Translations under genes and position numbers: made by a program | In this document: positions 1 through 64,000 of the stretch, piece by piece | How the letters are laid out: each line of letters starts with the position of its first letter | Position numbering within the stretch: position 1 is the stretch's first letter | The notes under the pieces: model-generated | Databases searched by the model: none | What the model was told of the DNA's origin: nothing | What the model saw: the letters and a program-made list of their open reading frames with translations, nothing else | Assembly: GCF_000970325.1 (NCBI RefSeq) | Contig: NZ_CP009518.1 | Location: 2,294,001 to 2,358,000, forward strand | Length of the DNA stretch: 64,000 bases | From: Methanococcoides methylutens MM1 | Lineage (GTDB): Archaea > Halobacteriota > Methanosarcinia > Methanosarcinales > Methanosarcinaceae | Direction: 5' to 3'

Positions 1-730
1 CCACCTTATCAGAAATTTCCATGATGCCATAATCAATTGATATCGATGGTAATTTGCCATATATCTCCTGTATGTCATCCGAACTTTCAAATGTATCTGA
101 TACCTCCGGAGCATGAGATTTCAGCTCATGAAAGAAAACTTCAGTGTCAAAAAGAAACATCCCACTGTTCCAGAGACAGCCTTCTTTGATGTATTTTTCA
201 GCAACCTCAACATCGGGTTTTTCTTTGAACTCCGACACCTTATAGCCAACCCCAAGAGATTCACCAGGTTTGATGTAACCATAACCTGTATTTGGTGATG
301 TTGGGGAGATTCCAAAGGTAATCAGATACTCTGATGCAAGGCCTTCTGCGCTTGCAATGGTTTCCATAGCTTTGGTGTCAAGAATATGATCCGATGAAAA
401 GATTCCAACAACGGACCGCCCAAACTTCTCCGTAATCGCTCTCATCCCGTAACATATAGCAGGGAGGGTATTCTTGCCTACAGGTTCAAGGAGGAGATTT
501 TCAGCCGGGAGCTCATAACCCAGTTCTTCGATCTGTCCGATAACGAAGAATTTCTGGGATGCATTTGTCACCACAAATATCTCGGATATATCAGACACTT
601 CCAGGCACCTGATGACTGTGTCCTGAAAAAGTGAAGTCTGATTCAGCTTTAAGAATTGTTTTGGGTATTTTTCACGGCTTAAGGGCCAAAGGCGTGTTCC
701 CGAACCACCTGCAAGAATGATGGATTTTAT
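1..730 (-). CDS. manC: Mannose-1-phosphate guanylyltransferase, 3' end outside window
   Basis: Makes GDP-mannose from mannose-1-phosphate and GTP for glycans and surface polysaccharides. The N-terminal nucleotidyltransferase signature is complete (ILAGGSGTRLWPLSREKYPK, followed by QFL), and the motif FSSDH follows near residue 130. About 243 codons are visible; the rest, including any C-terminal isomerase domain, lies left of the window. Odd point: the frame has no ATG, GTG or TTG between an upstream stop and the signature. The family Met falls on an ATA codon at 728-730, seven bases downstream of GGAG. Family identity is confident; the start is inferred. Confidence 0.85.
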   Translation of the reverse strand, partial: MKSIILAGGSGTRLWPLSREKYPKQFLKLNQTSLFQDTVIRCLEVSDISEIFVVTNASQKFFVIGQIEELGYELPAENLLLEPVGKNTLPAICYGMRAITEKFGRSVVGIFSSDHILDTKAMETIASAEGLASEYLITFGISPTSPNTGYGYIKPGESLGVGYKVSEFKEKPDVEVAEKYIKEGCLWNSGMFLFDTEVFFHELKSHAPEVSDTFESSDDIQEIYGKLPSISIDYGIMEISDKV

Positions 731-960
731 GTTCTCAGCTCCATAATTGAAAATTTGTTAATGAAATAGATAATCTAAGGTCGAAATAGATGCATAAGAC
801 TGAAGTTAATTAATGGAATAACACATATTAAGTTCTTTTGTACTAATGCCCAATTGGTAACGAGAATATCTAATTCCAAAATAAGAAGAAAAAGATAAGA
901 TACTAAATCAACATCATTTACGGGATAGAACGTTAATATTTAACTACGCCTTGAAAGTCG

Positions 961-1374
961 TTACAAATGCATTATCCCCAGCAACTGCAATATCCCCAGC
1001 AACTGCAATATCCCGAAGTTCCCCCACATGACCATCAAATTGTTAACAACAAGGAACACACCAACAAAAGTGATAATCCCCCTGACCATTGGCCACATCT
1101 CGGAAACCTTCGAGTCGGAAGAGGACATGATATCCTTGTAAAACCAGTATACTACAAAGATAAAACCGATCTTCAGCACAAAGAATGCCCACACTCCGAA
1201 CTCTGCTATCAACAATGCTAGGAACCCGTTCTCTTCAACACCAACACTCAGAGCTTGAGCTGTTGTGATGAAATCCCCGAGTACGTAGAATAGCAGAATA
1301 TACCTGATATCATAAAGGAAGCTGTTGAACTCCCTGAGTGAATACCAGTTCTGTGTGGAAAGCTCCTGCTGCAT
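961..1374 (-). CDS. Small integral membrane protein, DUF5658-like
   Basis: A 137-residue protein with about three hydrophobic segments (roughly residues 22-45, 50-78 and 95-120). The first carries GDFITTAQAL followed by a glycine and glutamates, and a lysine precedes the second (FFVLKIGF). This pattern resembles DUF5658 membrane proteins of unknown function. The last 15 residues are a perfect heptad-like repeat (GILQLL twice), produced by an 18-bp tandem DNA repeat, so the C-terminus may vary between strains. It is monocistronic, flanked by AT-rich spacers. No function can be assigned. Confidence 0.6.
   Translation of the reverse strand: MQQELSTQNWYSLREFNSFLYDIRYILLFYVLGDFITTAQALSVGVEENGFLALLIAEFGVWAFFVLKIGFIFVVYWFYKDIMSSSDSKVSEMWPMVRGIITFVGVFLVVNNLMVMWGNFGILQLLGILQLLGIMHL
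973..1014. repeat. 18-bp tandem repeat, 2.3 copies
   Basis: The unit TATCCCCAGCAACTGCAA occurs at 973-990 and 991-1008, and the first six bases recur at 1009-1014. It lies inside the 3' end of the membrane protein gene and adds six residues per copy without breaking the frame. Confidence 0.9.
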
Positions 1375-1537
1375 AAATAGAAGTATCCATGTACATTGTT
1401 ATGTATGAAATGTCCACATAATTTGGTATTGTGTACACATATAACGGCGAGAAGGCTACAAACAGCGATTTACTAAACCATCACTCAAAAAAGAATTGCC
1501 ATGTATGCTTATGTAGTAGAATAACAAATGCAATTAC

Positions 1538-2713
1538 ATGGAACAAAACAAAAATACAATAGAAATATCCTCATCACTTTCTGACAACAACTGTGATGCA
1601 TACCTGATGATAGGGAACTCGAATAATGCAGACATGTATTATACCACACACTTCATCGCAGGCGACCCTTTCGCATACATCCAGACAAAACAGGGAGAGG
1701 AGATCCTCATCGTCTCCACCATGGAGCTGAACAGGGCGAAGATGGAAGCAAGAGTATCCAATGTACACACCATGCAGCAATATGGGTTCATGGAAAAGCT
1801 GAAAGCAAGGAAGGATGGAGAGCTTGCATACTGCGACTGCCTTGCGGAACTTTTCCAGCAAAAAGGAGTCAGGCACATCATGGTACCACATGATTTCCCG
1901 CTTTTCACTGCCCAGACGTTGAAAGAGGAGGGATTCGCGGTAATCCCTACCAAGAGCCCTTTCAGAGAAATGAGGAAGAAAAAGGATCACGAGGAGATAG
2001 AAAAGATCAGGGCATCTCAGCAGGCCTGCGAAAAGGCAATGGAAGCTGCCATCGGGCTGATCACTGATGCAAAAGTGGAGAACGATGTCCTTTACTCCGG
2101 CGAGGAAGCCCTTACATCGGAAGCCATCCGTGCGGCGATCGAGCATACTCTCCTTGACCACGGGTGTGAGGCTGAAAGCACCATCGTTGCCTGCGGGTTG
2201 AAATCATCGAACCCCCACTGGGAGGGTGAAGGAGAAATCACTGTCGATCAGCCCATTGTTATTGACATATTCCCGCACAGCAAGAGGAGCCGGTACTTTG
2301 CAGACATGACAAGGACCGTGCTCAAGGGAGAGGCTTCGGAAGAACTGAAAAAGATGTACGAGGCAGTGCATGCTGCACAGGAAGCAGCGTTTGCGGTACT
2401 TAAACCCGGAGCCCTGTATAGCGAAGTTCATAATGCTGTCTGTGACGAGTTCGAGAAGCGAGGTTACGACACCATCAGGAACGAATCCAATGTTGGATTC
2501 ATACACTCCACAGGACACGGTGTGGGGCTGGACATCCACGAGCAGCCTTCTGTGGCCATGCAGGATGGAGAGGTTGAGGTCGGGCATGTTGTCACCATCG
2601 AACCTGGGCTTTACTATCCGGAACACGGAGGAATTCGCCTGGAAGACATGGTAGTGATCACAGAGGACGGGTTCGAGAATTTGACAAAAATGGAAAAGGA
2701 ATTTGTAGTTTAA
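1538..2713 (+). CDS. pepQ: Xaa-Pro aminopeptidase / M24 family metallopeptidase
   Basis: A 391-residue creatinase/prolidase-type enzyme that should remove N-terminal residues preceding proline. The N-terminal creatinase-like domain spans about residues 1-145 and the pita-bread catalytic domain follows. All five dinuclear metal ligands are visible: D243 (VIDIFP), D256 (ADMTRT), H327 (STGHGVG), E355 (TIEPGLYY) and E369 (GIRLED). No clear ribosome site precedes the ATG. It lies 42 bp before methionine aminopeptidase on the same strand, so two M24 enzymes may be co-expressed in peptide turnover. Exact substrate preference cannot be read from the sequence. Confidence 0.88.
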   Translation: MEQNKNTIEISSSLSDNNCDAYLMIGNSNNADMYYTTHFIAGDPFAYIQTKQGEEILIVSTMELNRAKMEARVSNVHTMQQYGFMEKLKARKDGELAYCDCLAELFQQKGVRHIMVPHDFPLFTAQTLKEEGFAVIPTKSPFREMRKKKDHEEIEKIRASQQACEKAMEAAIGLITDAKVENDVLYSGEEALTSEAIRAAIEHTLLDHGCEAESTIVACGLKSSNPHWEGEGEITVDQPIVIDIFPHSKRSRYFADMTRTVLKGEASEELKKMYEAVHAAQEAAFAVLKPGALYSEVHNAVCDEFEKRGYDTIRNESNVGFIHSTGHGVGLDIHEQPSVAMQDGEVEVGHVVTIEPGLYYPEHGGIRLEDMVVITEDGFENLTKMEKEFVV

Positions 2714-2755
2714 ACTTACTAAGACCAATCATATACCTAAAGCTGGTGCAAACAT

Positions 2756-3649
2756 ATGGCAGATAAACTTCAGGAAATTGAAGAGATAATCGGAAAGTAC
2801 AGGAAGGCCGGAGAGATCCTCTCTACAGTGAGAAGTGAGGCAAAGGAGAAAATAAAGGTCGGAGCAAGCCTTCTGGAAGTTGCAAACCATGTTGAACAGA
2901 GAACCATCGAACTTGGAGGATTCCCTGCATTCCCATGCAACATTTCAAGGAATGACGAAGCTGCGCACGCAACACCGCTTGCAGGCGATGAAACCGTCTT
3001 CGGGGAAGATATTGTAAAGCTCGACCTTGGAGTTCATGTTGATGGCTATATTGCAGATTCTGCCATAACAGTGGACCTCACAAATGAGAACGGAGACCTG
3101 GTGAAGGCATCTGAGGCCGCATTGTATGCTGCCATCGACACAGTTAGAAGTGGTGTGAACACATCAAAACTTGGAGCGGTCATTGAGGACACCATCCATG
3201 AACATGGATTCAAGCCCATCGTCAACCTCACAGGTCACGGCGTCGGGCCATACCTTGCACATGTGCCACCAAGCATTCCGAACAGGCACATCGACCACGG
3301 AGCAGTTCTTGAAGCAGGAGATATCATTGCTATCGAGCCTTTTGCCACGGACGGAGCAGGCATAATCTCCGACGGAGCGCTGACAGAGATCTTCTCACTG
3401 GTTGGGAAAAAACCAATACGTCTGCCTGCTGCTAGGAAAGTGCTGAAAGAGATCGAACAGTACAGGACACTTCCTTTCGCAAGAAGATGGCTCACCTCGG
3501 ACAAACTCGACTACTCACTTATGCAGCTTGAGAAGGCAGGCATCATCACCTCATACCCAGTGCTCAAGGAGATCGAGGGTGGAATGGTTTCCCAGGCAGA
3601 GCATACGATAATTGTTACCGACGACGGCTGTGAGATCACCACCAAATGA
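2756..3649 (+). CDS. map: Methionine aminopeptidase, type II
   Basis: Removes the initiator methionine from nascent proteins in the cytoplasm. It is 297 residues long, normal for the archaeal type II enzyme. The metal ligands are D90 (KLDLG), D101 (IADSA), H161 (LTGHGVG), E194 (AIEPF) and E282 (QAEHT), with H71 (AAHAT) in the usual substrate-binding position. The type II insertion lies between H161 and the last ligand. The gene follows the M24 prolidase-like gene and is followed after 10 bp by a secreted-protein gene on the same strand. Confidence 0.93.
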   Translation: MADKLQEIEEIIGKYRKAGEILSTVRSEAKEKIKVGASLLEVANHVEQRTIELGGFPAFPCNISRNDEAAHATPLAGDETVFGEDIVKLDLGVHVDGYIADSAITVDLTNENGDLVKASEAALYAAIDTVRSGVNTSKLGAVIEDTIHEHGFKPIVNLTGHGVGPYLAHVPPSIPNRHIDHGAVLEAGDIIAIEPFATDGAGIISDGALTEIFSLVGKKPIRLPAARKVLKEIEQYRTLPFARRWLTSDKLDYSLMQLEKAGIITSYPVLKEIEGGMVSQAEHTIIVTDDGCEITTK

Positions 3650-3659
3650 AGGTTTTAGA

Positions 3660-4349
3660 ATGAGATCTGCACTGATACTGGCGTTGGCAGTTGTATGCTT
3701 TATTTCCACCATGTCTGCCTCGTCCGCACTTACATGGACCAATGACATCGTCCTGGAAGAGGACGGCATGTCGTGGGACTATACTGAAAGCTATAAGGGA
3801 CAGGTTGCCACAGCTTACAGGAGCTTCATTGATTCCGAGGTTGGAAATAATGACGACCATGTCAGTGCCTGGGAACTCATGAAAGTGGACTATTTCATAA
3901 GGAACCGCCTCAGGACATCACTTGAGGAAGAACTGGATGTCAAATTTGACAGCAGTTCAAAGAACGTGCATGTCACGGATGTGGATGCAGAGATCGCACT
4001 GGGTGTCCTGGGAAGCACTTCCAAGGCGGACGATATTGCCAACATGTATTTTGTTACCTATGATTTTGAGAAGAACTTCTTTGACATGGGGAGCAGTATG
4101 AGCTTTGAGGGGGAACCTGACACAGAAGTCACCATCACCATGCCCGAGGGAGCAGAACTGATATCCTACGATGGCATCAGGATCAAGACAATTGATACTA
4201 AAGAGAACAGGACAGAGATAAAGGGCTTCTTTGAAGATGAAGGGAAAATCACCATCGATTTTGCCAGGGACGAACCCAAACCTGAGGCTGAAGATGACGT
4301 TGAATCTGAAGCCGGGCCTGAAACAGAGGTTGATGAAGCAGCAGATTGA
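3660..4349 (+). CDS. Secreted acidic protein of unknown function
   Basis: The ATG at 3660 is preceded by GAAGG and gives a clean signal peptide (MRSALILALAVVCFISTMS, cleavage near ASSA-LT), so this start was preferred to one inside the map gene. The mature part is acidic, largely beta-strand-like, and ends in a run of Glu/Asp/Pro (PEAEDDVESEAGPETEVDEAAD, stated here as positions about 208-229). There is no second membrane segment, so it is either released or held by another component. The gene starts 10 bp after map. No family is recognised with confidence. Confidence 0.7.
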   Translation: MRSALILALAVVCFISTMSASSALTWTNDIVLEEDGMSWDYTESYKGQVATAYRSFIDSEVGNNDDHVSAWELMKVDYFIRNRLRTSLEEELDVKFDSSSKNVHVTDVDAEIALGVLGSTSKADDIANMYFVTYDFEKNFFDMGSSMSFEGEPDTEVTITMPEGAELISYDGIRIKTIDTKENRTEIKGFFEDEGKITIDFARDEPKPEAEDDVESEAGPETEVDEAAD

Positions 4350-4395
4350 AAGGCCCTTAAAAACATTAATATAAATTGAAACAATCCTTTCTTTC

Positions 4396-4683
4396 ATGAT
4401 AATAGAACAGATACCACTTGAAAATGGCACTGCAATGGGACTAAAGTTCGAGATGCAGAACGCCCCCCTCCTTGTGATAAAGGCTGACAAAGGCTTTGTC
4501 ATGTGCGGCTACCTCGACACTGAGATCGCAAACAAGTTAGGAGATGTTGCGGCAAAGGTCAGAGGTGTGAACAACTTTGAGGATGTCCTCCACGCCGAAG
4601 TGCTGGATGTCACGAACCACGCAAAGGCCCTTGGTGTCAAAGCCGGCATGAAGGGACATGAAGCACTTGAACTGATGTTCTGA
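4396..4683 (+). CDS. DUF1805 (YunC-like) protein
   Basis: A 95-residue protein matching the DUF1805/YunC fold, seen in KADKGFVMCGYLD, then IANKLGDVAAKVRGV and the end KAGMKGHEALELM. The family is widespread in archaea and Bacillus, has a crystal structure, and has no proven function. The conserved cysteine in FVMCGYLD (residue 37) is present. The gene lies 17 bp upstream of the Trm-G10 gene and is probably co-transcribed with it; that pairing does not by itself reveal a role. Confidence 0.82.
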   Translation: MIIEQIPLENGTAMGLKFEMQNAPLLVIKADKGFVMCGYLDTEIANKLGDVAAKVRGVNNFEDVLHAEVLDVTNHAKALGVKAGMKGHEALELMF

Positions 4684-4700
4684 GAACATCTTTTTTTAAC

Positions 4701-5741
4701 ATGTTATACGCATTTGAACTGTCAGGCGAGCACGACGAGCTGCCACGTGCGGAAGTCCTTGCCTGCCTTGACCTTGTTGAGCTTGAGTATGAAGAGAGTG
4801 ACTACTTCGACCAGTGCCTTGTTGTGGACATTAAAGGCGACCCACAGGAAGTGGAAAGCAAGCTCGATTACGTGGCAGAGCGCGTTGCAATGGCCCACCA
4901 CATACTGAAGGTCATAGATGTTTGCCCTGCTGATGTGGACACCATCCTGGAGATAGCAGAAAAGGCTGATGTGTCGGAGCACATCAACAAGGAGCAGAAA
5001 TACGTAGTGCGCGCAAAGCGCATCAAGCACAATTCCACCATTGTCTGTGCAGACATGGAAAAACGTGTTGGGGGTGCTATCTACAGGAAAGGCTTCAATG
5101 CAAACCTGAAACACCCTGATGTTGAGTTCAGGCTGATCCTTTCAGAGAAATGCGTCATCGGATCCATCATCGCATCAGTGGACCGCAGTGCCTACGAAGC
5201 GCGTGCACCCCACAAGAAGCCATTTTTCTACCCCGGTGTACTCCGTCCGCGTGTGGCACGCGCACTTGTGAACATGGCCATGGTCAAAAAGAAGGATGTT
5301 GTGTTCGACCCGTTCTGCGGTACTGCAGGAATCCTTGTGGAAGCAGGAATTGTGGGAGGAAGGGTCATCGGACTGGAGGTCCGCTACAAGATCGCTGTGG
5401 GCGCACACATGAACCTGCAGCACTTCAATACCGACCACACCATGATGCTCGGGGATGCCTGCAGGGTGCCTCTTGTGGACACTTCAGTAGATGTCGTTAT
5501 TGCAGATCCCCCATACGGGCGTTCGGCAAGGATAGAGGCAGAATCCATTCACCATCTGTACGAAGAATCATTTGCTGAGATGTACAGGGTGCTCAAACCT
5601 GGCGGGAGGGCAATCATCGTTTCAGAGATGGACATTTCGGAGTTCGTGGATAATGCGGGCTTTGTGACCAGGGCGCAGTACCTTCAAAGAGTACATAAAA
5701 GCCTCACAAGGAAGATAACCGTACTTGAGAAGGCCGAATAA
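4701..5741 (+). CDS. trmG10: tRNA (guanine10-N2)-dimethyltransferase, Trm-G10
   Basis: Methylates G10 of tRNA to N2-methyl and N2,N2-dimethylguanosine using SAM. The N-terminal half (about residues 1-165) is the THUMP-containing RNA-binding region. The C-terminal half is a Rossmann methyltransferase with motif I DPFCGTAGILVEA, the acidic turn GLEVRYK, and catalytic motif IV IADPPYGRS, as in amino-group N-methyltransferases. The 346-residue length fits the archaeal enzyme. With truA 600 bp away on the other strand, this is a small tRNA-modification neighbourhood. Confidence 0.9.
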   Translation: MLYAFELSGEHDELPRAEVLACLDLVELEYEESDYFDQCLVVDIKGDPQEVESKLDYVAERVAMAHHILKVIDVCPADVDTILEIAEKADVSEHINKEQKYVVRAKRIKHNSTIVCADMEKRVGGAIYRKGFNANLKHPDVEFRLILSEKCVIGSIIASVDRSAYEARAPHKKPFFYPGVLRPRVARALVNMAMVKKKDVVFDPFCGTAGILVEAGIVGGRVIGLEVRYKIAVGAHMNLQHFNTDHTMMLGDACRVPLVDTSVDVVIADPPYGRSARIEAESIHHLYEESFAEMYRVLKPGGRAIIVSEMDISEFVDNAGFVTRAQYLQRVHKSLTRKITVLEKAE

Positions 5742-5778
5742 AGCCATTAATTTTTACATATATAGGATGACACAAGTC

Positions 5779-6348
5779 TCATTTCTGCACATGGTCCTGA
5801 ATAAGATACCAGTAAGCTGAAAGTTCCCTTTCATAATGTGCCCGGTCATCGAACCTGGAATCAATTATCTGCCAGAAACGCGGGCTGTGCCTTAATTCTA
5901 TGAGATGTGCCATTTCATGGAAGACCACATACTCCACAAGGTCGTCAGGGAGGTGCATCAAATGCCTGTTGAAATTCAGCTTGCCTGCAGAGCTGCAGCT
6001 ACCCCACTTTGTTTTCATTTTTCTGAAGGTCACTTTTTCAGGCTGAACTCCAAGCTCTTCTGCAATATTAGCTGTAAAAGAGAATATAAGCTCCCGGAGC
6101 TCGTCATCCGACCTTTGAACGAGCTCTTTGCAAGCAGCGTTCTCGATGGTCGCCAGTGAATTGGTATAACGCCTGTAGACCCACAGCTTATGCCTCAGGA
6201 TAAGTTCCTCGTGATCCGGAAACCCTTTCGGGACCACAACGTTCAGCCTGCCTGAGCGGAATTCCAGTCGTGCACGCTTCACTTTGCGATGGTTAAGGCT
6301 GTATGGGATGTCAATTCCATTGATCCCGATGGAATGTTCCGGGCTCAT
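5779..6348 (-). CDS. YgjP-like zinc metallopeptidase (DUF45)
   Basis: A 189-residue protein of the DUF45/YgjP family, related to WLM/SprT-type gluzincins. The zinc motif HEMAHL (HExxH) is followed by ELRHSPRFW, which supplies the third ligand, and the upstream KTKWGSCS motif is characteristic of the family. The role in archaea is not established; the bacterial relatives are uncharacterised proteases. Its ATG overlaps the truA stop by 4 bp (ATGA), so the two are translationally coupled. Confidence 0.87.
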   Translation of the reverse strand: MSPEHSIGINGIDIPYSLNHRKVKRARLEFRSGRLNVVVPKGFPDHEELILRHKLWVYRRYTNSLATIENAACKELVQRSDDELRELIFSFTANIAEELGVQPEKVTFRKMKTKWGSCSSAGKLNFNRHLMHLPDDLVEYVVFHEMAHLIELRHSPRFWQIIDSRFDDRAHYERELSAYWYLIQDHVQK

Positions 6349-7172
6349 ATCTCGTCTGAAGGAGGGACTATCGGCAGGAGGTGCTCCAGCACGTCGGCCA
6401 TGACCCTGTAGCGTACAAGGTGGTCATGGACACGCTCGTGAGCCCTACGTATGGCATAGCCATCCTCGATCCATTCAATGGGTATCGGGTAGTTCACATC
6501 CATGAAAACAAGCCCGTATGCGTGTGCAGATCCAAGACCTTCCTCATAGGAATCAGGATCAAGCATCTGTTCCAGCCATTCCTCGTCACGGACACCGCTT
6601 CCCACCATCATCAATGCGGTCACGATCTTTCGGACCATGTTCCAGAGGAAACTGTTGGCCTCAACATCGATGCGTGTCAGGTTACCGCTGACCCTTACAT
6701 CTATGCGTTCAACTGTCCTGACCGTTCCCCTGCCTGACTCATTGGTACAGAAATTTGAGAAATCATGAGTTCCATGCAGGAGCTTTGAAGCTGAACGAAT
6801 TCTGGAGATATCATATTGCTCCCCGCACATAATGTAGCGGTAGGTTCTGCTTACAGCATGCCTGCGAGGATCAAAATTGTCCGGCACAAGTGAATGTGCC
6901 CATGCCCAGATGGTTCCGGGAAGCTTTGAATTGATCACACGGGGGATTGCCAGGTTGGGTACGTCGGTATCAAAGGCAACGACCTGACCCATGGCATGAA
7001 CTCCGGCATCTGTTCGTCCGGAACTAATAAAATTAGCTGACTTTGGATCCTTGATTATCTCCAGCTCTGTCAGTGCCTTGAACAGTTCACCCTCTACTGT
7101 AGGGACATTAGGCTGGACCTGGGAACCGTGGTAATTCGATCCTATATATGCAATTTTGAGCGCAACTCTCAT
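6345..7172 (-). CDS. truA: tRNA pseudouridine synthase A
   Basis: Converts uridines 38-40 of the tRNA anticodon stem-loop to pseudouridine. The catalytic motif SSGRTDAGVHAMGQV contains the invariant aspartate of the RTDAGVHA box, and the later FLWNMVRKIV motif is the usual C-terminal signature. It is 275 residues long, as expected. It is the first gene of a two-gene minus-strand unit with the YgjP-like protease, and its start is 192 bp from the divergent purP gene. Confidence 0.93.
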   Translation of the reverse strand: MRVALKIAYIGSNYHGSQVQPNVPTVEGELFKALTELEIIKDPKSANFISSGRTDAGVHAMGQVVAFDTDVPNLAIPRVINSKLPGTIWAWAHSLVPDNFDPRRHAVSRTYRYIMCGEQYDISRIRSASKLLHGTHDFSNFCTNESGRGTVRTVERIDVRVSGNLTRIDVEANSFLWNMVRKIVTALMMVGSGVRDEEWLEQMLDPDSYEEGLGSAHAYGLVFMDVNYPIPIEWIEDGYAIRRAHERVHDHLVRYRVMADVLEHLLPIVPPSDEI

Positions 7173-7314
7173 GGAATCACTGCTGCCACTTATGGAACTC
7201 TCTCTATAATATAGTTACCATAATTCCACACATATTCGAGTATATTGAATTACAGTAAGAATATATTTTATCGGCATGCAGTAAAGGGGTATCTTAAAGA
7301 ATTATAGACCACAA

Positions 7315-7324
7315 GTTTAAATAG
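7315..7324 (+). promoter_or_regulatory. TATA box of purP
   Basis: GTTTAAATAG lies about 25 bp before a plausible start site near 7343, and a GAGGCG ribosome site follows at 7352-7357 just upstream of the purP ATG. Position and composition fit an archaeal promoter; it is inferred from sequence only. Confidence 0.5.
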
Positions 7325-7363
7325 CAGATAATACAATCTAATCTAAATTTTTGAGGCGAAACT

Positions 7364-8434
7364 ATGATATCAAAACAACAGATCTCTGAAATAATAAGCA
7401 AGTACGATCAAGAGAATCTTGCTATTGCAACCGTCTGCTCACACTCAAGCCTCCAGATATTCGATGGAGCACGTAAAGAGGGACTAAAGACGATAGGGAT
7501 TTGTGTAGGCCAGCCTCCGCGTTTTTATGATGCTTTCCCAAAAGCAAAACCTGACGAGTATATCGTTGTTGAGAGCTATTCTGACATCCCAAAGATAACA
7601 CAGGAACTTGTTGAGAAGAATGCCATCATAATACCTCACGGTTCCTTTGTGGAATACATGGGCGCTAAGAACTTTGCAGAGCTTCCGGTACCGACCTTTG
7701 GTAACCGCGAGGTCCTTGAATGGGAATCCGACAGGGAAAAGGAAAGGGAATGGCTGGAAGGTGCAGGCATTCACATGCCAGGGAACGTTCCCGACCCAAA
7801 GGACATCAACAGTCCGGTCATGGTAAAATACTACGGTGCAAAGGGCGGAAGAGGCTTCTTCATTGCCAAGACCTATGAGGAGTTCCTGGAGAACATCGAC
7901 CCGAATGAGAAGTTCACAATACAGGAGTTCATACTGGGTACAAGATACTACCTGCACTATTTCTATTCACCACTGGAAAACGAGGGTTACAAGTTAAGCG
8001 AAGGAACCCTGGAAATGCTGAGCATGGACAGGAGGGTCGAATCAAATGCAGACGAGATCTTCAGGCTGGGTTCACCAAGAGAACTTGAAGAGGCAGGCAT
8101 ACACCCCACATACGTGGTTACCGGAAACGTACCTCTGGTCGCAAGGGAATCCCTGTTGCCACTCATATTCTCCCTTGGAGAAAAAGTGGTTGAAGAATCA
8201 ATAAAGCTCTTTGGCGGTATGGTAGGTCCGTTCTGTCTTGAGACCGTGTTTACAGACAAACTCGAAATAAAGGTATTTGAGATCTCCGCACGTATCGTTG
8301 CAGGAACGAACTTCTACATATCAGGCTCACCCTACGCAGACCTGGTAGAATCCGACCTCTCTACCGGTAAAAGGATAGCAAAAGAGATCAAACTTGCAAA
8401 AGATATGGGTCAGCTGGATAAGATCCTCTCTTAA
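7364..8434 (+). CDS. purP: Formate-dependent IMP pathway enzyme PurP (FAICAR synthetase)
   Basis: Converts AICAR plus formate and ATP to FAICAR, the archaeal replacement for the folate-dependent PurH step in purine synthesis. The 356-residue protein has the typical opening (ATVCSHSSLQIFDGARKEG), and an ATP-grasp domain with MVKYYGAKGGRGFF and the late metal-binding strands FCLETVF and KVFEISARIVAG. The gene stands alone with its own TATA box, a GAGG ribosome site and a downstream hairpin terminator. Confidence 0.93.
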   Translation: MISKQQISEIISKYDQENLAIATVCSHSSLQIFDGARKEGLKTIGICVGQPPRFYDAFPKAKPDEYIVVESYSDIPKITQELVEKNAIIIPHGSFVEYMGAKNFAELPVPTFGNREVLEWESDREKEREWLEGAGIHMPGNVPDPKDINSPVMVKYYGAKGGRGFFIAKTYEEFLENIDPNEKFTIQEFILGTRYYLHYFYSPLENEGYKLSEGTLEMLSMDRRVESNADEIFRLGSPRELEEAGIHPTYVVTGNVPLVARESLLPLIFSLGEKVVEESIKLFGGMVGPFCLETVFTDKLEIKVFEISARIVAGTNFYISGSPYADLVESDLSTGKRIAKEIKLAKDMGQLDKILS

Positions 8435-8480
8435 GCGGAAAATCAACACAAACTCGGACCACTTCACTGTGGCCACCATG

Positions 8481-8516
8481 GGTTCCGGAAAACTACCGGA
8501 GCCAAATACTTTTTTT
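8481..8516 (+). terminator. Hairpin plus T-run after purP
   Basis: GGTTCCGG (8481-8488) pairs with CCGGAGCC (8496-8503), including one G-U pair, around a seven-base loop. AAATAC and a run of seven T residues follow. It lies 47 bp after the purP stop. Confidence 0.65.
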
Positions 8517-8666
8517 GAACAGGATTATTAAGCAGAATTTTTGACATGATTTACTATTTGGGACATGCATTACTGAAAAGAGAGCTACGATAAAGCATCC
8601 AAAGTATAATGATCATTTTGTATTGCAACCATTTGCATACATATTCGGCCAAATGCTGGAAGCCCC

Positions 8667-9155
8667 TCAGACTTCCCGCCCTGCCATGTCAGAGATCTGG
8701 CCGATCATTTCAGATGTTTCGTTCATTAGCTCAACGGTTCTCTCAATAGCTTCGAAGTCGATCTCCTGAGAACTTGTTTCAACGAACTCTCCGAACTCGT
8801 AAGAGCGCTGGAGAAAATCCCGGTACTCAGTTGCAACGCCCTCTACTGAAGGGGATAAAGTGAATCCGTCCAGATCCTCAAGATACATTTCAGAGTCCTC
8901 CTTGAGCTTCATGCCGCTTTCCCTGAGCAGAACCTCATCCCGTTCAGAAGATGCAACCTTGATCGCTTCATAATCATCCAGGATGACCCCTGCAGAATCA
9001 GAGGCCCATCTCAGGAAATCGATGTCCTCCATGGTCTGCGATACCGACCCTTCGATATCTTCCACGCCATTCTCAATATCCTCACAGCCTGCAGCTGATA
9101 ATGAAAAGACAACGATCAGCAATAAGACAACATTTCGATAAAGACCTGGTTTCAT
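8667..9155 (-). CDS. Putative lipoprotein, helical
   Basis: A 162-residue secreted protein: hydrophobic leader MKPGLYRNVVLLLIVVFSLS, then a lipobox-like AAGC at about residues 21-24, so it is probably anchored to the membrane by a lipid-modified cysteine. The remainder is acidic and predicted largely helical, with Glu/Asp-rich stretches and no cysteines. No family is recognised. A lone gene between convergent purP and the polyprenol kinase-like gene, with which it shares the strand. Confidence 0.65.
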   Translation of the reverse strand: MKPGLYRNVVLLLIVVFSLSAAGCEDIENGVEDIEGSVSQTMEDIDFLRWASDSAGVILDDYEAIKVASSERDEVLLRESGMKLKEDSEMYLEDLDGFTLSPSVEGVATEYRDFLQRSYEFGEFVETSSQEIDFEAIERTVELMNETSEMIGQISDMAGREV

Positions 9156-9213
9156 GATATATTCCCAAACTTCTCAATAAAAGGTAAATAGATAGATAGA
9201 TCCAGTAATATAC

Positions 9214-9834
9214 TCAGGCAGTTATCGATATATAAATATTGACCAGAAACTGCACGGCAAGCATTCCCAGAAGGGCTGCAAACGGAACGGTGAGGTTGTC
9301 ATGGCTACCGGAACGGGATTCCACATACATGCCTGTGATAGCACCAACCAGGGCTGTCGGGCCTGCAAAGGGCAAACTGCATATAGCTGCCCCCAGGATT
9401 CCCGCAATGGTTCCTTCAATTGTCTTCGACGAACTACCATAGCACATCTTCCCGTGTATACCCACTATGGTGGCCAGGCCATCGCCCACTGCAAGGACTA
9501 CAATGGAAGCATAACAGATACCCTCATCCAGCCTGTATGATAGCAACAGGAGCGATAGTATTGAGAGTAGATAGAGCAGGGGCTCAATGGCAAATCCCTC
9601 ATACTCATTCTTCCTCCAGAGGAGCCTGAAAAATAAGCAGGACCTTATTTTTGGCTTGATCAGATCGATCCCGAGAAAAAGAAGTGTAAGGAACAGGACA
9701 AGCCCCAATGCGACCTCCTTTCCCGAATAGACTGCCAGAACCGGAAAAAGAGCACCGGAGAGGTGCACCATTTTTCTTAACCTGAGATAGGAAAGGTATC
9801 TGGGTACAGTACATGCAAAATTTTTCAGCACCAT
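9214..9834 (-). CDS. Dolichol/phytol-kinase-like CTP-dependent lipid kinase
   Basis: A 206-residue polytopic membrane protein of the SEC59/phytol kinase/diacylglycerol kinase family. It has the N-terminal LRLRKMVHLSGALFPVL signature (KxxHxxG), a central cytidylyltransferase-like VLAVGDGLATIVGIHGK, and the following SSKTIEGTIAG motif, all typical. About six membrane spans are visible. Members phosphorylate isoprenoid alcohols, so a role in polyprenol recycling for N-glycosylation or lipid synthesis is plausible. A GGTGAA ribosome site precedes the ATG at 9834. Confidence 0.82.
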   Translation of the reverse strand: MVLKNFACTVPRYLSYLRLRKMVHLSGALFPVLAVYSGKEVALGLVLFLTLLFLGIDLIKPKIRSCLFFRLLWRKNEYEGFAIEPLLYLLSILSLLLLSYRLDEGICYASIVVLAVGDGLATIVGIHGKMCYGSSSKTIEGTIAGILGAAICSLPFAGPTALVGAITGMYVESRSGSHDNLTVPFAALLGMLAVQFLVNIYISITA

Positions 9835-9883
9835 TTGTTCACCGGTGAAAAATCATATATGCATAGTTATTGATTAGAACTCA

Positions 9884-11167
9884 ATGATAAACCTAAAGGA
9901 TGACATTCAGGCAGGAGTGGTCAAAAAACGATACATACTCGGCAGGAGGAATGAAAATGAGGATGGTGTGCTGGATATCGGCAGGTACCTTGCACTTGAC
10001 AGGTCCTCAGGTTCACATGTTGCCATTGATGCACTGAAACCACATGCTATCCTGATATGCGGCAAAAGAGGATATGGAAAGTCCTACACTATGGCCACCC
10101 TCATAGAGGAGATCTCCCTTTTACCGGACAACATCAGGCAGAACCTTTCATCCCTGGTTATCGACACAATGGGAATTTTCTGGACCCTGGACAGAGGGAA
10201 CGATCCACAGAAAGAACTGCTGCAGGAATGGAACATGGAACCTGCAGGGTTTGACGCAGAGGTCTTTGTGCCTGCAGGCCATGTGGATGAATACAGGGAA
10301 AGGCATATCGAGGTGACACCGTTCTCCATACCTGTGGCGCAATTACATGGTTACGACTGGTGTGAACTATTCAGCATAAAGACCACTTCTCCTCTTGGAG
10401 TGCTTCTGGTAAGAATAATCGAGGAAATGAGGGAAAGTAATGAGAGCTTTTCCTTCGAGGACATCAGCAGCAGAATCAATGCTGACGACAGGTCTGATGA
10501 TGTCACAAAGATGGCTGCTGAGAACTACCTGAGGACAGCGGCCTCGTGGAGCGTGTTCGAGAAGGATGCCTGCGGCATTTCCGAACTTATTAGAAAGGGA
10601 CGTACATCCGTCCTTGACGTGAGCAGCATTGAAGATAAGGTCGTACGCTCCGCAGTTGTCGGGATCATTGCCAGGGACACCTACAACAGGCGTCTTAAGG
10701 AGAGGCGCTCCTACGAGAGAATGGCCATGGGAGATGAGGACATCGAGCAAAAGATGCCCATGGTATGGATGTTCATCGATGAGGCGCACCTCTTCGTGCC
10801 CTCGCAGGGAGAAACACTGGCATCGGATGTCCTGATCAACGAATGGGTACGACAGGGAAGGCAGCCGGGACTGTCAATAATATTCGCGACCCAGAGGCCT
10901 GCGGCACTGCATCCGGACATCATATCCCAGTCAGACATAGTGATATGCCACAGGCTTACTGCAAGAGATGATATTGAGGCACTGGAAGCGATTCGGCCCA
11001 CATACATGAAGGAGAACATCGGAGATGCCATCAGGAAGATGGGACTTGAAAGAGGTATTGCGTTCGTTGTGGACGATACCTCGGAGAGCACACACCTTGT
11101 AAAGGTCAGGCCAAGATACAGCTGGCATGGCGGGAACGAACCAAGTGCATTGAATGAAAGGAGATGA
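9884..11167 (+). CDS. HerA-like hexameric ATPase (DUF87 type)
   Basis: A 427-residue FtsK/HerA-family ATPase. Walker A is GKRGYGKSYTM (about residues 56-66), Walker B is MVWMFIDEAHLFVP, and the sensor-like ATQRPAALHPD and following arginines are present. HerA proper pumps DNA strands in repair with NurA, but no nurA, mre11 or rad50 gene is next to this one, so it is an orphan paralogue of unknown role. A TATA-like CATATATGC at about 9853-9861 would place transcription at or beside the ATG, suggesting a leaderless mRNA. It overlaps or abuts the next gene. Confidence 0.85.
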   Translation: MINLKDDIQAGVVKKRYILGRRNENEDGVLDIGRYLALDRSSGSHVAIDALKPHAILICGKRGYGKSYTMATLIEEISLLPDNIRQNLSSLVIDTMGIFWTLDRGNDPQKELLQEWNMEPAGFDAEVFVPAGHVDEYRERHIEVTPFSIPVAQLHGYDWCELFSIKTTSPLGVLLVRIIEEMRESNESFSFEDISSRINADDRSDDVTKMAAENYLRTAASWSVFEKDACGISELIRKGRTSVLDVSSIEDKVVRSAVVGIIARDTYNRRLKERRSYERMAMGDEDIEQKMPMVWMFIDEAHLFVPSQGETLASDVLINEWVRQGRQPGLSIIFATQRPAALHPDIISQSDIVICHRLTARDDIEALEAIRPTYMKENIGDAIRKMGLERGIAFVVDDTSESTHLVKVRPRYSWHGGNEPSALNERR

Positions 11168-11172
11168 GAATA

Positions 11173-12114
11173 ATGGATATGAAGAAAAGTGCTGACATGG
11201 TGATCAACACCTGCATGGGTGCAAAGGAAGGGGAAACTGTGCTTATCGTGACCGATACATGCACAGATGAGAAGATAACTAAGGCATTGTATACCTCAGC
11301 AGTCGATGCCGGATGCGAGGCATTGCTACTTACGATGGAACCAAGGGCACAGCATGGTGCCGAACCACCTGCACTTGTTGAAGAAGCCATGAAGAACGCC
11401 GATGTCCTGCTCGCCCCGGCATCAAAATCACTGACCCACACAAAGGCACGCAAACATGCATCCGAGAACGGAACAAGGACCGCTACAATGCCGGGAATTA
11501 CCATCGGAATGATGGAGGAAGGCGGGCTGAACGCGGATTATGAGAAGATCAACAGCCTTGCGGATGAGCTTCTTGAGACACTTAAGGGGTCAAAAGAAGT
11601 GCGCATCACCACGGAACTTGGAACTGATCTTGTCATTGATGTCGACGGCGGAGAATGGATGGCAGACACCGGCATGTGCCAGAAGAAGGGGGAGACCACA
11701 AACCTGCCTGCAGGAGAGATGTACATCGCTCCGAAGAACGTGAACGGCAAAGCTGTGATCGACGGATCCATGGCAGGTATCGGATTGCTTGAAGAACCAC
11801 TGGTCATCGAGATCCGGGACAGGAAGGCTGTGAGCTTTGAAGGCGAGGGGGCTGAAAAGCTTGAAGAGATGGTGAACAGAGTAGGACCGGACGGACGTAA
11901 CATTGCCGAGCTGGGAATAGGCATTAATCCGGCTGCGATGCTCATCGGCGTGATACTTGAGGATGAAAAGGTGGGTGGCACCATACACATTGCACTTGGA
12001 GACAATTCCACATTCGGAGGAGATGTTTCCGTTGACCTTCACCTGGATGGGATCATCACGGGACCGAAAGTGATTGTTGATGGCAAGGACCTGAAAGTAG
12101 AACGCTTTGCCTGA
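11173..12114 (+). CDS. M29-like aminopeptidase (aminopeptidase T family)
   Basis: A 313-residue protein of the COG2309 leucyl aminopeptidase/thermophilic metalloprotease family. Family blocks seen include NLPAGEMYIAP, NIAELGIGINP and IHIALGDN, which carry the Glu, Glu and His/Asp metal ligands. The start at 11173 was chosen because AGGAG lies nine bases upstream; an in-frame ATG at 11164 sits too close to that site. It follows the HerA-like gene by 5 bp and is probably in one operon with it. Expected to trim peptides in the cytoplasm. Confidence 0.82.
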   Translation: MDMKKSADMVINTCMGAKEGETVLIVTDTCTDEKITKALYTSAVDAGCEALLLTMEPRAQHGAEPPALVEEAMKNADVLLAPASKSLTHTKARKHASENGTRTATMPGITIGMMEEGGLNADYEKINSLADELLETLKGSKEVRITTELGTDLVIDVDGGEWMADTGMCQKKGETTNLPAGEMYIAPKNVNGKAVIDGSMAGIGLLEEPLVIEIRDRKAVSFEGEGAEKLEEMVNRVGPDGRNIAELGIGINPAAMLIGVILEDEKVGGTIHIALGDNSTFGGDVSVDLHLDGIITGPKVIVDGKDLKVERFA

Positions 12115-12254
12115 GATATTTCAGGCCTGTCACTTTGTGACCGGGCTATATATTGACACGGAAATATTTTTCCGGTAGAAAGTACTTAAATAACTGAAAG
12201 ATATTATCTGAGCAAAGAATTCACGATCATTTGAAAATTTCACCGGTGATTATA

Positions 12255-12737
12255 ATGAAAGGAAGAGTATGGAAGTTCGGAGATGACGTTGACACTGATG
12301 CCGTCATCCCTGGAAGATACCTCGTGATGAACACTCCCGAGGAACTTGCCCCGTATACCTTTATCGGGGTACGCCCGGAATTTGCTGAAAATGTCAAGGA
12401 GAACGACATCGTTGTTGCAGGAAACAACTTCGGATGCGGTTCTTCAAGAGAACACGCACCAATCGCCCTCAAGGGAACAAAGGTAGGATGCGTTATCGCA
12501 AAATCATTCGCAAGGATCTTCTTCAGGAATGCGATCAACATTGGTGTTGCGCTCCTTGAGTGCCCTGACACCGACAAGATCGATGATGGGGATGAGATCT
12601 CCGTAGACTTTGAATCCGGTACCATCGAGAACCTTACAAAGGGCGAGAAGTACCAGGCTACACCTTTACCTGATTTTGTCCGCGGTATCGTAGATGCAGG
12701 CGGATTAAAGGAATACACAAGGAAGATCATTGATTGA
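12255..12737 (+). CDS. leuD: 3-isopropylmalate dehydratase small subunit
   Basis: Small (swivel) subunit of the aconitase-type enzyme of leucine synthesis. Motifs are DTDAVIPGRYL near the N-terminus and NNFGCGSSREHAP in the centre. The substrate loop reads YLVM; from the literature on methanogen enzymes, YLRT marks homoaconitase and YLV-type loops mark isopropylmalate isomerase, which favours LeuD. The ATG at 12255 follows GGTGAT by four bases and gives 160 residues, the usual size. The large subunit gene is not here. LeuB follows 107 bp downstream. Confidence 0.85.
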   Translation: MKGRVWKFGDDVDTDAVIPGRYLVMNTPEELAPYTFIGVRPEFAENVKENDIVVAGNNFGCGSSREHAPIALKGTKVGCVIAKSFARIFFRNAINIGVALLECPDTDKIDDGDEISVDFESGTIENLTKGEKYQATPLPDFVRGIVDAGGLKEYTRKIID

Positions 12738-12843
12738 TCTTACCTTTCCTTTTTGTTCTTAACGTTCGATTTCTATCGACGTTCACGCTAACTGAATAAA
12801 ATATGAAAAATCTAAATCTTGAATAACCAATTGGAGGAAATTT

Positions 12844-13971
12844 ATGGCACAATATAAAGTACCAGTCCTGCCTGGTGACGGTATCGGCCCTGAGATCATA
12901 GCTGAGGGTAAGAAAGTCATCGACGCAGCTGGAGAGAAGTTCGGATTCGATGTTGACTGGATAGAGTTCCCACACGGTGCAGACCACTATCTTGAGACAG
13001 GCGAACTGATATCCGAGGATTCACTTAAAGAGCTTTCAGCATACGAGGCGATCTATCTCGGTTCTATCGGAGATGACAGGATCGCACCTGGCGTACTTGA
13101 GAAAGGTATCCTGCTCGCTGCAAGGTTCTATTTCGACCAGTACATCAACCTGCGTCCTATCAAGCTTCTGGAAGGCGTATGGTGCCCGCTCAAGGACAAG
13201 ACACCTGAAGACATCGATTTCGTTGTTGTAAGGGAAAACACCGAGGACTTCTACATCGGTATCGGCGGACGTGCAAATTCCGGCATGAGCAAGGACCTTC
13301 TTGAGGTCAACAGGACACTCTACAACGCAAAGTTCGGACTTGACATCGAGACCGACAGCGAGGAGATCGCATACCAGATAGGCATGATCTCAAAGGAAGG
13401 CACACAGAGAGTCATGGAATACTCCTTCGACCTTGCTGAGAAGAGGAACAAGCACGTTTCATCCGTTGACAAGGCAAACGTCCTTTCAGACATCTACGGA
13501 TTCTGGAGAGAGGAATTCAACGCAATCTCTGAGAAGCACCCTGATGTCAAGACAGACTTCAACTTCGTTGACGCCATCACCATGTGGTTCGTCAAGAACC
13601 CTGAGTGGTTCGATGTTGTCGTTACACCGAACATGTTCGGTGACATCATCACTGACCTTGGTGCAATGGTACAGGGCGGCCTCGGACTTGCACCTGGCGG
13701 AAACATCAACCCGAACGGTACAAGCATGTTCGAGCCTATCCACGGTTCAGCACCAAAGTACAAGGGCCAGAACAAGGTCAACCCTATCGCAACAATCTGG
13801 GCAGGCGCAATGCTCATCGAACAGCTCGGTGAGAAGGAAGCTGCAGACTCCATCGTCTCTGCTATCGAGCAGAACATCAAGGAAGCAAAGGTCCAGACCT
13901 ACGACATGGGTGGCTCAAACACTACCACAGATGTTGGTGACGACATCGCAAGGATCCTGCTCGGGCAGTAA
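12844..13971 (+). CDS. leuB: 3-isopropylmalate / isocitrate-type dehydrogenase
   Basis: NAD-dependent beta-decarboxylating dehydrogenase of 375 residues. Motifs: [13 protein letters not shown] at the N-terminus, [15 protein letters not shown], and [22 protein letters not shown] with the metal-binding aspartates, then [13 protein letters not shown] near the C-terminus. The neighbouring leuD supports 3-isopropylmalate as substrate; the paralogous homoisocitrate dehydrogenase (AksF) of coenzyme B synthesis cannot be excluded from sequence alone. A GGAGG ribosome site (TTGGAGGAAATTT) sits close to the ATG. Codon use suggests strong expression. Confidence 0.85.
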
Positions 13972-14254
13972 ATCCAACATATCAATATTTTCTTTTTTGC
14001 CTTCACGTCTGCAAAGGCGTGGAGGAACTTTGATCTTTTTCCGGCATCTTCTGATCCGGAGCCATTTCGATAAGTTATCAGCAGTACTTTGGTTCCAGAC
14101 CAGACATGTCTATCGAAATTAATTGAAGGCAACCTATTTTCATCTCTGTTATCTATCGATCTATCCAGTAGCAACAGGAATGCTTAAATTTGTTGTTAAC
14201 CATTCCTGCATTATTGGTTAACGGTATTTTATGAATACAAAAGGTGACATAAAA

Positions 14255-15826
14255 ATGAGAAGAAAAGACATATTCCCAAAGATAATGTGCACCCAGCATC
14301 CTGATTCGGTATCAAAGTATATTGCAACCCAAAAGGAAGTGGAGGAAGCAGTTGAAGCTGCCCTGAAGTATGAATGTGATGAATACATGCCTGATTATGA
14401 AGGTAAAGCAACCCCATACCATCAAAATGTACAGATCGTTTCAAAGTTCATAGAAGAGACAGACCTGATCCCGGGAAACAATTTTTACATCACTCCAAGA
14501 GTCCCCAGTGCAACGCAAGAAAATCGTTTTCGGCAGATCATGGTCATGATGTCAATTGCAGAGGCAAACTATAATTCCCACGAATTCTCAAGCACACAGG
14601 CCATAACAGAACTGATACATCCAATGACAAGTACTACGGAGGAGATCATCGAATCCCAGAAGCACATGGTCGAGGTCGGAGAGCTTGCCAAAAAGGAGTT
14701 CCAGTTTGAGATGGAGACACCTCGTGTGATCCCGCTGATCGAAGATGTACAGGGATTACTTAATGCAGAAGCAACCGTAGAGAACACCATCAGCTCCACA
14801 GAGAAAATGCTCGATCAGGATCTTGACAAATACAGGGTATTTATAGGAAAATCAGATTCTGCTCTTTCTTTTGGCCATGTGGCAAGTGCCCTTTCATGCA
14901 AATATGCAATAAATGAACTTTGCGGACTTGAAAAAAAGATCGATACGAACATAGGCATAATCTTCGGAGCCGGGACCCTTCCGTTCAGGGGACACCTGAA
15001 CAGGCAAAACGCACCCAACTTCTTTGAAGAATATAAAGGGATCAGCACGATCACTTTGCAATCTGCTATCAGGTTCAACCACTCGGAAAATGAATCACGT
15101 GAACTGATAAAGTATGCCAGAGAAAAGCTCTCAGGTTCACCGGAAACATATGACCAGAATGCCAAAACAGACCTGATCAATATGATCGCCATACTTGGTT
15201 CAAGATACAATCAGGTAATACAACATATAGCACCAACAGTAAGTTGCATATCCAGCCTGATGCCACAACAAAGAGACCGCCTGATACATGGAAGCAGCAC
15301 CGGATACTCAAGAGAGATACCTGAGATAAGTGGTATAACCTCACTCTGTCGCAAAGATATTGCAGAAGAGCTGGAGAAGAGTATTCCGTCAGAAATGCTC
15401 AGTTTCCCTAGGGCAATTAAATTTACAGGAGCACTTTACTCGATAGGGTTGCCCCCAGAAGTGATCGGATTGGGAAATGCTCTGGAAGACATCCGGAAAA
15501 CAATCGGAGAAGATGCATTTGAAGCCCTGATACAGAAATACTTCCCGTCAATGGGATCAGACCTTAACTTCGCTTTCGGATACCTTGACCTGAGATCTGC
15601 AGATCGGTTCCTCCCCGCATTTGCCCAACGGTCCTTACAGAAGGACGTTGACATCCTAAAAGACATATTCGACATCGATCACGACTGTGACCCATCATAC
15701 CGAAAACTGCTGGAGATAATGCAGCCTGAACTGATAAGACCTGATGAGCAGCCGGATGAAAATGTATCACACATTATAGAGTCAACACTACTCCAGATGG
15801 CAAAAATAAGAAGGACAGTTGGATAA
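14255..15826 (+). CDS. ppcA: Phosphoenolpyruvate carboxylase, archaeal type
   Basis: Carboxylates PEP to oxaloacetate, feeding the partial citric acid cycle that supplies 2-oxoglutarate or aspartate in methanogens. The protein is about 523 residues, the short archaeal form, far smaller than the bacterial enzyme. It opens with KIMCTQHPDSVSKYI and contains GAGTLPFRGHLNR and ITTLQSAIRFNH-like blocks typical of the family. The ATG at 14255 follows AAGGTGA by seven bases; an upstream ATG at 14231 lacks such a site. It stands alone, with a 283-bp leader region after leuB. Confidence 0.92.
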   Translation: MRRKDIFPKIMCTQHPDSVSKYIATQKEVEEAVEAALKYECDEYMPDYEGKATPYHQNVQIVSKFIEETDLIPGNNFYITPRVPSATQENRFRQIMVMMSIAEANYNSHEFSSTQAITELIHPMTSTTEEIIESQKHMVEVGELAKKEFQFEMETPRVIPLIEDVQGLLNAEATVENTISSTEKMLDQDLDKYRVFIGKSDSALSFGHVASALSCKYAINELCGLEKKIDTNIGIIFGAGTLPFRGHLNRQNAPNFFEEYKGISTITLQSAIRFNHSENESRELIKYAREKLSGSPETYDQNAKTDLINMIAILGSRYNQVIQHIAPTVSCISSLMPQQRDRLIHGSSTGYSREIPEISGITSLCRKDIAEELEKSIPSEMLSFPRAIKFTGALYSIGLPPEVIGLGNALEDIRKTIGEDAFEALIQKYFPSMGSDLNFAFGYLDLRSADRFLPAFAQRSLQKDVDILKDIFDIDHDCDPSYRKLLEIMQPELIRPDEQPDENVSHIIESTLLQMAKIRRTVG

Positions 15827-15871
15827 AGCAAGCGACCTTCACAGGATAAGAAAAAACACAGAAACCTTTTG

Positions 15872-15901
15872 CACAGGCATCGACAAGCGTACATGCCTGT
15901 G
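15872..15901. terminator. Inverted repeat after ppcA
   Basis: CACAGGCAT and ATGCCTGTG form a nine-base stem around a 12-base loop, 45 bp after the ppcA stop. No T-run follows on the plus strand, so it may be a terminator of weak type or an mRNA end-stabilising hairpin. Confidence 0.4.
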
Positions 15902-16003
15902 AAAAAGGAAACTATATATGAGCAGGAACAAGATATATTATAATGGGCACAAATCGTGTGCTATTGATACAAATTAAAAAAGGGGCTATTGTGGGGAAGG
16001 GTC

Positions 16004-17359
16004 ATGAAGATAAAGAGAATCGTAGTAAAGAATCTTTTTGGGACGTTCGATCATGATATCCCGCTAAATACAGATGAGCACATCACCATCCTTCACGGGC
16101 CGAATGGTATCGGAAAGACCGTACTACTTCAGATGCTCAATTCCCTTTTCCGATCCAACTACTTTGAACTCTATCGCATCCCCTTCAGCAATCTGACAGT
16201 TGAGTTCAGTGACCGGAGCAAACTGGTTGTGAAGAAAAAGCTCCATCTGGATGAAAATACCCCGCATCCACCGGAAGATAATTCCTACAGGGAACTGGGA
16301 TTTGAACTCCTGAGACCCGGAAAGAAGAAACAGCGCTATACTGTCAAACCCATTGACATAGAGGAAGTTTTCTCGTCTTTCAAGGTCGAGCATATGATAC
16401 CTGAACTTGAAAGGATCGATAATAACACATGGGTCCATTTCACCACTCAGGAAAAGCTAACATCCGAGGAAGTGATGAACCTCTTTAGTGATCGCCTTCC
16501 GCAGAAAAGGAAGGATGAACCTGCATGGCTCAAGACCGCACTGAGCTCCATAAATATCTGTTTCATCAAAACACAGCGCCTTTTAAGCATATCATATTCG
16601 CAACCGGTTGAGACAGAGAGGAAGACAGCAGTTACTCCTTCAGTGATTAGTTATTCCGAAGAACTTGCAAACCTGATGCAGAAGAAACTTGCTGAGTATG
16701 CAACCCTTTCGCAATCCCTTGACCGTACTTTCCCTACACGGATGTTAAAGAACGGAGAGCATCCGGAAACATCCATCGAGGATCTCAAAACGGAGTTAAA
16801 GGAGCTTGAACAAAAGCGCAAGTGCCTGATCGATGCGGGATTCATTGATACTGAGGAAGGAATTGATGTTGATGAGCTCAAGGATATCAATGAGAAGAAC
16901 AAGAACTTCCTGCAGCTATACATAGAGGATGTCGAACAGAAGCTCAGCGTCTTTGATGAGATCACCCGGAGGATAGACCTCCTTATCAGGATCATAAACT
17001 GCAGGTTCCTTTACAAGAAATTATCAGTGAACAAAAAGGATGGTTTCATATTCACAACCTCAGAGGACATGCGTCTCTCCCCTACCAAACTGTCTTCAGG
17101 AGAACAGCAGGAACTTGTCCTGTTCTATGAACTGTTGTTCCATGTGGACCCTGAATCCCTGATACTCATTGACGAACCTGAGATATCACTGCATGTCCTG
17201 TGGCAGCAGCAATTCCTCAGGGACCTGCAGTCAATAACAGAACTGGCTGGATTCGACATTCTCATTGCTACACATTCACCGCAGATAATACATGACCGCT
17301 GGGACCTCACCGTCGAACTTAGAGGACGTGACGATGAAGAAATACCTGACAGCCGATGA
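16004..17359 (+). CDS. AAA_15/ABC-type ATPase, AriA-like (PARIS defence)
   Basis: A 451-residue ATPase of the OLD/RecF-like ABC class. Walker A is GPNGIGKT (residues 32-39), the ABC signature LSSGEQQ lies near 362, Walker B LILIDEPE near 386, and the H-loop ATHSP near 422. Residues about 225-340 are charged and probably coiled coil. The reading frame overlaps the following DUF4435 gene by 26 bp. ATPase of this type plus DUF4435 is the gene make-up of PARIS, in which AriA senses phage anti-restriction proteins and releases AriB. The start at 16004 has GGAAGG just upstream. Role inferred from pairing. Confidence 0.78.
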   Translation: MKIKRIVVKNLFGTFDHDIPLNTDEHITILHGPNGIGKTVLLQMLNSLFRSNYFELYRIPFSNLTVEFSDRSKLVVKKKLHLDENTPHPPEDNSYRELGFELLRPGKKKQRYTVKPIDIEEVFSSFKVEHMIPELERIDNNTWVHFTTQEKLTSEEVMNLFSDRLPQKRKDEPAWLKTALSSINICFIKTQRLLSISYSQPVETERKTAVTPSVISYSEELANLMQKKLAEYATLSQSLDRTFPTRMLKNGEHPETSIEDLKTELKELEQKRKCLIDAGFIDTEEGIDVDELKDINEKNKNFLQLYIEDVEQKLSVFDEITRRIDLLIRIINCRFLYKKLSVNKKDGFIFTTSEDMRLSPTKLSSGEQQELVLFYELLFHVDPESLILIDEPEISLHVLWQQQFLRDLQSITELAGFDILIATHSPQIIHDRWDLTVELRGRDDEEIPDSR

Positions 17360-18185
17360 TATAGCCAATAGCGCCAGAATGATGCGAACCCAGTATAGCG
17401 GGAGCATCGTGATAATCGAAGGCAGCACCGACATGAGGTTGTACAAGCGCTTTGTGGAGGACAGGAAATGCAGGCTTATTCCTGCCAACGGCAAGGAGAA
17501 CGCCATTAAGGTCGTTAATATCCTTGAAAGATCGAACTTTGAAGGGATACTCACTATAGTTGATGCCGATTTCTGGCGCCTTGACAGGGTTGATTTTGAA
17601 GAAAGGAATGTTCTTGTCACCGATACACACGACCTTGAAACAATGCTTATTGAATCGGAAGCACTCGACAGGCTCCTGGAAGAATTTGCAGCACCATTCA
17701 AACTCCAGAAAATAAAAACGCCTGTCAGAGAATTGCTCCTTGAGGCAGCTATGCCCATAGGACTTTTCAGATGGCTTTCCTCATCCTCAAAGGATAAGCT
17801 ATCACTAAGGTTCAAGGACATGCATTTCGACAGCTTCATGGAGAAGTTCCCACTGTCTGTCAATATCAGGCACATGATCAGAGAGGTCAAGGAGAACTCA
17901 CATGAGTACTCACTGAACGAAAAGAAGGTCAAGAAAAAGATCATCACTCTTCTTAAGGAAGAACACGATCCCTGGCAGACATGCTCGGGCCATGATATGG
18001 TAGAGATACTTGCATACGGACTACGGGAGGTTTTCGGCAACTCCGATTCCCGCTATGCAACAGAAGGTATCGTTGACAGGAGCCTCAGGCTTGCCTATGA
18101 TATAACGATGTTCCGGAAAACTGAGCTTTACCGATCGATACAGGAATGGGAAGAGCAGAACCAGCCCTTTGTAGTACTCCAGTAA
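17334..18185 (+). CDS. DUF4435 TOPRIM-like protein, AriB-like effector
   Basis: A 283-residue protein starting with MKKYLTADDI; GAGG lies eight bases before the ATG. The N-terminal part fits the TOPRIM-related DUF4435 fold: IVIIEGSTD supplies the acidic residue E29, IVDADFWRL supplies the D77-x-D79 pair, and DTHDLETM follows at about 97. In PARIS, AriB is the toxic nuclease effector released from AriA. It overlaps its partner by 26 bp, suggesting fixed stoichiometry through translational coupling. The remaining C-terminal region is helical. A different OLD-like pair is the main alternative. Confidence 0.75.
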   Translation: MKKYLTADDIANSARMMRTQYSGSIVIIEGSTDMRLYKRFVEDRKCRLIPANGKENAIKVVNILERSNFEGILTIVDADFWRLDRVDFEERNVLVTDTHDLETMLIESEALDRLLEEFAAPFKLQKIKTPVRELLLEAAMPIGLFRWLSSSSKDKLSLRFKDMHFDSFMEKFPLSVNIRHMIREVKENSHEYSLNEKKVKKKIITLLKEEHDPWQTCSGHDMVEILAYGLREVFGNSDSRYATEGIVDRSLRLAYDITMFRKTELYRSIQEWEEQNQPFVVLQ

Positions 18186-18193
18186 GAGCAAGC

Positions 18194-19165
18194 TCAAAGC
18201 CTTGTCATGCTTCCATAATCAAGGACCATGGAAACAGGAGATGTTGTTACAGGAATACCAGCTTCTTCAACTGCAGCCACAAGGTTCACACCCACAGCTA
18301 CCAGTATGCCGGCCATTCCTTCTTCCACAGGGGCACCCACCATTGCATCAGAATCCCCAATACCCAGTACACCTCCAATGCCGGAATTCTCCAGATCTTT
18401 CAGTACCTCTTTTGTCTTTTCAACTGCCGAGGAGGGTATGTTCCGCATATTGGCAAGAATGCGACCATTACCGGTATCCAGTACATCAAGAACAGATGTC
18501 GACTGGCGTATCAGGAATATCTTGACAGGGTCGATGGATGTACCTGAATATGAGATCATATCAAGGAACTGCACAGGGTCATTGTGTTCCATCTGAATAA
18601 GACCGCCATAGGCAGGTTTGATTGGAATTCCGCTCTTGAGAAGCAGGCCATCGAAAGTCATACTGCAAACGGTGGCGATGTTCACACATCCAGGCGGCAC
18701 ATATACCCTTGAGTCAGAGTCCTCTTCAAAGACCTTTATGTATGGACTTATACTGATCCCGCCGGAGGATGCATATTTCATGACATCTATGGCATTATCA
18801 AAATCGTCCTTGTCCACAGTGGAGAGGTTCACTATGACATTGCCTTTCTTTGACAGGGGATCATAATCCGTCTTATAGATCAGCTCCTCTATCCTGGTGA
18901 TCACAAAATCAAGCCTGTCACCTATCAGGGCATCTTCCAGTTCCTTTTTTCCGGAGGCGGTGATGGTACGTCCGTTATAACCGTGCTTTTCCGTAAATCC
19001 CCTCTCATCGAGGATCCTTAAGTGATAACGGACAGCACGCTCTCCCAGATTGTAGCCACGGTTCTGCAACTCATCGGCAATGTTCCTGGCACCTATGGGC
19101 TTATCACTTTCACTGATAACGCGCATTATTTCAATGAGCTTACGTTCTATCTGAGGGTCGGTCAT
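18194..19165 (-). CDS. nrpR: NrpR-type nitrogen repressor (single NrpR domain with winged helix)
   Basis: Global repressor of nitrogen-assimilation genes in methanogens, released from DNA by 2-oxoglutarate. Residues about 1-75 form a winged helix (GARNIADELQNRGY ... RAVRYHLRILDERG), and the rest is one NrpR (DUF128) effector domain with GNVIVNLS and the late GGVLGIGDSDAM block. In Methanosarcina the function is split between NrpRI (with winged helix) and NrpRII (without), so this is the NrpRI-type partner; no second copy is in the window. It converges on the DUF4435 gene with eight bases between stops. Confidence 0.85.
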   Translation of the reverse strand: MTDPQIERKLIEIMRVISESDKPIGARNIADELQNRGYNLGERAVRYHLRILDERGFTEKHGYNGRTITASGKKELEDALIGDRLDFVITRIEELIYKTDYDPLSKKGNVIVNLSTVDKDDFDNAIDVMKYASSGGISISPYIKVFEEDSDSRVYVPPGCVNIATVCSMTFDGLLLKSGIPIKPAYGGLIQMEHNDPVQFLDMISYSGTSIDPVKIFLIRQSTSVLDVLDTGNGRILANMRNIPSSAVEKTKEVLKDLENSGIGGVLGIGDSDAMVGAPVEEGMAGILVAVGVNLVAAVEEAGIPVTTSPVSMVLDYGSMTRL

Positions 19166-19278
19166 CTGTCAGCACCTGATACGAATAATAAGAGCAATGG
19201 TTAACTCGTTAATACTGCCTATTTAAGAATAAGCAACGTATGTACAGCGGGTATAAATTTATAATTTGCTATTGCCGG

Positions 19279-20958
19279 TTATATCTTTCCTGTTTTTAGT
19301 ATATAAACCATGAGCCATAAGCCCATAAATGCAGCTATAACAAACCCGGCGACCCCAAAGAGAGGTACACCTCCGATGTGGGGCTGCATCCCGGTCTGGA
19401 TGATAAGGGAAGAGCCCAGAATGATAGAAGAGATAATTAAACTGAATGATAATCGATTGCTGGCAGCATTGAGCTCAGCAACGATACGGTCCATCCCTTT
19501 GTGTTCAAACCTTAGGTTAAGGTATCCTTTCTCTGCAATTGACAGTATATGTGAGATCTGCAGCGGTGCCTTGTGAAGCATACGCGCCGTATGCCACATG
19601 TCAGTGTAAAGATTGTCCGCAATATTGCGGGGCTTGAACCTGGTGCGCATGATGTTGCGGGCATAAGGTTCAGCGATGACGGTCACATTGAAGTCAGGAA
19701 CCATCTGGAGAGCAAAGCCGCTCACAGTCATAACACCTTTGAAGAGCAATGCAATGTTTGGAGGGATACGGATCTTGAACTTCCTCAGCAGCGTCATCAT
19801 TTCCGCGATCATGAGTGGAGTGTCCAGCTGCTTCAGGGACCTGCCGTAGTATTTGTTCAAAACGTGCTCGTAATCGATCTTAAAGGCTTGAACATCAATA
19901 TTATCCGGGACCATTCCAAAGTCCTTCAGTACTTCCAGATACTGGTTCACATCCCCTCTTGTGATGGCGATCAGCGCATCTATCAGCAGGTTCCTTATCT
20001 CATGGGAGATATGCCCGACCATCCCGAAATCAAGGAGGGCAATCCTGCCGTCCTCAAGGATCAGGACATTGCCTGAATGCATATCCGCATGGAAGAATCC
20101 ATCCTCGAATATCTGCTTCATGAAGGCTTCAGTACCGTGCTCGGCCAGCTTGTCCCGATCCAGTCCAAGCTCATCGATCTTTTCGAAATTATCACTCTTG
20201 ATCCCGTCTATGTAGTCAAGGGTCAATACCCTTCTACTGCTGTATTCCCAGTAAACTCCCGGGATCACGATGTTCGGATCGTCCCTGAAATTGTTCTGGA
20301 ACCGCTCGATATTACGACCTTCCTGAGTAAAATCCATCTCCAAATATATGGATTTTTGAAGTTCATCCACAACCTCCACAGGACTGTAGAGCTTCGCTTC
20401 CTCCACATGTTCTTCTGCAAAACCAGCTATACTATAGAGAATGTCAAGATCAGAATCAATAACCTTCCGGATACCCGGCCTCTGGACCTTCACAACGATG
20501 TCCGCACCACCAAGAAGTTTTGCGCGGTGGACCTGAGCAATGGATGCTGCAGCAATCGGGGTTTTTTCAAAGGATAGGAAGAGGTTCTCCACCTTGTCCC
20601 CTAGCTCCTCTTCAATGATCCTTTCAACTTCCGAATAATCGAAGGGAGGAACATCGTTCTGGAGTTTGGCAAACTCCTCTGCATATTCCTTCGGGATAAG
20701 GTCCTGACGCATGCTCATGAGCTGGCCGAACTTAACATAAGTGGGGCCAAGCTCTTCAAGTACCATACGTGCTCTTGCAGGACCTGTTCTGGGCTCATGT
20801 CCTCTGCCTAAACGGTCCTTGAACCGGGACCGAAGAGAACCAAGGGACCTGATACCCATCTGGTCTACAAAGTACCCGAAACCGTACTTGACTAGTGTAT
20901 CAATGATAACCCCATAGCGTTTCACCATGGAATACCTGCGTACTATATTGGAAGCCAT
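19279..20958 (-). CDS. ABC1/ADCK/UbiB family atypical kinase
   Basis: A 559-residue protein of the ABC1 (AarF/UbiB) family. The invariant KxGQ region reads YVKFGQLMSMRQD, the A-loop/ATP part follows (AASIAQVHRAKL), and the catalytic and metal loops are HADMHSGNVLI and LLDFGMVGH. Two hydrophobic segments at the C-terminus (about residues 498-520 and 528-552) should anchor it to the membrane. Bacterial and eukaryotic members support quinone synthesis; the archaeal substrate (methanophenazine or another isoprenoid) is inference. A phasin-like gene lies just upstream on the same strand. Confidence 0.87.
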   Translation of the reverse strand: MASNIVRRYSMVKRYGVIIDTLVKYGFGYFVDQMGIRSLGSLRSRFKDRLGRGHEPRTGPARARMVLEELGPTYVKFGQLMSMRQDLIPKEYAEEFAKLQNDVPPFDYSEVERIIEEELGDKVENLFLSFEKTPIAAASIAQVHRAKLLGGADIVVKVQRPGIRKVIDSDLDILYSIAGFAEEHVEEAKLYSPVEVVDELQKSIYLEMDFTQEGRNIERFQNNFRDDPNIVIPGVYWEYSSRRVLTLDYIDGIKSDNFEKIDELGLDRDKLAEHGTEAFMKQIFEDGFFHADMHSGNVLILEDGRIALLDFGMVGHISHEIRNLLIDALIAITRGDVNQYLEVLKDFGMVPDNIDVQAFKIDYEHVLNKYYGRSLKQLDTPLMIAEMMTLLRKFKIRIPPNIALLFKGVMTVSGFALQMVPDFNVTVIAEPYARNIMRTRFKPRNIADNLYTDMWHTARMLHKAPLQISHILSIAEKGYLNLRFEHKGMDRIVAELNAASNRLSFSLIISSIILGSSLIIQTGMQPHIGGVPLFGVAGFVIAAFMGLWLMVYILKTGKI

Positions 20959-21057
20959 CCGAGATACTGCCTGCCATTAAATGCTATATGGCAACCTAAG
21001 TGAACATTAAGGAACTTTAAGGTCTTACAAAAATAATGGAGGGAAATGATCAGCAAA

Positions 21058-21393
21058 TCATTCTTCTGCTTTTTCTTCCTCTACTACTTCTTCGCCTTTT
21101 TCTTTAAGAAGTGTTTCCAGATCCTCGATCTTTTTCTGAAGGGCCTCTATTTCCTCTTTAGAAGCAAGGTCGGATTTACCAAAGACTTCCTGAACCTTTG
21201 AAGAGATCTTATCTTCGAGATCTTCCTGCTGTTGTTTTTGTTTCTCAAGCAGGTCCTCTACAAACTTCTTGCCTTCCTCTTTGTTGAAATCACCGTTCTC
21301 AACAAGCTCTTTCACATATTCATCGATCTTCTCTTCAGTGATCGCATACATACCAAGGCCAAAAAGTCCTAACTTCTTCATAGTGTCTATCAT
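21058..21393 (-). CDS. Phasin-like coiled-coil protein
   Basis: A 111-residue, highly charged protein. The start MIDTMKKLGLFGLGMYAITEEKI and the run of Lys/Glu heptads from about residue 30 to the end resemble the PhaF/phasin-like (poly(hydroxyalkanoate) granule-associated) family, also common in archaea without polymer. The C-terminus is rich in Glu. It precedes the ABC1 kinase gene on the same strand by 100 bp, a pairing seen in other genomes. GGGAGG lies ten bases before the ATG at 21393; a TTG three bases earlier is also possible. Confidence 0.72.
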   Translation of the reverse strand: MIDTMKKLGLFGLGMYAITEEKIDEYVKELVENGDFNKEEGKKFVEDLLEKQKQQQEDLEDKISSKVQEVFGKSDLASKEEIEALQKKIEDLETLLKEKGEEVVEEEKAEE

Positions 21394-21508
21394 CAATATT
21401 TAACCTCCCGTAATAGAAGTTAACTTTTTTAGGATATATAGTTTGTGAAAAATAGTTTAAAAAAGAATAGCGGAACGGCATATGAAAGCCATTTCCAATG
21501 TAAAATGA

Positions 21509-23224
21509 TTAAGATGCAAGCTCTTCGATGGTGTGCTCAAGATATCTTGCACCACTCATTTCGATGAACTTCTGGCAGACTTCCCTGGCATCGCCATCCA
21601 TAATAATGGAACCGTTATCGAAAAGGACGGCCCTGTGTGCCACTTCCTTCACAAAGTCCATGTGATGGCTCACGAGTACAATGGTCGTTCCGAATTCTGC
21701 ATTGATCCTCTTCAGGGAATTGGTTACATCCCTTAATGTTACAGGATCAAGATCACCAAATGGCTCATCCAGCATGAGTATCTCAGGAGATGTTGCCAGT
21801 GCAAGTGCTATGTAGGCCCTGACATGTTCACCGCCACTTATCTGGTAGGTTGTCTTGTCAAGCACATCCAGTGGAAGGTCAAGTGCTTCAAAGATAGGTC
21901 CTGCATACTTGTCCACATCAGTGCTCAGCACACTCGGGAACAACTGTGGGAAGATTTCCATTGAAAGACGCATCTGGTTTAGCGACTGTGCCCTTTCATC
22001 CTCCCCCATGTCCGGGAGCTTGTAGATGATATCCAGCATCTCATCGGAAATGTTCAGTTCCTCTGCCTTCTGTCTTGCATACTCAAGTGCACCGTGCATT
22101 TTCATACTCAGTCTGAAGCCTATCTGCTGGCGTATGGTCGAGTGAGGGGAAAGAGAGAACTCCTGATGCATTATGCTGATCTTTCTCCACAGTTCCAGGC
22201 GCTGTTTGGTGAAACTGGACATGTCCACCCATTCACCGTCATGGTAGTAGGCAACTTCACCCTCTTTTGGCTCTTTCAGGCCTTCCATGATCTTCAAAAA
22301 TGTGGTCTTTCCTGCGCCTGATGAACCGATGAAACTTACGATCTCGCCTTTATTGATCTCAAGGGACTGGTCCTTTATGTTCAGGACCTCACCCACACGT
22401 ATCAATGCAAGCCTCTTAGAGATGTTACTTGCCTTGATACAGGGAATCTTTTCCTTTGGTTCTGATAGCTCTTCCCTTGGCTTAAGGTCCTTTAGGAAGT
22501 TTTTCAGGACAACTTCGGGTTCACCATCTTCAACAACCTTTCCATCCTCGATATAGATGACACGGTCTGCAAGGTATGTGTGGACCTCCGGCAGGTGGGA
22601 GACCACGATAATAGGAATATTAAGCCTGTCCTTAAGCTGCAGGATGACATCCATGACCTCCTGCTTGGTATCAGGACCTGTCATGGTCACAGGCTCGTCA
22701 AGAAGTAAAAGACGTGGCTGGGCAGCAAGCTGGCGAGCAACGATAAGACGCTGTTTCTCACCACCGCTCAGCAAATTGGATGAATGGAGTGCTTTTTTCT
22801 CAAGCCCCACAAGCCTAAGGTATGCCATGGAACGTTCGTATAGTTCGTCATAATGAGGTGCATCCGGTTCAGGAAGTGCTTCATACCCAACATAATGGCT
22901 GTTCAGCCTGCGGATAAGGTTTTCGATGGCCGGTCCATTCCAGAGACCGAAATTGCGCTGGAAATGAATAGCCGTACCCCTGCCAAGAAGTTTAGAACCA
23001 TCAGCAGAATCGTTTGTGATTAATGAGTCGTCCAGCTCAATACCACCGCTATTGAAAGGCTCAGCTCCCCTTAAAATCTTAAGAAGGGTCGTTTTTCCAC
23101 TGCCACTCTTACCTGTGATACCGAGGATCTCACCGTTGGAAACTTCGAAGCTGATACCATCCAGGACACGCATATCGCCTGAAGATGTCTCATAATCTTT
23201 CACAATATCGGAAACTCTGAGCAT
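21509..23224 (-). CDS. atwA: Methyl-coenzyme M reductase system component A2
   Basis: An ATP-binding protein needed for reductive activation of the nickel cofactor F430 in methyl-coenzyme M reductase. It contains two ABC ATPase domains in one chain: Walker A GKSGSGKTTLLK near residue 38 and signature LSGGEKQR, then a second Walker A GSSGAGKTTFLK near 290 and signature ISGGEHVR, each followed by a LLDEP/MLDEP Walker B. The 571-residue length and domain layout are those of AtwA. The ATG at 23224 follows GGGGG by seven bases; an earlier in-frame start is less likely. GGGP synthase precedes it by 27 bp. Confidence 0.9.
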   Translation of the reverse strand: MLRVSDIVKDYETSSGDMRVLDGISFEVSNGEILGITGKSGSGKTTLLKILRGAEPFNSGGIELDDSLITNDSADGSKLLGRGTAIHFQRNFGLWNGPAIENLIRRLNSHYVGYEALPEPDAPHYDELYERSMAYLRLVGLEKKALHSSNLLSGGEKQRLIVARQLAAQPRLLLLDEPVTMTGPDTKQEVMDVILQLKDRLNIPIIVVSHLPEVHTYLADRVIYIEDGKVVEDGEPEVVLKNFLKDLKPREELSEPKEKIPCIKASNISKRLALIRVGEVLNIKDQSLEINKGEIVSFIGSSGAGKTTFLKIMEGLKEPKEGEVAYYHDGEWVDMSSFTKQRLELWRKISIMHQEFSLSPHSTIRQQIGFRLSMKMHGALEYARQKAEELNISDEMLDIIYKLPDMGEDERAQSLNQMRLSMEIFPQLFPSVLSTDVDKYAGPIFEALDLPLDVLDKTTYQISGGEHVRAYIALALATSPEILMLDEPFGDLDPVTLRDVTNSLKRINAEFGTTIVLVSHHMDFVKEVAHRAVLFDNGSIIMDGDAREVCQKFIEMSGARYLEHTIEELAS

Positions 23225-23251
23225 AATTAAACCCCCAACAGCATCCACTGA

Positions 23252-23995
23252 TCATTTTTTGATAGCTGATACAAGCTCTTCTATCTTGTTCCTGACATCT
23301 TCGGTCTCTTCGACGATCGTACCGGTAACGATCATATCAGCACCGGCATCTGCACAGATCTTTGCAGTCATACCGTCGCGGATACCGCCACCAACGATCA
23401 ACTTGTTGTCTCCGAGAACGTGTTTTACCGCACCAATGGTAGCGGGAGTCACCGGCTGGTCTGCGCCTGAGCCGGCCTCAAGATAGGTATAATGCATTCC
23501 CATGTATTTTCCCGCAAGGGAATAAGCTACTGCGAGCTCCGGCTTGTTGCGGGGAATGAGCTTTGCATCGCCCACCCAGCCAACAGTTCCTCCGGGCTCG
23601 GTAATAATGTATGCCATGGAAATGGGTTCTATCCCGTACTTGTAAACAAGTGGAGCCCCCATTGCCTGATTCGTAGTGACATAGTTGATGTCACGGGAAT
23701 TCAGGAGGCTCATGAAAAGGACGGCATCAGCGTGGATGCTTAAGCCGCCGGCATTTCCCGGGAAAAGAATAGTAGGAACATTTGTCTGTTCCTTTATCTT
23801 CAAAAGGGTCTGATCCAGTGCCAGACCTCCGGCTCCAGTGGAACCACCGATCATGATAGCATCGGTACCCCCATCCACTGCAGCTTTTGCAATATCTGCA
23901 GCAACTTCGGGGGGCTGTGATGCCGGATCGATAAGAGTTAAGTGAACTGTACCTTCGCGTTCTGCGATATCGTTGAGGTACTCTTCCACTTTCAT
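23252..23995 (-). CDS. Geranylgeranylglyceryl phosphate synthase
   Basis: Joins geranylgeranyl diphosphate to glycerol-1-phosphate, the first committed step of archaeal membrane lipid synthesis. The 247-residue TIM barrel has the family blocks HLTLIDPASQ, MIGGSTGAG, LFPGNAGGLS, YLEAGSGAD and VGGGIRDG. The DGGGP synthase for the next step is at 45667-46512. It is followed by atwA and preceded by the L40e gene with eight bases between, so the three may form one transcript of lipid, translation and methanogenesis functions. Confidence 0.93.
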   Translation of the reverse strand: MKVEEYLNDIAEREGTVHLTLIDPASQPPEVAADIAKAAVDGGTDAIMIGGSTGAGGLALDQTLLKIKEQTNVPTILFPGNAGGLSIHADAVLFMSLLNSRDINYVTTNQAMGAPLVYKYGIEPISMAYIITEPGGTVGWVGDAKLIPRNKPELAVAYSLAGKYMGMHYTYLEAGSGADQPVTPATIGAVKHVLGDNKLIVGGGIRDGMTAKICADAGADMIVTGTIVEETEDVRNKIEELVSAIKK

Positions 23996-24003
23996 TTTTA
24001 AGA

Positions 24004-24153
24004 TCAGCTCTTTCTTGCTTCCTTGGATTTTACACGCAGGTTAGTGTAACCGCACTTTCTGCACCTTGTTGCCCTTACAGCATTTCGTGCACTGCATTTC
24101 ATACAGATCTTTTTGTTAAGGATCCTTTCCTCTGCTTCTGGAAATCTTGCCAT
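24004..24153 (-). CDS. rpl40e: 50S ribosomal protein L40e
   Basis: A 49-residue zinc-ribbon ribosomal protein, opening with [11 protein letters not shown]. Two CxxC pairs (CMKC and CRKC) are in the right spacing, followed by [14 protein letters not shown], which is diagnostic. A GGTGAG ribosome site lies four bases upstream of the ATG. It is the first gene of the minus-strand group L40e - GGGP synthase - atwA. Confidence 0.93.
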
Positions 24154-24411
24154 GTTCTCACCTTGATTAATAGTATAATAATATGTTATTTGAAACTGAT
24201 AGTTATCAGCAATACAGGCTGGCTACATGCATTTCAAAACATATAACTGTTTTGGGATAGGGGATGACATTTCCAAAAAAGGAGATGAGCTCCCGGACAG
24301 AAGAAGATGAAGAAGAACAATATCAGGGGATACATTTCAGATAATCCATTAAGACTTATAAAAAATAAAGCCCAGGCTGAGAGAACAACAACAATAGAAA
24401 ATTAAGTTAAT

Positions 24412-24591
24412 GGCAGTGATCAGGGGCCATCTTATCGACCTCTCCGGGCGACCCTACCCCGATTCTCCCCATCTCAGGTCGACCTAAAAGGTTTACAAAT
24501 GCCAGATTAGCCTTGTATGGTCATGGGATCTTACTCCCAATGGCATCCCACCTTCTGACTCACTGCCACACCGTACCATTTGTGATACGGT
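24412..24591 (-). ncRNA. Structured RNA of unknown family
   Basis: The 566-bp gap between gatB and L40e contains this GC-rich block in AT-rich surroundings. GGCAGTGATCAG (24412-24423) pairs with CTGACTCACTGCC (24555-24567), a 12-bp closing helix with one bulge. Inside, TCGACCT (24435-24441) pairs with AGGTCGA (24476-24482). A second hairpin (24570-24591) pairs eight bases around a six-base loop; one pair is G-U only if the minus strand is transcribed. An archaeal TATA box lies about 25 bp before the expected minus-strand start. No open frame, tRNA, SRP, RNase P or 5S signature was recognised. Confidence 0.6.
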
Positions 24592-24628
24592 AATAGAGAA
24601 TTTGTTTTTAAACTACTAATTGATTTTG

Positions 24629-24637
24629 ATATATAAC
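24629..24637 (-). promoter_or_regulatory. TATA box for the structured RNA
   Basis: GATATATAA on the plus strand reads TTATATATC on the minus strand, 80 bp after the gatB stop. A start site near 24606 would precede the first RNA hairpin by about 15 bases. Confidence 0.5.
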
Positions 24638-24719
24638 CTGGTCACAAAAAAGAATGTAAGGGTTTAAAAAAGAAAAATGGAAAAGGAAAAAGAAAAGTAA
24701 GAAGGATAAGACCGAAGCC

Positions 24720-26228
24720 TTAGTCCTTAAGAGCAGCAATAAGCAGCTCACGGGCCTGACGTGCATCTGCACGACCCTTTGTCTTCTTCATGACCTGGCC
24801 TACAAGGAAATTGAGGGATTTCTCAGTTCCTCCAAGGTAGTCCTGAACAGCCTCATCGTTCTCTGCAATAGCTTCGGAAACCGCCGTTGCAACAATGTTA
24901 TCCTCGACCTTACGAAGTCCCTTGTCATCAATGACCTTATGAGCACTTCCACCTTCATCCAGGATGATACGAATGACCTCAACACCACTATTGTCACTGA
25001 TCTCCCCATTATTTACAGATTCAATGATGTATACCAGATCATCTGAACTAATGTACGACGTGACCTCAGGATCTTTGCGATTTGCACCTGATAGTCTGAC
25101 CGAACTATATGGATTTTCAGGATCAAATGTTCTGCCATGAATTGCCAAATCACGATAGTTCCATTCACCTTTGAAAATGTCAGCAACCCATACAGCAGCA
25201 TCCTTTGAATCAATATTTTCATTCTGCGCAACAGCTTCATAGAAATATGCAATATCTTGATCAGATGTCAATGCCTTTGCATGCATATCCGTCATATCAT
25301 ATTCTTCAAGGAATCTATTACGTTTTCCATCAGGAAGTTCCGGCAACGTTGCTGCAACAGCAGGCACCCGGTCTGCAACCCTCATCGGCACAAGATCAGG
25401 TTCCGGGAAATAGCGATAATCATGCTCCTCTTCCTTTGTACGCATAGAAAGAGTAACTCCCCTTGCCTCGTCAAAATGCCGGGTTTCCAGAGTGATCTCT
25501 CCACCACGGCGGATCAGATTCTTCTGCCTCATTATTTCATAGAGCAGAGCTCGCTCAGCTCCCTTAAAAGAGGAAATATTCTTGACCTCAACGCGCTCCC
25601 CCATAAAGACAGAAACATTAGCATCCACCCTCATAGCGCCCTCAAGATCACCATTAAAAACATCAAGATAATCAAGAATACTCCTGAGCTTGTCCAGATA
25701 TCTCCTTGCTTCCTTTGGACTTCTCATATCCGGTTCACTGACAATTTCGATAAGTGTCATTCCGGAACGGTTGTAATTGATAAGGGTACCCTTTGATTTC
25801 TCAATGGTTCCCATGTGCATCAGACGACCAGGGTCCTCTTCCATATGCGCACGTGTGATCCTTACCACATGCTCCCCGTCCTCGCCCTCAATAACGACCT
25901 TTCCTTCACCAGCTATTGGAAAATCGTACTGTGTGGTCTGGAACCCTTTTGGAAGATCAGGATAATAGTAATTCTTCCTATGGAACTGGGTCTGTTCAAC
26001 AATGTCACAGCCAAGTGCAAGTCCGATCTTCATTGCATACTCCACAGCCTTTTCATTGATAACTGGCAATGCGCCGGGCAACCCCAGACACACAGGACAC
26101 ACGTGAGTGTTCGGTTCAGAATCATGGTAATCCGTGGAACATCCACAGAAAAGCTTTGTGTTGAGCTTGTTCAACTGAACGTGGACCTCAAGTCCAATCC
26201 TTACACCATCTGGATTATCGTATACCAT
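24720..26228 (-). CDS. gatB: Aspartyl/glutamyl-tRNA amidotransferase subunit B
   Basis: Subunit of the GatCAB transamidase that turns mischarged Asp-tRNA(Asn) or Glu-tRNA(Gln) into the amide form. It is 502 residues long. The N-terminal domain shows RIGLEVHVQLN and the zinc cysteines C28-x-C30 and C43-x2-C46 (FCGCS ... CPVCLG), then SGMTLIEIVSEPDMRSP. The YqeY-like tail ends in GQVMKKTKGRADARQARELL, typical for tRNA binding. Its ATG touches the gatA stop, so translation is coupled. The order gatC-gatA-gatB is a normal operon. Confidence 0.95.
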   Translation of the reverse strand: MVYDNPDGVRIGLEVHVQLNKLNTKLFCGCSTDYHDSEPNTHVCPVCLGLPGALPVINEKAVEYAMKIGLALGCDIVEQTQFHRKNYYYPDLPKGFQTTQYDFPIAGEGKVVIEGEDGEHVVRITRAHMEEDPGRLMHMGTIEKSKGTLINYNRSGMTLIEIVSEPDMRSPKEARRYLDKLRSILDYLDVFNGDLEGAMRVDANVSVFMGERVEVKNISSFKGAERALLYEIMRQKNLIRRGGEITLETRHFDEARGVTLSMRTKEEEHDYRYFPEPDLVPMRVADRVPAVAATLPELPDGKRNRFLEEYDMTDMHAKALTSDQDIAYFYEAVAQNENIDSKDAAVWVADIFKGEWNYRDLAIHGRTFDPENPYSSVRLSGANRKDPEVTSYISSDDLVYIIESVNNGEISDNSGVEVIRIILDEGGSAHKVIDDKGLRKVEDNIVATAVSEAIAENDEAVQDYLGGTEKSLNFLVGQVMKKTKGRADARQARELLIAALKD

Positions 26229-27656
26229 TTAGATCACCTCTGCAGGACGTGCTTTATTGTGATCGGTATTTTGTTCGAACGCATATGCTGCACGCATGAT
26301 AGTAGCTTCATCGTACTGTTTTCCTATGATCTGCAATCCCACAGGCAAACCATCGGAAAGTCCGCATGGCACTGATATGCATGGAACTCCGGAAAGGTTC
26401 ATCGGAACAGTGTTTACATCGCTCAGGTACAGGGACAATGGATCCTCTACCTTCTCACCGATCTTGAACGCAGGCATTGGCATTGTTGGTCCCATCAGGA
26501 CGTCCACATTGGATAATGCCTTCTCGAAATCCTGTTTGACAAGGGTGCGTACCTTCAGTGCCTTGAGATAGTACTTGTCCTGGTATCCGGCAGAGAGAGC
26601 ATATGTTCCAAGCAGCACCCTGCGCTGCACTTCCTTACCGAAGCATTCGGCACGTGTCCTTGATGCCATTACATGCCAGTTCTCACCATCATGTCTTGGA
26701 CCGTAGCGAGTACCATCGAACCTTGCAAGGTTGGATGATGCCTCGCTCATTGCAATGGTATAGTAAGCTGCAAGAGCATATTTTGTATGGGGCATGGAAA
26801 CTTTCTCCCATGTTGCACCCATTTCCTCATACTTGCCGATGGCATCCCAGACTGCCTTCTCGACACCTTCGTCCACACCTTCACCGAAGTACTCGTCCGG
26901 AACTCCGATCTTCAGGCCCTTTACATCGTCCACAAGTGCATCGCGATAGTTTACCTCCCTGTCAATGGAAGTGCTGTCACGGGGGTCGTGTCCTCCTATG
27001 ACATCCATTACAGTGGCAATGTCCTCTACACATGTTGCCATAGGACCGATCTGCTCAAGGGAATTAGCATAGGAGATCAGACCGAAACGGGAAACAGCTC
27101 CGTATGTTGGCTTGAGTCCCACGACACCGCAGAATGCGGCAGGACAGCGGACAGAACCGCCTGTGTCAGAACCAAGTGAAATTGGTGCCTCGCCTGCTGC
27201 CACAACAGCAGCACTGCCACCGGATGAACCTCCTGGTACTCTTTCAGTGTCCCATGGGTTCAGTGTGACACCATAACAGCTTGATTCTGTGGATGTGCCC
27301 ATTGCGAACTCGTCCATGTTGGTCTTGCCGAGTATGACGGCTCCTTCTGCCTTTAAGCGCTCGATAACATGTGCATCATAGGGAGGGACATAGCCTTCCA
27401 GTATCTTTGAACTGCAGGTTGTGGAAAGTCCCTTTGTGGAAATATTGTCCTTGATAGCGATAGGTACACCGGCAAGAAGTCCTTCACCCTCACCCTTGTC
27501 GGCTTCCTTTGCCATCTCAATAGCACCGTCATAGGTGCATGTGTAACCATTGATACTGCTCTTTGCAATCGTTTCAAGATAAGCAGCGGTAACCTCTTCT
27601 GCAGAGGTTTCAGAGATCTTCTTTTTAACATCAGATATGCTCAGCCATTCAGCCAT
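26229..27656 (-). CDS. gatA: Aspartyl/glutamyl-tRNA amidotransferase subunit A
   Basis: Glutaminase subunit of GatCAB; releases ammonia from glutamine for the transamidation. The Ser-cisSer-Lys amidase triad is visible: K69 (VPIAIKDN), S144 in PGGSSGGS and S168 in SDTGGSVR, with the spacings of characterised GatA proteins. The protein is 475 residues long. It starts 10 bp after gatC and runs directly into gatB. Confidence 0.95.
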
Positions 27657-27665
27657 GATTCCACC

Positions 27666-27947
27666 TCAAATGATCCTCGGTGCCTTGATGTAGCCATCCT
27701 TCTCGGATGCAGTGTTCGCAAGCACATCTTCCTGGTCAAGGGATGGAGTGACAACGTCTTCCCTGAAGACGTTCATGATATCTGCCACATGATAGGTAGG
27801 CTCGACACCCTCGGTGTCCACCTCATCCAGCTGACCGAAATAATCCAGTACAGAACTTAACTTCACAGCGTAGTCCTCAGCATCCGCATCATCGATCTCG
27901 ATGCGGGCGAGCCATCCTACGTGTTCTACCTCGTCTTTTGTGATCAT
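27666..27947 (-). CDS. gatC: Aspartyl/glutamyl-tRNA amidotransferase subunit C
   Basis: A 93-residue subunit that wraps between GatA and GatB and stabilises the complex. Motifs: MITKDEVEHVGWLARIEI at the start and LSSVLDYFGQLDEVDTEGVEPT in the middle. The ATG at 27947 follows GAGG by eight bases and matches the family N-terminus; an in-frame ATG 33 bases earlier would add an unlikely extension. First gene of gatCAB. Confidence 0.93.
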   Translation of the reverse strand: MITKDEVEHVGWLARIEIDDADAEDYAVKLSSVLDYFGQLDEVDTEGVEPTYHVADIMNVFREDVVTPSLDQEDVLANTASEKDGYIKAPRII

Positions 27948-28075
27948 ATTAGGTTCCTCAGATAATTGGGATAATAACATAGTGTGTTCTAATATGACTG
28001 ATAGAAATCAAGTACTTAATATTAATATGTTGGGTTGTCAGGGCAGGCCAACGGCATCTGGCTGTGGAGACTAAG

Positions 28076-28148
28076 GAAAAGATAAAAAAGAGAGAGCTCC
28101 ACAAGGGATGTGATGTGCAGTAGAAGATATTATGAGACCCTTGTGGAG
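28076..28148 (-). terminator. Terminator with 11-bp perfect stem
   Basis: CTCCACAAGGG (28097-28107) and CCCTTGTGGAG (28138-28148) are perfect complements with a 30-base loop. Reading the minus strand, the stem is followed by a T-rich stretch (CTCTTTTTTATC), 24 bases after the stop of the flavoprotein gene. Confidence 0.6.
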
Positions 28149-28171
28149 ACAGACAGGAACACAAATGGTAT

Positions 28172-28576
28172 TTAAAGCAGCTTTTCTCCTGCATTAGGAC
28201 CCGGAGAACAGTCATAGACATCTGTTATCTTCATCACAAGAAGGCTTTTTGCAGGTGCCTGTGCCATCTTGGAATGGACGATCTCCTGCATCTTCTCGAA
28301 ATCCGGTCCACTGGTCTTTAACTCGACATCACCTTTGATCTGGAAAGAGCCTTTTGTCTTTGGTCCCCAAATATAGATAGAGACCTTCGGGTTCTCCATT
28401 ACGTTGGAGAGACTCTTTTTCATGAAGTTGTCCGCTATCCATATAGTACTGTCATCGACCAATGAGACAAAACCAATTGGTACAACGTTCGGAATGCCCT
28501 CTTTTGATGCAGTTGCAACAGGGAAAACCTGTATTGTGCCGATAGCTTCTTTCATTTCATCTGTAAGTGTTACCAT
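28172..28576 (-). CDS. Pyridoxamine 5'-phosphate oxidase-like flavin-binding protein
   Basis: A 134-residue split-barrel protein of the pyridoxamine 5'-phosphate oxidase-like superfamily. The strand order is typical: FPVATASKEGIPNVVPIGFV, then STIWIADNFMKKSLSNV and KVSIYIWGP, all FMN-binding regions in the family. The family includes flavin or F420-dependent reductases and FMN-binding stress proteins; the cofactor cannot be read here. The ATG at 28576 follows GGTGATC closely. A lone minus-strand gene with a strong terminator, divergent from the winged-helix regulator. Confidence 0.8.
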   Translation of the reverse strand: MVTLTDEMKEAIGTIQVFPVATASKEGIPNVVPIGFVSLVDDSTIWIADNFMKKSLSNVMENPKVSIYIWGPKTKGSFQIKGDVELKTSGPDFEKMQEIVHSKMAQAPAKSLLVMKITDVYDCSPGPNAGEKLL

Positions 28577-28702
28577 GTTGATCACCACAGGTACCTAATG
28601 CGTGTATGTTAATATAGTAGACCGTTATAAAACTATACTGGGATTCATCAAAGTACACATTTCTGACCAGAGACCGATAAGAAACAATGAGAGCTTGAAA
28701 TT

Positions 28703-29473
28703 ATGACCGAACAGAAACTGATAGCAGAAGATATTACCCTACTCCATGAGGAAATTTCCGGGCTTCGCAGTGAGCTGAACCGTTTCAGGGGTGAAGTTGC
28801 AGGGAGCCGGACCAATTCGTTGCTCAATGAACTAAGGAACCAGTGTGCTGTGGAAATGGTCAACGGCTCCCTGGAGAATGCCTATGAGATCATAGGGAAC
28901 GAAGAGAAGGAATGCCCCATGCAGACAAAATGTATTCCACATTTAGTTCATTTTTTTGAGGAGCTTGTAGACCATACCAGAAATGGCCAGATCACCGTGG
29001 AAAACATCGAAAAGATTCGCCAGGACTTTGAAAAAATAAGAGAAATGGCACCATACGACCATTGCTCCAACTGTATACAGAAGACTGAAGGATATTTCGA
29101 CCAGCAGGTAAGGATGCTTCAGACAATAGGGGTTTACCAGAATGAGAGCAACGTGCAATTACAGGTACGGGACATTCAGGAAGAACAGATCTCCAGCCTG
29201 ATCGGGGACCCTCTGAGCAGTTCAGTGCGTGTCCGGATCCTGAAGGCATTGTATGAGGAAGGAAAGACATTTACCGAACTCTCAAAGCTCACAGACCTCC
29301 GCGGCGGTAACCTCCTCTTCCATCTGGAAAAACTCCAGAGCAAGGGAATGATCAGACAACGTGGTGAAAGAGGTGAATACCAGATCAGTTTGCAGGGTTA
29401 TGAAGCTCTAAATGCCATGGCCGTGCTTGTGGAGAAGTTAGGTGTAGACTACAGCAAGAAAGGATCTATCTGA
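28703..29473 (+). CDS. Winged-helix regulator with cysteine-bearing sensor region
   Basis: A 256-residue protein. Residues 1-30 form a short coiled coil. Residues about 65-135 carry two cysteine pairs (CPMQTKC and CSNC), which could bind a metal or sense redox state. Residues about 170-240 form an ArsR-type winged helix (SSVRVRILKALYEEGKTFTELSKL, given here as the first two helices, then GGNLLFHLEKLQSKGM). It is divergent from the PNPOx-like gene and upstream of the small-gene patch; its target is unknown. Whether the cysteines bind a metal is inference. Confidence 0.72.
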   Translation: MTEQKLIAEDITLLHEEISGLRSELNRFRGEVAGSRTNSLLNELRNQCAVEMVNGSLENAYEIIGNEEKECPMQTKCIPHLVHFFEELVDHTRNGQITVENIEKIRQDFEKIREMAPYDHCSNCIQKTEGYFDQQVRMLQTIGVYQNESNVQLQVRDIQEEQISSLIGDPLSSSVRVRILKALYEEGKTFTELSKLTDLRGGNLLFHLEKLQSKGMIRQRGERGEYQISLQGYEALNAMAVLVEKLGVDYSKKGSI

Positions 29474-29796
29474 CCGCAGAATCGCAGAAGACATTTTGAG
29501 TCAGGGCAGACATTGCAAGTCGAAAATAAAAATGGAAAGGAATTGGAAGATCATAGTATATTTCCAGAGGAGATCTATTAGAAATACATGAAACCTTTTT
29601 CCTTTGAAACTATTTTTAATTCGTGATATGTTTTTGATTTTTGAAAATATCGAATACATAAGACGCCATGTCTGGTTACAATTTTAAAAAAAATAATAAA
29701 TATACATATAAAGATTAATATGCGATTTTTATTGACAGTCATATATAAATACCAGTATGACCAATTTTTAATTGGGAATAAAGGAAGGTGGTACGT
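29474..29796. other. AT-rich spacer with promoter
   Basis: This 323-bp stretch is strongly AT-rich, with several T-runs (29599-29640) that could end transcription of the upstream regulator. No frame with a ribosome site is visible. Its right end holds the TATA box and ribosome site of the 34-residue gene. Confidence 0.5.
29741..29750 (+). promoter_or_regulatory. TATA box of the 34-residue gene
   Basis: ATATATAAAT is a near-consensus archaeal TATA element; a start near 29770 would leave a leader of about 27 bases containing GGAAGGTGG. Confidence 0.6.
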
Positions 29797-29901
29797 ATGA
29801 GACTTAGTTCAAACTTCAAGTTGGAACTCTCGAGCTCACCTTGGGGAACGATCTCAATTTCCTTTGTCGAGATCGAGGAGGATCCTGAAAAGCCCCCCTA
29901 A
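29797..29901 (+). CDS. 34-residue small protein
   Basis: A short frame with unusually complete expression signals: TATA box at 29741, GGAAGGTGG ribosome site six to fourteen bases upstream, and a TAA stop followed by T-rich sequence. The peptide starts MRLSSNFKLELSSSPWG, continues with the strand-like TISISFVEIEED and ends in PEKPP. It has no signal peptide, membrane span or cysteine. No family is recognised. The signals support a real gene better than the length does. Alternative: a leader peptide for an mRNA whose main product is not seen. Confidence 0.5.
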   Translation: MRLSSNFKLELSSSPWGTISISFVEIEEDPEKPP

Positions 29902-30115
29902 CGTATTCTTTATTTAGGACAGACAAGCTTCCCTACAGAACAGCTGGATTACTGCAGTTTTGATTTTTTTCTACTTTCATTTTTTCGTTTTGATCTTTTA
30001 TTTTCTTAGCTGGAATATGATAGCTACAGCAGAACTGTGATGCCAGGACTACCAAAAAAGCCAGTTAGAAGTAACATCGGAACCAATGGAAATTAAAATC
30101 GAAAAACACAAATAT

Positions 30116-30143
30116 ATCCATTCAGGAGAAATCCTGAATGGAT
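30116..30143 (-). terminator. Perfect 12-bp hairpin
   Basis: ATCCATTCAGGA and TCCTGAATGGAT are perfect complements with a four-base loop (GAAA on plus, TTTC on minus). Reading minus, T-rich sequence follows (TATATTTGTGTTTTTC), so it should end the transcript of the two small minus-strand genes at 30180-30572. Confidence 0.65.
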
Positions 30144-30179
30144 GGTTTCACAGGATGAATTTTAAAAAATAATGGAGGT

Positions 30180-30323
30180 TCAGGAGTCATCCTGCATGTT
30201 CATATCTATTTTTAACAGGTTACTGCTATCAATTCTGCCATCTTCACCAATGCTGATGGAAAATGCAATTGCAGAAGATTCTTCTGCGTTGGGCTGTACA
30301 TAGAGCAAAGTTCTGTTATCCAT
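30180..30323 (-). CDS. 47-residue small protein, paralogue of the next gene
   Basis: The ATG at 30323 has GAGGT seven bases upstream. The peptide begins MDNRTLLYVQPNAEE and contains SAIAFSISIGEDGRIDSSNL followed by LKI. That core aligns with the neighbouring 64-residue protein (DTAVVFSSIVNDDGTI ... LYRI) at about nine of 23 positions, including A, FS, DG, I, L and I, so the two look like diverged duplicates. No signal peptide or known domain. It ends 37 bases before a strong hairpin. Confidence 0.5.
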   Translation of the reverse strand: MDNRTLLYVQPNAEESSAIAFSISIGEDGRIDSSNLLKIDMNMQDDS

Positions 30324-30377
30324 ATTTAGACCTCATTTGTTCAAAAAATTAGACTTTTTTTAACTGCTTTTCCGGTA

Positions 30378-30572
30378 TCAGTTGTGACGGTTATAGCCGT
30401 GTCCGGAATAGATACGATAAAGGCGCCTTCTTTTGATGGTACCGTCATCATTCACGATAGATGAAAAAACGACTGCAGTGTCTTTACCAACCTGTGGTTT
30501 ATATAAGACCATGTTACTCAAAAGATATCCGTACTTATATGCATCTACTATATTCTCAGTTGCATCTGCCAT
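30378..30572 (-). CDS. 64-residue small basic protein
   Basis: Starts MADATENIVDAYKYGYLLSN and ends in a basic, aromatic tail (RRRLYRIYSGHGYNRHN). A TATA-like AGAATATAATG lies about 30-40 bases upstream and GGGGAC is just before the start. The central VVFSSIVNDDGTI repeats the pattern of the 47-residue protein 54 bp downstream, suggesting a two-gene unit of related small proteins. Function unknown; the tail could bind nucleic acid, but that is only inference. Confidence 0.55.
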   Translation of the reverse strand: MADATENIVDAYKYGYLLSNMVLYKPQVGKDTAVVFSSIVNDDGTIKRRRLYRIYSGHGYNRHN

Positions 30573-30799
30573 ATTCTTCAGTCCCCAAATATTTACACAT
30601 TATATTCTTTAACCGGGTCAATGCATGCCAGCAGAATGGACACCTTTGTTGAGAAACCCCACAAAGACCCAATCTGCAACCCCCATGCACAGACCTTGCT
30701 ACTATGTTGGCAGTTTGAGTATAAATAATATTGGTTTTGAATAACTAATAGTATCTTAAAAGCTAATGAATTATTTATTCATTATGAAAACTTCAGTGA

Positions 30800-31663
30800 T
30801 CACAGGGCTATCAACGCTATCGCTGCCAGAGCAAGCACGACTCCTAACCACTGTATTGAGGACAGGCGTTCCTTCAGGATGATCCATGCGAGCAGGACCG
30901 TGCTTCCGGGGTACAGGGATGCCATCACTGTAGCAATATCGAGCCTACCCACCTGTGAGGCCAGCGCAAAGAAAAGATTTCCACTTGCATCAAAAATACC
31001 TGCAAGTATTATGACTGGGAGAACACTTTTTGAGGGTAAGCTTGCCGACTTTCTCAGCAGGGCAAATCCCAGAATCATAACGATAGAGGAGACCTTTGCG
31101 ATCGTGAGGGGCCAGAACACCGCAGATTCGCTGAAAAGGTCCACTGATATGTAAAAGATACCAAAACCGACACCTGCCAGTAGCGGATAGACCACATCCT
31201 GTTTTTTGATCTCTCCCTTCTCACCTGTATTGCTGATCAGCCACATGGCACCAATAGCTAACACAAATCCTGCTATCTGGTATCCTGCAGGCAGACCTTC
31301 ATTGATAGAACCGTACACCACAGGTAGGGCAACGGTCACCACAGCAGAGATCGGGGCGACGACTCCCATCTTGCCTTTGGAAAGTGCATGATATAATAGC
31401 AAAAGACCTGCACTTCCAGAAATACCTGCAACAACTCCCCAGAACATGCCGCTCATGGGAGGGAGATCTTCCGAGAAATACACCGCAAGAAGCGGAAGGA
31501 CAACAAGACCCACAGCCTGCGTGATTATGACAACCGAGTAGACGCTGGCACGTCTTGTCGCAAAACCTCCTGAAAAATCCGCAGCACCCCAGGTAGCAGC
31601 TGCTGCAAGACCGAAAAAGATGATAAGAATTTCAGGGGAGACCATAGTGTTTGTTCCGATCAT
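30800..31663 (-). CDS. EamA/DMT family permease
   Basis: A 287-residue membrane protein with ten hydrophobic segments in two EamA halves (about residues 8-140 and 148-285). The first half shows ATWGAADFSGGFATRR and the second ends with the usual ILKERLSSIQWLGVVLALAAI. Family members export or import small metabolites; the substrate is unknown. Monocistronic, 228 bp upstream of the small paralogous genes on the same strand but separated from them by a TATA box. N-terminal Met choice is uncertain by a few residues (MIGTNTM or M at residue 7). Confidence 0.85.
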   Translation of the reverse strand: MIGTNTMVSPEILIIFFGLAAAATWGAADFSGGFATRRASVYSVVIITQAVGLVVLPLLAVYFSEDLPPMSGMFWGVVAGISGSAGLLLLYHALSKGKMGVVAPISAVVTVALPVVYGSINEGLPAGYQIAGFVLAIGAMWLISNTGEKGEIKKQDVVYPLLAGVGFGIFYISVDLFSESAVFWPLTIAKVSSIVMILGFALLRKSASLPSKSVLPVIILAGIFDASGNLFFALASQVGRLDIATVMASLYPGSTVLLAWIILKERLSSIQWLGVVLALAAIALIAL

Positions 31664-31781
31664 AGAATAAGATTATTTCCGGGTAGATTTGCTCATTTCT
31701 ATAAATATGTTCTCACGCAGGCTGAAACCAATGCTTTCTGGAAAATTGTTCATTGAGGAAGTATCGAACAAGAAACTGGGA

Positions 31782-31791
31782 CTATATATAC
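31782..31791 (+). promoter_or_regulatory. TATA box of hcp
   Basis: CTATATATAC, about 80 bp before the hcp ATG, would give a leader of roughly 55 bases ending in the AAAAGGAGAG ribosome site. Confidence 0.5.
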
Positions 31792-31864
31792 GAGTATCAT
31801 TAATCTACTAAATATCTTAAAGATACTAATTCGAACACCCCCACAAAAAAGGAGAGATAAACCA

Positions 31865-33553
31865 ATGTATTGCTATCAATGTGAAGAAACTGTGAACGGC
31901 CAGGCATGCACCAAAGCAGGTGCCTGTGGAAAAAAACCTGAAGTTGCAGATCTGCAGGACCAGCTTACCTACATCCTGAAAGGTATCGCATACTACAATT
32001 CAAAGGCACGTGAGAACGGAATCACCGACGAGAAAGTGGATCAGTTCATCATGAACGGACTTTTCTCAACCATCACCAATGTGAACTTCAGCGCAAAGGA
32101 CTTCCAGAAATACATAAGGGAAGGACTTGAAATAAGAGATGGCGTCAAGCGAAATCTTGTCACAAGGAACATCGACCTCGGAGAACCAAAGGACATCTCA
32201 TTCGGTGATAAGATCAAGGCCACACTCGGTATGTCCGATCCGGAGACCAGATTTGAGATCCCTGCTGCTGCTATCGTCACACCTGAAGTTCTCAGGACAA
32301 CCAACACCGGAATCCTTGCGACACAGAACGAAGATATCAGGTCATTGCGAGAACTACTCACCTACGGACTTAAAGGTCTTGCAGCCTATGCCCATCATGC
32401 AAACGTCCTGGGATACAGCGATGACAACATATTTGCATTCACAGAAAGAGCACTTGCTGCAACCATGGATGATACACTTTCAGTTGATGATCTTGTCGGA
32501 CTGGTCCTGGAATGTGGGGAGTACGGTGTAAAGGTCATGGCTTTGCTGGACGAGGCAAACACTACCACCTACGGTAACCCTGAACCCACCGAGGTCTACC
32601 TTGGCGTCAGGGACAATCCGGGAATACTTATCAGTGGACATGATCTTAAGGACATGGAACAGCTGCTGAAGCAGACTCAGGGAACAGGTGTTGATGTTTA
32701 CACCCACGGTGAAATGCTGCCTGCGAACTACTATCCGGCATTCAAGAAGTATGATCACTTCGTAGGAAACTATGGAGGCTCCTGGTGGGCACAGAAGAGC
32801 GAGTTCGAGAAGTTCAACGGTCCCATACTGATGACAACCAACTGCATCGTTCCACCAAAGGAAAGCTACATTGACAGGATATACACAACAAGCATTGTCG
32901 GGTTTGATGGTGTAAAACACATCGATGCTGACGAGAACGGTGCGAAGGACTTCTCTGCAATCATTGAGCAGGCAAAGAAGTGCAAGTCTCCGGAACAACT
33001 GGAAGATGGCACCCTTGTCGGTGGATTTGCCCACAGCGCAGCCCTTTCTGTTGCTGACAAGATCGTAGAAGCGGTAAAGGGCGGAAAGATCACACGCTTC
33101 GTGGTCATGGCAGGTTGTGACGGAAGACACAAGGAAAGGGACTACTACACCAAATTCGCAGAAGCTCTCCCTGAAAGTGCCGTCATCCTTACAGCAGGTT
33201 GTGCAAAATACCGCTACAACAAGCTTGACCTTGGAGATATCGACGGGATCCCAAGAGTCCTCGATGCAGGACAGTGTAATGACTCATACTCCCTTGTGGT
33301 CATCGCACAGAAGCTTGCAGAGGTCTTCGGACTTGACGACATCAATGAATTGCCTGTCTCATACAACATCGCATGGTATGAGCAAAAGGCTGTCCTTGTC
33401 TTGCTTGCACTGCTCTACCTCGGTGTTAAGAACATAACACTTGGCCCGACACTGCCGGCATTCGTTTCCCCGAACGTCCTTAATGTCCTTGTTGAAAACT
33501 TCAACATAGCACCCAATACAACCGTCGACGAGGATCTGGAAAGGCTGCTCTAA
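31865..33553 (+). CDS. hcp: Hybrid-cluster protein (hydroxylamine reductase)
   Basis: A 562-residue iron-sulfur protein that reduces hydroxylamine in vitro and, in bacteria, nitric oxide. Four N-terminal cysteines (C3, C6, C15, C21) bind the [4Fe-4S] cluster. Hybrid-cluster ligands are recognisable in the C-terminal half: [32 protein letters not shown] and [19 protein letters not shown] precedes the ATG. It is monocistronic with a strong promoter and codon bias of an expressed gene; probable role is protection from reactive nitrogen or a nitrogen-related stress. Confidence 0.93.
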
Positions 33554-33560
33554 AGCCTTT
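33540..33560 (+). terminator. Hairpin spanning the hcp stop codon
   Basis: AAAGGCT (33540-33546) pairs with AGCCTTT (33554-33560); the seven-base loop holds the TAA stop. Pyrimidine-rich sequence with T-runs follows. Confidence 0.5.
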
Positions 33561-33710
33561 CTATTATCCTCCTTTCAATTTTCTCCTTCTTATCCGCTCC
33601 CCAATGACATTCATGCTCTGACCTTTTTCTTTTTAGCTCAAGGATCATTTGATGAGCAATAGAGATTGCACTAAAAATTCTTTTATAGCATCATCAAACA
33701 ACATATTATT

Positions 33711-34058
33711 GTGGAGAAGCGGAACAAACCAAAAGGCAACCAGAACAAAATCTGGAAAATAATTCTTATAATTGCTTCAATTGCCTTTCTGATAGTTGCC
33801 GGAGCAATGATAATCATTGACCAGCGATATTACATCGGGATACTGTACCTGATCACATCAATCCTGTACTTCAGCTCTGCATACCTTATTGCCACCGGCA
33901 GGGCCAACATAATAAAAGGGACGTCGACTAAGCAGATGTCACTTGTATTAGGGTTTGTTATAATTGCAATAGGATTAGCACTGAACGGACCATTATGGGG
34001 GTTGGGATTCGTCCTTTTCCTGGCAGCCATACTCTCGATACAGGAAGATACCAAGTGA
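33711..34058 (+). CDS. Small four-helix membrane protein
   Basis: A 115-residue protein: a basic N-terminus (MEKRNKPKGNQNK) then four hydrophobic segments at about residues 15-35, 40-62, 75-92 and 94-110. The start is GTG with no ribosome site; a TATA-like TTTTATAGC about 25 bases upstream would put the start of transcription at the GTG, so a leaderless mRNA is likely. No family recognised. It lies upstream of the radical SAM gene on the same strand. Confidence 0.6.
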   Translation: MEKRNKPKGNQNKIWKIILIIASIAFLIVAGAMIIIDQRYYIGILYLITSILYFSSAYLIATGRANIIKGTSTKQMSLVLGFVIIAIGLALNGPLWGLGFVLFLAAILSIQEDTK

Positions 34059-34180
34059 TAACTCACACTTGAAAGTGGCAAAATATACCGGAAAGAAGCA
34101 TATATAATAGGCAAATGCTAATTTGCCATTTACAAAACAATAAATATCCAGATTCATATCAGGAAAAGATGGAGACGCTG

Positions 34181-35170
34181 ATGAGACCAGAAACCAAAGC
34201 CGAACTTATTGCCGTAGGCAGTCTAGACATCGAACCGTCCCTGCTGGGGAAGATCACAGTCCCGACCGCGGGCCCTGGAGCAGGAAAGACAGCATTTTTC
34301 TTCCGCTCAGGTAACCAGAGAGTCAGGCTTGCCCTGAATAAGGACTCACCTCTAAAAGCAGTTGCCGACGGAGATGAGATCGTAATAATGAGAGATGGTA
34401 AAGAGGTCGCAAGGGGACAGATCGAAGACGAACTGATCCACTGCCCTGAGCAGGCCTACATAAATATGACAGAGAAATGTATCTTTGACTGCAAGTTCTG
34501 TCCTGTTCCAAAGCTCAACGGCAAGGTCAAGACCATTGAAGAGGTCCTGGGGCTCATAGAGGAAGCAAATGCCACCGGTAAAATGAAAGCCATATCCATT
34601 ACTTCCGGTGTGGACGAATCAGTGGAAAAGGAGTTTGAAAGGGCTATGAAGGTCATCAATGCCGTGAAGAAGTATGGTGTACCCATTGGTGTTGGAGTTT
34701 ACCCTACAGCTGATTCCAACAGGCGGATGAAAGAGGCAGGCGTTGACGAGATCAAGTACAACGTTGAGACCATGGACCGGGAGCTCTATGGGAAAGTCTG
34801 TCCCGGACAGGATATGGAAGAGGTTTTGAAAGCCCTCAAGGAAGCTGTGGAGATATTTGGGAAAAACAAGGTTTGCTCCAACTTCATCATCGGACTTGGT
34901 GAAACAGATGAAGCCGTGGAGAAAGGTATCCGGGAACTGGTCTCCCTGGGAGTGGTACCAATACTCAGACCTGCAAGCAAGCATCCGTTGCGTGAAGGCG
35001 AGGTTTTCATTGAAAGGCCTTCAAAGGAAAGGCTGCTTAAGCTTACCCGGCTGCTTCGGAAGATATTGGATGAGAACGGACTACGTGCAGATTTGTTCAA
35101 AACCATGTGCCTGCCATGTACCGGTTGTGACATGAACCCTCACACCGATTTCTGTGAGGACGAGGACTGA
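34181..35170 (+). CDS. Radical SAM protein of unknown function
   Basis: A 329-residue radical SAM enzyme. CxxxCxxC is at C100-x3-C104-x2-C107 (EKCIFDCKFCPVP), followed by a TIM-barrel with GVGVYPT and NFIIGLGETDE. The C-terminus has a further cysteine group (MCLPCTGCDMNPHTDFC) that could hold an auxiliary iron-sulfur cluster. Residues 1-90 form a separate N-terminal domain rich in strands. The ATG at 34181 has GGAGA six bases upstream; earlier ATGs at 34115 and 34169 are possible. It resembles biotin-synthase-like archaeal proteins without a known substrate. Confidence 0.8.
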   Translation: MRPETKAELIAVGSLDIEPSLLGKITVPTAGPGAGKTAFFFRSGNQRVRLALNKDSPLKAVADGDEIVIMRDGKEVARGQIEDELIHCPEQAYINMTEKCIFDCKFCPVPKLNGKVKTIEEVLGLIEEANATGKMKAISITSGVDESVEKEFERAMKVINAVKKYGVPIGVGVYPTADSNRRMKEAGVDEIKYNVETMDRELYGKVCPGQDMEEVLKALKEAVEIFGKNKVCSNFIIGLGETDEAVEKGIRELVSLGVVPILRPASKHPLREGEVFIERPSKERLLKLTRLLRKILDENGLRADLFKTMCLPCTGCDMNPHTDFCEDED

Positions 35171-35198
35171 GAGGATATAAGTGTTCAAAGGAGGCTAA

Positions 35199-35528
35199 AT
35201 GGAAGGAACAGGAAATGAACCCGGATTCGAAGCCTCCATTGAAATTACTGGGATAGACTTTGAATTTGCAACTGCTCCGATGTCAAAGGAATTCGTAATC
35301 AGTACCTTTGAGAAATACGACCTGAGGTCAATCGTTTTTTTCGGGGAAAACATGTTCTATGTGGCTCAGCAGGACATGAAACCCTACCATCCTATCTATG
35401 CAAACAGCCCCTACCCGGATGACATTGAGCTCATATTCGATTTCATGGCCATCGAAAGGATACGTAAGATAGAGTACATTGATGGATTTCTGAAACGAAG
35501 TCCCATTGAAGAACACCCGGACATCTGA
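35199..35528 (+). CDS. Hypothetical protein
   Basis: A 109-residue acidic soluble protein with AAGGAGG just before the ATG. Alternating strand/helix pattern, no cysteines and no membrane segment; aromatic stretch FFGENMFYVAQQDMK. It starts 28 bp after the radical SAM gene and is likely co-transcribed with it, so it might be a partner or substrate, but nothing in the sequence proves it. No family recognised. Confidence 0.65.
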   Translation: MEGTGNEPGFEASIEITGIDFEFATAPMSKEFVISTFEKYDLRSIVFFGENMFYVAQQDMKPYHPIYANSPYPDDIELIFDFMAIERIRKIEYIDGFLKRSPIEEHPDI

Positions 35529-35580
35529 TCATGGACAACAATAAAATAGGATATAACAAAATAGAGGGTGGCGATGAAAT

Positions 35581-35790
35581 ATGATTGAAAAATTCTATAA
35601 GGCCCCGATTGTCTACATCATTCTGGCAGGAATACTGATCACTGCATTCCTATTCAACAGTCTCATGAACTATGCAGATGAAGGAAATGCAGTTATGGTC
35701 ATCCTTTTAGGAATATCCATAGGCATTGTTGCGATCTTCATCACAAGGGCTTTGACATACCAGAAAAATAGAGGCCTTTTCCCAAAATGA
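35581..35790 (+). CDS. Two-helix small membrane protein
   Basis: A 69-residue protein with two hydrophobic spans (about residues 10-28 and 38-58) and a basic end (YQKNRGLFPK). GGTGGCGAT lies 8-16 bases upstream of the ATG. It is the last gene of the plus-strand group from 33711 and converges on the Mrr-type gene. Function unknown. Confidence 0.6.
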   Translation: MIEKFYKAPIVYIILAGILITAFLFNSLMNYADEGNAVMVILLGISIGIVAIFITRALTYQKNRGLFPK

Positions 35791-35822
35791 TACTTCAATA
35801 AAAATACACTTACAAAACAGGA

Positions 35823-36842
35823 TCAGGCTGAACGCACAGCCCGGTCTATCTCATTTTTCCATTCCCTGGCATCGCTTACTTCAAATGTATGCTTTTTTGC
35901 ACCCTGTCGTACCTCGGAGATAACAAGCTTTTGCCTGCTGAACATCCCCGAACCCGTTACTTCCAAACCAACGATATCCTTTAGCTTGAGCTCCATTCCC
36001 TCTTTCTCCCCTGATGAAATGCTAGCAAGCCTGCGGTTGGTCAGAATGATCAGGTCGTTCTTTACCTGCTCCAGCCTGAGAAGTGATTCACCCCTCATAT
36101 AATCGGTCCTCAGCTGTTCAAGGACATTCAGGACCCCGGACATATCCTTCGGACGGACCCGGATAAACTCGAACCTCTTCTTGCCAGTCACCAGAAGGAT
36201 ATCCTTCCCTGAACGTGAAAAACCAACAAGGTCTTTTACCTCTATGCGACGTGAGATCTCCTGCTTTTTAGAGAACATACCACCTGAGTTCTGTTCGAAG
36301 TAGATGTTCCTGTTTGTAATTACAAGGATCAGGCGCTTATTGTCAACAATTACAGCTTCCCTGAGATGAACAGATTCACCGGTCTTGAGAACCACCCCTG
36401 CTGAGGTCGTGGTTTTCTTTTCGACTCCACCTGAAAGGACGCGTGGAGCATCACCACAATAATGATTGAGCATCGAAACAAGCAGCTGTCCCTCGATGAG
36501 TTTTACATTATGTTCTGCAGCTTCCCGGTATGCATCTTCAGTGAAAGTGGAAGTTGTAACAATTATAACACCATCGACCCTCTCCCGGTATCGCAGGCTG
36601 CTGTATTCCCTTACCTCTTTTACGCCTACGGGATTGAGATAGCGTTTTACCTGGACAAGCCAGCGGTGTGAAAGACCAAAATGCTCAAGGCTTATATCCA
36701 CATCCACTCCGCCGTCCTTTGAGCGTGAAGTTACATCTGCCTTATAACCCATTTTGCGAAAAAGAGAAGCTATGAGGTTCTCAAGATCATAGGGATCGGT
36801 CTCAAGAAGCTGGTCCAGGGACCAGTTAGCCTTATCTCTCAT
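35823..36842 (-). CDS. Mrr-type restriction endonuclease with two PH-like domains
   Basis: A 339-residue protein. Residues about 12-125 are an Mrr_cat PD-(D/E)XK nuclease: helix PYDLENLIASLFRKMGY, then GGVDVDI (D47) and WLVQVKRY (Q64-x-K66), the catalytic D...QxK. The rest contains two similar strand-rich segments, each with TNRxxxxxxSG/EQ, KDLVG/KDIVGLE and FEF/FEV, which look like tandem bacterial PH/GRAM-like domains. Mrr cuts methylated DNA in bacteria. The ATG overlaps the stop of the upstream zinc-ribbon gene (ATGA), the reason for preferring this start over an earlier in-frame ATG. Confidence 0.8.
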   Translation of the reverse strand: MRDKANWSLDQLLETDPYDLENLIASLFRKMGYKADVTSRSKDGGVDVDISLEHFGLSHRWLVQVKRYLNPVGVKEVREYSSLRYRERVDGVIIVTTSTFTEDAYREAAEHNVKLIEGQLLVSMLNHYCGDAPRVLSGGVEKKTTTSAGVVLKTGESVHLREAVIVDNKRLILVITNRNIYFEQNSGGMFSKKQEISRRIEVKDLVGFSRSGKDILLVTGKKRFEFIRVRPKDMSGVLNVLEQLRTDYMRGESLLRLEQVKNDLIILTNRRLASISSGEKEGMELKLKDIVGLEVTGSGMFSRQKLVISEVRQGAKKHTFEVSDAREWKNEIDRAVRSA

Positions 36843-37003
36843 TTGTCGACCGTGTATGTAAGCCCGCATTCGGGGCAGGAATAGGTGATGGTCGTAACTT
36901 CATTCGCTTTCTTTTCCGTACTTACCATCCATGTACCACATGTTACACATTTCTGGTCAAAGAGTGAGCGATCCGTCTGTATTTTTTCAGCCCTGTCTTT
37001 CAT
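36839..37003 (-). CDS. Zinc-ribbon microprotein coupled to the Mrr gene
   Basis: A 54-residue protein with two CxxC knuckles (CVTC and CPEC) about 27 residues apart, the pattern of a zinc ribbon. The ATG at 37003 has GGTGACC immediately upstream. Its TGA overlaps the ATG of the Mrr-type nuclease, so translation is coupled and the two products are probably made together. The ribbon may bind DNA or the nuclease; that role is inference. Confidence 0.75.
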   Translation of the reverse strand: MKDRAEKIQTDRSLFDQKCVTCGTWMVSTEKKANEVTTITYSCPECGLTYTVDK

Positions 37004-37224
37004 GAGGTCACCATACCCGATATTGTAAGTGTTGTTGAAACAGCCATCGTGAGTATGTTTATATGGTTTTGTATAATTTATGGATAACCATACAAAACTT
37101 TAAATCATTTCACAACATTAATCTGCATACACCCTAAAGTATATGATAGATTATAATACCATATCAAATATTAATGTTATTATAAAATTTAGAACAGTTC
37201 TCACAAACAGGCCAGGTGAGCACA

Positions 37225-37617
37225 ATGGATGATTTAGAAAAGATCAGGCAACAACGATTGGAACAGATCAAAAGCAACCTTGAGTCAAGGTCATTCCCGG
37301 ACAGCCCCTTACATGCTACAGATTCAAACTTTGATGAGCTTGTATCAAAATACCCTGTGGTTGTCATCGATTGCTGGGCAGAATGGTGCGGACCCTGCAG
37401 GAAACTGGTACCTGTGATCGATGCTCTTGCAAGGGAAATGCAGGGGAAGATCGTTTTTGCCAAACTGAACACTGATGAGAACCAGATGACTGCAAGGAAT
37501 TTCAACATCACGGCCATCCCAACCCTCCTGGTATTCAGTAACGGAAAGCCGGCCGGACAGATAGTAGGTGCTCTCCAGAAAGAACAGCTTGCTGAAAGAC
37601 TGAACAAATTTATCTGA
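37225..37617 (+). CDS. trx: Thioredoxin
   Basis: A 130-residue thioredoxin with the active site WCGPC (residues 54-58) and the cis-proline AIPTLLVF loop. It has a 30-residue N-terminal extension (helical, charged) that classical thioredoxins lack. No signal peptide, so cytoplasmic. The ATG at 37225 has AGGTGA five bases upstream. It lies 21 bp before the methanogenesis marker 14 gene and is probably in one operon; a redox link to that protein is possible but not shown. Confidence 0.9.
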   Translation: MDDLEKIRQQRLEQIKSNLESRSFPDSPLHATDSNFDELVSKYPVVVIDCWAEWCGPCRKLVPVIDALAREMQGKIVFAKLNTDENQMTARNFNITAIPTLLVFSNGKPAGQIVGALQKEQLAERLNKFI

Positions 37618-37638
37618 TAATTACCGGAAGATGATATA

Positions 37639-39075
37639 ATGGCACATAAACCAAGATTCGCAGCAAATCCCGGGGTCAGGCTCCTTGACCTGAAATCAAG
37701 CTCAAAACCTTTCTTCATCGTAGCTTCCGTGGAAGTCGGTAACACCACAACAAAGTGTATCCTGACAGCCACCAATATGGATGAAGGAAAGACGTACCAC
37801 GTCACAAAGACGGTCAGGATGACAAGAGATGTCAGACCTCCAAAGGCCGATGAAACGGTCTTTGGAAAGACCCTCAACGGCGTAGAACTGACACGTGAAT
37901 CCGTGGCCGAACTTGTTAAGGATACACTTGTGGAAGCTGTGAAACAGGCTCACCTTGACATCGAAAAGGACGTGAACTTTGTTGTTCGCTCAACTGGAGT
38001 TGTTGCCGGATTTGATGCACCCGAAGAAGTAGGTGAGTTCATCAAGGCACTTGCAGAAGGATGCCTGCTTGCAGGAGTACCACCAAAGAACATGACACCA
38101 CCTATGAACGTGGAAAACCTTCCTGAGAAATTCCAGAAGCACACCAAGCTCGACAAGGTCTTCTTTGACGGAGCCGTCGCCAGTGTTCTGCCACCTACCG
38201 GTGCCACAGGTGTTGAGATCGTTGCCAATGAAATGGAAGGAGAACTTGCCACCGCCGGTATCAAGGAAGGTGCCAAATGGGTGGATGTTGATTTCCGTAA
38301 CCCATGTCTTTCCATGGACTTCGGAACAACCCTTGACGGAAGAATCATCAGCCCTGATGAACCCTACGCAAAGACCATTGGAAACTTCTGCGGATATGCA
38401 GGAGCAATACCCGATGCTCTGATCAAAGGTACGGAAACTGTTGACAGCAAGCTTGGTACTGCCCTGGATGTCTTTAAGGATATACACACCGACAGGCTCA
38501 CGCTGATGCTCAAGGGCAAGAAGATAAAAGAATACGCAGACAAGGTCCTCGATTATATCATCATAGAAAAAGTACCGGAAAGCCGGAACAGGTATGGTAG
38601 CGTCCCTGTAAACCCAAAGGCTGCAAAAGACATCGGAGTTGTGCTTATCGGATGCGATGTAGGTGAGAATGGCTCTGATATGGACAAGCTTTCAATATTA
38701 GGTGGCGAGATCTACAAAAAATTCGGTCTCAAAGTGCTTTTCGCAGTGATAGATGAGGTTATGGCCCAGGTGATCTACCGTCTGGTGAAGGTTGCAAAAG
38801 ATGAAGGACTTGTCTATCCTGAGACAGCTATCGGTATCACCGGGCGTGCAGGTATCAGTGGTGACAAGGCCAAACTGGCATTGAAGTACATGGAAGAGCT
38901 CGGCATGAACAGCAAGATCGAGGAGAATGTTGTTTTCGTGGATGACGGTCTTGCAAGAGGAGCTGCTGTCATGGCCAGATGTATGAACTCCCTGGGAACC
39001 ACTTTCAACCCACTTGGAGGTCATCGTGGAGGAAAGTGTATCCTCGGACACCGTATGAAACTTCAGAACAAATGA
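37639..39075 (+). CDS. Methanogenesis marker protein 14
   Basis: A 478-residue member of the family found in essentially all methanogens and almost nowhere else. The ASKHA-like ATPase features are visible: VEVGNTTTKCILTATN near residue 35 (phosphate 1-like loop) and LSMDFGTTLDGRI near 230, and VFVDDGLARGAA near the C-terminus. Its chemistry is not known; similarity to activator ATPases suggests a role in activating a methanogenesis enzyme. Follows thioredoxin by 21 bp and ends at a strong terminator. Confidence 0.88.
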   Translation: MAHKPRFAANPGVRLLDLKSSSKPFFIVASVEVGNTTTKCILTATNMDEGKTYHVTKTVRMTRDVRPPKADETVFGKTLNGVELTRESVAELVKDTLVEAVKQAHLDIEKDVNFVVRSTGVVAGFDAPEEVGEFIKALAEGCLLAGVPPKNMTPPMNVENLPEKFQKHTKLDKVFFDGAVASVLPPTGATGVEIVANEMEGELATAGIKEGAKWVDVDFRNPCLSMDFGTTLDGRIISPDEPYAKTIGNFCGYAGAIPDALIKGTETVDSKLGTALDVFKDIHTDRLTLMLKGKKIKEYADKVLDYIIIEKVPESRNRYGSVPVNPKAAKDIGVVLIGCDVGENGSDMDKLSILGGEIYKKFGLKVLFAVIDEVMAQVIYRLVKVAKDEGLVYPETAIGITGRAGISGDKAKLALKYMEELGMNSKIEENVVFVDDGLARGAAVMARCMNSLGTTFNPLGGHRGGKCILGHRMKLQNK

Positions 39076-39083
39076 TTTAAAGG

Positions 39084-39125
39084 GCAGGCTTTATGGCCTG
39101 CAGACCTTTTTCTTTTTGTTTTTAA
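39084..39125 (+). terminator. Terminator of the thioredoxin-marker 14 operon
   Basis: GCAGGC (39084-39089) pairs with GCCTGC (39096-39101) around a six-base loop; long T-runs follow at 39107-39125. Confidence 0.7.
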
Positions 39126-39170
39126 AAAGTGAGATCTCTTTCACTTTACTTCAGTTGACGTTATTTTGTT

Positions 39171-39848
39171 TTAATTTTTGGAAGAAGCCAGTTTTCTCTT
39201 TATGGCTGCTTCGATCTCCTGCTTGTGCAGTTCCGAAGACTCATGAATTCCACCCATCTGCCCCCTGACAGCACGGCAAGGATACTGGGAGACCAGCAGG
39301 CCTGCCTTTGGTCCGGCCTCTTCTATCGGGGTGCCAACAAGGGATTCTGCCATGTACCAGGTACTCCCACATGGTGCACCACGGATCACATTGACCTTTG
39401 AGACCTTGCCATCCTTTATTTCAACATCAAGGGCCGGGTTTCCAAAGAAGCAGGTGAAATCGTCCGTTGAGGGATCGGATTCTACATTGCAGCAGATCTC
39501 ATCTACCTCTATAAAGATGCCATACTCTTTCGAAATATCTTCCAATTCCTTAACAGGTGCCTTTGAGGCACCCCCGGGCACTATCAGTGCACGCACCCCT
39601 GCCCTGCCTGCCATACGTGCAATTTCAGGAGTGATGTCAGGATGCAGGGAATAGGTGATAATAATGTCAGCATCGAACACTTTCATATCAAAGTCCAGCG
39701 TGGAAAAGAACTCATCCGGCTCATCAATAAAATCCGGAAGATATGTGGGAATCTCGGCGACGATGACCTCCATGTCGGTCTTCGAACGCACGGTCTCCAC
39801 AAGCCTTGAACCGTATTTCCCGCGCAGTATAACTCCTATTTTTGTCAT
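39171..39848 (-). CDS. DUF166 family protein
   Basis: A 225-residue protein of the DUF166 family, found mainly in methanogens and sometimes mis-annotated as thymidylate synthase. Conserved cysteines are visible: ICCNVESD, FTCFFGNP, RGAPCGSTWYMAE and SQYPCRAV, suggesting metal binding. It opens with KIGVILRGKYGSRLVETV. The ATG at 39848 follows AGGT by eight bases. Converges on the marker 14 operon and diverges from the small zinc-ribbon gene. No catalytic role is established. Confidence 0.8.
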   Translation of the reverse strand: MTKIGVILRGKYGSRLVETVRSKTDMEVIVAEIPTYLPDFIDEPDEFFSTLDFDMKVFDADIIITYSLHPDITPEIARMAGRAGVRALIVPGGASKAPVKELEDISKEYGIFIEVDEICCNVESDPSTDDFTCFFGNPALDVEIKDGKVSKVNVIRGAPCGSTWYMAESLVGTPIEEAGPKAGLLVSQYPCRAVRGQMGGIHESSELHKQEIEAAIKRKLASSKN

Positions 39849-39960
39849 TTTCAATACCTGCCTGTGCTATTATTGGAACAGCGGTATATTAATATTGTTT
39901 GTTGTTCAAGATTAGTATAACTGCTAAAATATTAAGGTAACAGAATTTAAGGTGAAATAA

Positions 39961-40089
39961 ATGGAAGATATTGACCAGTCAATGGTATATTTCAGGTGCA
40001 ATGTTTGTGAGTTTGTATTTCAGGCAGATCCGAATTTCTTCCCCATAACATGCCCTCAGTGCGGTAGCGAGGATACCTCAAGGACATGA
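39961..40089 (+). CDS. Zinc-ribbon microprotein
   Basis: A 42-residue protein with CNVC and CPQCG knuckles 18 residues apart, a typical small rubredoxin-like or zinc-ribbon fold. GGTGAAATAA lies directly upstream of the ATG. It lies upstream of the thymidylate kinase gene on the same strand with a 61-bp gap. Function unknown. Confidence 0.7.
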   Translation: MEDIDQSMVYFRCNVCEFVFQADPNFFPITCPQCGSEDTSRT

Positions 40090-40150
40090 ATGAGCTAATA
40101 AGAAGTTAAGAGAACATAAAGTTAAGAATATAGCAGTACATCTGAACTTC

Positions 40151-40756
40151 ATGAAAGGAAAGCTCATAACACTGGAAGGCATCGATGGATCCGGGAAATC
40201 CACGATCACCCGTTTTTTGAACTCACATCCTGCCTTTTCAGATGCAGTGTTCACAAGGGAACCTACCCGAAGCTGGATAGGTGACGCCGTCTACAAAGCC
40301 ATCGAATCCGATACAGATGACCTTGCAGAACTGATGCTCTTCACTGCAGACCATGCGAACCATATCGCAACCCTGATACGCCCTGCACTTGAGGAGGGGA
40401 AGATCGTCATCTCGGACAGGTATTCGGACAGCAGGTATGCATACCAGGGCGTGACCCTCAGGGACAGGTTCGAGAACCCAATGGAATGGGTACAGCAGAT
40501 CCATGAAGGATGGACGGTAGTCCCGGACCTTACGATACTCTTTGACATCGATCCGGAAATATCGGTTCAGCGATGTGGTAAAAGAGGGGAACAGACAAAG
40601 TTCGAGAAGATCGACCTTCTAAGCGGTGTAAGAGAGAACTACCTCAGGCTTGCAGAGAAAGAGCCGGAAAGGTTCGTAATAATAGATACTGATAGGGAAT
40701 TAAAAGAAATAGAGAACGATGTGTTGCAGGCAATCACATCGATCATTGAAAGTTAA
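40151..40756 (+). CDS. tmk: Thymidylate kinase
   Basis: Phosphorylates dTMP to dTDP. A 201-residue P-loop enzyme with Walker A GIDGSGKST (residues 10-18), the substrate-binding DRYSDSRYAYQGV, preceded by FTREPTRSW, and a LID region near KRGEQTKFE. No ribosome site precedes the ATG; a TATA-like AAGAATATAG about 27 bases upstream would make the mRNA leaderless. The stop overlaps the convergent gene by 4 bp. Confidence 0.92.
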   Translation: MKGKLITLEGIDGSGKSTITRFLNSHPAFSDAVFTREPTRSWIGDAVYKAIESDTDDLAELMLFTADHANHIATLIRPALEEGKIVISDRYSDSRYAYQGVTLRDRFENPMEWVQQIHEGWTVVPDLTILFDIDPEISVQRCGKRGEQTKFEKIDLLSGVRENYLRLAEKEPERFVIIDTDRELKEIENDVLQAITSIIES

Positions 40757-40986
40757 AGACCGTTTGAATCAGCGAACTTGATGAGGGTCTCACCAAGCTG
40801 GCGTACATACTTGGGGTTCAGGTTAAAGCGGCTCCTTTTCTGACCGCTCCTTTCCTTTGCAACCTCAACATATTCGCTGTCATACTTTTCACTTTTTGCG
40901 AGTGTCATGGTAAGATACCAGCCGCCTGCCATCTTAATTTCCATATACTCTTCGCCTTCAGAAACATTCTCATTATCTTCTGCCAT
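40753..40986 (-). CDS. Small conserved-looking protein of unknown function
   Basis: A 77-residue protein with an acidic N-terminus (MAEDNENVSEGEE) followed by a basic, strand-rich part (GGWYLTMTLAKSEKYDSEYV, then KERSGQKRSRFNLNPKYVRQL). The charged pattern could fit a nucleic-acid-binding protein, but no family is recognised. Convergent with tmk, sharing 4 bp of coding sequence at the stops. Confidence 0.55.
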   Translation of the reverse strand: MAEDNENVSEGEEYMEIKMAGGWYLTMTLAKSEKYDSEYVEVAKERSGQKRSRFNLNPKYVRQLGETLIKFADSNGL

Positions 40987-41098
40987 ATTATCACCAGATA
41001 TGTAGTTGTCAGTAAGTACAAGTTATTTTCAGTAATTGTCAGTTAGTACCAATTATGCCAGTTTCCCCTAAATCGGGAGTCTGCTTAATTGGAACCTC

Positions 41099-41806
41099 TT
41101 ATTGTAACATTGTAACAGGGATCGAACCATTATGCAGGGCCGTGGCCACCAGTGCACCTTTGATACCTATATCCTCAAGCTGCCTGATATCCTCTGAACC
41201 CCTTACGCCTCCGCCAAGAAGGACGTCGTGTTCACAAACATCCGCTATAAGACTTAAGAATTGTGCATCGAAGCCTGCCGAGGTACCTACCATATCCATG
41301 TCAAGGAAAATCACATCATTGATATCAAGCCCGTTAAGAACCTCTACGATCTCGAATGGATCAGCGGGCATTGAAGGATCGGATGAAAGTATGGAACCAT
41401 CTTTCTTGTCGATGCTCACATTGACCCTGGAAGGATACTCCGAAGCTATCTTCGAGATAGTGTCCAGGGAAGCGGTCTCAGTACCAAGTACCGGATGTGC
41501 TGCAAGTTCTATTACGGATCGAACTTCCTCGAAAGAAGAGATCCCTGCATCCAGCATGGTCTCAGCCTGTGCTGAAACACCCCTGATAACATCAAAGTTG
41601 ATACCAGGTGATCCCTGACCTTGAAGGCGATTAAGGTCTGCAATATAAACCTCTCCGGGCTTCAGGTCCCGGACGATCTCCACAGGGTCCGATGTCGTGC
41701 ATATGGAGCTGGACTCATGTACCGGACGGTACTTCCGGCGGTCCCCACCCTGTGCATGGACAGCATTATGGTTATATACATCAAATACAAACACAGTTCG
41801 AAACAT
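41099..41806 (-). CDS. HisA/HisF-related TIM-barrel protein
   Basis: A 235-residue protein of the HisA/HisF-related family known mostly from methanogens and C1-metabolising bacteria. The barrel strands end in VYIADLNRLQG, VIFLDMDMVGTSAG and DVLLGGGVRGSEDI, with the phosphate loop GGGVRG. The start at 41806 (MFRTVFVFDVYNHNAVHAQGG, first twenty residues) was chosen because the shared TATA region would place transcription downstream of the alternative ATG at 41830. It is divergent from mfnB across 46 bp, suggesting a link to cofactor synthesis; the reaction is unknown. Confidence 0.82.
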   Translation of the reverse strand: MFRTVFVFDVYNHNAVHAQGGDRRKYRPVHESSSICTTSDPVEIVRDLKPGEVYIADLNRLQGQGSPGINFDVIRGVSAQAETMLDAGISSFEEVRSVIELAAHPVLGTETASLDTISKIASEYPSRVNVSIDKKDGSILSSDPSMPADPFEIVEVLNGLDINDVIFLDMDMVGTSAGFDAQFLSLIADVCEHDVLLGGGVRGSEDIRQLEDIGIKGALVATALHNGSIPVTMLQ

Positions 41807-41830
41807 ATTTAATCGATACTTTATTTTCAT

Positions 41831-41840
41831 CTTATAAAAA
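41831..41840. promoter_or_regulatory. TATA-like element between mfnB and the HisA-like gene
   Basis: CTTATAAAAA reads TTTTTATAAG on the minus strand, so the single 46-bp spacer can serve both genes. Overlap implies the two promoters compete or are co-regulated. Confidence 0.4.
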
Positions 41841-41852
41841 AGAGGCTAATAC

Positions 41853-42545
41853 ATGAAATTACTGGTAAGTCCAATTAATACTGAAGAAGCAATGTCTGCA
41901 CTCAATGGCGGAGCAGATGTAATTGATATCAAGAATCCAAAGGAAGGTTCACTGGGTGCTAATTTCCCATGGGTCATCAGGGATGTGAAGGATGCGATAG
42001 AGGGCAAAAGACCTATCAGCGCCGCACTCGGTGACTTCAACTTCAAGCCAGGTACCGCAGCACTTGCTGCATACGGAGCTGCATCTGCTGGTGCAACCTA
42101 TGTGAAGGTCGGACTCTACGACGTAAAGACCGAAGAGCAGGCATTTGAAATGATGACAGGTATCGCCGAATCTGTAAAGGGAATGAACGTTAAGGTCGTT
42201 GCCTGCGGATATTCCGACTACGAGCGTATCGATTCCATCGATCCAAAACTTCTCCCTGCTATCGGAGAAAAAGCAGGTGTTGACCTTGTAATGGTCGACA
42301 CAGGTGTCAAAGACGGTCGTTCCACCTTCGAGTTCATGAACGAGGATGACCTCATCGAGTTCGTTAATGATGCACACTCCCGCGGACTTGAGACCGCAAT
42401 TGCAGGTACCATTAAGTTCGATGACATTCCTGCATTGAAGCGCATCCAGCCTACCATTATTGGTGTTCGTGGAATTGTCTGTGGCGGAGACCGCAGCACT
42501 ACGATCAGACAGGAACTTGTTGAGAAATTAAAGAGTGAGATCTGA
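41853..42545 (+). CDS. mfnB: (5-formylfuran-3-yl)methyl phosphate synthase
   Basis: Makes the furan precursor of methanofuran from two molecules of glyceraldehyde-3-phosphate. A 230-residue DUF556 TIM barrel with LLVSPINTEEAMSALNGGAD at the N-terminus, DIKNPKEGSLGANFP (catalytic lysine region), KVGLYDVKT, and the phosphate loop GIVCGGDR. GAGG sits eight bases upstream of the ATG. It is monocistronic with its own terminator. Confidence 0.92.
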   Translation: MKLLVSPINTEEAMSALNGGADVIDIKNPKEGSLGANFPWVIRDVKDAIEGKRPISAALGDFNFKPGTAALAAYGAASAGATYVKVGLYDVKTEEQAFEMMTGIAESVKGMNVKVVACGYSDYERIDSIDPKLLPAIGEKAGVDLVMVDTGVKDGRSTFEFMNEDDLIEFVNDAHSRGLETAIAGTIKFDDIPALKRIQPTIIGVRGIVCGGDRSTTIRQELVEKLKSEI

Positions 42546-42561
42546 AAGGTCTCACACAATC

Positions 42562-42597
42562 CTTTTTTTGCAGTAGCACTACTGCATCATCTTTTAT
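42562..42597 (+). terminator. Terminator after mfnB
   Basis: A T-run (42562-42569) is followed by GCAGTA/TACTGC (42570-42585), a six-base stem with four-base loop, then CATCTTTTATTT. Confidence 0.55.
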
Positions 42598-42692
42598 TTA
42601 TACTATTACCGTAGATTTTAATCTGTAGAGGATCCTGCAGTTCTTACCTCTGTTACTGCCTTTCCTTTGATGTCCCACTACAGGTGATCGAT

Positions 42693-44897
42693 ATGTCAGA
42701 AGACCTTATTGTCCGTGTTGCAGAAGCAAACCATCGTGATGCAGGAAGAGGCATCGCCAGACTTTCCAATGAACTTATGCAGAAGGTCGGTGCAGTAAGT
42801 GGTGACATTATCGAGATCAAGAGTAAGACCAAGAAAAGGACCTATGCGAGGGTCCTGCCTGCAAATCTTGATGATGAAGGAAAGAGCATAATCCGCATCG
42901 ACGGTAACCTGAGAAGCAATGCAAGGGTAGGGATAGATGACCAGGTCTCCGTCAGGAGAGTCATTGAGAAGGAAGCTGAAAAAATAACCCTTGCACCTAC
43001 ACGAGCCTTCCCCCAGGAAAGGCTATCACGCTCCATACACCGTAATCTGGAAGGGCGGCCTCTGGAAAAAGGCCAGAAGATAAGGATAGAGACCGTTAAC
43101 AATCCCATCACTCTGATAGTCAGATCCACTGTTCCCCAGGGTCCTGTGGTTGTAAGCCGCACAACTCACATAGTGATGGATAAGCCAACTGCAGAAACGG
43201 ATGCCAGTGAAGAAGTATCCTATGAGGATATCGGTGGCCTGAAGAGGGAACTGGGACTGATGCGTGAAATGATAGAGCTCCCACTGCGTCATCCGGAGCT
43301 ATTTGACAAGCTCGGCGTGGACCCTCCAAAAGGTGTACTGCTCTACGGGCCTCCCGGAACAGGCAAGACAATGATAGCAAAAGCTGTTGCAAGCGAAAGT
43401 GAGGCAAACTTCATACCGATCAGTGGTCCCGAGATCATATCAAAATACTACGGGGAAAGTGAGCAGAAGCTACGTGAGATATTCGAAGGTGCGGAAAAGG
43501 AAGGACCATCCATCATCTTCATCGACGAGATCGATTCCATCGCTCCGAAAAGGGACGATGTTGTGGGAGAAGTGGAAAGAAGAGTCGTTGCCCAGTTGCT
43601 TTCACTGATGGACGGTTTGAAGAGCAGAGGGAAGGTTATAGTCATAGCAGCCACCAACCGACCGAATTCCATTGACCAGGCATTGCGCCGCGGAGGACGT
43701 TTCGACCGGGAGATCGAGATAGGGATCCCGGACAGGAGTGGAAGGCTGCAGATACTTTACGTTCACACCAGGGGAATGCCAATAGAAAAGGGCATGCGTC
43801 TCGATATGATCGCTGACATGACCCACGGTTTCGTAGGTGCAGACCTCTCATCGCTGTGCAAGGAAGCAGCAATGCATGCCCTTCGCAGGATGCTGCCCAT
43901 GATAAGCATTGAAGAGGAGATCCCGCCTGAGATAATGGAACAGCTGGAAGTCACTGAAGCTGATTTTCTTGATGCTCACCGGAACATCGAACCATCTGCA
44001 CTAAGGGAAGTGTTTGTGGAGGTCCCGCATGTCACATGGGATGACATCGGCGGATTGGATCAGGTAAAACAGGAACTCATCGAGGCTGTGGAATGGCCGC
44101 TGAAATACCCGGAGATGTTCGAAAGCATCAACACTGCCCCTCCAAGGGGAATCCTGCTTTTCGGACCGCCGGGAACCGGGAAGACACTCCTTGCAAAGGC
44201 TGTGGCAAACGAAAGTGAGGCAAATTTCATCAGCATCAAGGGACCCGAACTTCTCAGCAAGTTCGTGGGAGAGTCCGAGAAGGCAGTAAGGGAGACGTTC
44301 AGGAAAGCAAAACAGGCATCTCCAACGGTTATTTTCTTCGACGAACTTGATTCAATGGTCCCAAAGAGGGGAATGGGATTTGATTCACAGGCAACAGAAC
44401 GTGTTGTCAGCCAGATACTCACCGAAATCGACGGCATTGAGGAGATGAAGGACATTGTGATAGTTGCTGCCACCAACCGTCCGGATATCATCGATCCTGC
44501 ACTCTTAAGGCCGGGACGCTTTGACAGGCTCATCTATGTCAAGTCACCTGAGAAAGAGGAACGTAACCGGATATTCAATATTCATCTTGAAGGAAAACCA
44601 CTTTCTGAAGACATCAGCATTTCCGAACTTGCTGATATGGCAGAAGGCTATGTCGGTGCAGATATCCAGGCCGTCTGCAGGGAAGCTGCAATGATGGCAT
44701 TGAGGGAGAATATCAGGCCGAAGATGACAAAAGAAGAAGTACATGAAGCAGCTTCAGGGATTGTGCTTCAAAGATCCCATTTCAGGAAAGCGCTATCACG
44801 TGTCAGGCCATCCACATCGGGCAGTGAGATGGAAATTTATGTGGAAACCGCCCGTATGTTCTCAAGGTCTCCGACGTCTGAAGATAGCAGTAACTGA
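42693..44897 (+). CDS. Cdc48/VAT family AAA ATPase
   Basis: A 734-residue unfoldase, the archaeal Cdc48/p97 homologue that feeds proteins to the proteasome and remodels complexes. Order: N domain (about 1-180), AAA D1 with GPPGTGKT near 223, [11 protein letters not shown] and ATNRPNSID, then AAA D2 with GPPGTGKT near 495, [13 protein letters not shown] and ATNRPDIID. The ATG at 42693 follows GGTGAT by four bases. The next gene, the RNA ligase partner, starts 57 bp downstream. Confidence 0.93.
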
Positions 44898-44954
44898 GGG
44901 AAAAAGGAATAAGTTCCCGGATACAGATATTTATCATAACAGGGGGAGTAAACA

Positions 44955-45662
44955 ACGTTAAGGCAGAGATTTGTAATAGATACCAGCGCTCTGACCGATC
45001 TCCAGACAAGGGAAATGATGGGGATCGATGAACTTTGTGAGGGGATGCGTGCAATACTGGAACTGATAGCTGAAGCAAGACTGCATCTGCAGATCAGCTG
45101 TTATGTCCCGTTCCCATCCGTATACAAGGAACTCCATGAGTTCGCAAAGAACAACGACTGTGATGCGGAGGTCATTGCAAAAATAGATACCTGGCTTGTC
45201 AAAAAAGCACCTGACAGGCATGAGGTGAAGATACCATCCCATATTTTCCACGAATATGTAGCATACATGCGCGAGCGTATCAATAAAGGTATGAACGTGG
45301 CTGAAGAAGCCATCAGGGAGGCATCCGTTCAGTGCCTTTCGGTAAATCCGGAAACTGATGCCGGATATGATGTGGATAACGTCATAGACCGTGAGCTTGT
45401 TGGGGGAATTGTAGGAAAGTTCAGGAACAAGTACCGTTCAGCCCTGCGCTATGGTATCCTTGACAGTGCCCCGGACATTGATGTCCTGTTGCTTGCAAAG
45501 GAACTGGACGCTGCGGTTGTGGCAAGCGACTACGGGATACAGAAATGGGCAGAGCAGCTTGGAGTCCGGTACGTACCTGCAACAACGTTCCCCATGATGC
45601 TTCAGGAATACCTCAAGCACACACCTTCAGGTAGTAACGGGAACGACAAAGGCAAAAAGTGA
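44955..45662 (+). CDS. RNA ligase partner PIN-domain protein (UPF0278), ACG start
   Basis: A PIN-fold nuclease family protein found with the archaeal RNA ligase. The N-terminal PIN motif [20 protein letters not shown] has the catalytic aspartates D9 and D15; the middle ends in [17 protein letters not shown], and the C-terminal acids are in SAPDIDVL and [11 protein letters not shown]. Translation from the first ATG (45018) would drop the first aspartates, so the frame must begin upstream. The frame is closed by TAA at 44949; family proteins start ML-K/R-QRF, which puts the initiator on ACG at 44955, six bases after GGGGGAG. Confidence 0.82.
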
Positions 45663-45666
45663 GCTA

Positions 45667-46512
45667 TCAGGCTCCAACAATGAACGAGACCAGTGCGAAG
45701 AGCATTGCAAACTTGAACAGTTTTGAAGAGCGTGCAGCATCATTCTTTCCAAGTATCTGGTAGACAGCTATGAGGAAAAATATGTCTGCAATTGCCACCA
45801 CGAAGAGATATCTCTCATTCAATATCGATTGGAGATACGGGACAGGGCTTGCGAGCATGGCAATAAAACCAAAAGCTGCAGCCACGTAGGATGCTTTCTT
45901 TGATCCTATCAGGATCGGTAATGTCCTTGCTCCTTCTTTTTTGTCACCTTCAACATCCTCGATGTCCTTTACGATCTCGCGGGCAATTGTAGCAAGAGTT
46001 GCCAGCAGGAAAAGAATGCCCACTGCCTGAAGACCTTCCATCCCGAAAACCGCTCCACCGAAAAGGAACGTGGAACCCGTGAGGTATCCCACTGAAGCGT
46101 TCCCGAAAAAGGGAGTGCGTTTCAGGCTCTTTGCATAGAGTATTAAAACAATTGAGTTGAGCAATGCAATGATCCCGCAGAGGACATTTACGAGAAATGC
46201 CATTGCGACCCCTGCACCAAAAAGCATGAGTGAAAAGTACAGGGCACTGCTCAAGGAGATCCTGCCGGAGGGGATAGGTCTTGAGGGTTTGTTGACCGTG
46301 TCAATATCGATGTCGAAATAGTCGTTAAGCCCGTTACCGGCACCTGTCACGAAAAAGACGATGAGGAATACAAGAGCAGTATCATAAAATGAAAATAATG
46401 TGGATGAACCTGCCGATGAGAGAATGTTGAACGCTATCATGACGCCGACCAGTGCTGCAAAGGCTGCCATTGCACAATTGCCGGCACGCATCAGCTCTAG
46501 ATAGGATCGCAT
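45667..46512 (-). CDS. Digeranylgeranylglyceryl phosphate synthase (UbiA family)
   Basis: Adds the second geranylgeranyl chain to GGGP in archaeal lipid synthesis. A 281-residue UbiA prenyltransferase with about eight membrane spans. The two aspartate motifs are [21 protein letters not shown] (20 residues given in part as [20 protein letters not shown]) and [15 protein letters not shown]. The ATG at 46512 follows GAGGGAATAAAG. It is convergent with the PIN gene and downstream of nadA, 24 bp away; that link looks like operon position rather than pathway. Confidence 0.88.
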
Positions 46513-46535
46513 CTTTATTCCCTCTTCAAACAAAG

Positions 46536-47456
46536 TTACCTGCTACGCCTGACCTCTAACATACGGTCAAGAGACCTTTTTGCACCCAGGCGAATGTCTT
46601 CCGGAACAGTTACCACATGTTCCATGCTCTCAAGTGAACGCAGTACTGCTTCCAGGTTTATCATTTTCATGTCAGAGCAGAAAGCAAATTTTGAAACAGG
46701 ATAGAACTTCTTTTCGGGGTTCTCAACTTCCAGCTGGTGCATTATTCCCTGCTCTGTGGAAATAATAAATTCATTGCATGAGGAATCCTTTACATAATTC
46801 AGCATACCTGTGGTGCTGAACACATGATCTGAATCCTCAAGGACCTTAGAGCGGCATTCGGGGTGTGCCAGGATCTCTGCATCCGGATGGTCGTTCGCGG
46901 CCAGAATAACGTCTTCCTCAAGTATCTGGTTGTGTACAGGGCAGTAACCGTTCCAGGGAATGATCTTCTTGTCCGTATGCTCTGCCACATAAGCTGCAAG
47001 GTTCTTGTCAGGAACAAAGATGATCTCATCCGCATCCAGTGAGTTCACAACCTCCACCGCATTTGCTGATGTACAGCAGATATCACTTTCAGCCTTTACA
47101 TCAGCCCTGGTGTTCACATAGCAGACCACCATTGCATCAGGATGTTCTTTCTTCATTTCACGAAGTGAGGGTACATCCACCATGGCTGCCATGGGGCAAT
47201 TCGCATCCGCATCCGGCATGAGTACCGTTTTTTCAGGGGAAAGGACTGCAGCGCTTTCAGCCATGAAACTTACACCACAGAATACGATCACATCAGCATC
47301 CTGATCGACCGCCTCCTGGCTTAAGCCGAGGGAGTCACCTACGAAGTCTGCAATGTCCTGGACCTCATTGCGTGCATAGCAGTGAGCCAGGATCACAGCA
47401 TTGCGCTCTTTTTTCAACGATTTGATCTTATTGATGATGGTTTGCCTGTCCTGCAT
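46536..47456 (-). CDS. nadA: Quinolinate synthase A
   Basis: [4Fe-4S] enzyme that condenses iminoaspartate with dihydroxyacetone phosphate to quinolinate. A 306-residue protein with [21 protein letters not shown] at the front (shown here up to VGD), [20 protein letters not shown] and AHPECRSKV; cysteines in CCTSANA, AHPEC and the late FCSDMK region supply cluster ligands. The ATG at 47456 follows GTGATC by two bases. Downstream of nadX on the minus strand; together with the divergent nadC they make the de novo NAD pathway. Confidence 0.92.
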
Positions 47457-47578
47457 ATGATCACTTGATTTTTCATTTTTCATTCCGGTCAAGACTCTTT
47501 AATTGGCCTGATAATCCCGGATGGACCTGCCTACAATAACGGGATAAGGATTAAACCTTTGTGTCCTATTCAGGGATC

Positions 47579-48394
47579 TTATGTACCTACCTGAAGAGGA
47601 TCTGCGATCTTCTTCAAAGTGGAGATCGCTGACAGGGCCGCCAGGTAACTTGTTTTCGGATTTGTCGGTGAAGGGACATTTTCCACACGGGTTGTGAAAC
47701 TTCCAAATTCACCTTCCACGTTAATTTCATGAATATTCCTTGAAAGAGCGGGATTTGCAATGATCTTTACTTTTGTCTTTTCAAATCCGATACCGGCAAG
47801 GCTGAGGGATGCTGCAACATTGACATTGGCAGGGAAAGCTTTGACGGCTTCGGTTGCCATTCCCTCGAATATAACGGTCTTTCCTGTTATGGCATCCAGG
47901 TCAATGTTGTTCTGGATGATATAAGGTGCTCCTGCAAGGCTTCTTGGATGCTTCTCGGTTGTCAGGGTAACTGAATAGATGCTGGTTGAAGATGCAGATT
48001 TGAGACCATCAAGACCTGCGATAGCTCCGGAAGGAAGATACACCTTGCAGTTATACTCCTTTGCAAGGTCAGTTGTGGTCTTCAGAAGGTTCTGGTCAGC
48101 AAAAGCCCCCACACTTATGGACATGACATCACATTTTGCATGGAGGGCAGCAGGAACAACCTCATAGACAGCCTGCTGCGAAGCGCACTCTACCACAAGG
48201 TCAACGTGCTTTACCATATCTACGATCTCAAGAACTTTCGGATCAGTGTTCCTGAGCTTGTCTTTCAAATCAACTGTTGCCTGTTCGTGTCGGTCATATA
48301 TTGCATATAGTTCGACATCAATGTGGCCTGAATCGATAGCTTTGCAAAGTTCGGCACCGATAGCACCACATCCGAACACTCCGATCTTTAGCAT
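47579..48394 (-). CDS. nadX: L-aspartate dehydrogenase
   Basis: NAD(P)-dependent oxidation of L-aspartate to iminoaspartate, the oxygen-free replacement of aspartate oxidase (NadB). A 271-residue protein with the Rossmann signature MLKIGVFGCGAIGAELCKAI and the family motif LPSGAIAGLDGLKSAS. The C-terminal domain has SLAGIGFEKTKVKI and the end of NPKTSYLAALSAI. The ATG at 48394 follows GGGAG by six bases. It is the first gene of the nadX-nadA unit and diverges from nadC. Confidence 0.9.
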   Translation of the reverse strand: MLKIGVFGCGAIGAELCKAIDSGHIDVELYAIYDRHEQATVDLKDKLRNTDPKVLEIVDMVKHVDLVVECASQQAVYEVVPAALHAKCDVMSISVGAFADQNLLKTTTDLAKEYNCKVYLPSGAIAGLDGLKSASSTSIYSVTLTTEKHPRSLAGAPYIIQNNIDLDAITGKTVIFEGMATEAVKAFPANVNVAASLSLAGIGFEKTKVKIIANPALSRNIHEINVEGEFGSFTTRVENVPSPTNPKTSYLAALSAISTLKKIADPLQVGT

Positions 48395-48483
48395 TCTGAA
48401 CTCCCTGGACATATTATGGATTATAATTATAAGATATCAGCCGACCTGCAGGTTCGACCATGGTATTTCCAAATACGCTAAAA

Positions 48484-48492
48484 GCATATAAA
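48484..48492 (+). promoter_or_regulatory. TATA box of nadC
   Basis: GCATATAAA, 30 bases before the nadC ATG, would give a very short leader. Confidence 0.5.
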
Positions 48493-48521
48493 CCTCTTGA
48501 GGCATTAATATATGTGGTAAT

Positions 48522-49358
48522 ATGATACTGAACTGTGAGATAGAACGATTCATCAGTGAAGATCTGGGAGCTAACGACATATCCTGCACCCTTGTGCCTG
48601 AAAAAGAGGTTAGTGCAAGGATCTTTACGAAAGAGGATTGTGTTGTCGCAGGGACAGAAGTTGCACAGAAGATAATGGAATACTTCGGGATCCAGGCAAA
48701 TGCAAAAGTAGTTGACGGGGACGAGATAAAAGCAGGGGATGCAATATTTGAAGTAACCGGAAATTCCGTATCCGTACTGCGTGCCGAGCGCCTTGTACTG
48801 AACTTCCTGGGGCACCTTACCGGAATTGCAACACAGACACATAAATATGTGGAAATGGTCAGACAATATTCGGATGTAAAGGTAGCCGGAACCAGGAAAA
48901 CAACCCCAGGTATCCGAAAGTTCGAAAAGCTTGCCATCATTGCAGGAGGAGGGGACCCTCACAGGTTCGACCTCTCAGATGCGATCATGATCAAGGACAA
49001 CCACAGGAACGCCATGGGACTTGAGAATGCCATCGAAGCTGCCAGAAGAATGGCTGGCTTCACACAGAAGATCGACGTGGAAGTTGAGACAGCAGAAGAT
49101 GCAGTCACAGCAGCACGAATGGGTGTTGACATCATCATGTTCGATAACATGCCCCCAGGTCAGGTGATCCGAACGTTGGAAGAACTGAAGCACGAAGGTG
49201 TCAGGGATGACGTTATCATTGAGGTTTCCGGAGGCATAAACCTGAGCAACATCTCAGAATATGCCAAGACCGGTGTTGATGTGATATCTGTGGGTTCACT
49301 GGTCCACAAAGCGGAATGGACCGACGTCAGTCTTGAATTCATGAACATTGATAGTTAA
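48522..49358 (+). CDS. nadC: Quinolinate phosphoribosyltransferase (nicotinate-nucleotide pyrophosphorylase)
   Basis: Converts quinolinate and PRPP to nicotinate mononucleotide. A 278-residue type II PRTase with LGANDISCTLVP, the signature GTRKTTPGIRKFEK (shown fully), IMIKDNHR, and the phosphate loops DIIMFDNMPPGQV and EVSGGINLSNI. Divergent from nadX, so all three NAD genes share one 127-bp control region. Confidence 0.93.
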   Translation: MILNCEIERFISEDLGANDISCTLVPEKEVSARIFTKEDCVVAGTEVAQKIMEYFGIQANAKVVDGDEIKAGDAIFEVTGNSVSVLRAERLVLNFLGHLTGIATQTHKYVEMVRQYSDVKVAGTRKTTPGIRKFEKLAIIAGGGDPHRFDLSDAIMIKDNHRNAMGLENAIEAARRMAGFTQKIDVEVETAEDAVTAARMGVDIIMFDNMPPGQVIRTLEELKHEGVRDDVIIEVSGGINLSNISEYAKTGVDVISVGSLVHKAEWTDVSLEFMNIDS

Positions 49359-49465
49359 AACCGTTATCATAAACTATTTATTGGATTCTCATGTTGTATT
49401 GACTCTGGTAGAGCATATACTATAAAAACTAATAAATAGCAATTTACTTCTGCGTCGAGGGAATT

Positions 49466-50713
49466 ATGTTTCGGTCTAAAAATTTGTTTGTGACGATAGT
49501 GGCAATAGCAATGATAGCTTTGATTTTCACGTCGAACGCTTCTGCCAAAGATATCCTATACAATGGGAGCATAGAAGAAGGGGACGGATACCAGATCAAT
49601 AACATTGTTATAGATGTAGCAGAGGTCTTTGTGGATGCCGGAACCTGTGTGTTCAAAGTATATGACCAGGATGAACTGATTCACGACAAAATGCTTAACG
49701 AGGAGGATTCTTACTCTTTTGAGGTGGAAGAAGGAACCATTGAGTTTACATTAGATAGTGTACTCGGAGGCATGGTACCTCGTGCAACAATGTCGATCAC
49801 CATCGATGATGATGATGCGGTATATCTGGATAAAGTGATCGATGGCGGTCATGATAAAGCTGAGTTCTCAGGTACCCCTGAGCTGAGGATCACAAAGGAA
49901 ATAAGTTCCTACACTGTAGAGCAGGGAGAGGTCATCACCATCAAAGTGATGGTCAGGAACGACGGTGACGGAATGGCTACAGATGTCCGATTCACCGATC
50001 CGAAACCAGCAGGGTTCATCCTGCAGGAGATAACTCTTGAAGAGGCCGGACCGATGTCTATAGACAAATATGAGGAAAGGACCATTTACCTCTACAAGCT
50101 TCAGGCAAATGAACCGGGTACATTTGAACTGAAACCAACCACTGCAACATTCTCCAATGAAGCAGATCTGGACTTCCCACAGGCTACCTCGAACAGACCT
50201 GTAATAACGGTCACAGGTGAAGAAAAGGTCCCGGAGCTTGAATTCTCTACCACAATGAATGCCAGAAGCGTGCAGAGAGGCGATGACGTTGAGGTCACAA
50301 TCATTGTCAGGAACATCGGTGAAGCCTCTGCAAATGGTGTCGTATTGAACATTCAGGTTCCTGAAGGACTTGATTTTGAAAGCAACAGCGCTAACATCGA
50401 AATGATCAACAATGTACCAAAAGTGTACATTGAGAACTTCGGCCTCAACCAGGAAAAAGAGATTAAATACAACATCAAGCCAACTGAAGTGGGAACATAT
50501 ACAATCACTGCAGAGTATTCATACCAGTATGATGCCGGAAGTTCAGGATCCGAGGTTGTCAGCGGAGATTTCACAACGAACACACTGACCGTTGCAAGAG
50601 GGGACACTGATTTCCTTTTCGAGCAGCCACTATATGTATACGCCGTCCCGTTAGTGATCATTCTTGCAATAGGAGGATGGATCTTCTACCGCTCCAGGCA
50701 ATACAAATACTGA
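49466..50713 (+). CDS. Secreted DUF11/CARDB-type protein, C-terminal anchor
   Basis: A 415-residue exported protein. It has a signal peptide (about residues 1-27, ending SNASA), an N-terminal strand-rich domain, and two beta-sandwich repeats (about 135-250 and 258-375) with the conspicuous VRNDGDGMATDVRFTDPKP and VRNIGEASANGVVLNIQVP segments typical of DUF11 or CARDB-like adhesion domains. It ends with a membrane span (YVYAVPLVIILAIGGWIF) and a short basic tail, so it is anchored outside the cell. Function not known; adhesion or surface structure is likely. Confidence 0.8.
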   Translation: MFRSKNLFVTIVAIAMIALIFTSNASAKDILYNGSIEEGDGYQINNIVIDVAEVFVDAGTCVFKVYDQDELIHDKMLNEEDSYSFEVEEGTIEFTLDSVLGGMVPRATMSITIDDDDAVYLDKVIDGGHDKAEFSGTPELRITKEISSYTVEQGEVITIKVMVRNDGDGMATDVRFTDPKPAGFILQEITLEEAGPMSIDKYEERTIYLYKLQANEPGTFELKPTTATFSNEADLDFPQATSNRPVITVTGEEKVPELEFSTTMNARSVQRGDDVEVTIIVRNIGEASANGVVLNIQVPEGLDFESNSANIEMINNVPKVYIENFGLNQEKEIKYNIKPTEVGTYTITAEYSYQYDAGSSGSEVVSGDFTTNTLTVARGDTDFLFEQPLYVYAVPLVIILAIGGWIFYRSRQYKY

Positions 50714-50768
50714 TCATCATTACTTCATACATGAAGGTTTCAAGAGAGATTAAATTTGGAGGAATTAT

Positions 50769-51875
50769 TTGCTCAATATACTGATCGTAGGAAATGGTCA
50801 ATGTGGTAACCGTATCCTTGATGCGATAAACAAAGAGGCTTTTGGTGGTAAAGGCAAACTTGCAAAGTTCTACTCACAACAGAAATACAAGAGCAATGTT
50901 GAGACGATCGCGATCAACACTGCAATGAACGACCTGAAAGAGATGAGGTTTACCAAAGCAAAGGACAGGATCCATATTCCCCACCTTCATGGAGTTGGTG
51001 CTAACCGCAATGTAGGCAAGCATGTTTTTGAAGATAACAAAGCCAACATAATGCGCCAGGTCGAGGAAAGAGGGAACTTCGATATCGGTTTTGTGATCAC
51101 TTCCGCATCCGGTGGAACGGGTTCATCCTTCACCCCTCCACTTATTGAAGAGCTCAAAAGGAACTATGATTTCCCCATATATGCCATCGTTGTCCTTCCA
51201 TTCAGGGAAGAGGGGACACTCTACCTGCAGAATGCAGCATTCTGCCTGAAGGATATCCGTGAAAGTGGTGTGGACGGCATAATCCTTGCTGACAACCAAT
51301 TCCTCAAGCAGATGGGAGGAGACGTACAGTCAGCGTACAACACCATCAATGATATGATAGCAAAGCGCATCCTGTTCCTGATAGATGCACTTGATAGCGA
51401 GATGATGATGGTTACCGATCTTGGTGACTTCAAGACAGTTATGAGTGGTGGTGCAGGAGTTGCAACCATCGGATTCTATGAAGCTGATAAAGGTACACCT
51501 ATCAAGTCAGCAATACAGAAAGCAGTATCACCATCCGGCCTCCTGTTCTCAACTGATGTATACAAGGAAGGCAGCAGGGCAATGGTGATCATTAAAGGAG
51601 ACAAGTCATACCTGAGCATTGATGAGATCTCTACCGAAGTTGAAAAGCTTTCATCTTCTGTTGGCCACGTCTTCAAAGGTATCATTGTCAGGAAAGGCGA
51701 AACCCCTCAGGTACTTGCAGTGCTGACACTTGAAGTTGCAGAAGAGCTTGAGAACCTTTATTCCGTTGCTGTGGATGCGATCCATCAGGAGCGAGAAAAG
51801 AAGGCGAGGGTTGAAGAGCAAAAAGGTATCGATAAGGCATTCTCCCAGATCGAGGGTCTTGAACCTGGCTATTAA
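50769..51875 (+). CDS. Tubulin/FtsZ-superfamily GTPase (CetZ/FtsZ3-like)
   Basis: A 368-residue protein. It opens with the tubulin-like nucleotide loop GNGQCGNRILDAI (GQCGN at residues 10-14), and the T4 signature is SASGGTGSS (residues 112-120), shorter than the FtsZ GGGTGTG. No cell-division FtsZ C-terminal tail is present; the C-terminus is a charged helix. Related archaeal proteins (CetZ, FtsZ type 3) affect cell shape. The start is TTG, with TTTGGAGGAATTAT in front; no better start exists. It lies 55 bp after the secreted DUF11 gene. Confidence 0.8.
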   Translation: MLNILIVGNGQCGNRILDAINKEAFGGKGKLAKFYSQQKYKSNVETIAINTAMNDLKEMRFTKAKDRIHIPHLHGVGANRNVGKHVFEDNKANIMRQVEERGNFDIGFVITSASGGTGSSFTPPLIEELKRNYDFPIYAIVVLPFREEGTLYLQNAAFCLKDIRESGVDGIILADNQFLKQMGGDVQSAYNTINDMIAKRILFLIDALDSEMMMVTDLGDFKTVMSGGAGVATIGFYEADKGTPIKSAIQKAVSPSGLLFSTDVYKEGSRAMVIIKGDKSYLSIDEISTEVEKLSSSVGHVFKGIIVRKGETPQVLAVLTLEVAEELENLYSVAVDAIHQEREKKARVEEQKGIDKAFSQIEGLEPGY

Positions 51876-52070
51876 GATAAAAGTAATATCCCTTTATGGG
51901 ATATTCCTAACTTTTTTCCTTTATTCTTAGCTCATTGCAGGCAATCAATATCAGATTACCGATAATTCTGAGACCAGGCGTTTGATGAACTGAACATGAT
52001 CACAAAAACGACCATATCATAGTTTCAGTAGATAAAAAATAGTTAATGATAATTAAGTAACGGTGGAAAT

Positions 52071-52505
52071 ATGGAATATAGTAAAGGTAACATTGGAAGG
52101 GTCTTTACCGTAAGAATAGACACAGGAGAAGACCTCCTTGAGGAACTCGAAGGACTTGCTGAAAAAGAAGATATAGTATCCGCGTTCTTTATGTTGCTAG
52201 GTGCTGTTCGTAAAGCAAACCTTGTTGTCGGTCCAAAAGAAAATGTAATTCCGCCTGAGACTATGTGGGTGAATTACTCCGACCCTTATGAGGTCATAGG
52301 TATTGGAAATATATTCCAGGAAGAAGGAAAACCAAAGATACACCTTCACACTGCTGCCGGTCGCGGTGATGACACGAACATCGGTTGCCTGCGCGGTGAA
52401 AGTGAGGCTTTCATGGTTCTGGAGATATTCATAATGGAAATATCCGGTATGAATGCTGAGCGTTCATTCAATGCTGCAAGAGGATTTGCACCAATTAGTT
52501 TCTGA
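52071..52505 (+). CDS. PPC/DUF296 domain protein
   Basis: A 144-residue PPC (plants and prokaryotes conserved) domain protein, usually a trimer and predicted to bind DNA or a metal. Motifs: FTVRIDTGEDLLEEL, AFFMLLGAVRKANLV, PKIHLHTAAGRGDD and GCLRGESEAFMVLEIFI. The ATG has GGTGGAAAT in front. Convergent with the downstream regulator. Its specific role in archaea is unknown. Confidence 0.88.
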   Translation: MEYSKGNIGRVFTVRIDTGEDLLEELEGLAEKEDIVSAFFMLLGAVRKANLVVGPKENVIPPETMWVNYSDPYEVIGIGNIFQEEGKPKIHLHTAAGRGDDTNIGCLRGESEAFMVLEIFIMEISGMNAERSFNAARGFAPISF

Positions 52506-52545
52506 GTTTATCTAACGAAAACTGAAATATCACAAGGCCAGATGA

Positions 52546-52899
52546 TCAAATATCCATCTTCAGGAGATCATCAATGATCTCTAACTTTTTTTGGTTCATT
52601 TTCAGAATTCTGGATTCATAGACCTTGATTATATCTGCAAAATCTACTTTCAGGGAATAATATTTTGCAGGCCTTCCCCTGCACTTCGTCCTTTTATCAT
52701 CCCTTTCATCGATCCAGCCGCGTTCGTCGAGCGATCGCATAGCAACGCTTACTTCCGGTTGTCTTAAGCCTGTAGCTTTTTCAATATCCTGTGAACTCAA
52801 TTCATCAGAACTGAAAAGACAGGCAATTGAAAGGGCTTCGATCCTCGGAACATCAATACTCTGCAAAAGGGATGCTACTTCATATCCACGATCATCCAT
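52546..52899 (-). CDS. Winged-helix transcriptional regulator
   Basis: A 117-residue predicted transcription factor. Residues about 18-75 form a winged helix (ALSIACLFSSDELSSQDIEK, then LRQPEVSVAMRSLDERGWI), followed by a basic wing (KRTKCRGRPAKYYSL) and a C-terminal helix for dimerisation. It resembles archaeal MarR/ArsR-like regulators. There is no ribosome site, so the mRNA may be leaderless. It is divergent from enolase, which it could control; no operator was identified. Confidence 0.78.
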   Translation of the reverse strand: MDDRGYEVASLLQSIDVPRIEALSIACLFSSDELSSQDIEKATGLRQPEVSVAMRSLDERGWIDERDDKRTKCRGRPAKYYSLKVDFADIIKVYESRILKMNQKKLEIIDDLLKMDI

Positions 52900-52975
52900 T
52901 AAAGTAATATTTTAACCCCCTAGGAATAATAATACTACGTTTATCAATATAAATTTATGCTGTTCTCGTGTACAA

Positions 52976-52985
52976 CTATATAAGA
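52976..52985 (+). promoter_or_regulatory. Candidate TATA box of enolase
   Basis: ACTATATAAG would give a leader of about 70 bases. A second TATA-like GATATATACT at 53028-53037 would give a leader of about 25 bases, so two promoters are possible. Confidence 0.45.
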
Positions 52986-53080
52986 AAACTATACGTTCAA
53001 AAACCTGAAAAGAACAAATGCGGTAACGATATATACTGTAATGTACGATTGGTTCATAGAACGTTCTAATGGTGGAAAAC

Positions 53081-54355
53081 ATGAGCTACAAAGGCGAAGA
53101 AGCAAAATATACAATTGAAAAAGTACATGCCAGAGAAATACTGGACTCAAGAGGAAATCCTACTGTTGAGGTCGATGTCTACACAGGTCACGGGTTCGGA
53201 AGAGCAAGCGTACCTTCCGGAGCATCTACCGGCAGTAACGAGGCACTTGAGCTCAGGGACAAGGACGACCGCTACAATGGAAAAGGCGTACTTGATGCAG
53301 TTGAAAATGTGAACTCGACCTTTGCAAAAGAGCTGCTGGGAATGGACGTTCGCAATCAGCGTGAGATCGATGAGTTGATGATCGCACTGGACGGAACTGA
53401 CAACAAGATGACTTTTGGTGCAAATGCGATCCTTGGTGTTTCCATGGCTGTTGCAAAAGCAGCTGCTGATTCCCTTGGCATGCAGCTATACCGCTACCTT
53501 GGCGGAACCAATGCGTTCGCACTGCCTGTACCCACCATGAACGTGCTTAACGGTGGAAAACATGCAGGTAACGAGCTGTCCATACAGGAGTTCATGATCC
53601 AGCCAAAAGGAGCTGAGACCTACTCAAATGCCCTGAGAATGGGAGCTGAGACATACCATGCACTTGGCAAGATACTTGAGGACAAATATGGCGGCTCCGC
53701 AACTAACGTCGGATATGAGGGAGGGTACGCACCAAATATCTCCATGACAGCCGATGCACTGGATGCCCTTGTAAGTGCCATTGATGAAGCAGGATACACC
53801 GAATCCGAAATCACTATCGGACTTGATGCTGCTGCATCAGAGTTCTTTGAAAATGGAAAATACTCCATTGACGGCAACATGCTCACACCTGCTGAACTTG
53901 TGGACTACTACCTTGAACTGGTCGACACATACCCGATCCTTTCCATCGAGGACCCATTCCACGAGGAATCATTCGAGGACTTTGCAGCGCTTACAAGTGA
54001 AGCATGGGACACCATAATTGTAGGCGATGACCTGTTCGTGACAAACGTGAACCGTCTTGCAAAAGGTATTGAGATGGATGCTGCTAATGCACTCCTGCTC
54101 AAGATCAACCAGATCGGTACGATCTCAGAATCATTAGATGCCGCAAACCTTGCAATGCGTAACGGATACAGCGTTGTGGTAAGCCACAGGTCCGCTGAGA
54201 CAGAAGATGCAATGATCGCAGACATTTCCGTTGCATTAGGTGCTGACCTTATCAAGACAGGAGCACCTGCAAGAAGTGAGCGTACCGCAAAATACAACCA
54301 GTTACTCAGAATAGAAGAAGATCTCGGGGACGCTGCACGTTACGTGCAGCTCTGA
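53081..54355 (+). CDS. eno: Enolase
   Basis: Interconverts 2-phosphoglycerate and phosphoenolpyruvate. A 424-residue protein with AREILDSRGNPTVEVDVYT, ANAILGVSMAVAKAAA, LNGGKHAGNELSIQEF, SIEDPFHEE, DDLFVTN and SHRSAETED, covering the metal ligands and catalytic residues. The ATG at 53081 follows GGTGG by five bases; an earlier ATG at 53069 lacks a site. Codon use suggests high expression. Ends in a hairpin that overlaps the last codons. Confidence 0.94.
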   Translation: MSYKGEEAKYTIEKVHAREILDSRGNPTVEVDVYTGHGFGRASVPSGASTGSNEALELRDKDDRYNGKGVLDAVENVNSTFAKELLGMDVRNQREIDELMIALDGTDNKMTFGANAILGVSMAVAKAAADSLGMQLYRYLGGTNAFALPVPTMNVLNGGKHAGNELSIQEFMIQPKGAETYSNALRMGAETYHALGKILEDKYGGSATNVGYEGGYAPNISMTADALDALVSAIDEAGYTESEITIGLDAAASEFFENGKYSIDGNMLTPAELVDYYLELVDTYPILSIEDPFHEESFEDFAALTSEAWDTIIVGDDLFVTNVNRLAKGIEMDAANALLLKINQIGTISESLDAANLAMRNGYSVVVSHRSAETEDAMIADISVALGADLIKTGAPARSERTAKYNQLLRIEEDLGDAARYVQL

Positions 54356-54377
54356 TCTTTTTCTTTCTTGTTTTATT
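54332..54377 (+). terminator. Terminator hairpin inside the end of eno
   Basis: GCTGCACG (54332-54339) and CGTGCAGC (54343-54350) pair perfectly around three bases. The stem lies within the last coding codons; the stop TGA is at 54353-54355 and T-rich sequence follows to about 54377. Confidence 0.6.
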
Positions 54378-54451
54378 ATTTTTAAAAAAGGTTTGAAGAT
54401 CAGGTTTACTTTAAACCATTTCAATTTTAAATTTAAACTTAAACTTAATTT

Positions 54452-57187
54452 TCAGAAATCAAAGAGTGAGCTCTGCGTTTTCTGATCCTGCTGCTGGGAA
54501 GGCTGTTCGCCTGTCCTGCAAACCCTCTTGACGGTCTCGACCTTTTCCTCGGAAGAGGTATCAAAATCAAAGAGCCCTTTTTGTTTTGAATCGTGATTCA
54601 GTGTAGCCACATCAACACCAAAAACGCCAAGGATACGCTCCACAGGAGGTAACATTTGCTTCTGTATATAGTAGTCCACATCCAGTGTAATATTGTGCTC
54701 ACGCACATATTCAGGATCCTCTGCACGATCTACGAAAAGACCTTTGCCTGCGGTTATAACAAAAGGTATCCTCTCACCAATAGAAGGCCGCACCCCTGTA
54801 CGCCTTTCGATATTCTCCACTACGGTAAGGTGGGGCTGTTTATTCTTATAGCTAGAAGGAGATTTGGAGAAGCTCTTTGTAAGTACCAGGTCTTCAACAA
54901 TATCGGCATCCTTCTGAACATCCAGGTTGCGTACCCTGTCAACAAGTTCGCGCACGTGATGAACGGAACCGTCAATGTCACCTTCCTTTAGCACAAGCTC
55001 AAGAACTCTAATAAGCATCTTTGATGTCAGCTCACACCAGTCACGACGTACCGTTTCAAGGCCCTTTACCTTTATCTTGTCCTTCCAACCGTCGTTCGTC
55101 GGCTCAAAGAGCCACTGTGCATACCTTTTCTTGGCTACCAGAAGGACACGCTTGGCAGCTGCCTCGAATTCAAGCTCCATGGGGTCAGGCAGCGATGCTG
55201 TGACAATGCTTGCAACTTTTCTCCCCACCAATGCTGAATCTTCAAGTGAGAACTCATCCTCTGCGAACTCCTCATCGCAATCCTTTTTGCAATGGACAAA
55301 AACACTGTCCGTATCACCGTAAGCCACAGAGAGTTTTACGACCTTATCGCCTTCCCCGATATCTCCGGCCTCGTCTGTGAGATAGGCTGCATTGTCCCTG
55401 AGAACCACAGTACCGATCCTGTTACAGACAATATCCTCTGTCCTTGCTATGTTATCCCTGCCTATGCTTGTCACAGAATTGGCCATCTGGAGGCTATAGA
55501 GCCTTGCACGGGCATAGCCTGAATAGCCATAGAAACTGTTGAGCAGGATCTTCAGGGCAAGCTGTGTTGCATCAAGGACGCGATATTCTCCTTCATCATC
55601 TGCCTTTTTCATCAATTGCTTTGTCTTGACCCTCTGGTCAAGCAGGTATTCAAGAACTGATGGCACCACACCTTTGAATATATCGGGTTTAACAAATTCT
55701 CCTTTTGAAGGGGATCTGATAATGTCATCTTCAGGATATGAACCTGGCTTCACAACCGTCGTATAGCAGAGGTTGTGAGCCATCATAATAGTAGGATAAA
55801 GGGATTTGTAGTCCAGAACGATCACGTTCTCATGAAGACCCTTCTCCGGCTCAAGAACAGCACCGCCTTTAAGGCTCTCATTCTGTTTACGCCTGTAGGC
55901 CGAGGTCTCATCATCCGGCTTTGTGGACATTACCCTGCCCTGTTTTCCGAACTCGGTCATCAGGATATGTTCCACCATATTGGTCTGGCCACCACTGACC
56001 GTGTCCTGCAGCAGGACACCGCTGACCCTTGACAGAGCAATATACTTATCCAGAAGCTTCAGCTCGAGCAAAAGTTCAAGGGCAAGCTCAGAGTCACGCC
56101 TGGCATAATCTACGAACTTCCTTATCTTCTCACCGTTATCATTCCAGTGTTCTTGCATGTCAGCCGGTGCAACGTCGAGCTTTTCCCGATCAAGCAACTC
56201 CTTTGAAACATTGCGCAGGGTGTACCTTTTCAGGCTGAACTGCTGCCTGATAAGTGGAAGAGCATCCACAACAACCCTTCCGGGTATGGATACCATTGTG
56301 CGGCTTATGATCTTGCGGTAACTTAAGTTTCTGGAATCCCTTCCAACGATCGGTTTGATGCCTGCACCGGATTCGTTCAGGACGTTCACCCTGTCTACGA
56401 TATAGGGGACATCAAAATCATTGATATTATAGCCGGTGATCACATCAGGATCGTATTCCGTGATGATCTCAAAGAAACGATTGAGGAGGTCTGATTCTTT
56501 CGTGAACATCTCTACGTCATCATCAACACCTTCTACCTCCTTTTTCACCAGCACAATGGTACTGTGCCCATTGTAGGCAGGTTCAAAGGCAAAACTGACC
56601 ATTATGATAGGTGATACATCTGGTGTGGGCATACCGCCATCATGAGGCAGACACTCAATGTCAAAGGCCATATATTTCAGTGGTGAGTTGGCAATCCTGT
56701 CAACCTCAGTCAGTTCTGAAGACCTTACGGCATGGTCACATAACAGATCACCTTTAGCTACATCAGCATCATCTTCAGCGCTTACCCAGCCCATGCCCTT
56801 GAAACCTTTGTCAATGAGGAACCTGTTCCTGAACAGGATATCCGTTTCATAGATCTCCCTGACACCAATCATTCCTGCAACTTCGTCCCTTATCTCAGGA
56901 ACGTTGCGCGGGTCGAATGTGGTGACCTTGAGCATTGGTTGTTTTGTTTCCTGGTAACCAATCGGCTCGAACCTCTCCACAACTTCAATATCTTTTACGA
57001 CATCGAACCTTTCTTTTATTTCCTGACCCAGCTTCTTAAGATCGCCTGATGCACTAAGATAAAAATAAGGCTCAAATCCCGGAACAAGACAACAAACGCT
57101 CTCTCCATTGTCAGACCTGCCAAAAAGGCGTACTACAGGTCGTTCATTTTCGCGGAAATAGTCTGCATCCAGGATCTGGAAATTCAT
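54452..57187 (-). CDS. polB: DNA polymerase, family B
   Basis: Replicative or repair polymerase of 911 residues. The exonuclease domain shows FDIECLP (D176, E178) and YNINDFDVPYI; the palm shows DYKSLYPTIM and AYGDTDSVF, followed by KKRYAQW. No uracil-pocket or intein insertion is apparent. The C-terminus carries two related sequences, QKGLFDF and QSSLFDF; the second, at the very end, fits a PCNA-interacting (PIP) motif. Monocistronic, convergent with enolase and downstream of the tRNA-Met gene. Confidence 0.93.
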   Translation of the reverse strand: MNFQILDADYFRENERPVVRLFGRSDNGESVCCLVPGFEPYFYLSASGDLKKLGQEIKERFDVVKDIEVVERFEPIGYQETKQPMLKVTTFDPRNVPEIRDEVAGMIGVREIYETDILFRNRFLIDKGFKGMGWVSAEDDADVAKGDLLCDHAVRSSELTEVDRIANSPLKYMAFDIECLPHDGGMPTPDVSPIIMVSFAFEPAYNGHSTIVLVKKEVEGVDDDVEMFTKESDLLNRFFEIITEYDPDVITGYNINDFDVPYIVDRVNVLNESGAGIKPIVGRDSRNLSYRKIISRTMVSIPGRVVVDALPLIRQQFSLKRYTLRNVSKELLDREKLDVAPADMQEHWNDNGEKIRKFVDYARRDSELALELLLELKLLDKYIALSRVSGVLLQDTVSGGQTNMVEHILMTEFGKQGRVMSTKPDDETSAYRRKQNESLKGGAVLEPEKGLHENVIVLDYKSLYPTIMMAHNLCYTTVVKPGSYPEDDIIRSPSKGEFVKPDIFKGVVPSVLEYLLDQRVKTKQLMKKADDEGEYRVLDATQLALKILLNSFYGYSGYARARLYSLQMANSVTSIGRDNIARTEDIVCNRIGTVVLRDNAAYLTDEAGDIGEGDKVVKLSVAYGDTDSVFVHCKKDCDEEFAEDEFSLEDSALVGRKVASIVTASLPDPMELEFEAAAKRVLLVAKKRYAQWLFEPTNDGWKDKIKVKGLETVRRDWCELTSKMLIRVLELVLKEGDIDGSVHHVRELVDRVRNLDVQKDADIVEDLVLTKSFSKSPSSYKNKQPHLTVVENIERRTGVRPSIGERIPFVITAGKGLFVDRAEDPEYVREHNITLDVDYYIQKQMLPPVERILGVFGVDVATLNHDSKQKGLFDFDTSSEEKVETVKRVCRTGEQPSQQQDQKTQSSLFDF

Positions 57188-57296
57188 GGAACTACTTAAC
57201 GTGAAGGCATAATATATGCTTTGTTGTCAAAGAACAATAAACAACTAATTGAGATCAAAATTAAAGGATTATTAAAAAAGCAATAAAAGGCAAAGT

Positions 57297-57405
57297 GCCC
57301 GGAGCGTGACTCGAACACGCGACCTCCAGATTTCTCAGGAGATTTGGACGCTCGGTTAAAAGTCCCTATGAGTCTGGCGCCCCAACCAACTAGGCTATCC
57401 GGGCA
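57297..57405 (-). tRNA. tRNA-Met (CAT) with intron
   Basis: The acceptor arms GCCCGGA and TCCGGGC, D arm, and T arm GCGTGTTCGAGTCACGC are all present. The anticodon stem CCAGA/TCTGG is interrupted by a 35-base intron (57333-57367) after the base next to the anticodon (position 37/38). CTCA pairs with TGAG between two three-base bulges (TAG and AAA), a classical bulge-helix-bulge splice site. Splicing gives loop CTCATAA, anticodon CAT. Mature length 74, CCA not encoded. Elongator Met is favoured; tRNA-Ile2, also CAT, is less likely. Confidence 0.9.
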
Positions 57406-57488
57406 TTGCAGCACCTAAATGGGCATAGTGATATTAAAGTGTATCGATTGAGAGCTACGTCTTTTTTAAATTTTAAAAAGGGACCGGG

Positions 57489-58028
57489 TTAGAATCCGGT
57501 CGCTTTGGCAAGTTCCAATAAGGTCGCACTATCTTCAGTACTACCTCTGACGACGAACACGAAGTTCTCGTTGGTCCATATGTAGTGATAACGAGGAACC
57601 TGCTCACCATTCAACGTGATATGTTTTGTGATAAGAGTTGCATCATGACCATTGAAAGATTCATCTTCGAATCTACCAATCACTGCACTTGGAAAGCTAC
57701 TCTTGTACTGTGTAACAAGTTCTTCTGCAGCCTCAGGACTGTCAAGCTCAATAGCTATAATATAATGATCCACAGAATCAAGTTGGTATATACCTTCAGA
57801 AGCCTGAACAATACCATCGACATCAGCATAGTCTGCCTTTACATCTTCTATATCAACAGAGTGAACACCAAGGTATTCAAAACCTTCAGGAATGTTTTCC
57901 AGAACTACACCATCAACACTAAGATCAGTAGTTGTCACGAGATCTTCCGGCTCGGCCGGTTCTGTACATCCTGACATTGCAACAAGAAGTAATGCAATGA
58001 GAGAAACCATCAATACCTTCATTTTCAT
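57489..58028 (-). CDS. Putative membrane lipoprotein
   Basis: A 179-residue exported protein: leader MKMKVLMVSLIALLLVAMSG ending in the lipobox-like MSGC, then a short acidic/proline linker (TEPAEPED) and a soluble domain of strands and helices. No cysteines after the lipobox. The ATG at 58028 has GAGGT seven bases upstream. Resembles secreted lipoproteins seen in Methanosarcinales, without a known function. It is downstream of the S-layer gene on the same strand. Confidence 0.72.
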   Translation of the reverse strand: MKMKVLMVSLIALLLVAMSGCTEPAEPEDLVTTTDLSVDGVVLENIPEGFEYLGVHSVDIEDVKADYADVDGIVQASEGIYQLDSVDHYIIAIELDSPEAAEELVTQYKSSFPSAVIGRFEDESFNGHDATLITKHITLNGEQVPRYHYIWTNENFVFVVRGSTEDSATLLELAKATGF

Positions 58029-58155
58029 ATTAAATACCTCATTGTTCTGAATTGGAATGAGATATAATAAGCTTATAGGTATTTTAATTTATCGAAAAAC
58101 TTGACAAAAAAAAGAAAAGATAGAAGGATTTACATCCTTCTTAGATTTTAGTTAT

Positions 58156-60180
58156 TTAGTTCCTTCTGACAAGGTATGCTACTGCAAGGAGACCTGCAAT
58201 TGCGAAGACTGCTTCAAAACCAGGTACTGGCTCATCTGCTGGCTCTTCGACTGGCTCCTCAACAGGCTCTTCAACAGGCTCTTCGACTGTTTCGTTGACT
58301 GTTTCGTTGCCATCCTCGACTGGTTCCTCAACAGGCTCCTCGACTGGCTCCTCAACAGGCTCCTCGACTACTGGACCTTCACCATCGACGGTCTTCTCGA
58401 CGAATGGATAGTACCTAAGTACAGAAGTGTTGTCTGCAACCTTGAAGCTAATGTCTTCTGTAAGCTCATAAGAATCATCCTCATCGAGAGTTATTGACTC
58501 ATCAAGCTCCATGACAATAGTCTTTGAGGTACCATCTTCGGTTACGATCAACTTACCGAATTCATCGTCAACTTCGATTTCCATTGCATCGTCAGAGATC
58601 TGCCAGATACCTTCGATTACACAAAGGCTGTCGACCTGACCCTGGAATACTTCATCGACGTGGACAATGAATGTTACGACATCTTCTCCAAGAACTTCCT
58701 GCTCGTAGTACCAGGTCTTCTCTTCTTTGTCAGCGTCGGATGTGCTGATAACTGCGTCATCGAGGAACTCACCGTCTTTGGTGATCTCGAGCCAGACCTT
58801 GTTACCATCAACATCGATTTGCTTTGGTGTAAGTGCATAGCCTTCCATAAGCTCAAGTGACTGACCGGTCCTCATGGTGTAACTCTCGTCATCGTCCATG
58901 AGAAGCTTGGTAAGCATTGATGCATCGTCTTCAACGATAGGCACGTACTCCTCTGCAAGGAATCCGATCTTCTGGTAGGTAAGTGCTGTGTTGACGTCAT
59001 CCTCTTTACTGAAGTTGAATTCAGGAGCGATGCCAGAGATAAGGGTTGTAGTGTAATTAAGTTCTACAGGATCATCATTGATCTTTCTGTCACCGTCGGA
59101 AACTCCCCATACATTCAATGTTTCGGAAGTCTCGTCTTCGTCAAGGTCATACCAGAAACCAGCAAAGGCTGTTTCGCCGTTTGCTGTCCAGGTGTTTACT
59201 CCTGAAGGGCTCTCGATTACAGTACCACGTACCTCATAGGTGCCTGGCTCTGTGATGGTCTTAGCGAGGTAGAATCTGAGGTTTGCGGAATCGTCAGCAA
59301 CAACGAAGCTGAGGTCTTCCATGAGATCATATGTGTCATCCTCATCGAGGGTGATTGACTCATCGAGCTTCATTTCGACAGAGGTACCAACCTGAGTTAC
59401 GATCATCTTACCGAATTCATCGTCAACTTCGATTTCCATTGCATCGTCAGAAATCTGCCAGATACCTTCGATTACACAAAGGCTGTCGACCTGACCCTGG
59501 AATACTTCATCGACATGGACAATGAGTGTTACGACATCTTCTCCGAGAACTTCCTGCTCGTAGTACCAGGTCTTCTCTTCTTTGTCAGCGTCGGATGTGC
59601 TGATAACTGCGTCATCGACGAACTCACCGTCTTTGGTGATCTCGAGCCAGACCTTGTTACCATCAACATCGATCTGCTTTGGTGTAAGTGCGTAGCCTTC
59701 ACCGAGTTCAAGGGACTCGCCAGTCCTCATGGTGTAGTCTTCGTCATCGTCCATGAGAAGTTTGGTAAGCATTGATGCATCGTCTTCAACGAGAGGCACG
59801 TACTCCTCTGCAAGGAATCCGATCTTCTGGTAGGTAAGTGCTGTGTTGACGTCATCCTCTTTACTGAAGTTGAATTCAGGAGCGATGCCGCCCTGAATGG
59901 CTGCTGTGTAAACAAGGGAATCTGTGTCATCGACAAGCTTCCTGTCATCATTAGTTTCTGAAGCAGTGATAACAAGAGTCTCACTGGACTTTCCGTCATC
60001 AATATCATACCAGAAACCAGCAAAGTTCTGTGCATTTACTGTCCAGGTAGCTGGACCAGTGCTGAAATCAGTGGCGTTATATACTGGACCTCTGATCTCA
60101 ACGGAGTCTGCTGCACTTGCTACTGATACAAAGCTCAGTACCATGAGAGCAGCCATTGTGATTGCTAATAAGCTTTTCAT
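58156..60180 (-). CDS. S-layer protein with two duplicated S-layer domains
   Basis: The probable main cell-surface protein, 674 residues. A signal peptide (about residues 1-23) is followed by two S-layer-family duplication domains (about 28-305 and 313-590), nearly identical over long stretches such as GYALTPKQIDVDGNKVWLEI. Then comes an acidic linker of EEPVEEP repeats (about 596-650) and a C-terminal PGF motif plus hydrophobic span and RR (PGFEAVFAIAGLLAVAYLVR), the PGF-CTERM signal for archaeosortase processing. ATG follows GGAGG by seven bases. Likely glycosylated (several N-x-T/S sites). Confidence 0.92.
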   Translation of the reverse strand: MKSLLAITMAALMVLSFVSVASAADSVEIRGPVYNATDFSTGPATWTVNAQNFAGFWYDIDDGKSSETLVITASETNDDRKLVDDTDSLVYTAAIQGGIAPEFNFSKEDDVNTALTYQKIGFLAEEYVPLVEDDASMLTKLLMDDDEDYTMRTGESLELGEGYALTPKQIDVDGNKVWLEITKDGEFVDDAVISTSDADKEEKTWYYEQEVLGEDVVTLIVHVDEVFQGQVDSLCVIEGIWQISDDAMEIEVDDEFGKMIVTQVGTSVEMKLDESITLDEDDTYDLMEDLSFVVADDSANLRFYLAKTITEPGTYEVRGTVIESPSGVNTWTANGETAFAGFWYDLDEDETSETLNVWGVSDGDRKINDDPVELNYTTTLISGIAPEFNFSKEDDVNTALTYQKIGFLAEEYVPIVEDDASMLTKLLMDDDESYTMRTGQSLELMEGYALTPKQIDVDGNKVWLEITKDGEFLDDAVISTSDADKEEKTWYYEQEVLGEDVVTFIVHVDEVFQGQVDSLCVIEGIWQISDDAMEIEVDDEFGKLIVTEDGTSKTIVMELDESITLDEDDSYELTEDISFKVADNTSVLRYYPFVEKTVDGEGPVVEEPVEEPVEEPVEEPVEDGNETVNETVEEPVEEPVEEPVEEPADEPVPGFEAVFAIAGLLAVAYLVRRN
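58547..59036. repeat. Internal S-layer repeat, copy A
   Basis: Nearly identical to 59402-59891 at an offset of 855 bp (285 codons), with long perfect runs; corresponds to the second S-layer domain. Confidence 0.85.
59402..59891. repeat. Internal S-layer repeat, copy B
   Basis: Partner of the copy at 58547-59036, in the first S-layer domain. DNA identity exceeds what protein constraint alone would require, pointing to gene conversion. Confidence 0.85.
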
Positions 60181-60712
60181 TATTTTCCTCCATTATTTTA
60201 AATAATACAAGAGTGAGAATCAAGATAAACGTTTTAACGTGTATCAACCCCCCAACAAAAAACGAAGTTTCGTCCATTGCCGAAGGAGACATCATCACCC
60301 TCTTAATCCCGTCATATTGGATTACAACTGACTAATAAGTTAATTGCCTTTTAAATCTTTTGTGGTCTCTTTAAGACAAATTATCGCAATGCACAGGTAA
60401 ATATCGATGCAAATAACGGTAAATGTCGAAGATAATCAGAGGGATTTAATATAAAGTCTTCAACAATTGCACAATATAGTTCGTAAATTGTCGATTTCGA
60501 TCACATCGATTATTTTACTTTGATGTAACAGCACTCTAACTATTTCATTTTGCCATCCATCCTCAATAAATTTATATGTACAGCGTGTTAATTATTATAA
60601 TAATGACAGTGTAACTTTGTCATAGCATCATATAATAATCAGTGGTTCAATGTGTCCCATATTGACAAATCTTAAACCACGTACACTAATATAATGAGGA
60701 GTGAAAAGATAA
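60181..60712. other. 532-bp control region between S-layer and KaiC-like genes
   Basis: No credible gene. On the minus side, GATTTAAAAGGC at about 60347-60358 is a TATA candidate that would give the S-layer mRNA a leader of about 145 bases. The plus side holds TATA-like motifs near 60592 and 60633 for the KaiC-like gene and the ribosome site GAGGAGTG at about 60694. Several TCGAT-containing short repeats occur at 60420-60520. Confidence 0.5.
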
Positions 60713-61492
60713 ATGTTCGAAGGGTCAGCCTCTGAAGAGATATCAATGGAAGATGAAATGAACAGGGTCAAGACCGGTGTTCCCGGATTTGACGAACTTT
60801 GCGGAGGAGGACTTATCCGCGACCGTTCCTACCTCGTATCCGGTACATCCGGTGCAGGTAAGACAAACTTTTCCGTCCAGTACATCTATAATGGTATCAC
60901 AAAATACGGTGAGAACGGAATCATCGTCGCAACGGAAGAAAGACCTGAGCAGATCAGGGAGAACGTCCTAAAGTTCGGATGGGACCTGCAGGCACTGGAA
61001 GATGAAGGCAAGCTTGTAATCATCGACGCATGCTCCACCAAGATCGGCATTCCTTCACAGGAAAAATATGTCGATGTCAGGCCTTTTGACACTCGCTCCA
61101 TGATGGACCAGATCATTGCAACCCAGGAAGAGATCGATGCTAAGAGATGCCTTGTCGACTCAACAACTTCCATCAGTTTCTACCTCCACGATCCTGCAAA
61201 GATACGCGTGGAACTTCTCAAGCTCAGTACAACACTGGAAGTGATAGGACTGACCTCACTGATGACATGTGAGATCGTCAATGAGAAAGAACCATCAAGG
61301 TTCGGTGTGGAGACATTCGTAACAGACGGTACCTTTGTACTTCACTACGACATGCGTGAAACGGTCCGCACCCGTACCATTGAGATATTCAAGATGCGTG
61401 GTTCAGACCACAGTAAGAAACTGCACCCATACGATATCACATCAGAAGGCTTTGTCATACACCCACACGAACAGGTGTTTGCTCCATTCTGA
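60713..61492 (+). CDS. KaiC-like RecA-superfamily ATPase
   Basis: A 259-residue single-domain KaiC/RAD55-like ATPase. GVPGFDELCGGGL at the N-terminus, Walker A GTSGAGKTNFS (about residues 48-58), the catalytic TEERPEQI glutamates and Walker B-like CLVDSTTSI. Such archaeal proteins act in signalling, often with taxis or redox partners, but no partner kinase is next to it. A GAGGAGTG ribosome site precedes the ATG. The long shared upstream region suggests regulated expression. Confidence 0.87.
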   Translation: MFEGSASEEISMEDEMNRVKTGVPGFDELCGGGLIRDRSYLVSGTSGAGKTNFSVQYIYNGITKYGENGIIVATEERPEQIRENVLKFGWDLQALEDEGKLVIIDACSTKIGIPSQEKYVDVRPFDTRSMMDQIIATQEEIDAKRCLVDSTTSISFYLHDPAKIRVELLKLSTTLEVIGLTSLMTCEIVNEKEPSRFGVETFVTDGTFVLHYDMRETVRTRTIEIFKMRGSDHSKKLHPYDITSEGFVIHPHEQVFAPF

Positions 61493-61610
61493 AGCTTATC
61501 GCCTATAATGGTGTAAAACAGTTTCAGGAAAAATCAAAGGAATAACTCGGGCATCTCTACTTTTTTTCTTAAAGATGCCTGAGAATCTCAACAATACAAA
61601 AACAAAAATA

Positions 61611-61754
61611 TCAGAGATCTGGATAGGTCTCTTCGTGACCACATTCTATACATTTGTAGATAACAAGTGTACGACCAAAATTGTCGTGTCTCTTTATAGT
61701 AGGATATCTCCAGCGGTTCATCCTTCCTTCACAAACTGGGCATCTATAGTTCAT
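61611..61754 (-). CDS. Zinc-ribbon microprotein
   Basis: A 47-residue protein with CPVC and CIEC knuckles 27 residues apart and a basic stretch (RMNRWRYPTIKRHD) between them. GAGGT lies six to ten bases before the ATG. It could be a small nucleic-acid-binding ribbon, such as those near the transcription or repair machinery. Lone gene, convergent with the KaiC-like gene. Confidence 0.7.
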   Translation of the reverse strand: MNYRCPVCEGRMNRWRYPTIKRHDNFGRTLVIYKCIECGHEETYPDL

Positions 61755-61846
61755 TTTACCTCACTCACAGGATTCCGGATCTTCATTCAGACATGTTCTA
61801 TATTGAGTGCATCTATATATTAGACTTACTCTGATATTAAATTGAA

Positions 61847-64000
61847 TCATATTCCGCTGCTTGCTACTATTTTCTTTATCGCTTCAGCAATAAAAAGTGT
61901 TGTAAAGGCTGCTGAGACAGGAATTACCCATTCCACAGGCCCAAGAGCTACAATCTCGAATATATTAGCAAGATATGGGACATACATTACTGTAAGTGTC
62001 AGCAAAAATGTACTGGCTACTCCTACAAGCATCAGCTTGTTGCTGAAAATTCCAACGCTTAACGCCGATACTGTCAGTGACCTGAACACGAAAGGGATGA
62101 ACAATATCATACTCAAAATGGTGGCGAAGGTCATTGTACGTGCCCTTTCTATATTACCCACGGGATCTGAGAACATGAACACCAGGAAACATACCAGACC
62201 CATTGTCAGAGCAATGCTGACCATGAGTAACAGATTTCTCTTTTTCAGTATCCTTTCCCCTCGTTTGCGTGGGGTTTCAAACATTACTTCATTCCTTATA
62301 GGGTCAAGTCCCAGTGAAATTGATGGCATGACCTCTCCGAACAAATTGATGAACAGAATCTGTAATGCCAGAAGTGGTATCAGTTCAAATCCAAGGAGCG
62401 TTATTCCCAGCATGATAAGTATCACCTCGGTAAAGTTCCTTGAGACCAGATAGGTCGTGAACTTCTCAATGTTCTCATAGATACCACGACCACGTTTTAC
62501 AGCTTCCACAATGGTCTCGAAATTATCATCCTGAAGGATCATAAGACTGGATTCCTTTGCAACATCGGTACCTTTGATACCCATTGAAATACCAATATCT
62601 GCTTTCTTCAGTGCCGGTGCATCGTTGACCCCGTCTCCGGTCATTGCAACAACATGACCACGGTTCTGCAATGCCTGAACTATCCTTAGCTTTTGCTCAG
62701 GCATGACCCTTGCATAGACACTGATACCCTCTACAACAGAATCGAATTCCTCATCATCGAGGGTCAGAAGCTCACTTCCTGTTACAGCCCCATCGTCAAT
62801 GATGTGTCTTAGCTTCCCGTTCATTTGCTCAACAGAACCATCATAATCAGGAGATAAACCTATCTTCTTCCCGATAGCCTTTGCAGTCTCCTCATTATCA
62901 CCGGTTATCATAACGACCCTGATCCCCGCCTGATTGCAAAGGGCTATCGCATCCTTTGCTTCCTTTCTCTCAGGATCTATCATGGCAACAAGTCCAAGGA
63001 ATGTAAGCTCGCTCTCTGATTCTTCCACAGGCAACCCTTCGGGAAGCTTCCTGTATGATATACCAAGAACACGATACGCAGAACTTGCAAGCTCTAAGTT
63101 CTCACTCAATATCCTCTCAACATCATCCTCACCTAGATCACGTACACCATCATCGTTCTCAATGGATATGCATTTTTGAAGGATAAATTCAGGTGCACCT
63201 TTGCAGAAAGCTATCCTGCCCTCAACACTACTGTGTATCGTGGTCATCAGCTTCCTTTCGGAAGTGAACATGATCTCATGAAGCTTTTCATATTCAGTAT
63301 CAAGATCATCTTTCCAGACATCAGCTTTTGAAGCTGCAACGATCAATGCAACTTCAGTAGGATCACCGACAACATCCCATTTTCCCTGCCTTTGTACCAT
63401 GGAAGAATTATTACACAATGATGCTGCCTTCAGCAACATATTAAGAGTTGGATTCTTTTCCAGATCCACAGTCTCTTCATTCTTTAACAGAGATCCTTGT
63501 GGATCATAGCCTATCCCAGTAAGATCAAAGTACTTATTTCCTGCGTATATCTTCTGAACGGTCATCTCGTTCTTTGTCAGGGTTCCGGTCTTATCAGTAC
63601 AGATAACCGTTGTGGAACCCAGTGTTTCGACACCCAGCATTTTCCTTACTATTGCGTTGTGTTCTGCCATCCTGTGCATACCATATGCCAGCGTGATCGT
63701 CATGGTCAGAGGCAAACCTTCCGGAACCGCAGCTACTGCCAGTGCAAGGGCTATGATCATCATTTCCTCAGTAGGTGCACCGGTAAAGTATCCAAGCATA
63801 AAAGTGAGACCTGAAGCAACAAGAGCGATAACAGCAAGGCTTTTAGAAAGTTCTGCTATCTTTTGCTGGAGAGGTGTCTTTACTTCACTTTCCTGTATCA
63901 TACCAGCTATCATTCCAAGCCTGCTCTGCATGCCCACAGCTGTTACAACAGCCCTACATTTTCCATGAACGATCTGTGTTCCTGAAAAGATCATGTCTCC
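61847..64000 (-). CDS. P-type cation-transporting ATPase (Ca2+-type), 5' end outside window
   Basis: The visible 717 codons cover the C-terminal part of a P2-type ATPase. The actuator-domain end GDMIFSGTQ is at the window edge, the M4 motif AVPEGLPL and phosphorylation site DKTGTLT follow, then KGAPE, MITGDN, and GDGVNDAPALK hinge motifs. Six C-terminal membrane spans are visible. The M4 PEGL and gross layout match SERCA/PMR1-like Ca2+ or other divalent-cation pumps. The start lies beyond 64000. Confidence 0.9.
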   Translation of the reverse strand, partial: GDMIFSGTQIVHGKCRAVVTAVGMQSRLGMIAGMIQESEVKTPLQQKIAELSKSLAVIALVASGLTFMLGYFTGAPTEEMMIIALALAVAAVPEGLPLTMTITLAYGMHRMAEHNAIVRKMLGVETLGSTTVICTDKTGTLTKNEMTVQKIYAGNKYFDLTGIGYDPQGSLLKNEETVDLEKNPTLNMLLKAASLCNNSSMVQRQGKWDVVGDPTEVALIVAASKADVWKDDLDTEYEKLHEIMFTSERKLMTTIHSSVEGRIAFCKGAPEFILQKCISIENDDGVRDLGEDDVERILSENLELASSAYRVLGISYRKLPEGLPVEESESELTFLGLVAMIDPERKEAKDAIALCNQAGIRVVMITGDNEETAKAIGKKIGLSPDYDGSVEQMNGKLRHIIDDGAVTGSELLTLDDEEFDSVVEGISVYARVMPEQKLRIVQALQNRGHVVAMTGDGVNDAPALKKADIGISMGIKGTDVAKESSLMILQDDNFETIVEAVKRGRGIYENIEKFTTYLVSRNFTEVILIMLGITLLGFELIPLLALQILFINLFGEVMPSISLGLDPIRNEVMFETPRKRGERILKKRNLLLMVSIALTMGLVCFLVFMFSDPVGNIERARTMTFATILSMILFIPFVFRSLTVSALSVGIFSNKLMLVGVASTFLLTLTVMYVPYLANIFEIVALGPVEWVIPVSAAFTTLFIAEAIKKIVASSGI

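Follow-up and report, generated by a model that had tools for sequence, protein, structure and literature searches.

The locus analyzed here raises the question of whether two overlapping genes in the chromosome of Methanococcoides methylutens MM1 constitute a PARIS antiphage system, and of what such a system does in one fixed place of an archaeal genus. Both genes lie within a window of 64,000 nucleotides (the whole stretch of DNA that was analyzed); their coordinates and those of the bordering features are given in Table 1. The initial annotation had described a 451-residue ATPase overlapping a 283-residue DUF4435 protein by 26 bp, and the coordinates of the open reading frames and the Pfam assignments agree with this description. 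Longer in-frame starts are available for both genes (TTG at 15989 for ariA and ATG at 17292 for ariB), but the alignment of most relatives begins at the ATG codons at 16004 and 17334, from which the frames run to stops at 17359 and 18185, respectively. Since only 8 bp separate the end of ariB from the 3' end of nrpR, encoded on the opposite strand, ariAB is an operon of two genes.

Table 1. Features of the ariAB locus (positions within the window).
Feature	Position	Strand	Description
leuB-type dehydrogenase gene	12844..13971	+	Left border of the locus in the genus; named by eye from sequence
ppcA	14231-15826		Archaeal PEP carboxylase (Pfam); in the window genome, between leuB and ariA
TATA-box-like AAACTATATA	15909..15918	+	85 nt before the ariA start; likely ariAB promoter
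ariA	16004..17359	+	451-aa ABC/AAA_15 ATPase, putative PARIS sensor and AriB-holding subunit
ariA/ariB reading-frame overlap	17334..17359	+	26 bp, probable translational coupling
ariB	17334..18185	+	283-aa DUF4435/TOPRIM nuclease, putative PARIS effector; E29, D77, D79
nrpR	18194..19165	-	Right border of the locus, convergent with ariB; Pfam NRD1_2 9.7e-89, HTH_12 1.1e-30

The second protein of the pair matched Pfam DUF4435 (E 1.8e-15, 57.8 bits; Pfam cut-off 27) and, among PADLOC models, ranked first with AriB (E 1.2e-33, 115.2 bits, residues 24-239), the only other matching model being 'Old' (7.6e-05). No AriB chain was found by searching PDB sequences with AriB, even with a 50-row profile (one chance-level match was obtained, and the profiles gave designed TIM barrels and weak TOPRIM matches), and a comparison at the level of structure was therefore needed. 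When the AlphaFold2 model of AriB (pLDDT 94.5) was compared with the PDB, 626 matches were obtained at E ≤10 and only two at E ≤0.001, namely 8ux9_A and 8v46_D, which were taken as AriB because AriA corresponds to other chains of the same entries; TM-scores by query length were 0.53 and 0.51. With VIA, the model aligned to 8ux9_A over 260 of its 283 residues (Z 15.6, rmsd 4.2, ~10% identity), the two PARIS chains reaching Z values of 15.6 and 15.4 and the next match, OLD, a value of 8.3 over 159 residues.

Seven residues (E29, D33, D77, D79, D97, H99 and D100) were invariant in the 50 AriB-like proteins aligned, and these include the TOPRIM-type acids E29 and D77-x-D79 singled out at first sight of the sequence. 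In a weak match (E 0.073), E29, D77 and D79 aligned with the E and DPD of RNase M5, an enzyme to which the active site of AriB has been likened in the accessible text of PMC12409363. The same source names E26 as the TOPRIM residue mutated in E. coli AriB, of which E29 would be the equivalent. On the helix comprising residues 54-66, K54 is present in 47 and K59 in 11 of the 50 proteins; a correspondence with K60 and K64, the tRNA-anticodon-loop lysines of PARIS, is a guess.

The ATPase scored 69.9 bits against Pfam AAA_15 (E 4.1e-19; Pfam cut-off 32.1) and 61.5 bits against AAA_21. Its first PADLOC model was AriA (3.2e-26, 90.4 bits), followed by Septu PtuA (3.8e-24, 83.5 bits), and its best sequence match in the PDB was the AriA chain 8ux9_B (2.1e-16). 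The first 15 rows of a Foldseek search of the PDB with the AlphaFold2 model (pLDDT 81.1) were all chains of PARIS entries, with TM-scores by query length of 0.46-0.56, and VIA ranked AriA chains from six PARIS entries first (Z 17.7-24.5; 8v45_C, Z 24.5, rmsd 4.2, 341 aligned), followed by PtuA at 15.9. TM-scores as moderate as those of the two models (~0.5) might be expected at 10-20% identity. Eight residues (Walker A K38, S364, G366, E367, D390, E391, E393 and H424) were invariant in 49/49 AriA-like proteins, and E391, in Walker B, aligned with a position occupied by Q in AriA of entries 8v46-8v49, the last of which is titled E393Q. Variation along the 49-protein alignment was mild and highest at residues 81-100 and 241-300, where a fast-evolving, trigger-facing surface of AriA, if any, may be located.

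According to the available text of PMC9122126, PARIS is recognized as an AAA_15/AAA_21 ATPase neighbouring a DUF4435 protein. The published detection thresholds (AAA_15 32, AAA_21 27 and DUF4435 27 bits) were all passed by the scores given above, and the genes are adjacent. Taken together, profiles, thresholds and structural matches, the best of which were subunits of PARIS cryo-EM structures, identify ariAB of this Methanococcoides genome as a PARIS system that shares 10-20% identity with the one of known structure, which bears out the archaeal AriA/AriB pair proposed initially; profile searches suggested at that stage gave DUF4435 and PADLOC AriB for the second protein and PADLOC AriA, in first place, for the ATPase. 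The low identity to the solved AriB (~10%), the lack of any AriB chain among the PDB sequence matches, the TM-scores of ~0.5 and the small PADLOC lead over PtuA count against the assignment. If the pair were instead a Septu- or OLD/retron-type system carrying the wrong label, this would account for the closeness of PtuA in the ATPase profiles (83.5 vs 90.4 bits) and for an ABC fold that is common to PtuA, Rad50 and SMC proteins, but this reading is highly improbable: the partner is a DUF4435/AriB protein that reaches only 7.6e-05 with 'Old', its fold is far closer to PARIS AriB than to OLD in the VIA comparison, and neither an HNH nuclease, a helicase nor a reverse transcriptase adjoins the operon. 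A better fit of the ATPase to another family, raised beforehand as the observation that would speak against PARIS, was not found, structure placing PARIS AriA above PtuA.

Within the genus, AriB was detected in 10 of 11 genomes, with a single match per genome, and AriA in the same 10. The gene directly after ariB was nrpR in all 10 genomes with the pair, while a leuB-type gene was found upstream of ariA in the window genome and in the nine others read, at ~12 kb in one of them (G006) because of an insert and nearer in the rest. The one genome without an AriB match, G003, also lacks nrpR, and contig breaks lie where the leuB-type gene ends and within the gene that follows the ABC1 kinase gene; the leuB-nrpR interval is therefore not assembled there. 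In the 10 genomes with the interval assembled, ariAB was always in the same place. The pair had been introduced as either a resident or an isolated insertion; the former description suits the genus, where the pair is always beside nrpR, and the latter was abandoned. Likewise, the absence of a mobile element noted for the window stretch was confirmed there, yet it did not extend to G006, with transposase-like ORFs in the upstream spacer.

That genome also carries an extra, truncated copy of ariA, consisting of the promoter and approximately the first 260 coding bases, ~10.7 kb upstream of the intact ariAB and sharing 91% identity with the full gene of that genome across 369 bp (L036 7316-7703, L037 from 3655); ORFs between both copies were transposase-like, Fic-like and surface-protein-like, as named by eye. 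Different small ORFs occupy the leuB-ariA spacer in G005 and G010, and tblastn found no ppcA in the regions inspected around ariA in the other nine genomes of the genus.

Selection on the pair was estimated as dN/dS (NG86), each genome being compared with the window. For the five nearest genomes, values were 0.037-0.046 for AriA and 0.050-0.082 for AriB, with 0.038-0.046 for NrpR, 0.053-0.077 for the ABC1 kinase and 0.053-0.140 for LeuB. Four more distant genomes, for which dS was saturated, gave rough values of 0.044-0.049 for AriA and of 0.080-0.109 for AriB (three computable). Purifying selection acts on both proteins as it does on the products of the flanking genes. A decayed, non-functional relic is extremely improbable, as dN/dS is far below 1, the catalytic residues are invariant and the frames of ariA and ariB are free of inner stops in 10/10 genus genomes with the pair.

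Protein distances of AriA and AriB correlated (0.96-0.98) with those of NrpR, ABC1, LeuB and an ABC protein over 45 genome pairs, and within clades (21 pairs) correlations dropped to 0.67-0.89, that between AriA and AriB being 0.67. Moreover, dS of ariA to the nearest genome was 0.40, about twice that of most neighbours (0.16-0.25). The latter value and the within-clade correlation of AriA and AriB indicate that some recombination inside the genus is possible. The GC content at third codon positions was 0.529 for ariA and 0.563 for ariB (0.512 ± 0.043 for the 42 window ORFs of ≥200 aa), while total GC was slightly lower than that of window ORFs (0.451 and 0.461, respectively, vs. 0.480 ± 0.019). 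Twelve families of direct repeats (14-32 nt, imperfect) were detected between 13900 and 19300, none of them flanking the pair alone on both sides. A recent insertion of ariAB was accordingly set aside, given no clear sign of it in GC3 or flanking repeats.

The TATA-box-like AAACTATATA was common to all 10 full-length ariA copies of the genus that were aligned, within a conserved stretch of ~110 bp beyond which the upstream sequence was variable, and probably represents the ariAB promoter. An inverted repeat at 15865-15908, 3' of ppcA, suggests that ariAB is transcribed separately from ppcA. In the leader of ariA (15946-15962) there is a further short inverted repeat, GGCACA-N5-TGTGCC in G001 and with one mismatch in the window; a different one, read by eye, is found at about the same position in the other clade. 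These repeats could be an operator or an RNA hairpin. Control of ariAB by NrpR was also considered and is unsupported, since GGTA-N6-TACC and GGAA-N6-TTCC, which we take to be the NrpR operator motifs, had no match with ≤1 mismatch between ppcA and ariA. Over window positions 1-64000, 23 GGTA-N6-TACC-like sites (one mismatch allowed, none exact) were counted, approximately twice the 11.7 of shuffled sequences, and none of 100 shuffles reached 23.

Outside the genus, AriB was patchily distributed (21 of 226 genomes of the class), and its presence in the genus differed from that in the rest of the class with a Fisher p of 3.5e-9, a value that ignores relatedness. The synteny around nrpR, which had been proposed as a check, was read in relatives and revealed the same place across the genus and another gene in G030, a genome of a different genus of the family: there, leuD-leuB, nrpR-ABC1 and the genes beyond are in the order of the window, with a 492-aa gene (radical-SAM-like by eye) between leuB and nrpR instead of ariAB. 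In the remaining genomes from outside the genus that were inspected around nrpR, the leuB side was not conserved, so that G030 alone provides the comparison of the interval outside the genus. In a tree of joined AriA and AriB (49 rows), Methanococcoides formed one clade (support 100/100, stem 0.61). The nearest rows, with weak support (85/57), were from ANME-2, other Methanosarcinales and one Chlorobiaceae MAG, and the next well supported group (96/94) also included Acidobacteria/Aminicenantes. This topology fits vertical descent in the genus and an earlier transfer between phyla, bearing in mind that foreign contigs may end up in bins.

Relatives were collected as 74 loci found by AriB alone and then inspected for an upstream ATPase. 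An ATPase gene was located directly upstream of AriB, in the order seen in the window, in 68 of them, so the pairing is not due to chance; of the remaining six, four begin at most ~220 bases from a contig end, and the other two show a match to no more than a fragment of AriB. In 51 of the 68 pairs, ariA extends 1 to 26 bp beyond the first AriB codon that aligns. Neighbour proteins of the loci from outside Methanococcoides were also scanned (149 of 168), in a set that left out ten loci (four from Methanococcoides and six from close cyanobacteria), ORFs of <100 or >700 aa and ORFs >4 kb away. Among these 149 proteins no conserved third partner was found, Pfam families recurring in at most three members (E 1e-5) and PADLOC families in at most two (E 1e-10); defence-like neighbours occurred singly (type II methyltransferase, LmuB, PbeA, Cas6, CARF_2OG and mad2). 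In two Methanosarcinales MAGs, one of them named ANME-2, near-identical proteins adjoin the pair (L102 10824-11666 and L106 2086-2961), and that of L102 matches the Nop (snoRNA-binding) domain, again a housekeeping neighbour. No AriB relative was confirmed in IMG/VR contigs (509 pattern matches).

Other defence genes were also common in the genus: HSDR_N, a type I restriction domain, and Cas1 were each present in 10 of 11 genomes (0 to 5 and 0 to 7 matches per genome, respectively), PglZ in 3 of 11 and, at E 0.001, an OLD-like TOPRIM in 5 of 11, a count to which AriB itself contributes in part. The presence of ariAB in as many genomes is consequently not special; the pair stands out by its one copy, one place and strong constraint. 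It is unusual for a defence system to be fixed in a genus and constrained like housekeeping genes, and both features count against reading ariAB as PARIS defence. They would be accommodated if the PARIS module, acquired once and fixed between leuB and nrpR, had become part of the genus core genome as a resident brake on translation, a stress-response or growth-control module in which AriA senses the cellular state (restriction loss, DNA damage and cold stress being candidate cues, with viruses not the main trigger) and frees AriB to slow translation. This reading, which we regard as unlikely, is favoured by the single place and single AriB match per genome, by an AriA dN/dS as low as that of its neighbours, by the metabolic genes nearby, and by the precedent of Cran1, an archaeal OLD-family ATPase that is essential in the cell cycle and apparently not antiviral, as far as the accessible text of PMC12796447 goes. 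On the other hand, the pair has the architecture and, probably, the catalytic residues of PARIS, its relatives are distributed over ANME archaea, cyanobacteria and other phyla in the scattered manner of a mobile defence gene, and the frequencies of Cas1 and HSDR_N imply that presence alone is no proof of domestication. The pair most likely serves in defence, with a benefit that lasts, a domesticated role being possible.

We consider it probable, with good confidence, that ariAB is an archaeal PARIS operon with its own promoter, encoding a tRNA-cutting AriB that is held by AriA and freed by a trigger, and that it was acquired once (or lost elsewhere) and has been inherited vertically since. In E. 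coli PARIS, as described in PMC11455837 and PMC12409363, a ring of AriA holds AriB until Ocr-like proteins release it, and the released AriB dimer cuts tRNA-Lys(UUU), Thr(UGU) and Asn(GUU). The protein parts required for a mechanism of this type are present in the window. By analogy, AriA would form a ring of ATPase subunits by which AriB is kept inactive. A trigger encoded by the virus, a part played in E. coli by acidic anti-restriction proteins like Ocr, would then alter AriA; AriB, once freed, would dimerise and cut host tRNA in the anticodon stem-loop, presumably using two metal ions bound by its TOPRIM acids, and translation and growth would halt before the virus cycle is completed. Given the HSDR_N match in the window genome, a restriction first line for PARIS to guard probably exists. 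As to its origin, ariAB most likely entered the leuB-nrpR interval once on the Methanococcoides stem, or was lost elsewhere, with vertical inheritance thereafter.

The published survey of PARIS by Rousset et al., in its accessible part, included archaeal genomes, and hence PARIS in archaea is not new as such. Literature searches, outside which most subscription papers lie, listed no paper on PARIS in Methanococcoides or on a PARIS fixed in a genus. What is added here is a resident pair in one place of one genus, in one copy and under strong constraint. These results extend PARIS to an archaeal clade with structural and evolutionary evidence and place what would be an abortive-infection module in the core genome of a genus rather than in a mobile hotspot. 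The locus is thus a case for asking whether guard-type systems become permanent, and whether an anti-restriction protein of archaeal viruses or plasmids or a cellular signal sets ariAB off. If AriB cuts archaeal tRNAs, it could serve as a translation-shutdown tool for methanogens; if the resident brake were the true reading, ariAB would be a PARIS with a non-defence or dual role, of which we know no example so far.

Compared with known systems, the window pair shares with E. coli PARIS (8ux9, 8v45-8v49) the ariA-ariB order, the combination of an ABC/AAA_15 ATPase and a DUF4435 TOPRIM nuclease, the Walker B and, probably, the TOPRIM acids, and the best fold match for both proteins; it differs in being archaeal, in its 10-20% identity in structural alignments, and in occupying one chromosomal place across a genus, not being seen on a prophage or satellite. 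The PARIS-type pairs of ANME-2 and other Methanosarcinales, Chlorobiaceae, Acidobacteria, cyanobacteria and others (within L102-L149) belong to the same subfamily (35-51% identity to the window protein for AriB and 38-56% for AriA), with the same order, close spacing and invariant residues, and little common neighbourhood. In Septu, the HNH nuclease PtuB is encoded beside PtuA, an ABC ATPase without TOPRIM, whereas the window ATPase has DUF4435/AriB as its partner, ppcA and nrpR as flanks and no PtuB. OLD, Gabija and retron TOPRIM proteins have in common with the window pair an ABC ATPase and a TOPRIM domain; in OLD-type proteins both are in one chain, with an adjoining helicase in Gabija, while AriA and AriB are two separate chains between ppcA and nrpR, unlike OLD class 1/2 and Gabija, and the fold scores of OLD, Gabija, retron and PtuA proteins were clearly below those of PARIS. 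Finally, Cran1 of Saccharolobus islandicus, likened here from its description in the accessible text of PMC12796447, is also archaeal, of the OLD superfamily and a resident gene, but it consists of one protein, which has been reported to be a nickase that acts in the cell cycle.

What the first reader, a model, noticed from the sequence alone, without database searches (positions are those of the whole stretch)
24405..24640. Unidentified structured RNA between gatB and L40e
A GC-rich 180-base block stands alone in AT-rich spacer, with a 12-bp closing helix, at least two internal hairpins and an upstream minus-strand TATA box. One hairpin needs a G-U pair that exists only in minus-strand RNA. 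It is not a tRNA, 5S, SRP or RNase P RNA by any motif seen. It could be a conserved Methanosarcinales small RNA.
Basis: partly seen in the sequence, partly recalled or inferred. Interest (0 to 1): 0.65.

Follow-up and report, generated by a model that had tools for sequence, protein, structure and literature searches.

The report
New structured RNA family in methanogens
Between two ordinary protein genes lies a gene for a small folded RNA that matches no catalogued family, keeps the same shape in five genera of methane-making archaea, and has its own private promoter; what it does in the cell is still unknown.

Summary
The finding is real and its reading largely right. The block (RNA body 24409-24594, minus strand) is an independent structured non-coding RNA. 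No Rfam family matches it. The own genome has two copies, and all ten other sampled genomes of its genus have one or more. Covariance models extend the family to four more genera of the same taxonomic family. A model trained only on two distant genera independently finds the window copy, full length (E 3.6e-8). Distant members fold separately into one architecture: a 5' hairpin, a long closing helix, and a junction with two arms. Covariation is strong and G-U asymmetry favours the minus strand. A 28-base upstream element with a TATA box occurs in 20 searched genomes only at these RNA genes. The site behind gatB is shared by three genera; extra copies in this genus carry gatB-tail remnants, so they spread as DNA duplications. 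SRP and RNase P RNAs lie elsewhere. The patchy, multi-site distribution and lack of a reading frame point to a trans-acting RNA. I favour protein binding or titration over antisense pairing, but that step is inference. No transcript has been shown.

The parts
24409..24594 (-). Body of the structured RNA (covariance-model match, P1 to end of P2)
   Evidence: R1 match G000:C1:2318409-2318594, 190.6 bits; R2 match of the same extent, 39.9 bits, E 3.6e-8
24397..24606 (-). Predicted transcript, about 205-210 nt (start from the TATA box, end in the T-rich stretch after P2); inferred, not shown
   Evidence: Sequence, conserved upstream and downstream stretches
24624..24651 (-). Private upstream element TTTTTTGTGACCAGGTTATATATCAAAA with TATA box (24628-24636)
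   Evidence: Only two matches in the genome, both at RNA copies; in 20 genomes only at RNA genes
24595..24614 (-). Second conserved element, AGTTTAAAAACAAATTCTCT, around the predicted start
   Evidence: Two matches in the genome, both at RNA copies; alignment
24570..24591 (-). P1, 5' hairpin (9 bp)
   Evidence: Three pairs with changes on both sides
24555..24567 (-). P2, 5' strand of the 12-bp closing helix
   Evidence: 98% of cells paired
24412..24423 (-). P2, 3' strand of the closing helix
   Evidence: 98% of cells paired
24488..24554 (-). Arm A: stem P3 with hairpins P4 (24524-24539) and P5 (about 24511-24522)
   Evidence: P5 has a C-G to U-A change in nine copies; same arm in independent folds of distant members
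24434..24483 (-). Arm B: stem P6 with G-rich cap (24452-24470)
   Evidence: Double changes in P6; folds of distant members

Best explanation
This is a gene for an independently transcribed, structured, non-coding RNA of about 205-210 nt, of a family not in Rfam. Shown by computation: the family, the minus strand, the architecture (5' hairpin P1; closing helix P2; a junction with arm A = P3 carrying P4 and P5, and arm B = P6 with a G-rich cap), the private upstream element, and DNA-level duplication of the gene in this genus. Inferred: a TATA box at 24628-24636 starts the RNA near 24606, it ends in the T-rich stretch after P2, and it acts in trans. Least certain step: it most likely works by binding a protein, as a compact RNP or titrating scaffold, with arm A as the binding core and the G-rich cap of arm B as a possible second site, rather than by a linear antisense seed. 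Several gene copies under one private promoter would then set its dose.
For: Two models trained on different genera find each other's members. The window copy is found, full length, by the model from other genera. Independent MFE folds of distant members agree, with z -4.0 to -8.5. Covariation: 32 cells with changes on both sides against 9.1 in shuffles, score 0.145 against 0.112, 0/500 shuffles; slid partners lose the pairing; the 7-sequence set likewise, 0/500. Upstream element exclusive to the RNA genes. Copies at unrelated sites argue for action in trans. No conserved ORF on either strand. The most conserved block is the P3-P4-P5 arm, and no long conserved unpaired stretch is seen.
Against: No transcript, protein partner or phenotype is known. 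The G-rich cap is reduced in short copies (L011, L068), so it may not be needed. Most genera of the family lack a detectable member, so it is not a core RNP. The window copy's own MFE does not form P3-P5 as in the consensus and its z-score is only -2.4. The P3 pairs are weaker than the rest (76.8% of cells).
Confidence: 0.5

Rival explanations
1. A base-pairing regulatory sRNA: an exposed loop (the G-rich cap of arm B, or the P4/P5 loops) pairs with target mRNAs and blocks or stabilises them, as described for M. mazei sRNA154 and sRNA162.
For: This is the mechanism reported for the best-studied sRNAs of the family (PMC5867862, PMC3510493). G-runs near the tip of arm B recur in several genera.
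Against: Loop sequences drift between genera and short copies lack part of the cap.
Confidence: 0.3
2. A small selfish DNA unit (transposon-like repeat) whose hairpins serve its own movement, not a functional RNA.
For: Several copies per genome at different sites; copies carry remnants of gatB, so DNA moved.
Against: Covariation and G-U asymmetry show selection on RNA; the promoter element is conserved with it; single-copy in g3, g12, g6; the gatB site is shared by three genera; no transposase or shared terminal repeats recognised.
Confidence: 0.06
3. A cis-acting leader or riboswitch of the downstream L40e gene.
For: Same strand as L40e, upstream of it in the window and in several g1 and g12 genomes.
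Against: Other copies do not precede L40e; L40e keeps its own conserved upstream element after the RNA and in genera without the RNA.
Confidence: 0.03
4. A homologue, diverged past recognition by the present models, of the nine cold-induced 'cold box' sRNAs of Methanolobus psychrophilus.
For: Those are also several highly conserved sRNAs with a shared motif upstream of their promoters (PMC5378194).
Against: R1 and the promoter pattern find nothing in seven g4 genomes. Their sequences could not be read here.
Confidence: 0.1

Closest known systems
sRNA162 / sRNA171 of Methanosarcina mazei
   Same: Intergenic archaeal sRNA of similar length (191 nt), own promoter, structured, duplicated together with promoter and flanks (PMC3510493)
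   Different: Three stem-loops with a 39-nt single-stranded linker, homologues reported only in Methanosarcina; R1 and R2 found no match in g7 and g11 genomes. Sequences were not compared directly
Nine cold-induced sRNAs with 'cold box', Methanolobus psychrophilus
   Same: Several highly conserved sRNAs with a shared motif upstream of their promoters (PMC5378194)
   Different: Sequence and structure not available here; neither R1 nor the promoter pattern matches g4 genomes; cold induction of the present RNA is unknown
sRNA154 of Methanosarcina mazei
   Same: Structured intergenic sRNA conserved in a genus of the family (PMC5867862)
   Different: Described with two loops and expressed in nitrogen starvation; no match of our models in g7 and g11 genomes
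CsrB/RsmZ-type protein-titrating RNAs of bacteria (own knowledge)
   Same: Mode of action only: compact structure, G-rich loops, several gene copies
   Different: No homology and no known protein partner

Membership tests
Any Rfam 15 family | Match at or above the family's gathering score | tested here: not met
   Whole window: 0 matches; RNA region at E up to 10 only chance matches far below cut-offs; distant members: none at the RNA positions
Archaeal SRP RNA (RF01857) | Match to the covariance model | tested here: not met
   The genome's SRP RNA is at C1:2165037-2165351, 219 bits, not here
Archaeal RNase P RNA (RF00373) | Match to the covariance model | tested here: not met
   The genome's RNase P RNA is at C1:627470-627821, 203 bits, not here
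tRNA / tmRNA | ARAGORN call | tested here: not met
   No gene in the window
C/D or H/ACA guide RNA | C and D boxes with k-turn, or H/ACA hairpins with ACA near the 3' end | tested here: inconclusive
   No such boxes seen by eye at conserved positions of A2 and no Rfam match; no guide-RNA program was run
sRNA162/171 of M. mazei | Three stem-loops with a 39-nt linker and homologous sequence | tested here: inconclusive
   Architecture differs and models do not match g7/g11 genomes; no direct sequence comparison
Cold-box sRNAs of Methanolobus psychrophilus | Cold box upstream and cold induction | not testable with these tools
   Motif and sequences are in supplements not readable here; g4 genomes show no match to model or pattern
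The new family described here | P1 hairpin, closing P2, arm A with P3-P4-P5, arm B P6 | tested here: met
   Window copy scores 190.6 bits with R1 (it was in the training set) and 39.9 bits with R2, built without it

The most novel reading that the evidence does not exclude
A lineage-specific archaeal RNP RNA or protein sponge, dosed by several gene copies under one dedicated promoter: an archaeal counterpart in mode of action to CsrB-type titrating RNAs, gained or lost among marine and salt-loving methylotrophic methanogens.
Probability: 0.2. Interest if true: 0.8.

Novelty: new member of a known kind. Interest (0 to 1): 0.55.

Why it matters
Few archaeal structured RNAs of unknown function are defined by covariation across genera. 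This one has an exact locus, strand, predicted start, architecture and private upstream element, in a genus that has cultured members, so expression, partner and function can be tested directly. An upstream element that occurs only at this RNA also gives a handle for finding its regulator.

Tried and rejected
My first consensus structure joined AAGGTTTA with TAAATCCTT as one helix; weak pair support and the folds of distant members led to arm A as P3 with hairpins P4 and P5. Protein coding: no ORF conserved on either strand, and copies differ by indels not divisible by three. Mobile carrier: no match in the plasmid and phage collections by blastn, and no exact match to one 24-base pattern in viral contigs. 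Cis-regulation of L40e: rejected by copies elsewhere and by gatB-L40e pairs without the RNA. The MAFFT alignment of all genera together misaligns P3, so the genera were modelled apart. A weak R1 match in G014 (E 2.4) was not pursued. Searches for published genome lengths failed on number formats.

Full report
WHAT IS THERE. All of this is in the sequence. Folding energy alone is a modest argument: z -2.4, with 2 of 200 shuffles at least as stable. No Rfam family matches the window at gathering score, and nothing credible matches the region at E up to 10. There is no tRNA.

CONSERVATION. The own genome (2,394,636 bases) holds two copies: this one and C1:1315169-1315371, 78% identical by blastn. 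All ten other sampled genomes of the genus (handle g1) have at least one full copy, mostly two to four. Genus names are not given by the tools. From genome lengths that I recall, G006 (2,575,032 bases) would be Methanococcoides burtonii and G017 (2,012,424 bases) Methanohalophilus mahii, so g1 would be Methanococcoides and g8 Methanohalophilus. This naming is memory, not a test.

DISTANT MEMBERS. A covariance model R1 from 25 copies (24 of g1, one of g8) found a second g8 genome strongly (E 5.9e-31) and genera g3 and g12 weakly, E 3e-5 to 0.4 per genome. Those weak matches are believable for three reasons. They lie directly behind gatB on the same strand, the same site as in the window. An upstream stretch resembling that of g1 precedes them (judged by eye). 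And a second model, R2, built only from seven g3 and g12 sequences, finds the g1 RNAs back with the same ends; the window copy scores 39.9 bits, E 3.6e-8 in 155 kb. R2 also found a fifth genus, g6, in two genomes (E 5.9e-11 and 3.1e-9), at another site, near a gene that I read as S-adenosylmethionine synthetase (identified by eye). In 393 genomes drawn across the phylum R2 found nothing outside g1 and g6; that run used strict filters. The g3 genomes are metagenome-assembled Methanosarcinaceae. Among 112 held genomes of the family, members were found in five of 14 genera.

STRUCTURE. MFE folds of single sequences from g3, g6, g12, g8 and the divergent type II copies give one plan: P1, a hairpin at the 5' end; P2, a helix closing the rest; arm A, in which stem P3 carries two side-by-side hairpins, P4 (loop near GUGUAAA or GUAAGA) and P5 (AACC, about six bases, GGUU); arm B, stem P6 with G-runs near its tip; and in some genera a further hairpin before the P2 3' strand. 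Single-sequence z-scores of these relatives are -4.0 to -8.5. The fit is not perfect everywhere: the MFE folds of the window copy, L011 and L016 depart from the plan in the arms, and type II arms differ in detail. On alignment A2 the structure keeps 90.8% of cells paired; sliding the partners leaves 29-47%. There are 32 cells with changes on both sides (9.1 expected from shuffles), and the covariation score 0.145 is reached in 0 of 500 shuffles. The number of pairs with double changes is less extreme, 10 against 5.7 (9 of 500 shuffles). The seven-sequence set A5 behaves the same way: score 0.179 against 0.107, 0 of 500. The shuffle control does not correct for relatedness and the structure was drawn from these sequences, which favours it in the slid control; the reciprocal model matches and the separate folds are the stronger argument. 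Read on the minus strand, G-U cells outnumber A-C cells 82 to 44 in A2 and 35 to 13 in A5, which favours that strand.

PROMOTER AND ENDS. Type I copies have the upstream element CTTTTTTGTTACCAGGTTGTATATCAAAA, then about 12 bases on the element AGTTTTAAAACATATT. In the own genome each occurs only at the two RNA copies. In 20 genomes of nine genera a 28-base pattern of the element, three mismatches allowed, matches five times, always just upstream of an RNA gene. A T-rich stretch follows P2 in the copies. Start and end are inference.

HOW COPIES AROSE. The gatB-L40e site holds an RNA in the g1 genomes whose site was read; in the clade with G002, G006, G009 and G010 it is a divergent type II copy. 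Several paralogs elsewhere in g1 (L035, L036, L038, L039) carry a decayed piece of the gatB 3' end before their promoter, up to roughly 100 bases of coding sequence. So extra copies were made as DNA duplications that took in the end of gatB. In g8, g13, g14 and g6 the gatB-L40e spacer has no RNA; in g8 and g6 the RNA, when present, is elsewhere. The RNA was not found in the plasmid or phage collections by blastn, and one exact pattern found nothing in viral contigs.

WHAT IT IS NOT. SRP RNA and RNase P RNA are elsewhere in the genome. It is not coding. It is not a leader of L40e, because other copies do not precede that gene. No named family fits distant members either.

HOW IT MOST LIKELY WORKS. 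A gene with its own promoter, at unrelated sites, without an ORF, and with conserved shape but drifting sequence is best read as a trans-acting structured RNA. What it touches is open. The strongest conservation is in arm A, a compact double-hairpin arm, and I see no long conserved single-stranded seed. I therefore prefer protein binding, as a small RNP or a titrating scaffold, over antisense pairing, at roughly 50 to 30. The G-runs at the tip of arm B are a candidate second site, but short copies lack part of it.

LITERATURE. The papers found describe nothing that I can identify with this RNA. The nearest parallels are sRNA162 with its duplicate sRNA171 in Methanosarcina mazei (PMC3510493) and nine conserved cold-induced sRNAs with a shared upstream 'cold box' in Methanolobus psychrophilus (PMC5378194). 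The second is intriguing, because our RNA too has dispersed copies with a shared upstream element; but neither the model nor the promoter pattern matches the seven g4 genomes searched, and the supplementary sequences could not be read. The main text of the 2010 survey of 104 structured RNAs names no methanogen. Absence from this library is not proof that the RNA is undescribed.

VERDICT. A real, covariation-supported RNA family that I could not match to any described one; the kind of thing is known, the family appears new. That it is a conserved structured RNA gene I hold at about 0.95; the protein-binding mechanism at about 0.5.

Noticed in passing
L035, L036, L038, L039 (upstream of the RNA copies): Paralogous RNA copies are preceded by decayed fragments of the 3' end of gatB, marking the gatB site as their DNA source.
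   Followed up: yes
L047-L050 (gatB-L40e site of G009, G006, G010, G002): A divergent type II copy sits at the gatB site of one clade, about 0.5 changes per column away on the tree and without the usual upstream element; it may be regulated differently.
   Followed up: partly
L117 1501-1736 (G007:C2:79695-79930): Weak R2 match (E 0.21) whose first part resembles P1 and the start of P2 of genus g12; possibly a decayed or divergent relative in a genome with one other copy.
   Followed up: no
   Followed up: no
window 24160-24260 and the gatB-L40e spacers of g6, g8, g13, g14: A separate conserved stretch, CCAAAACARTTATATG and following bases, precedes L40e in all of them and looks like the L40e promoter.
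   Followed up: partly
L041 1-238 (G010:C146): One RNA copy lacks the usual far-upstream element and is abutted by an IS630-like transposase fragment (identified by eye), so its promoter was probably replaced by an insertion.
   Followed up: no
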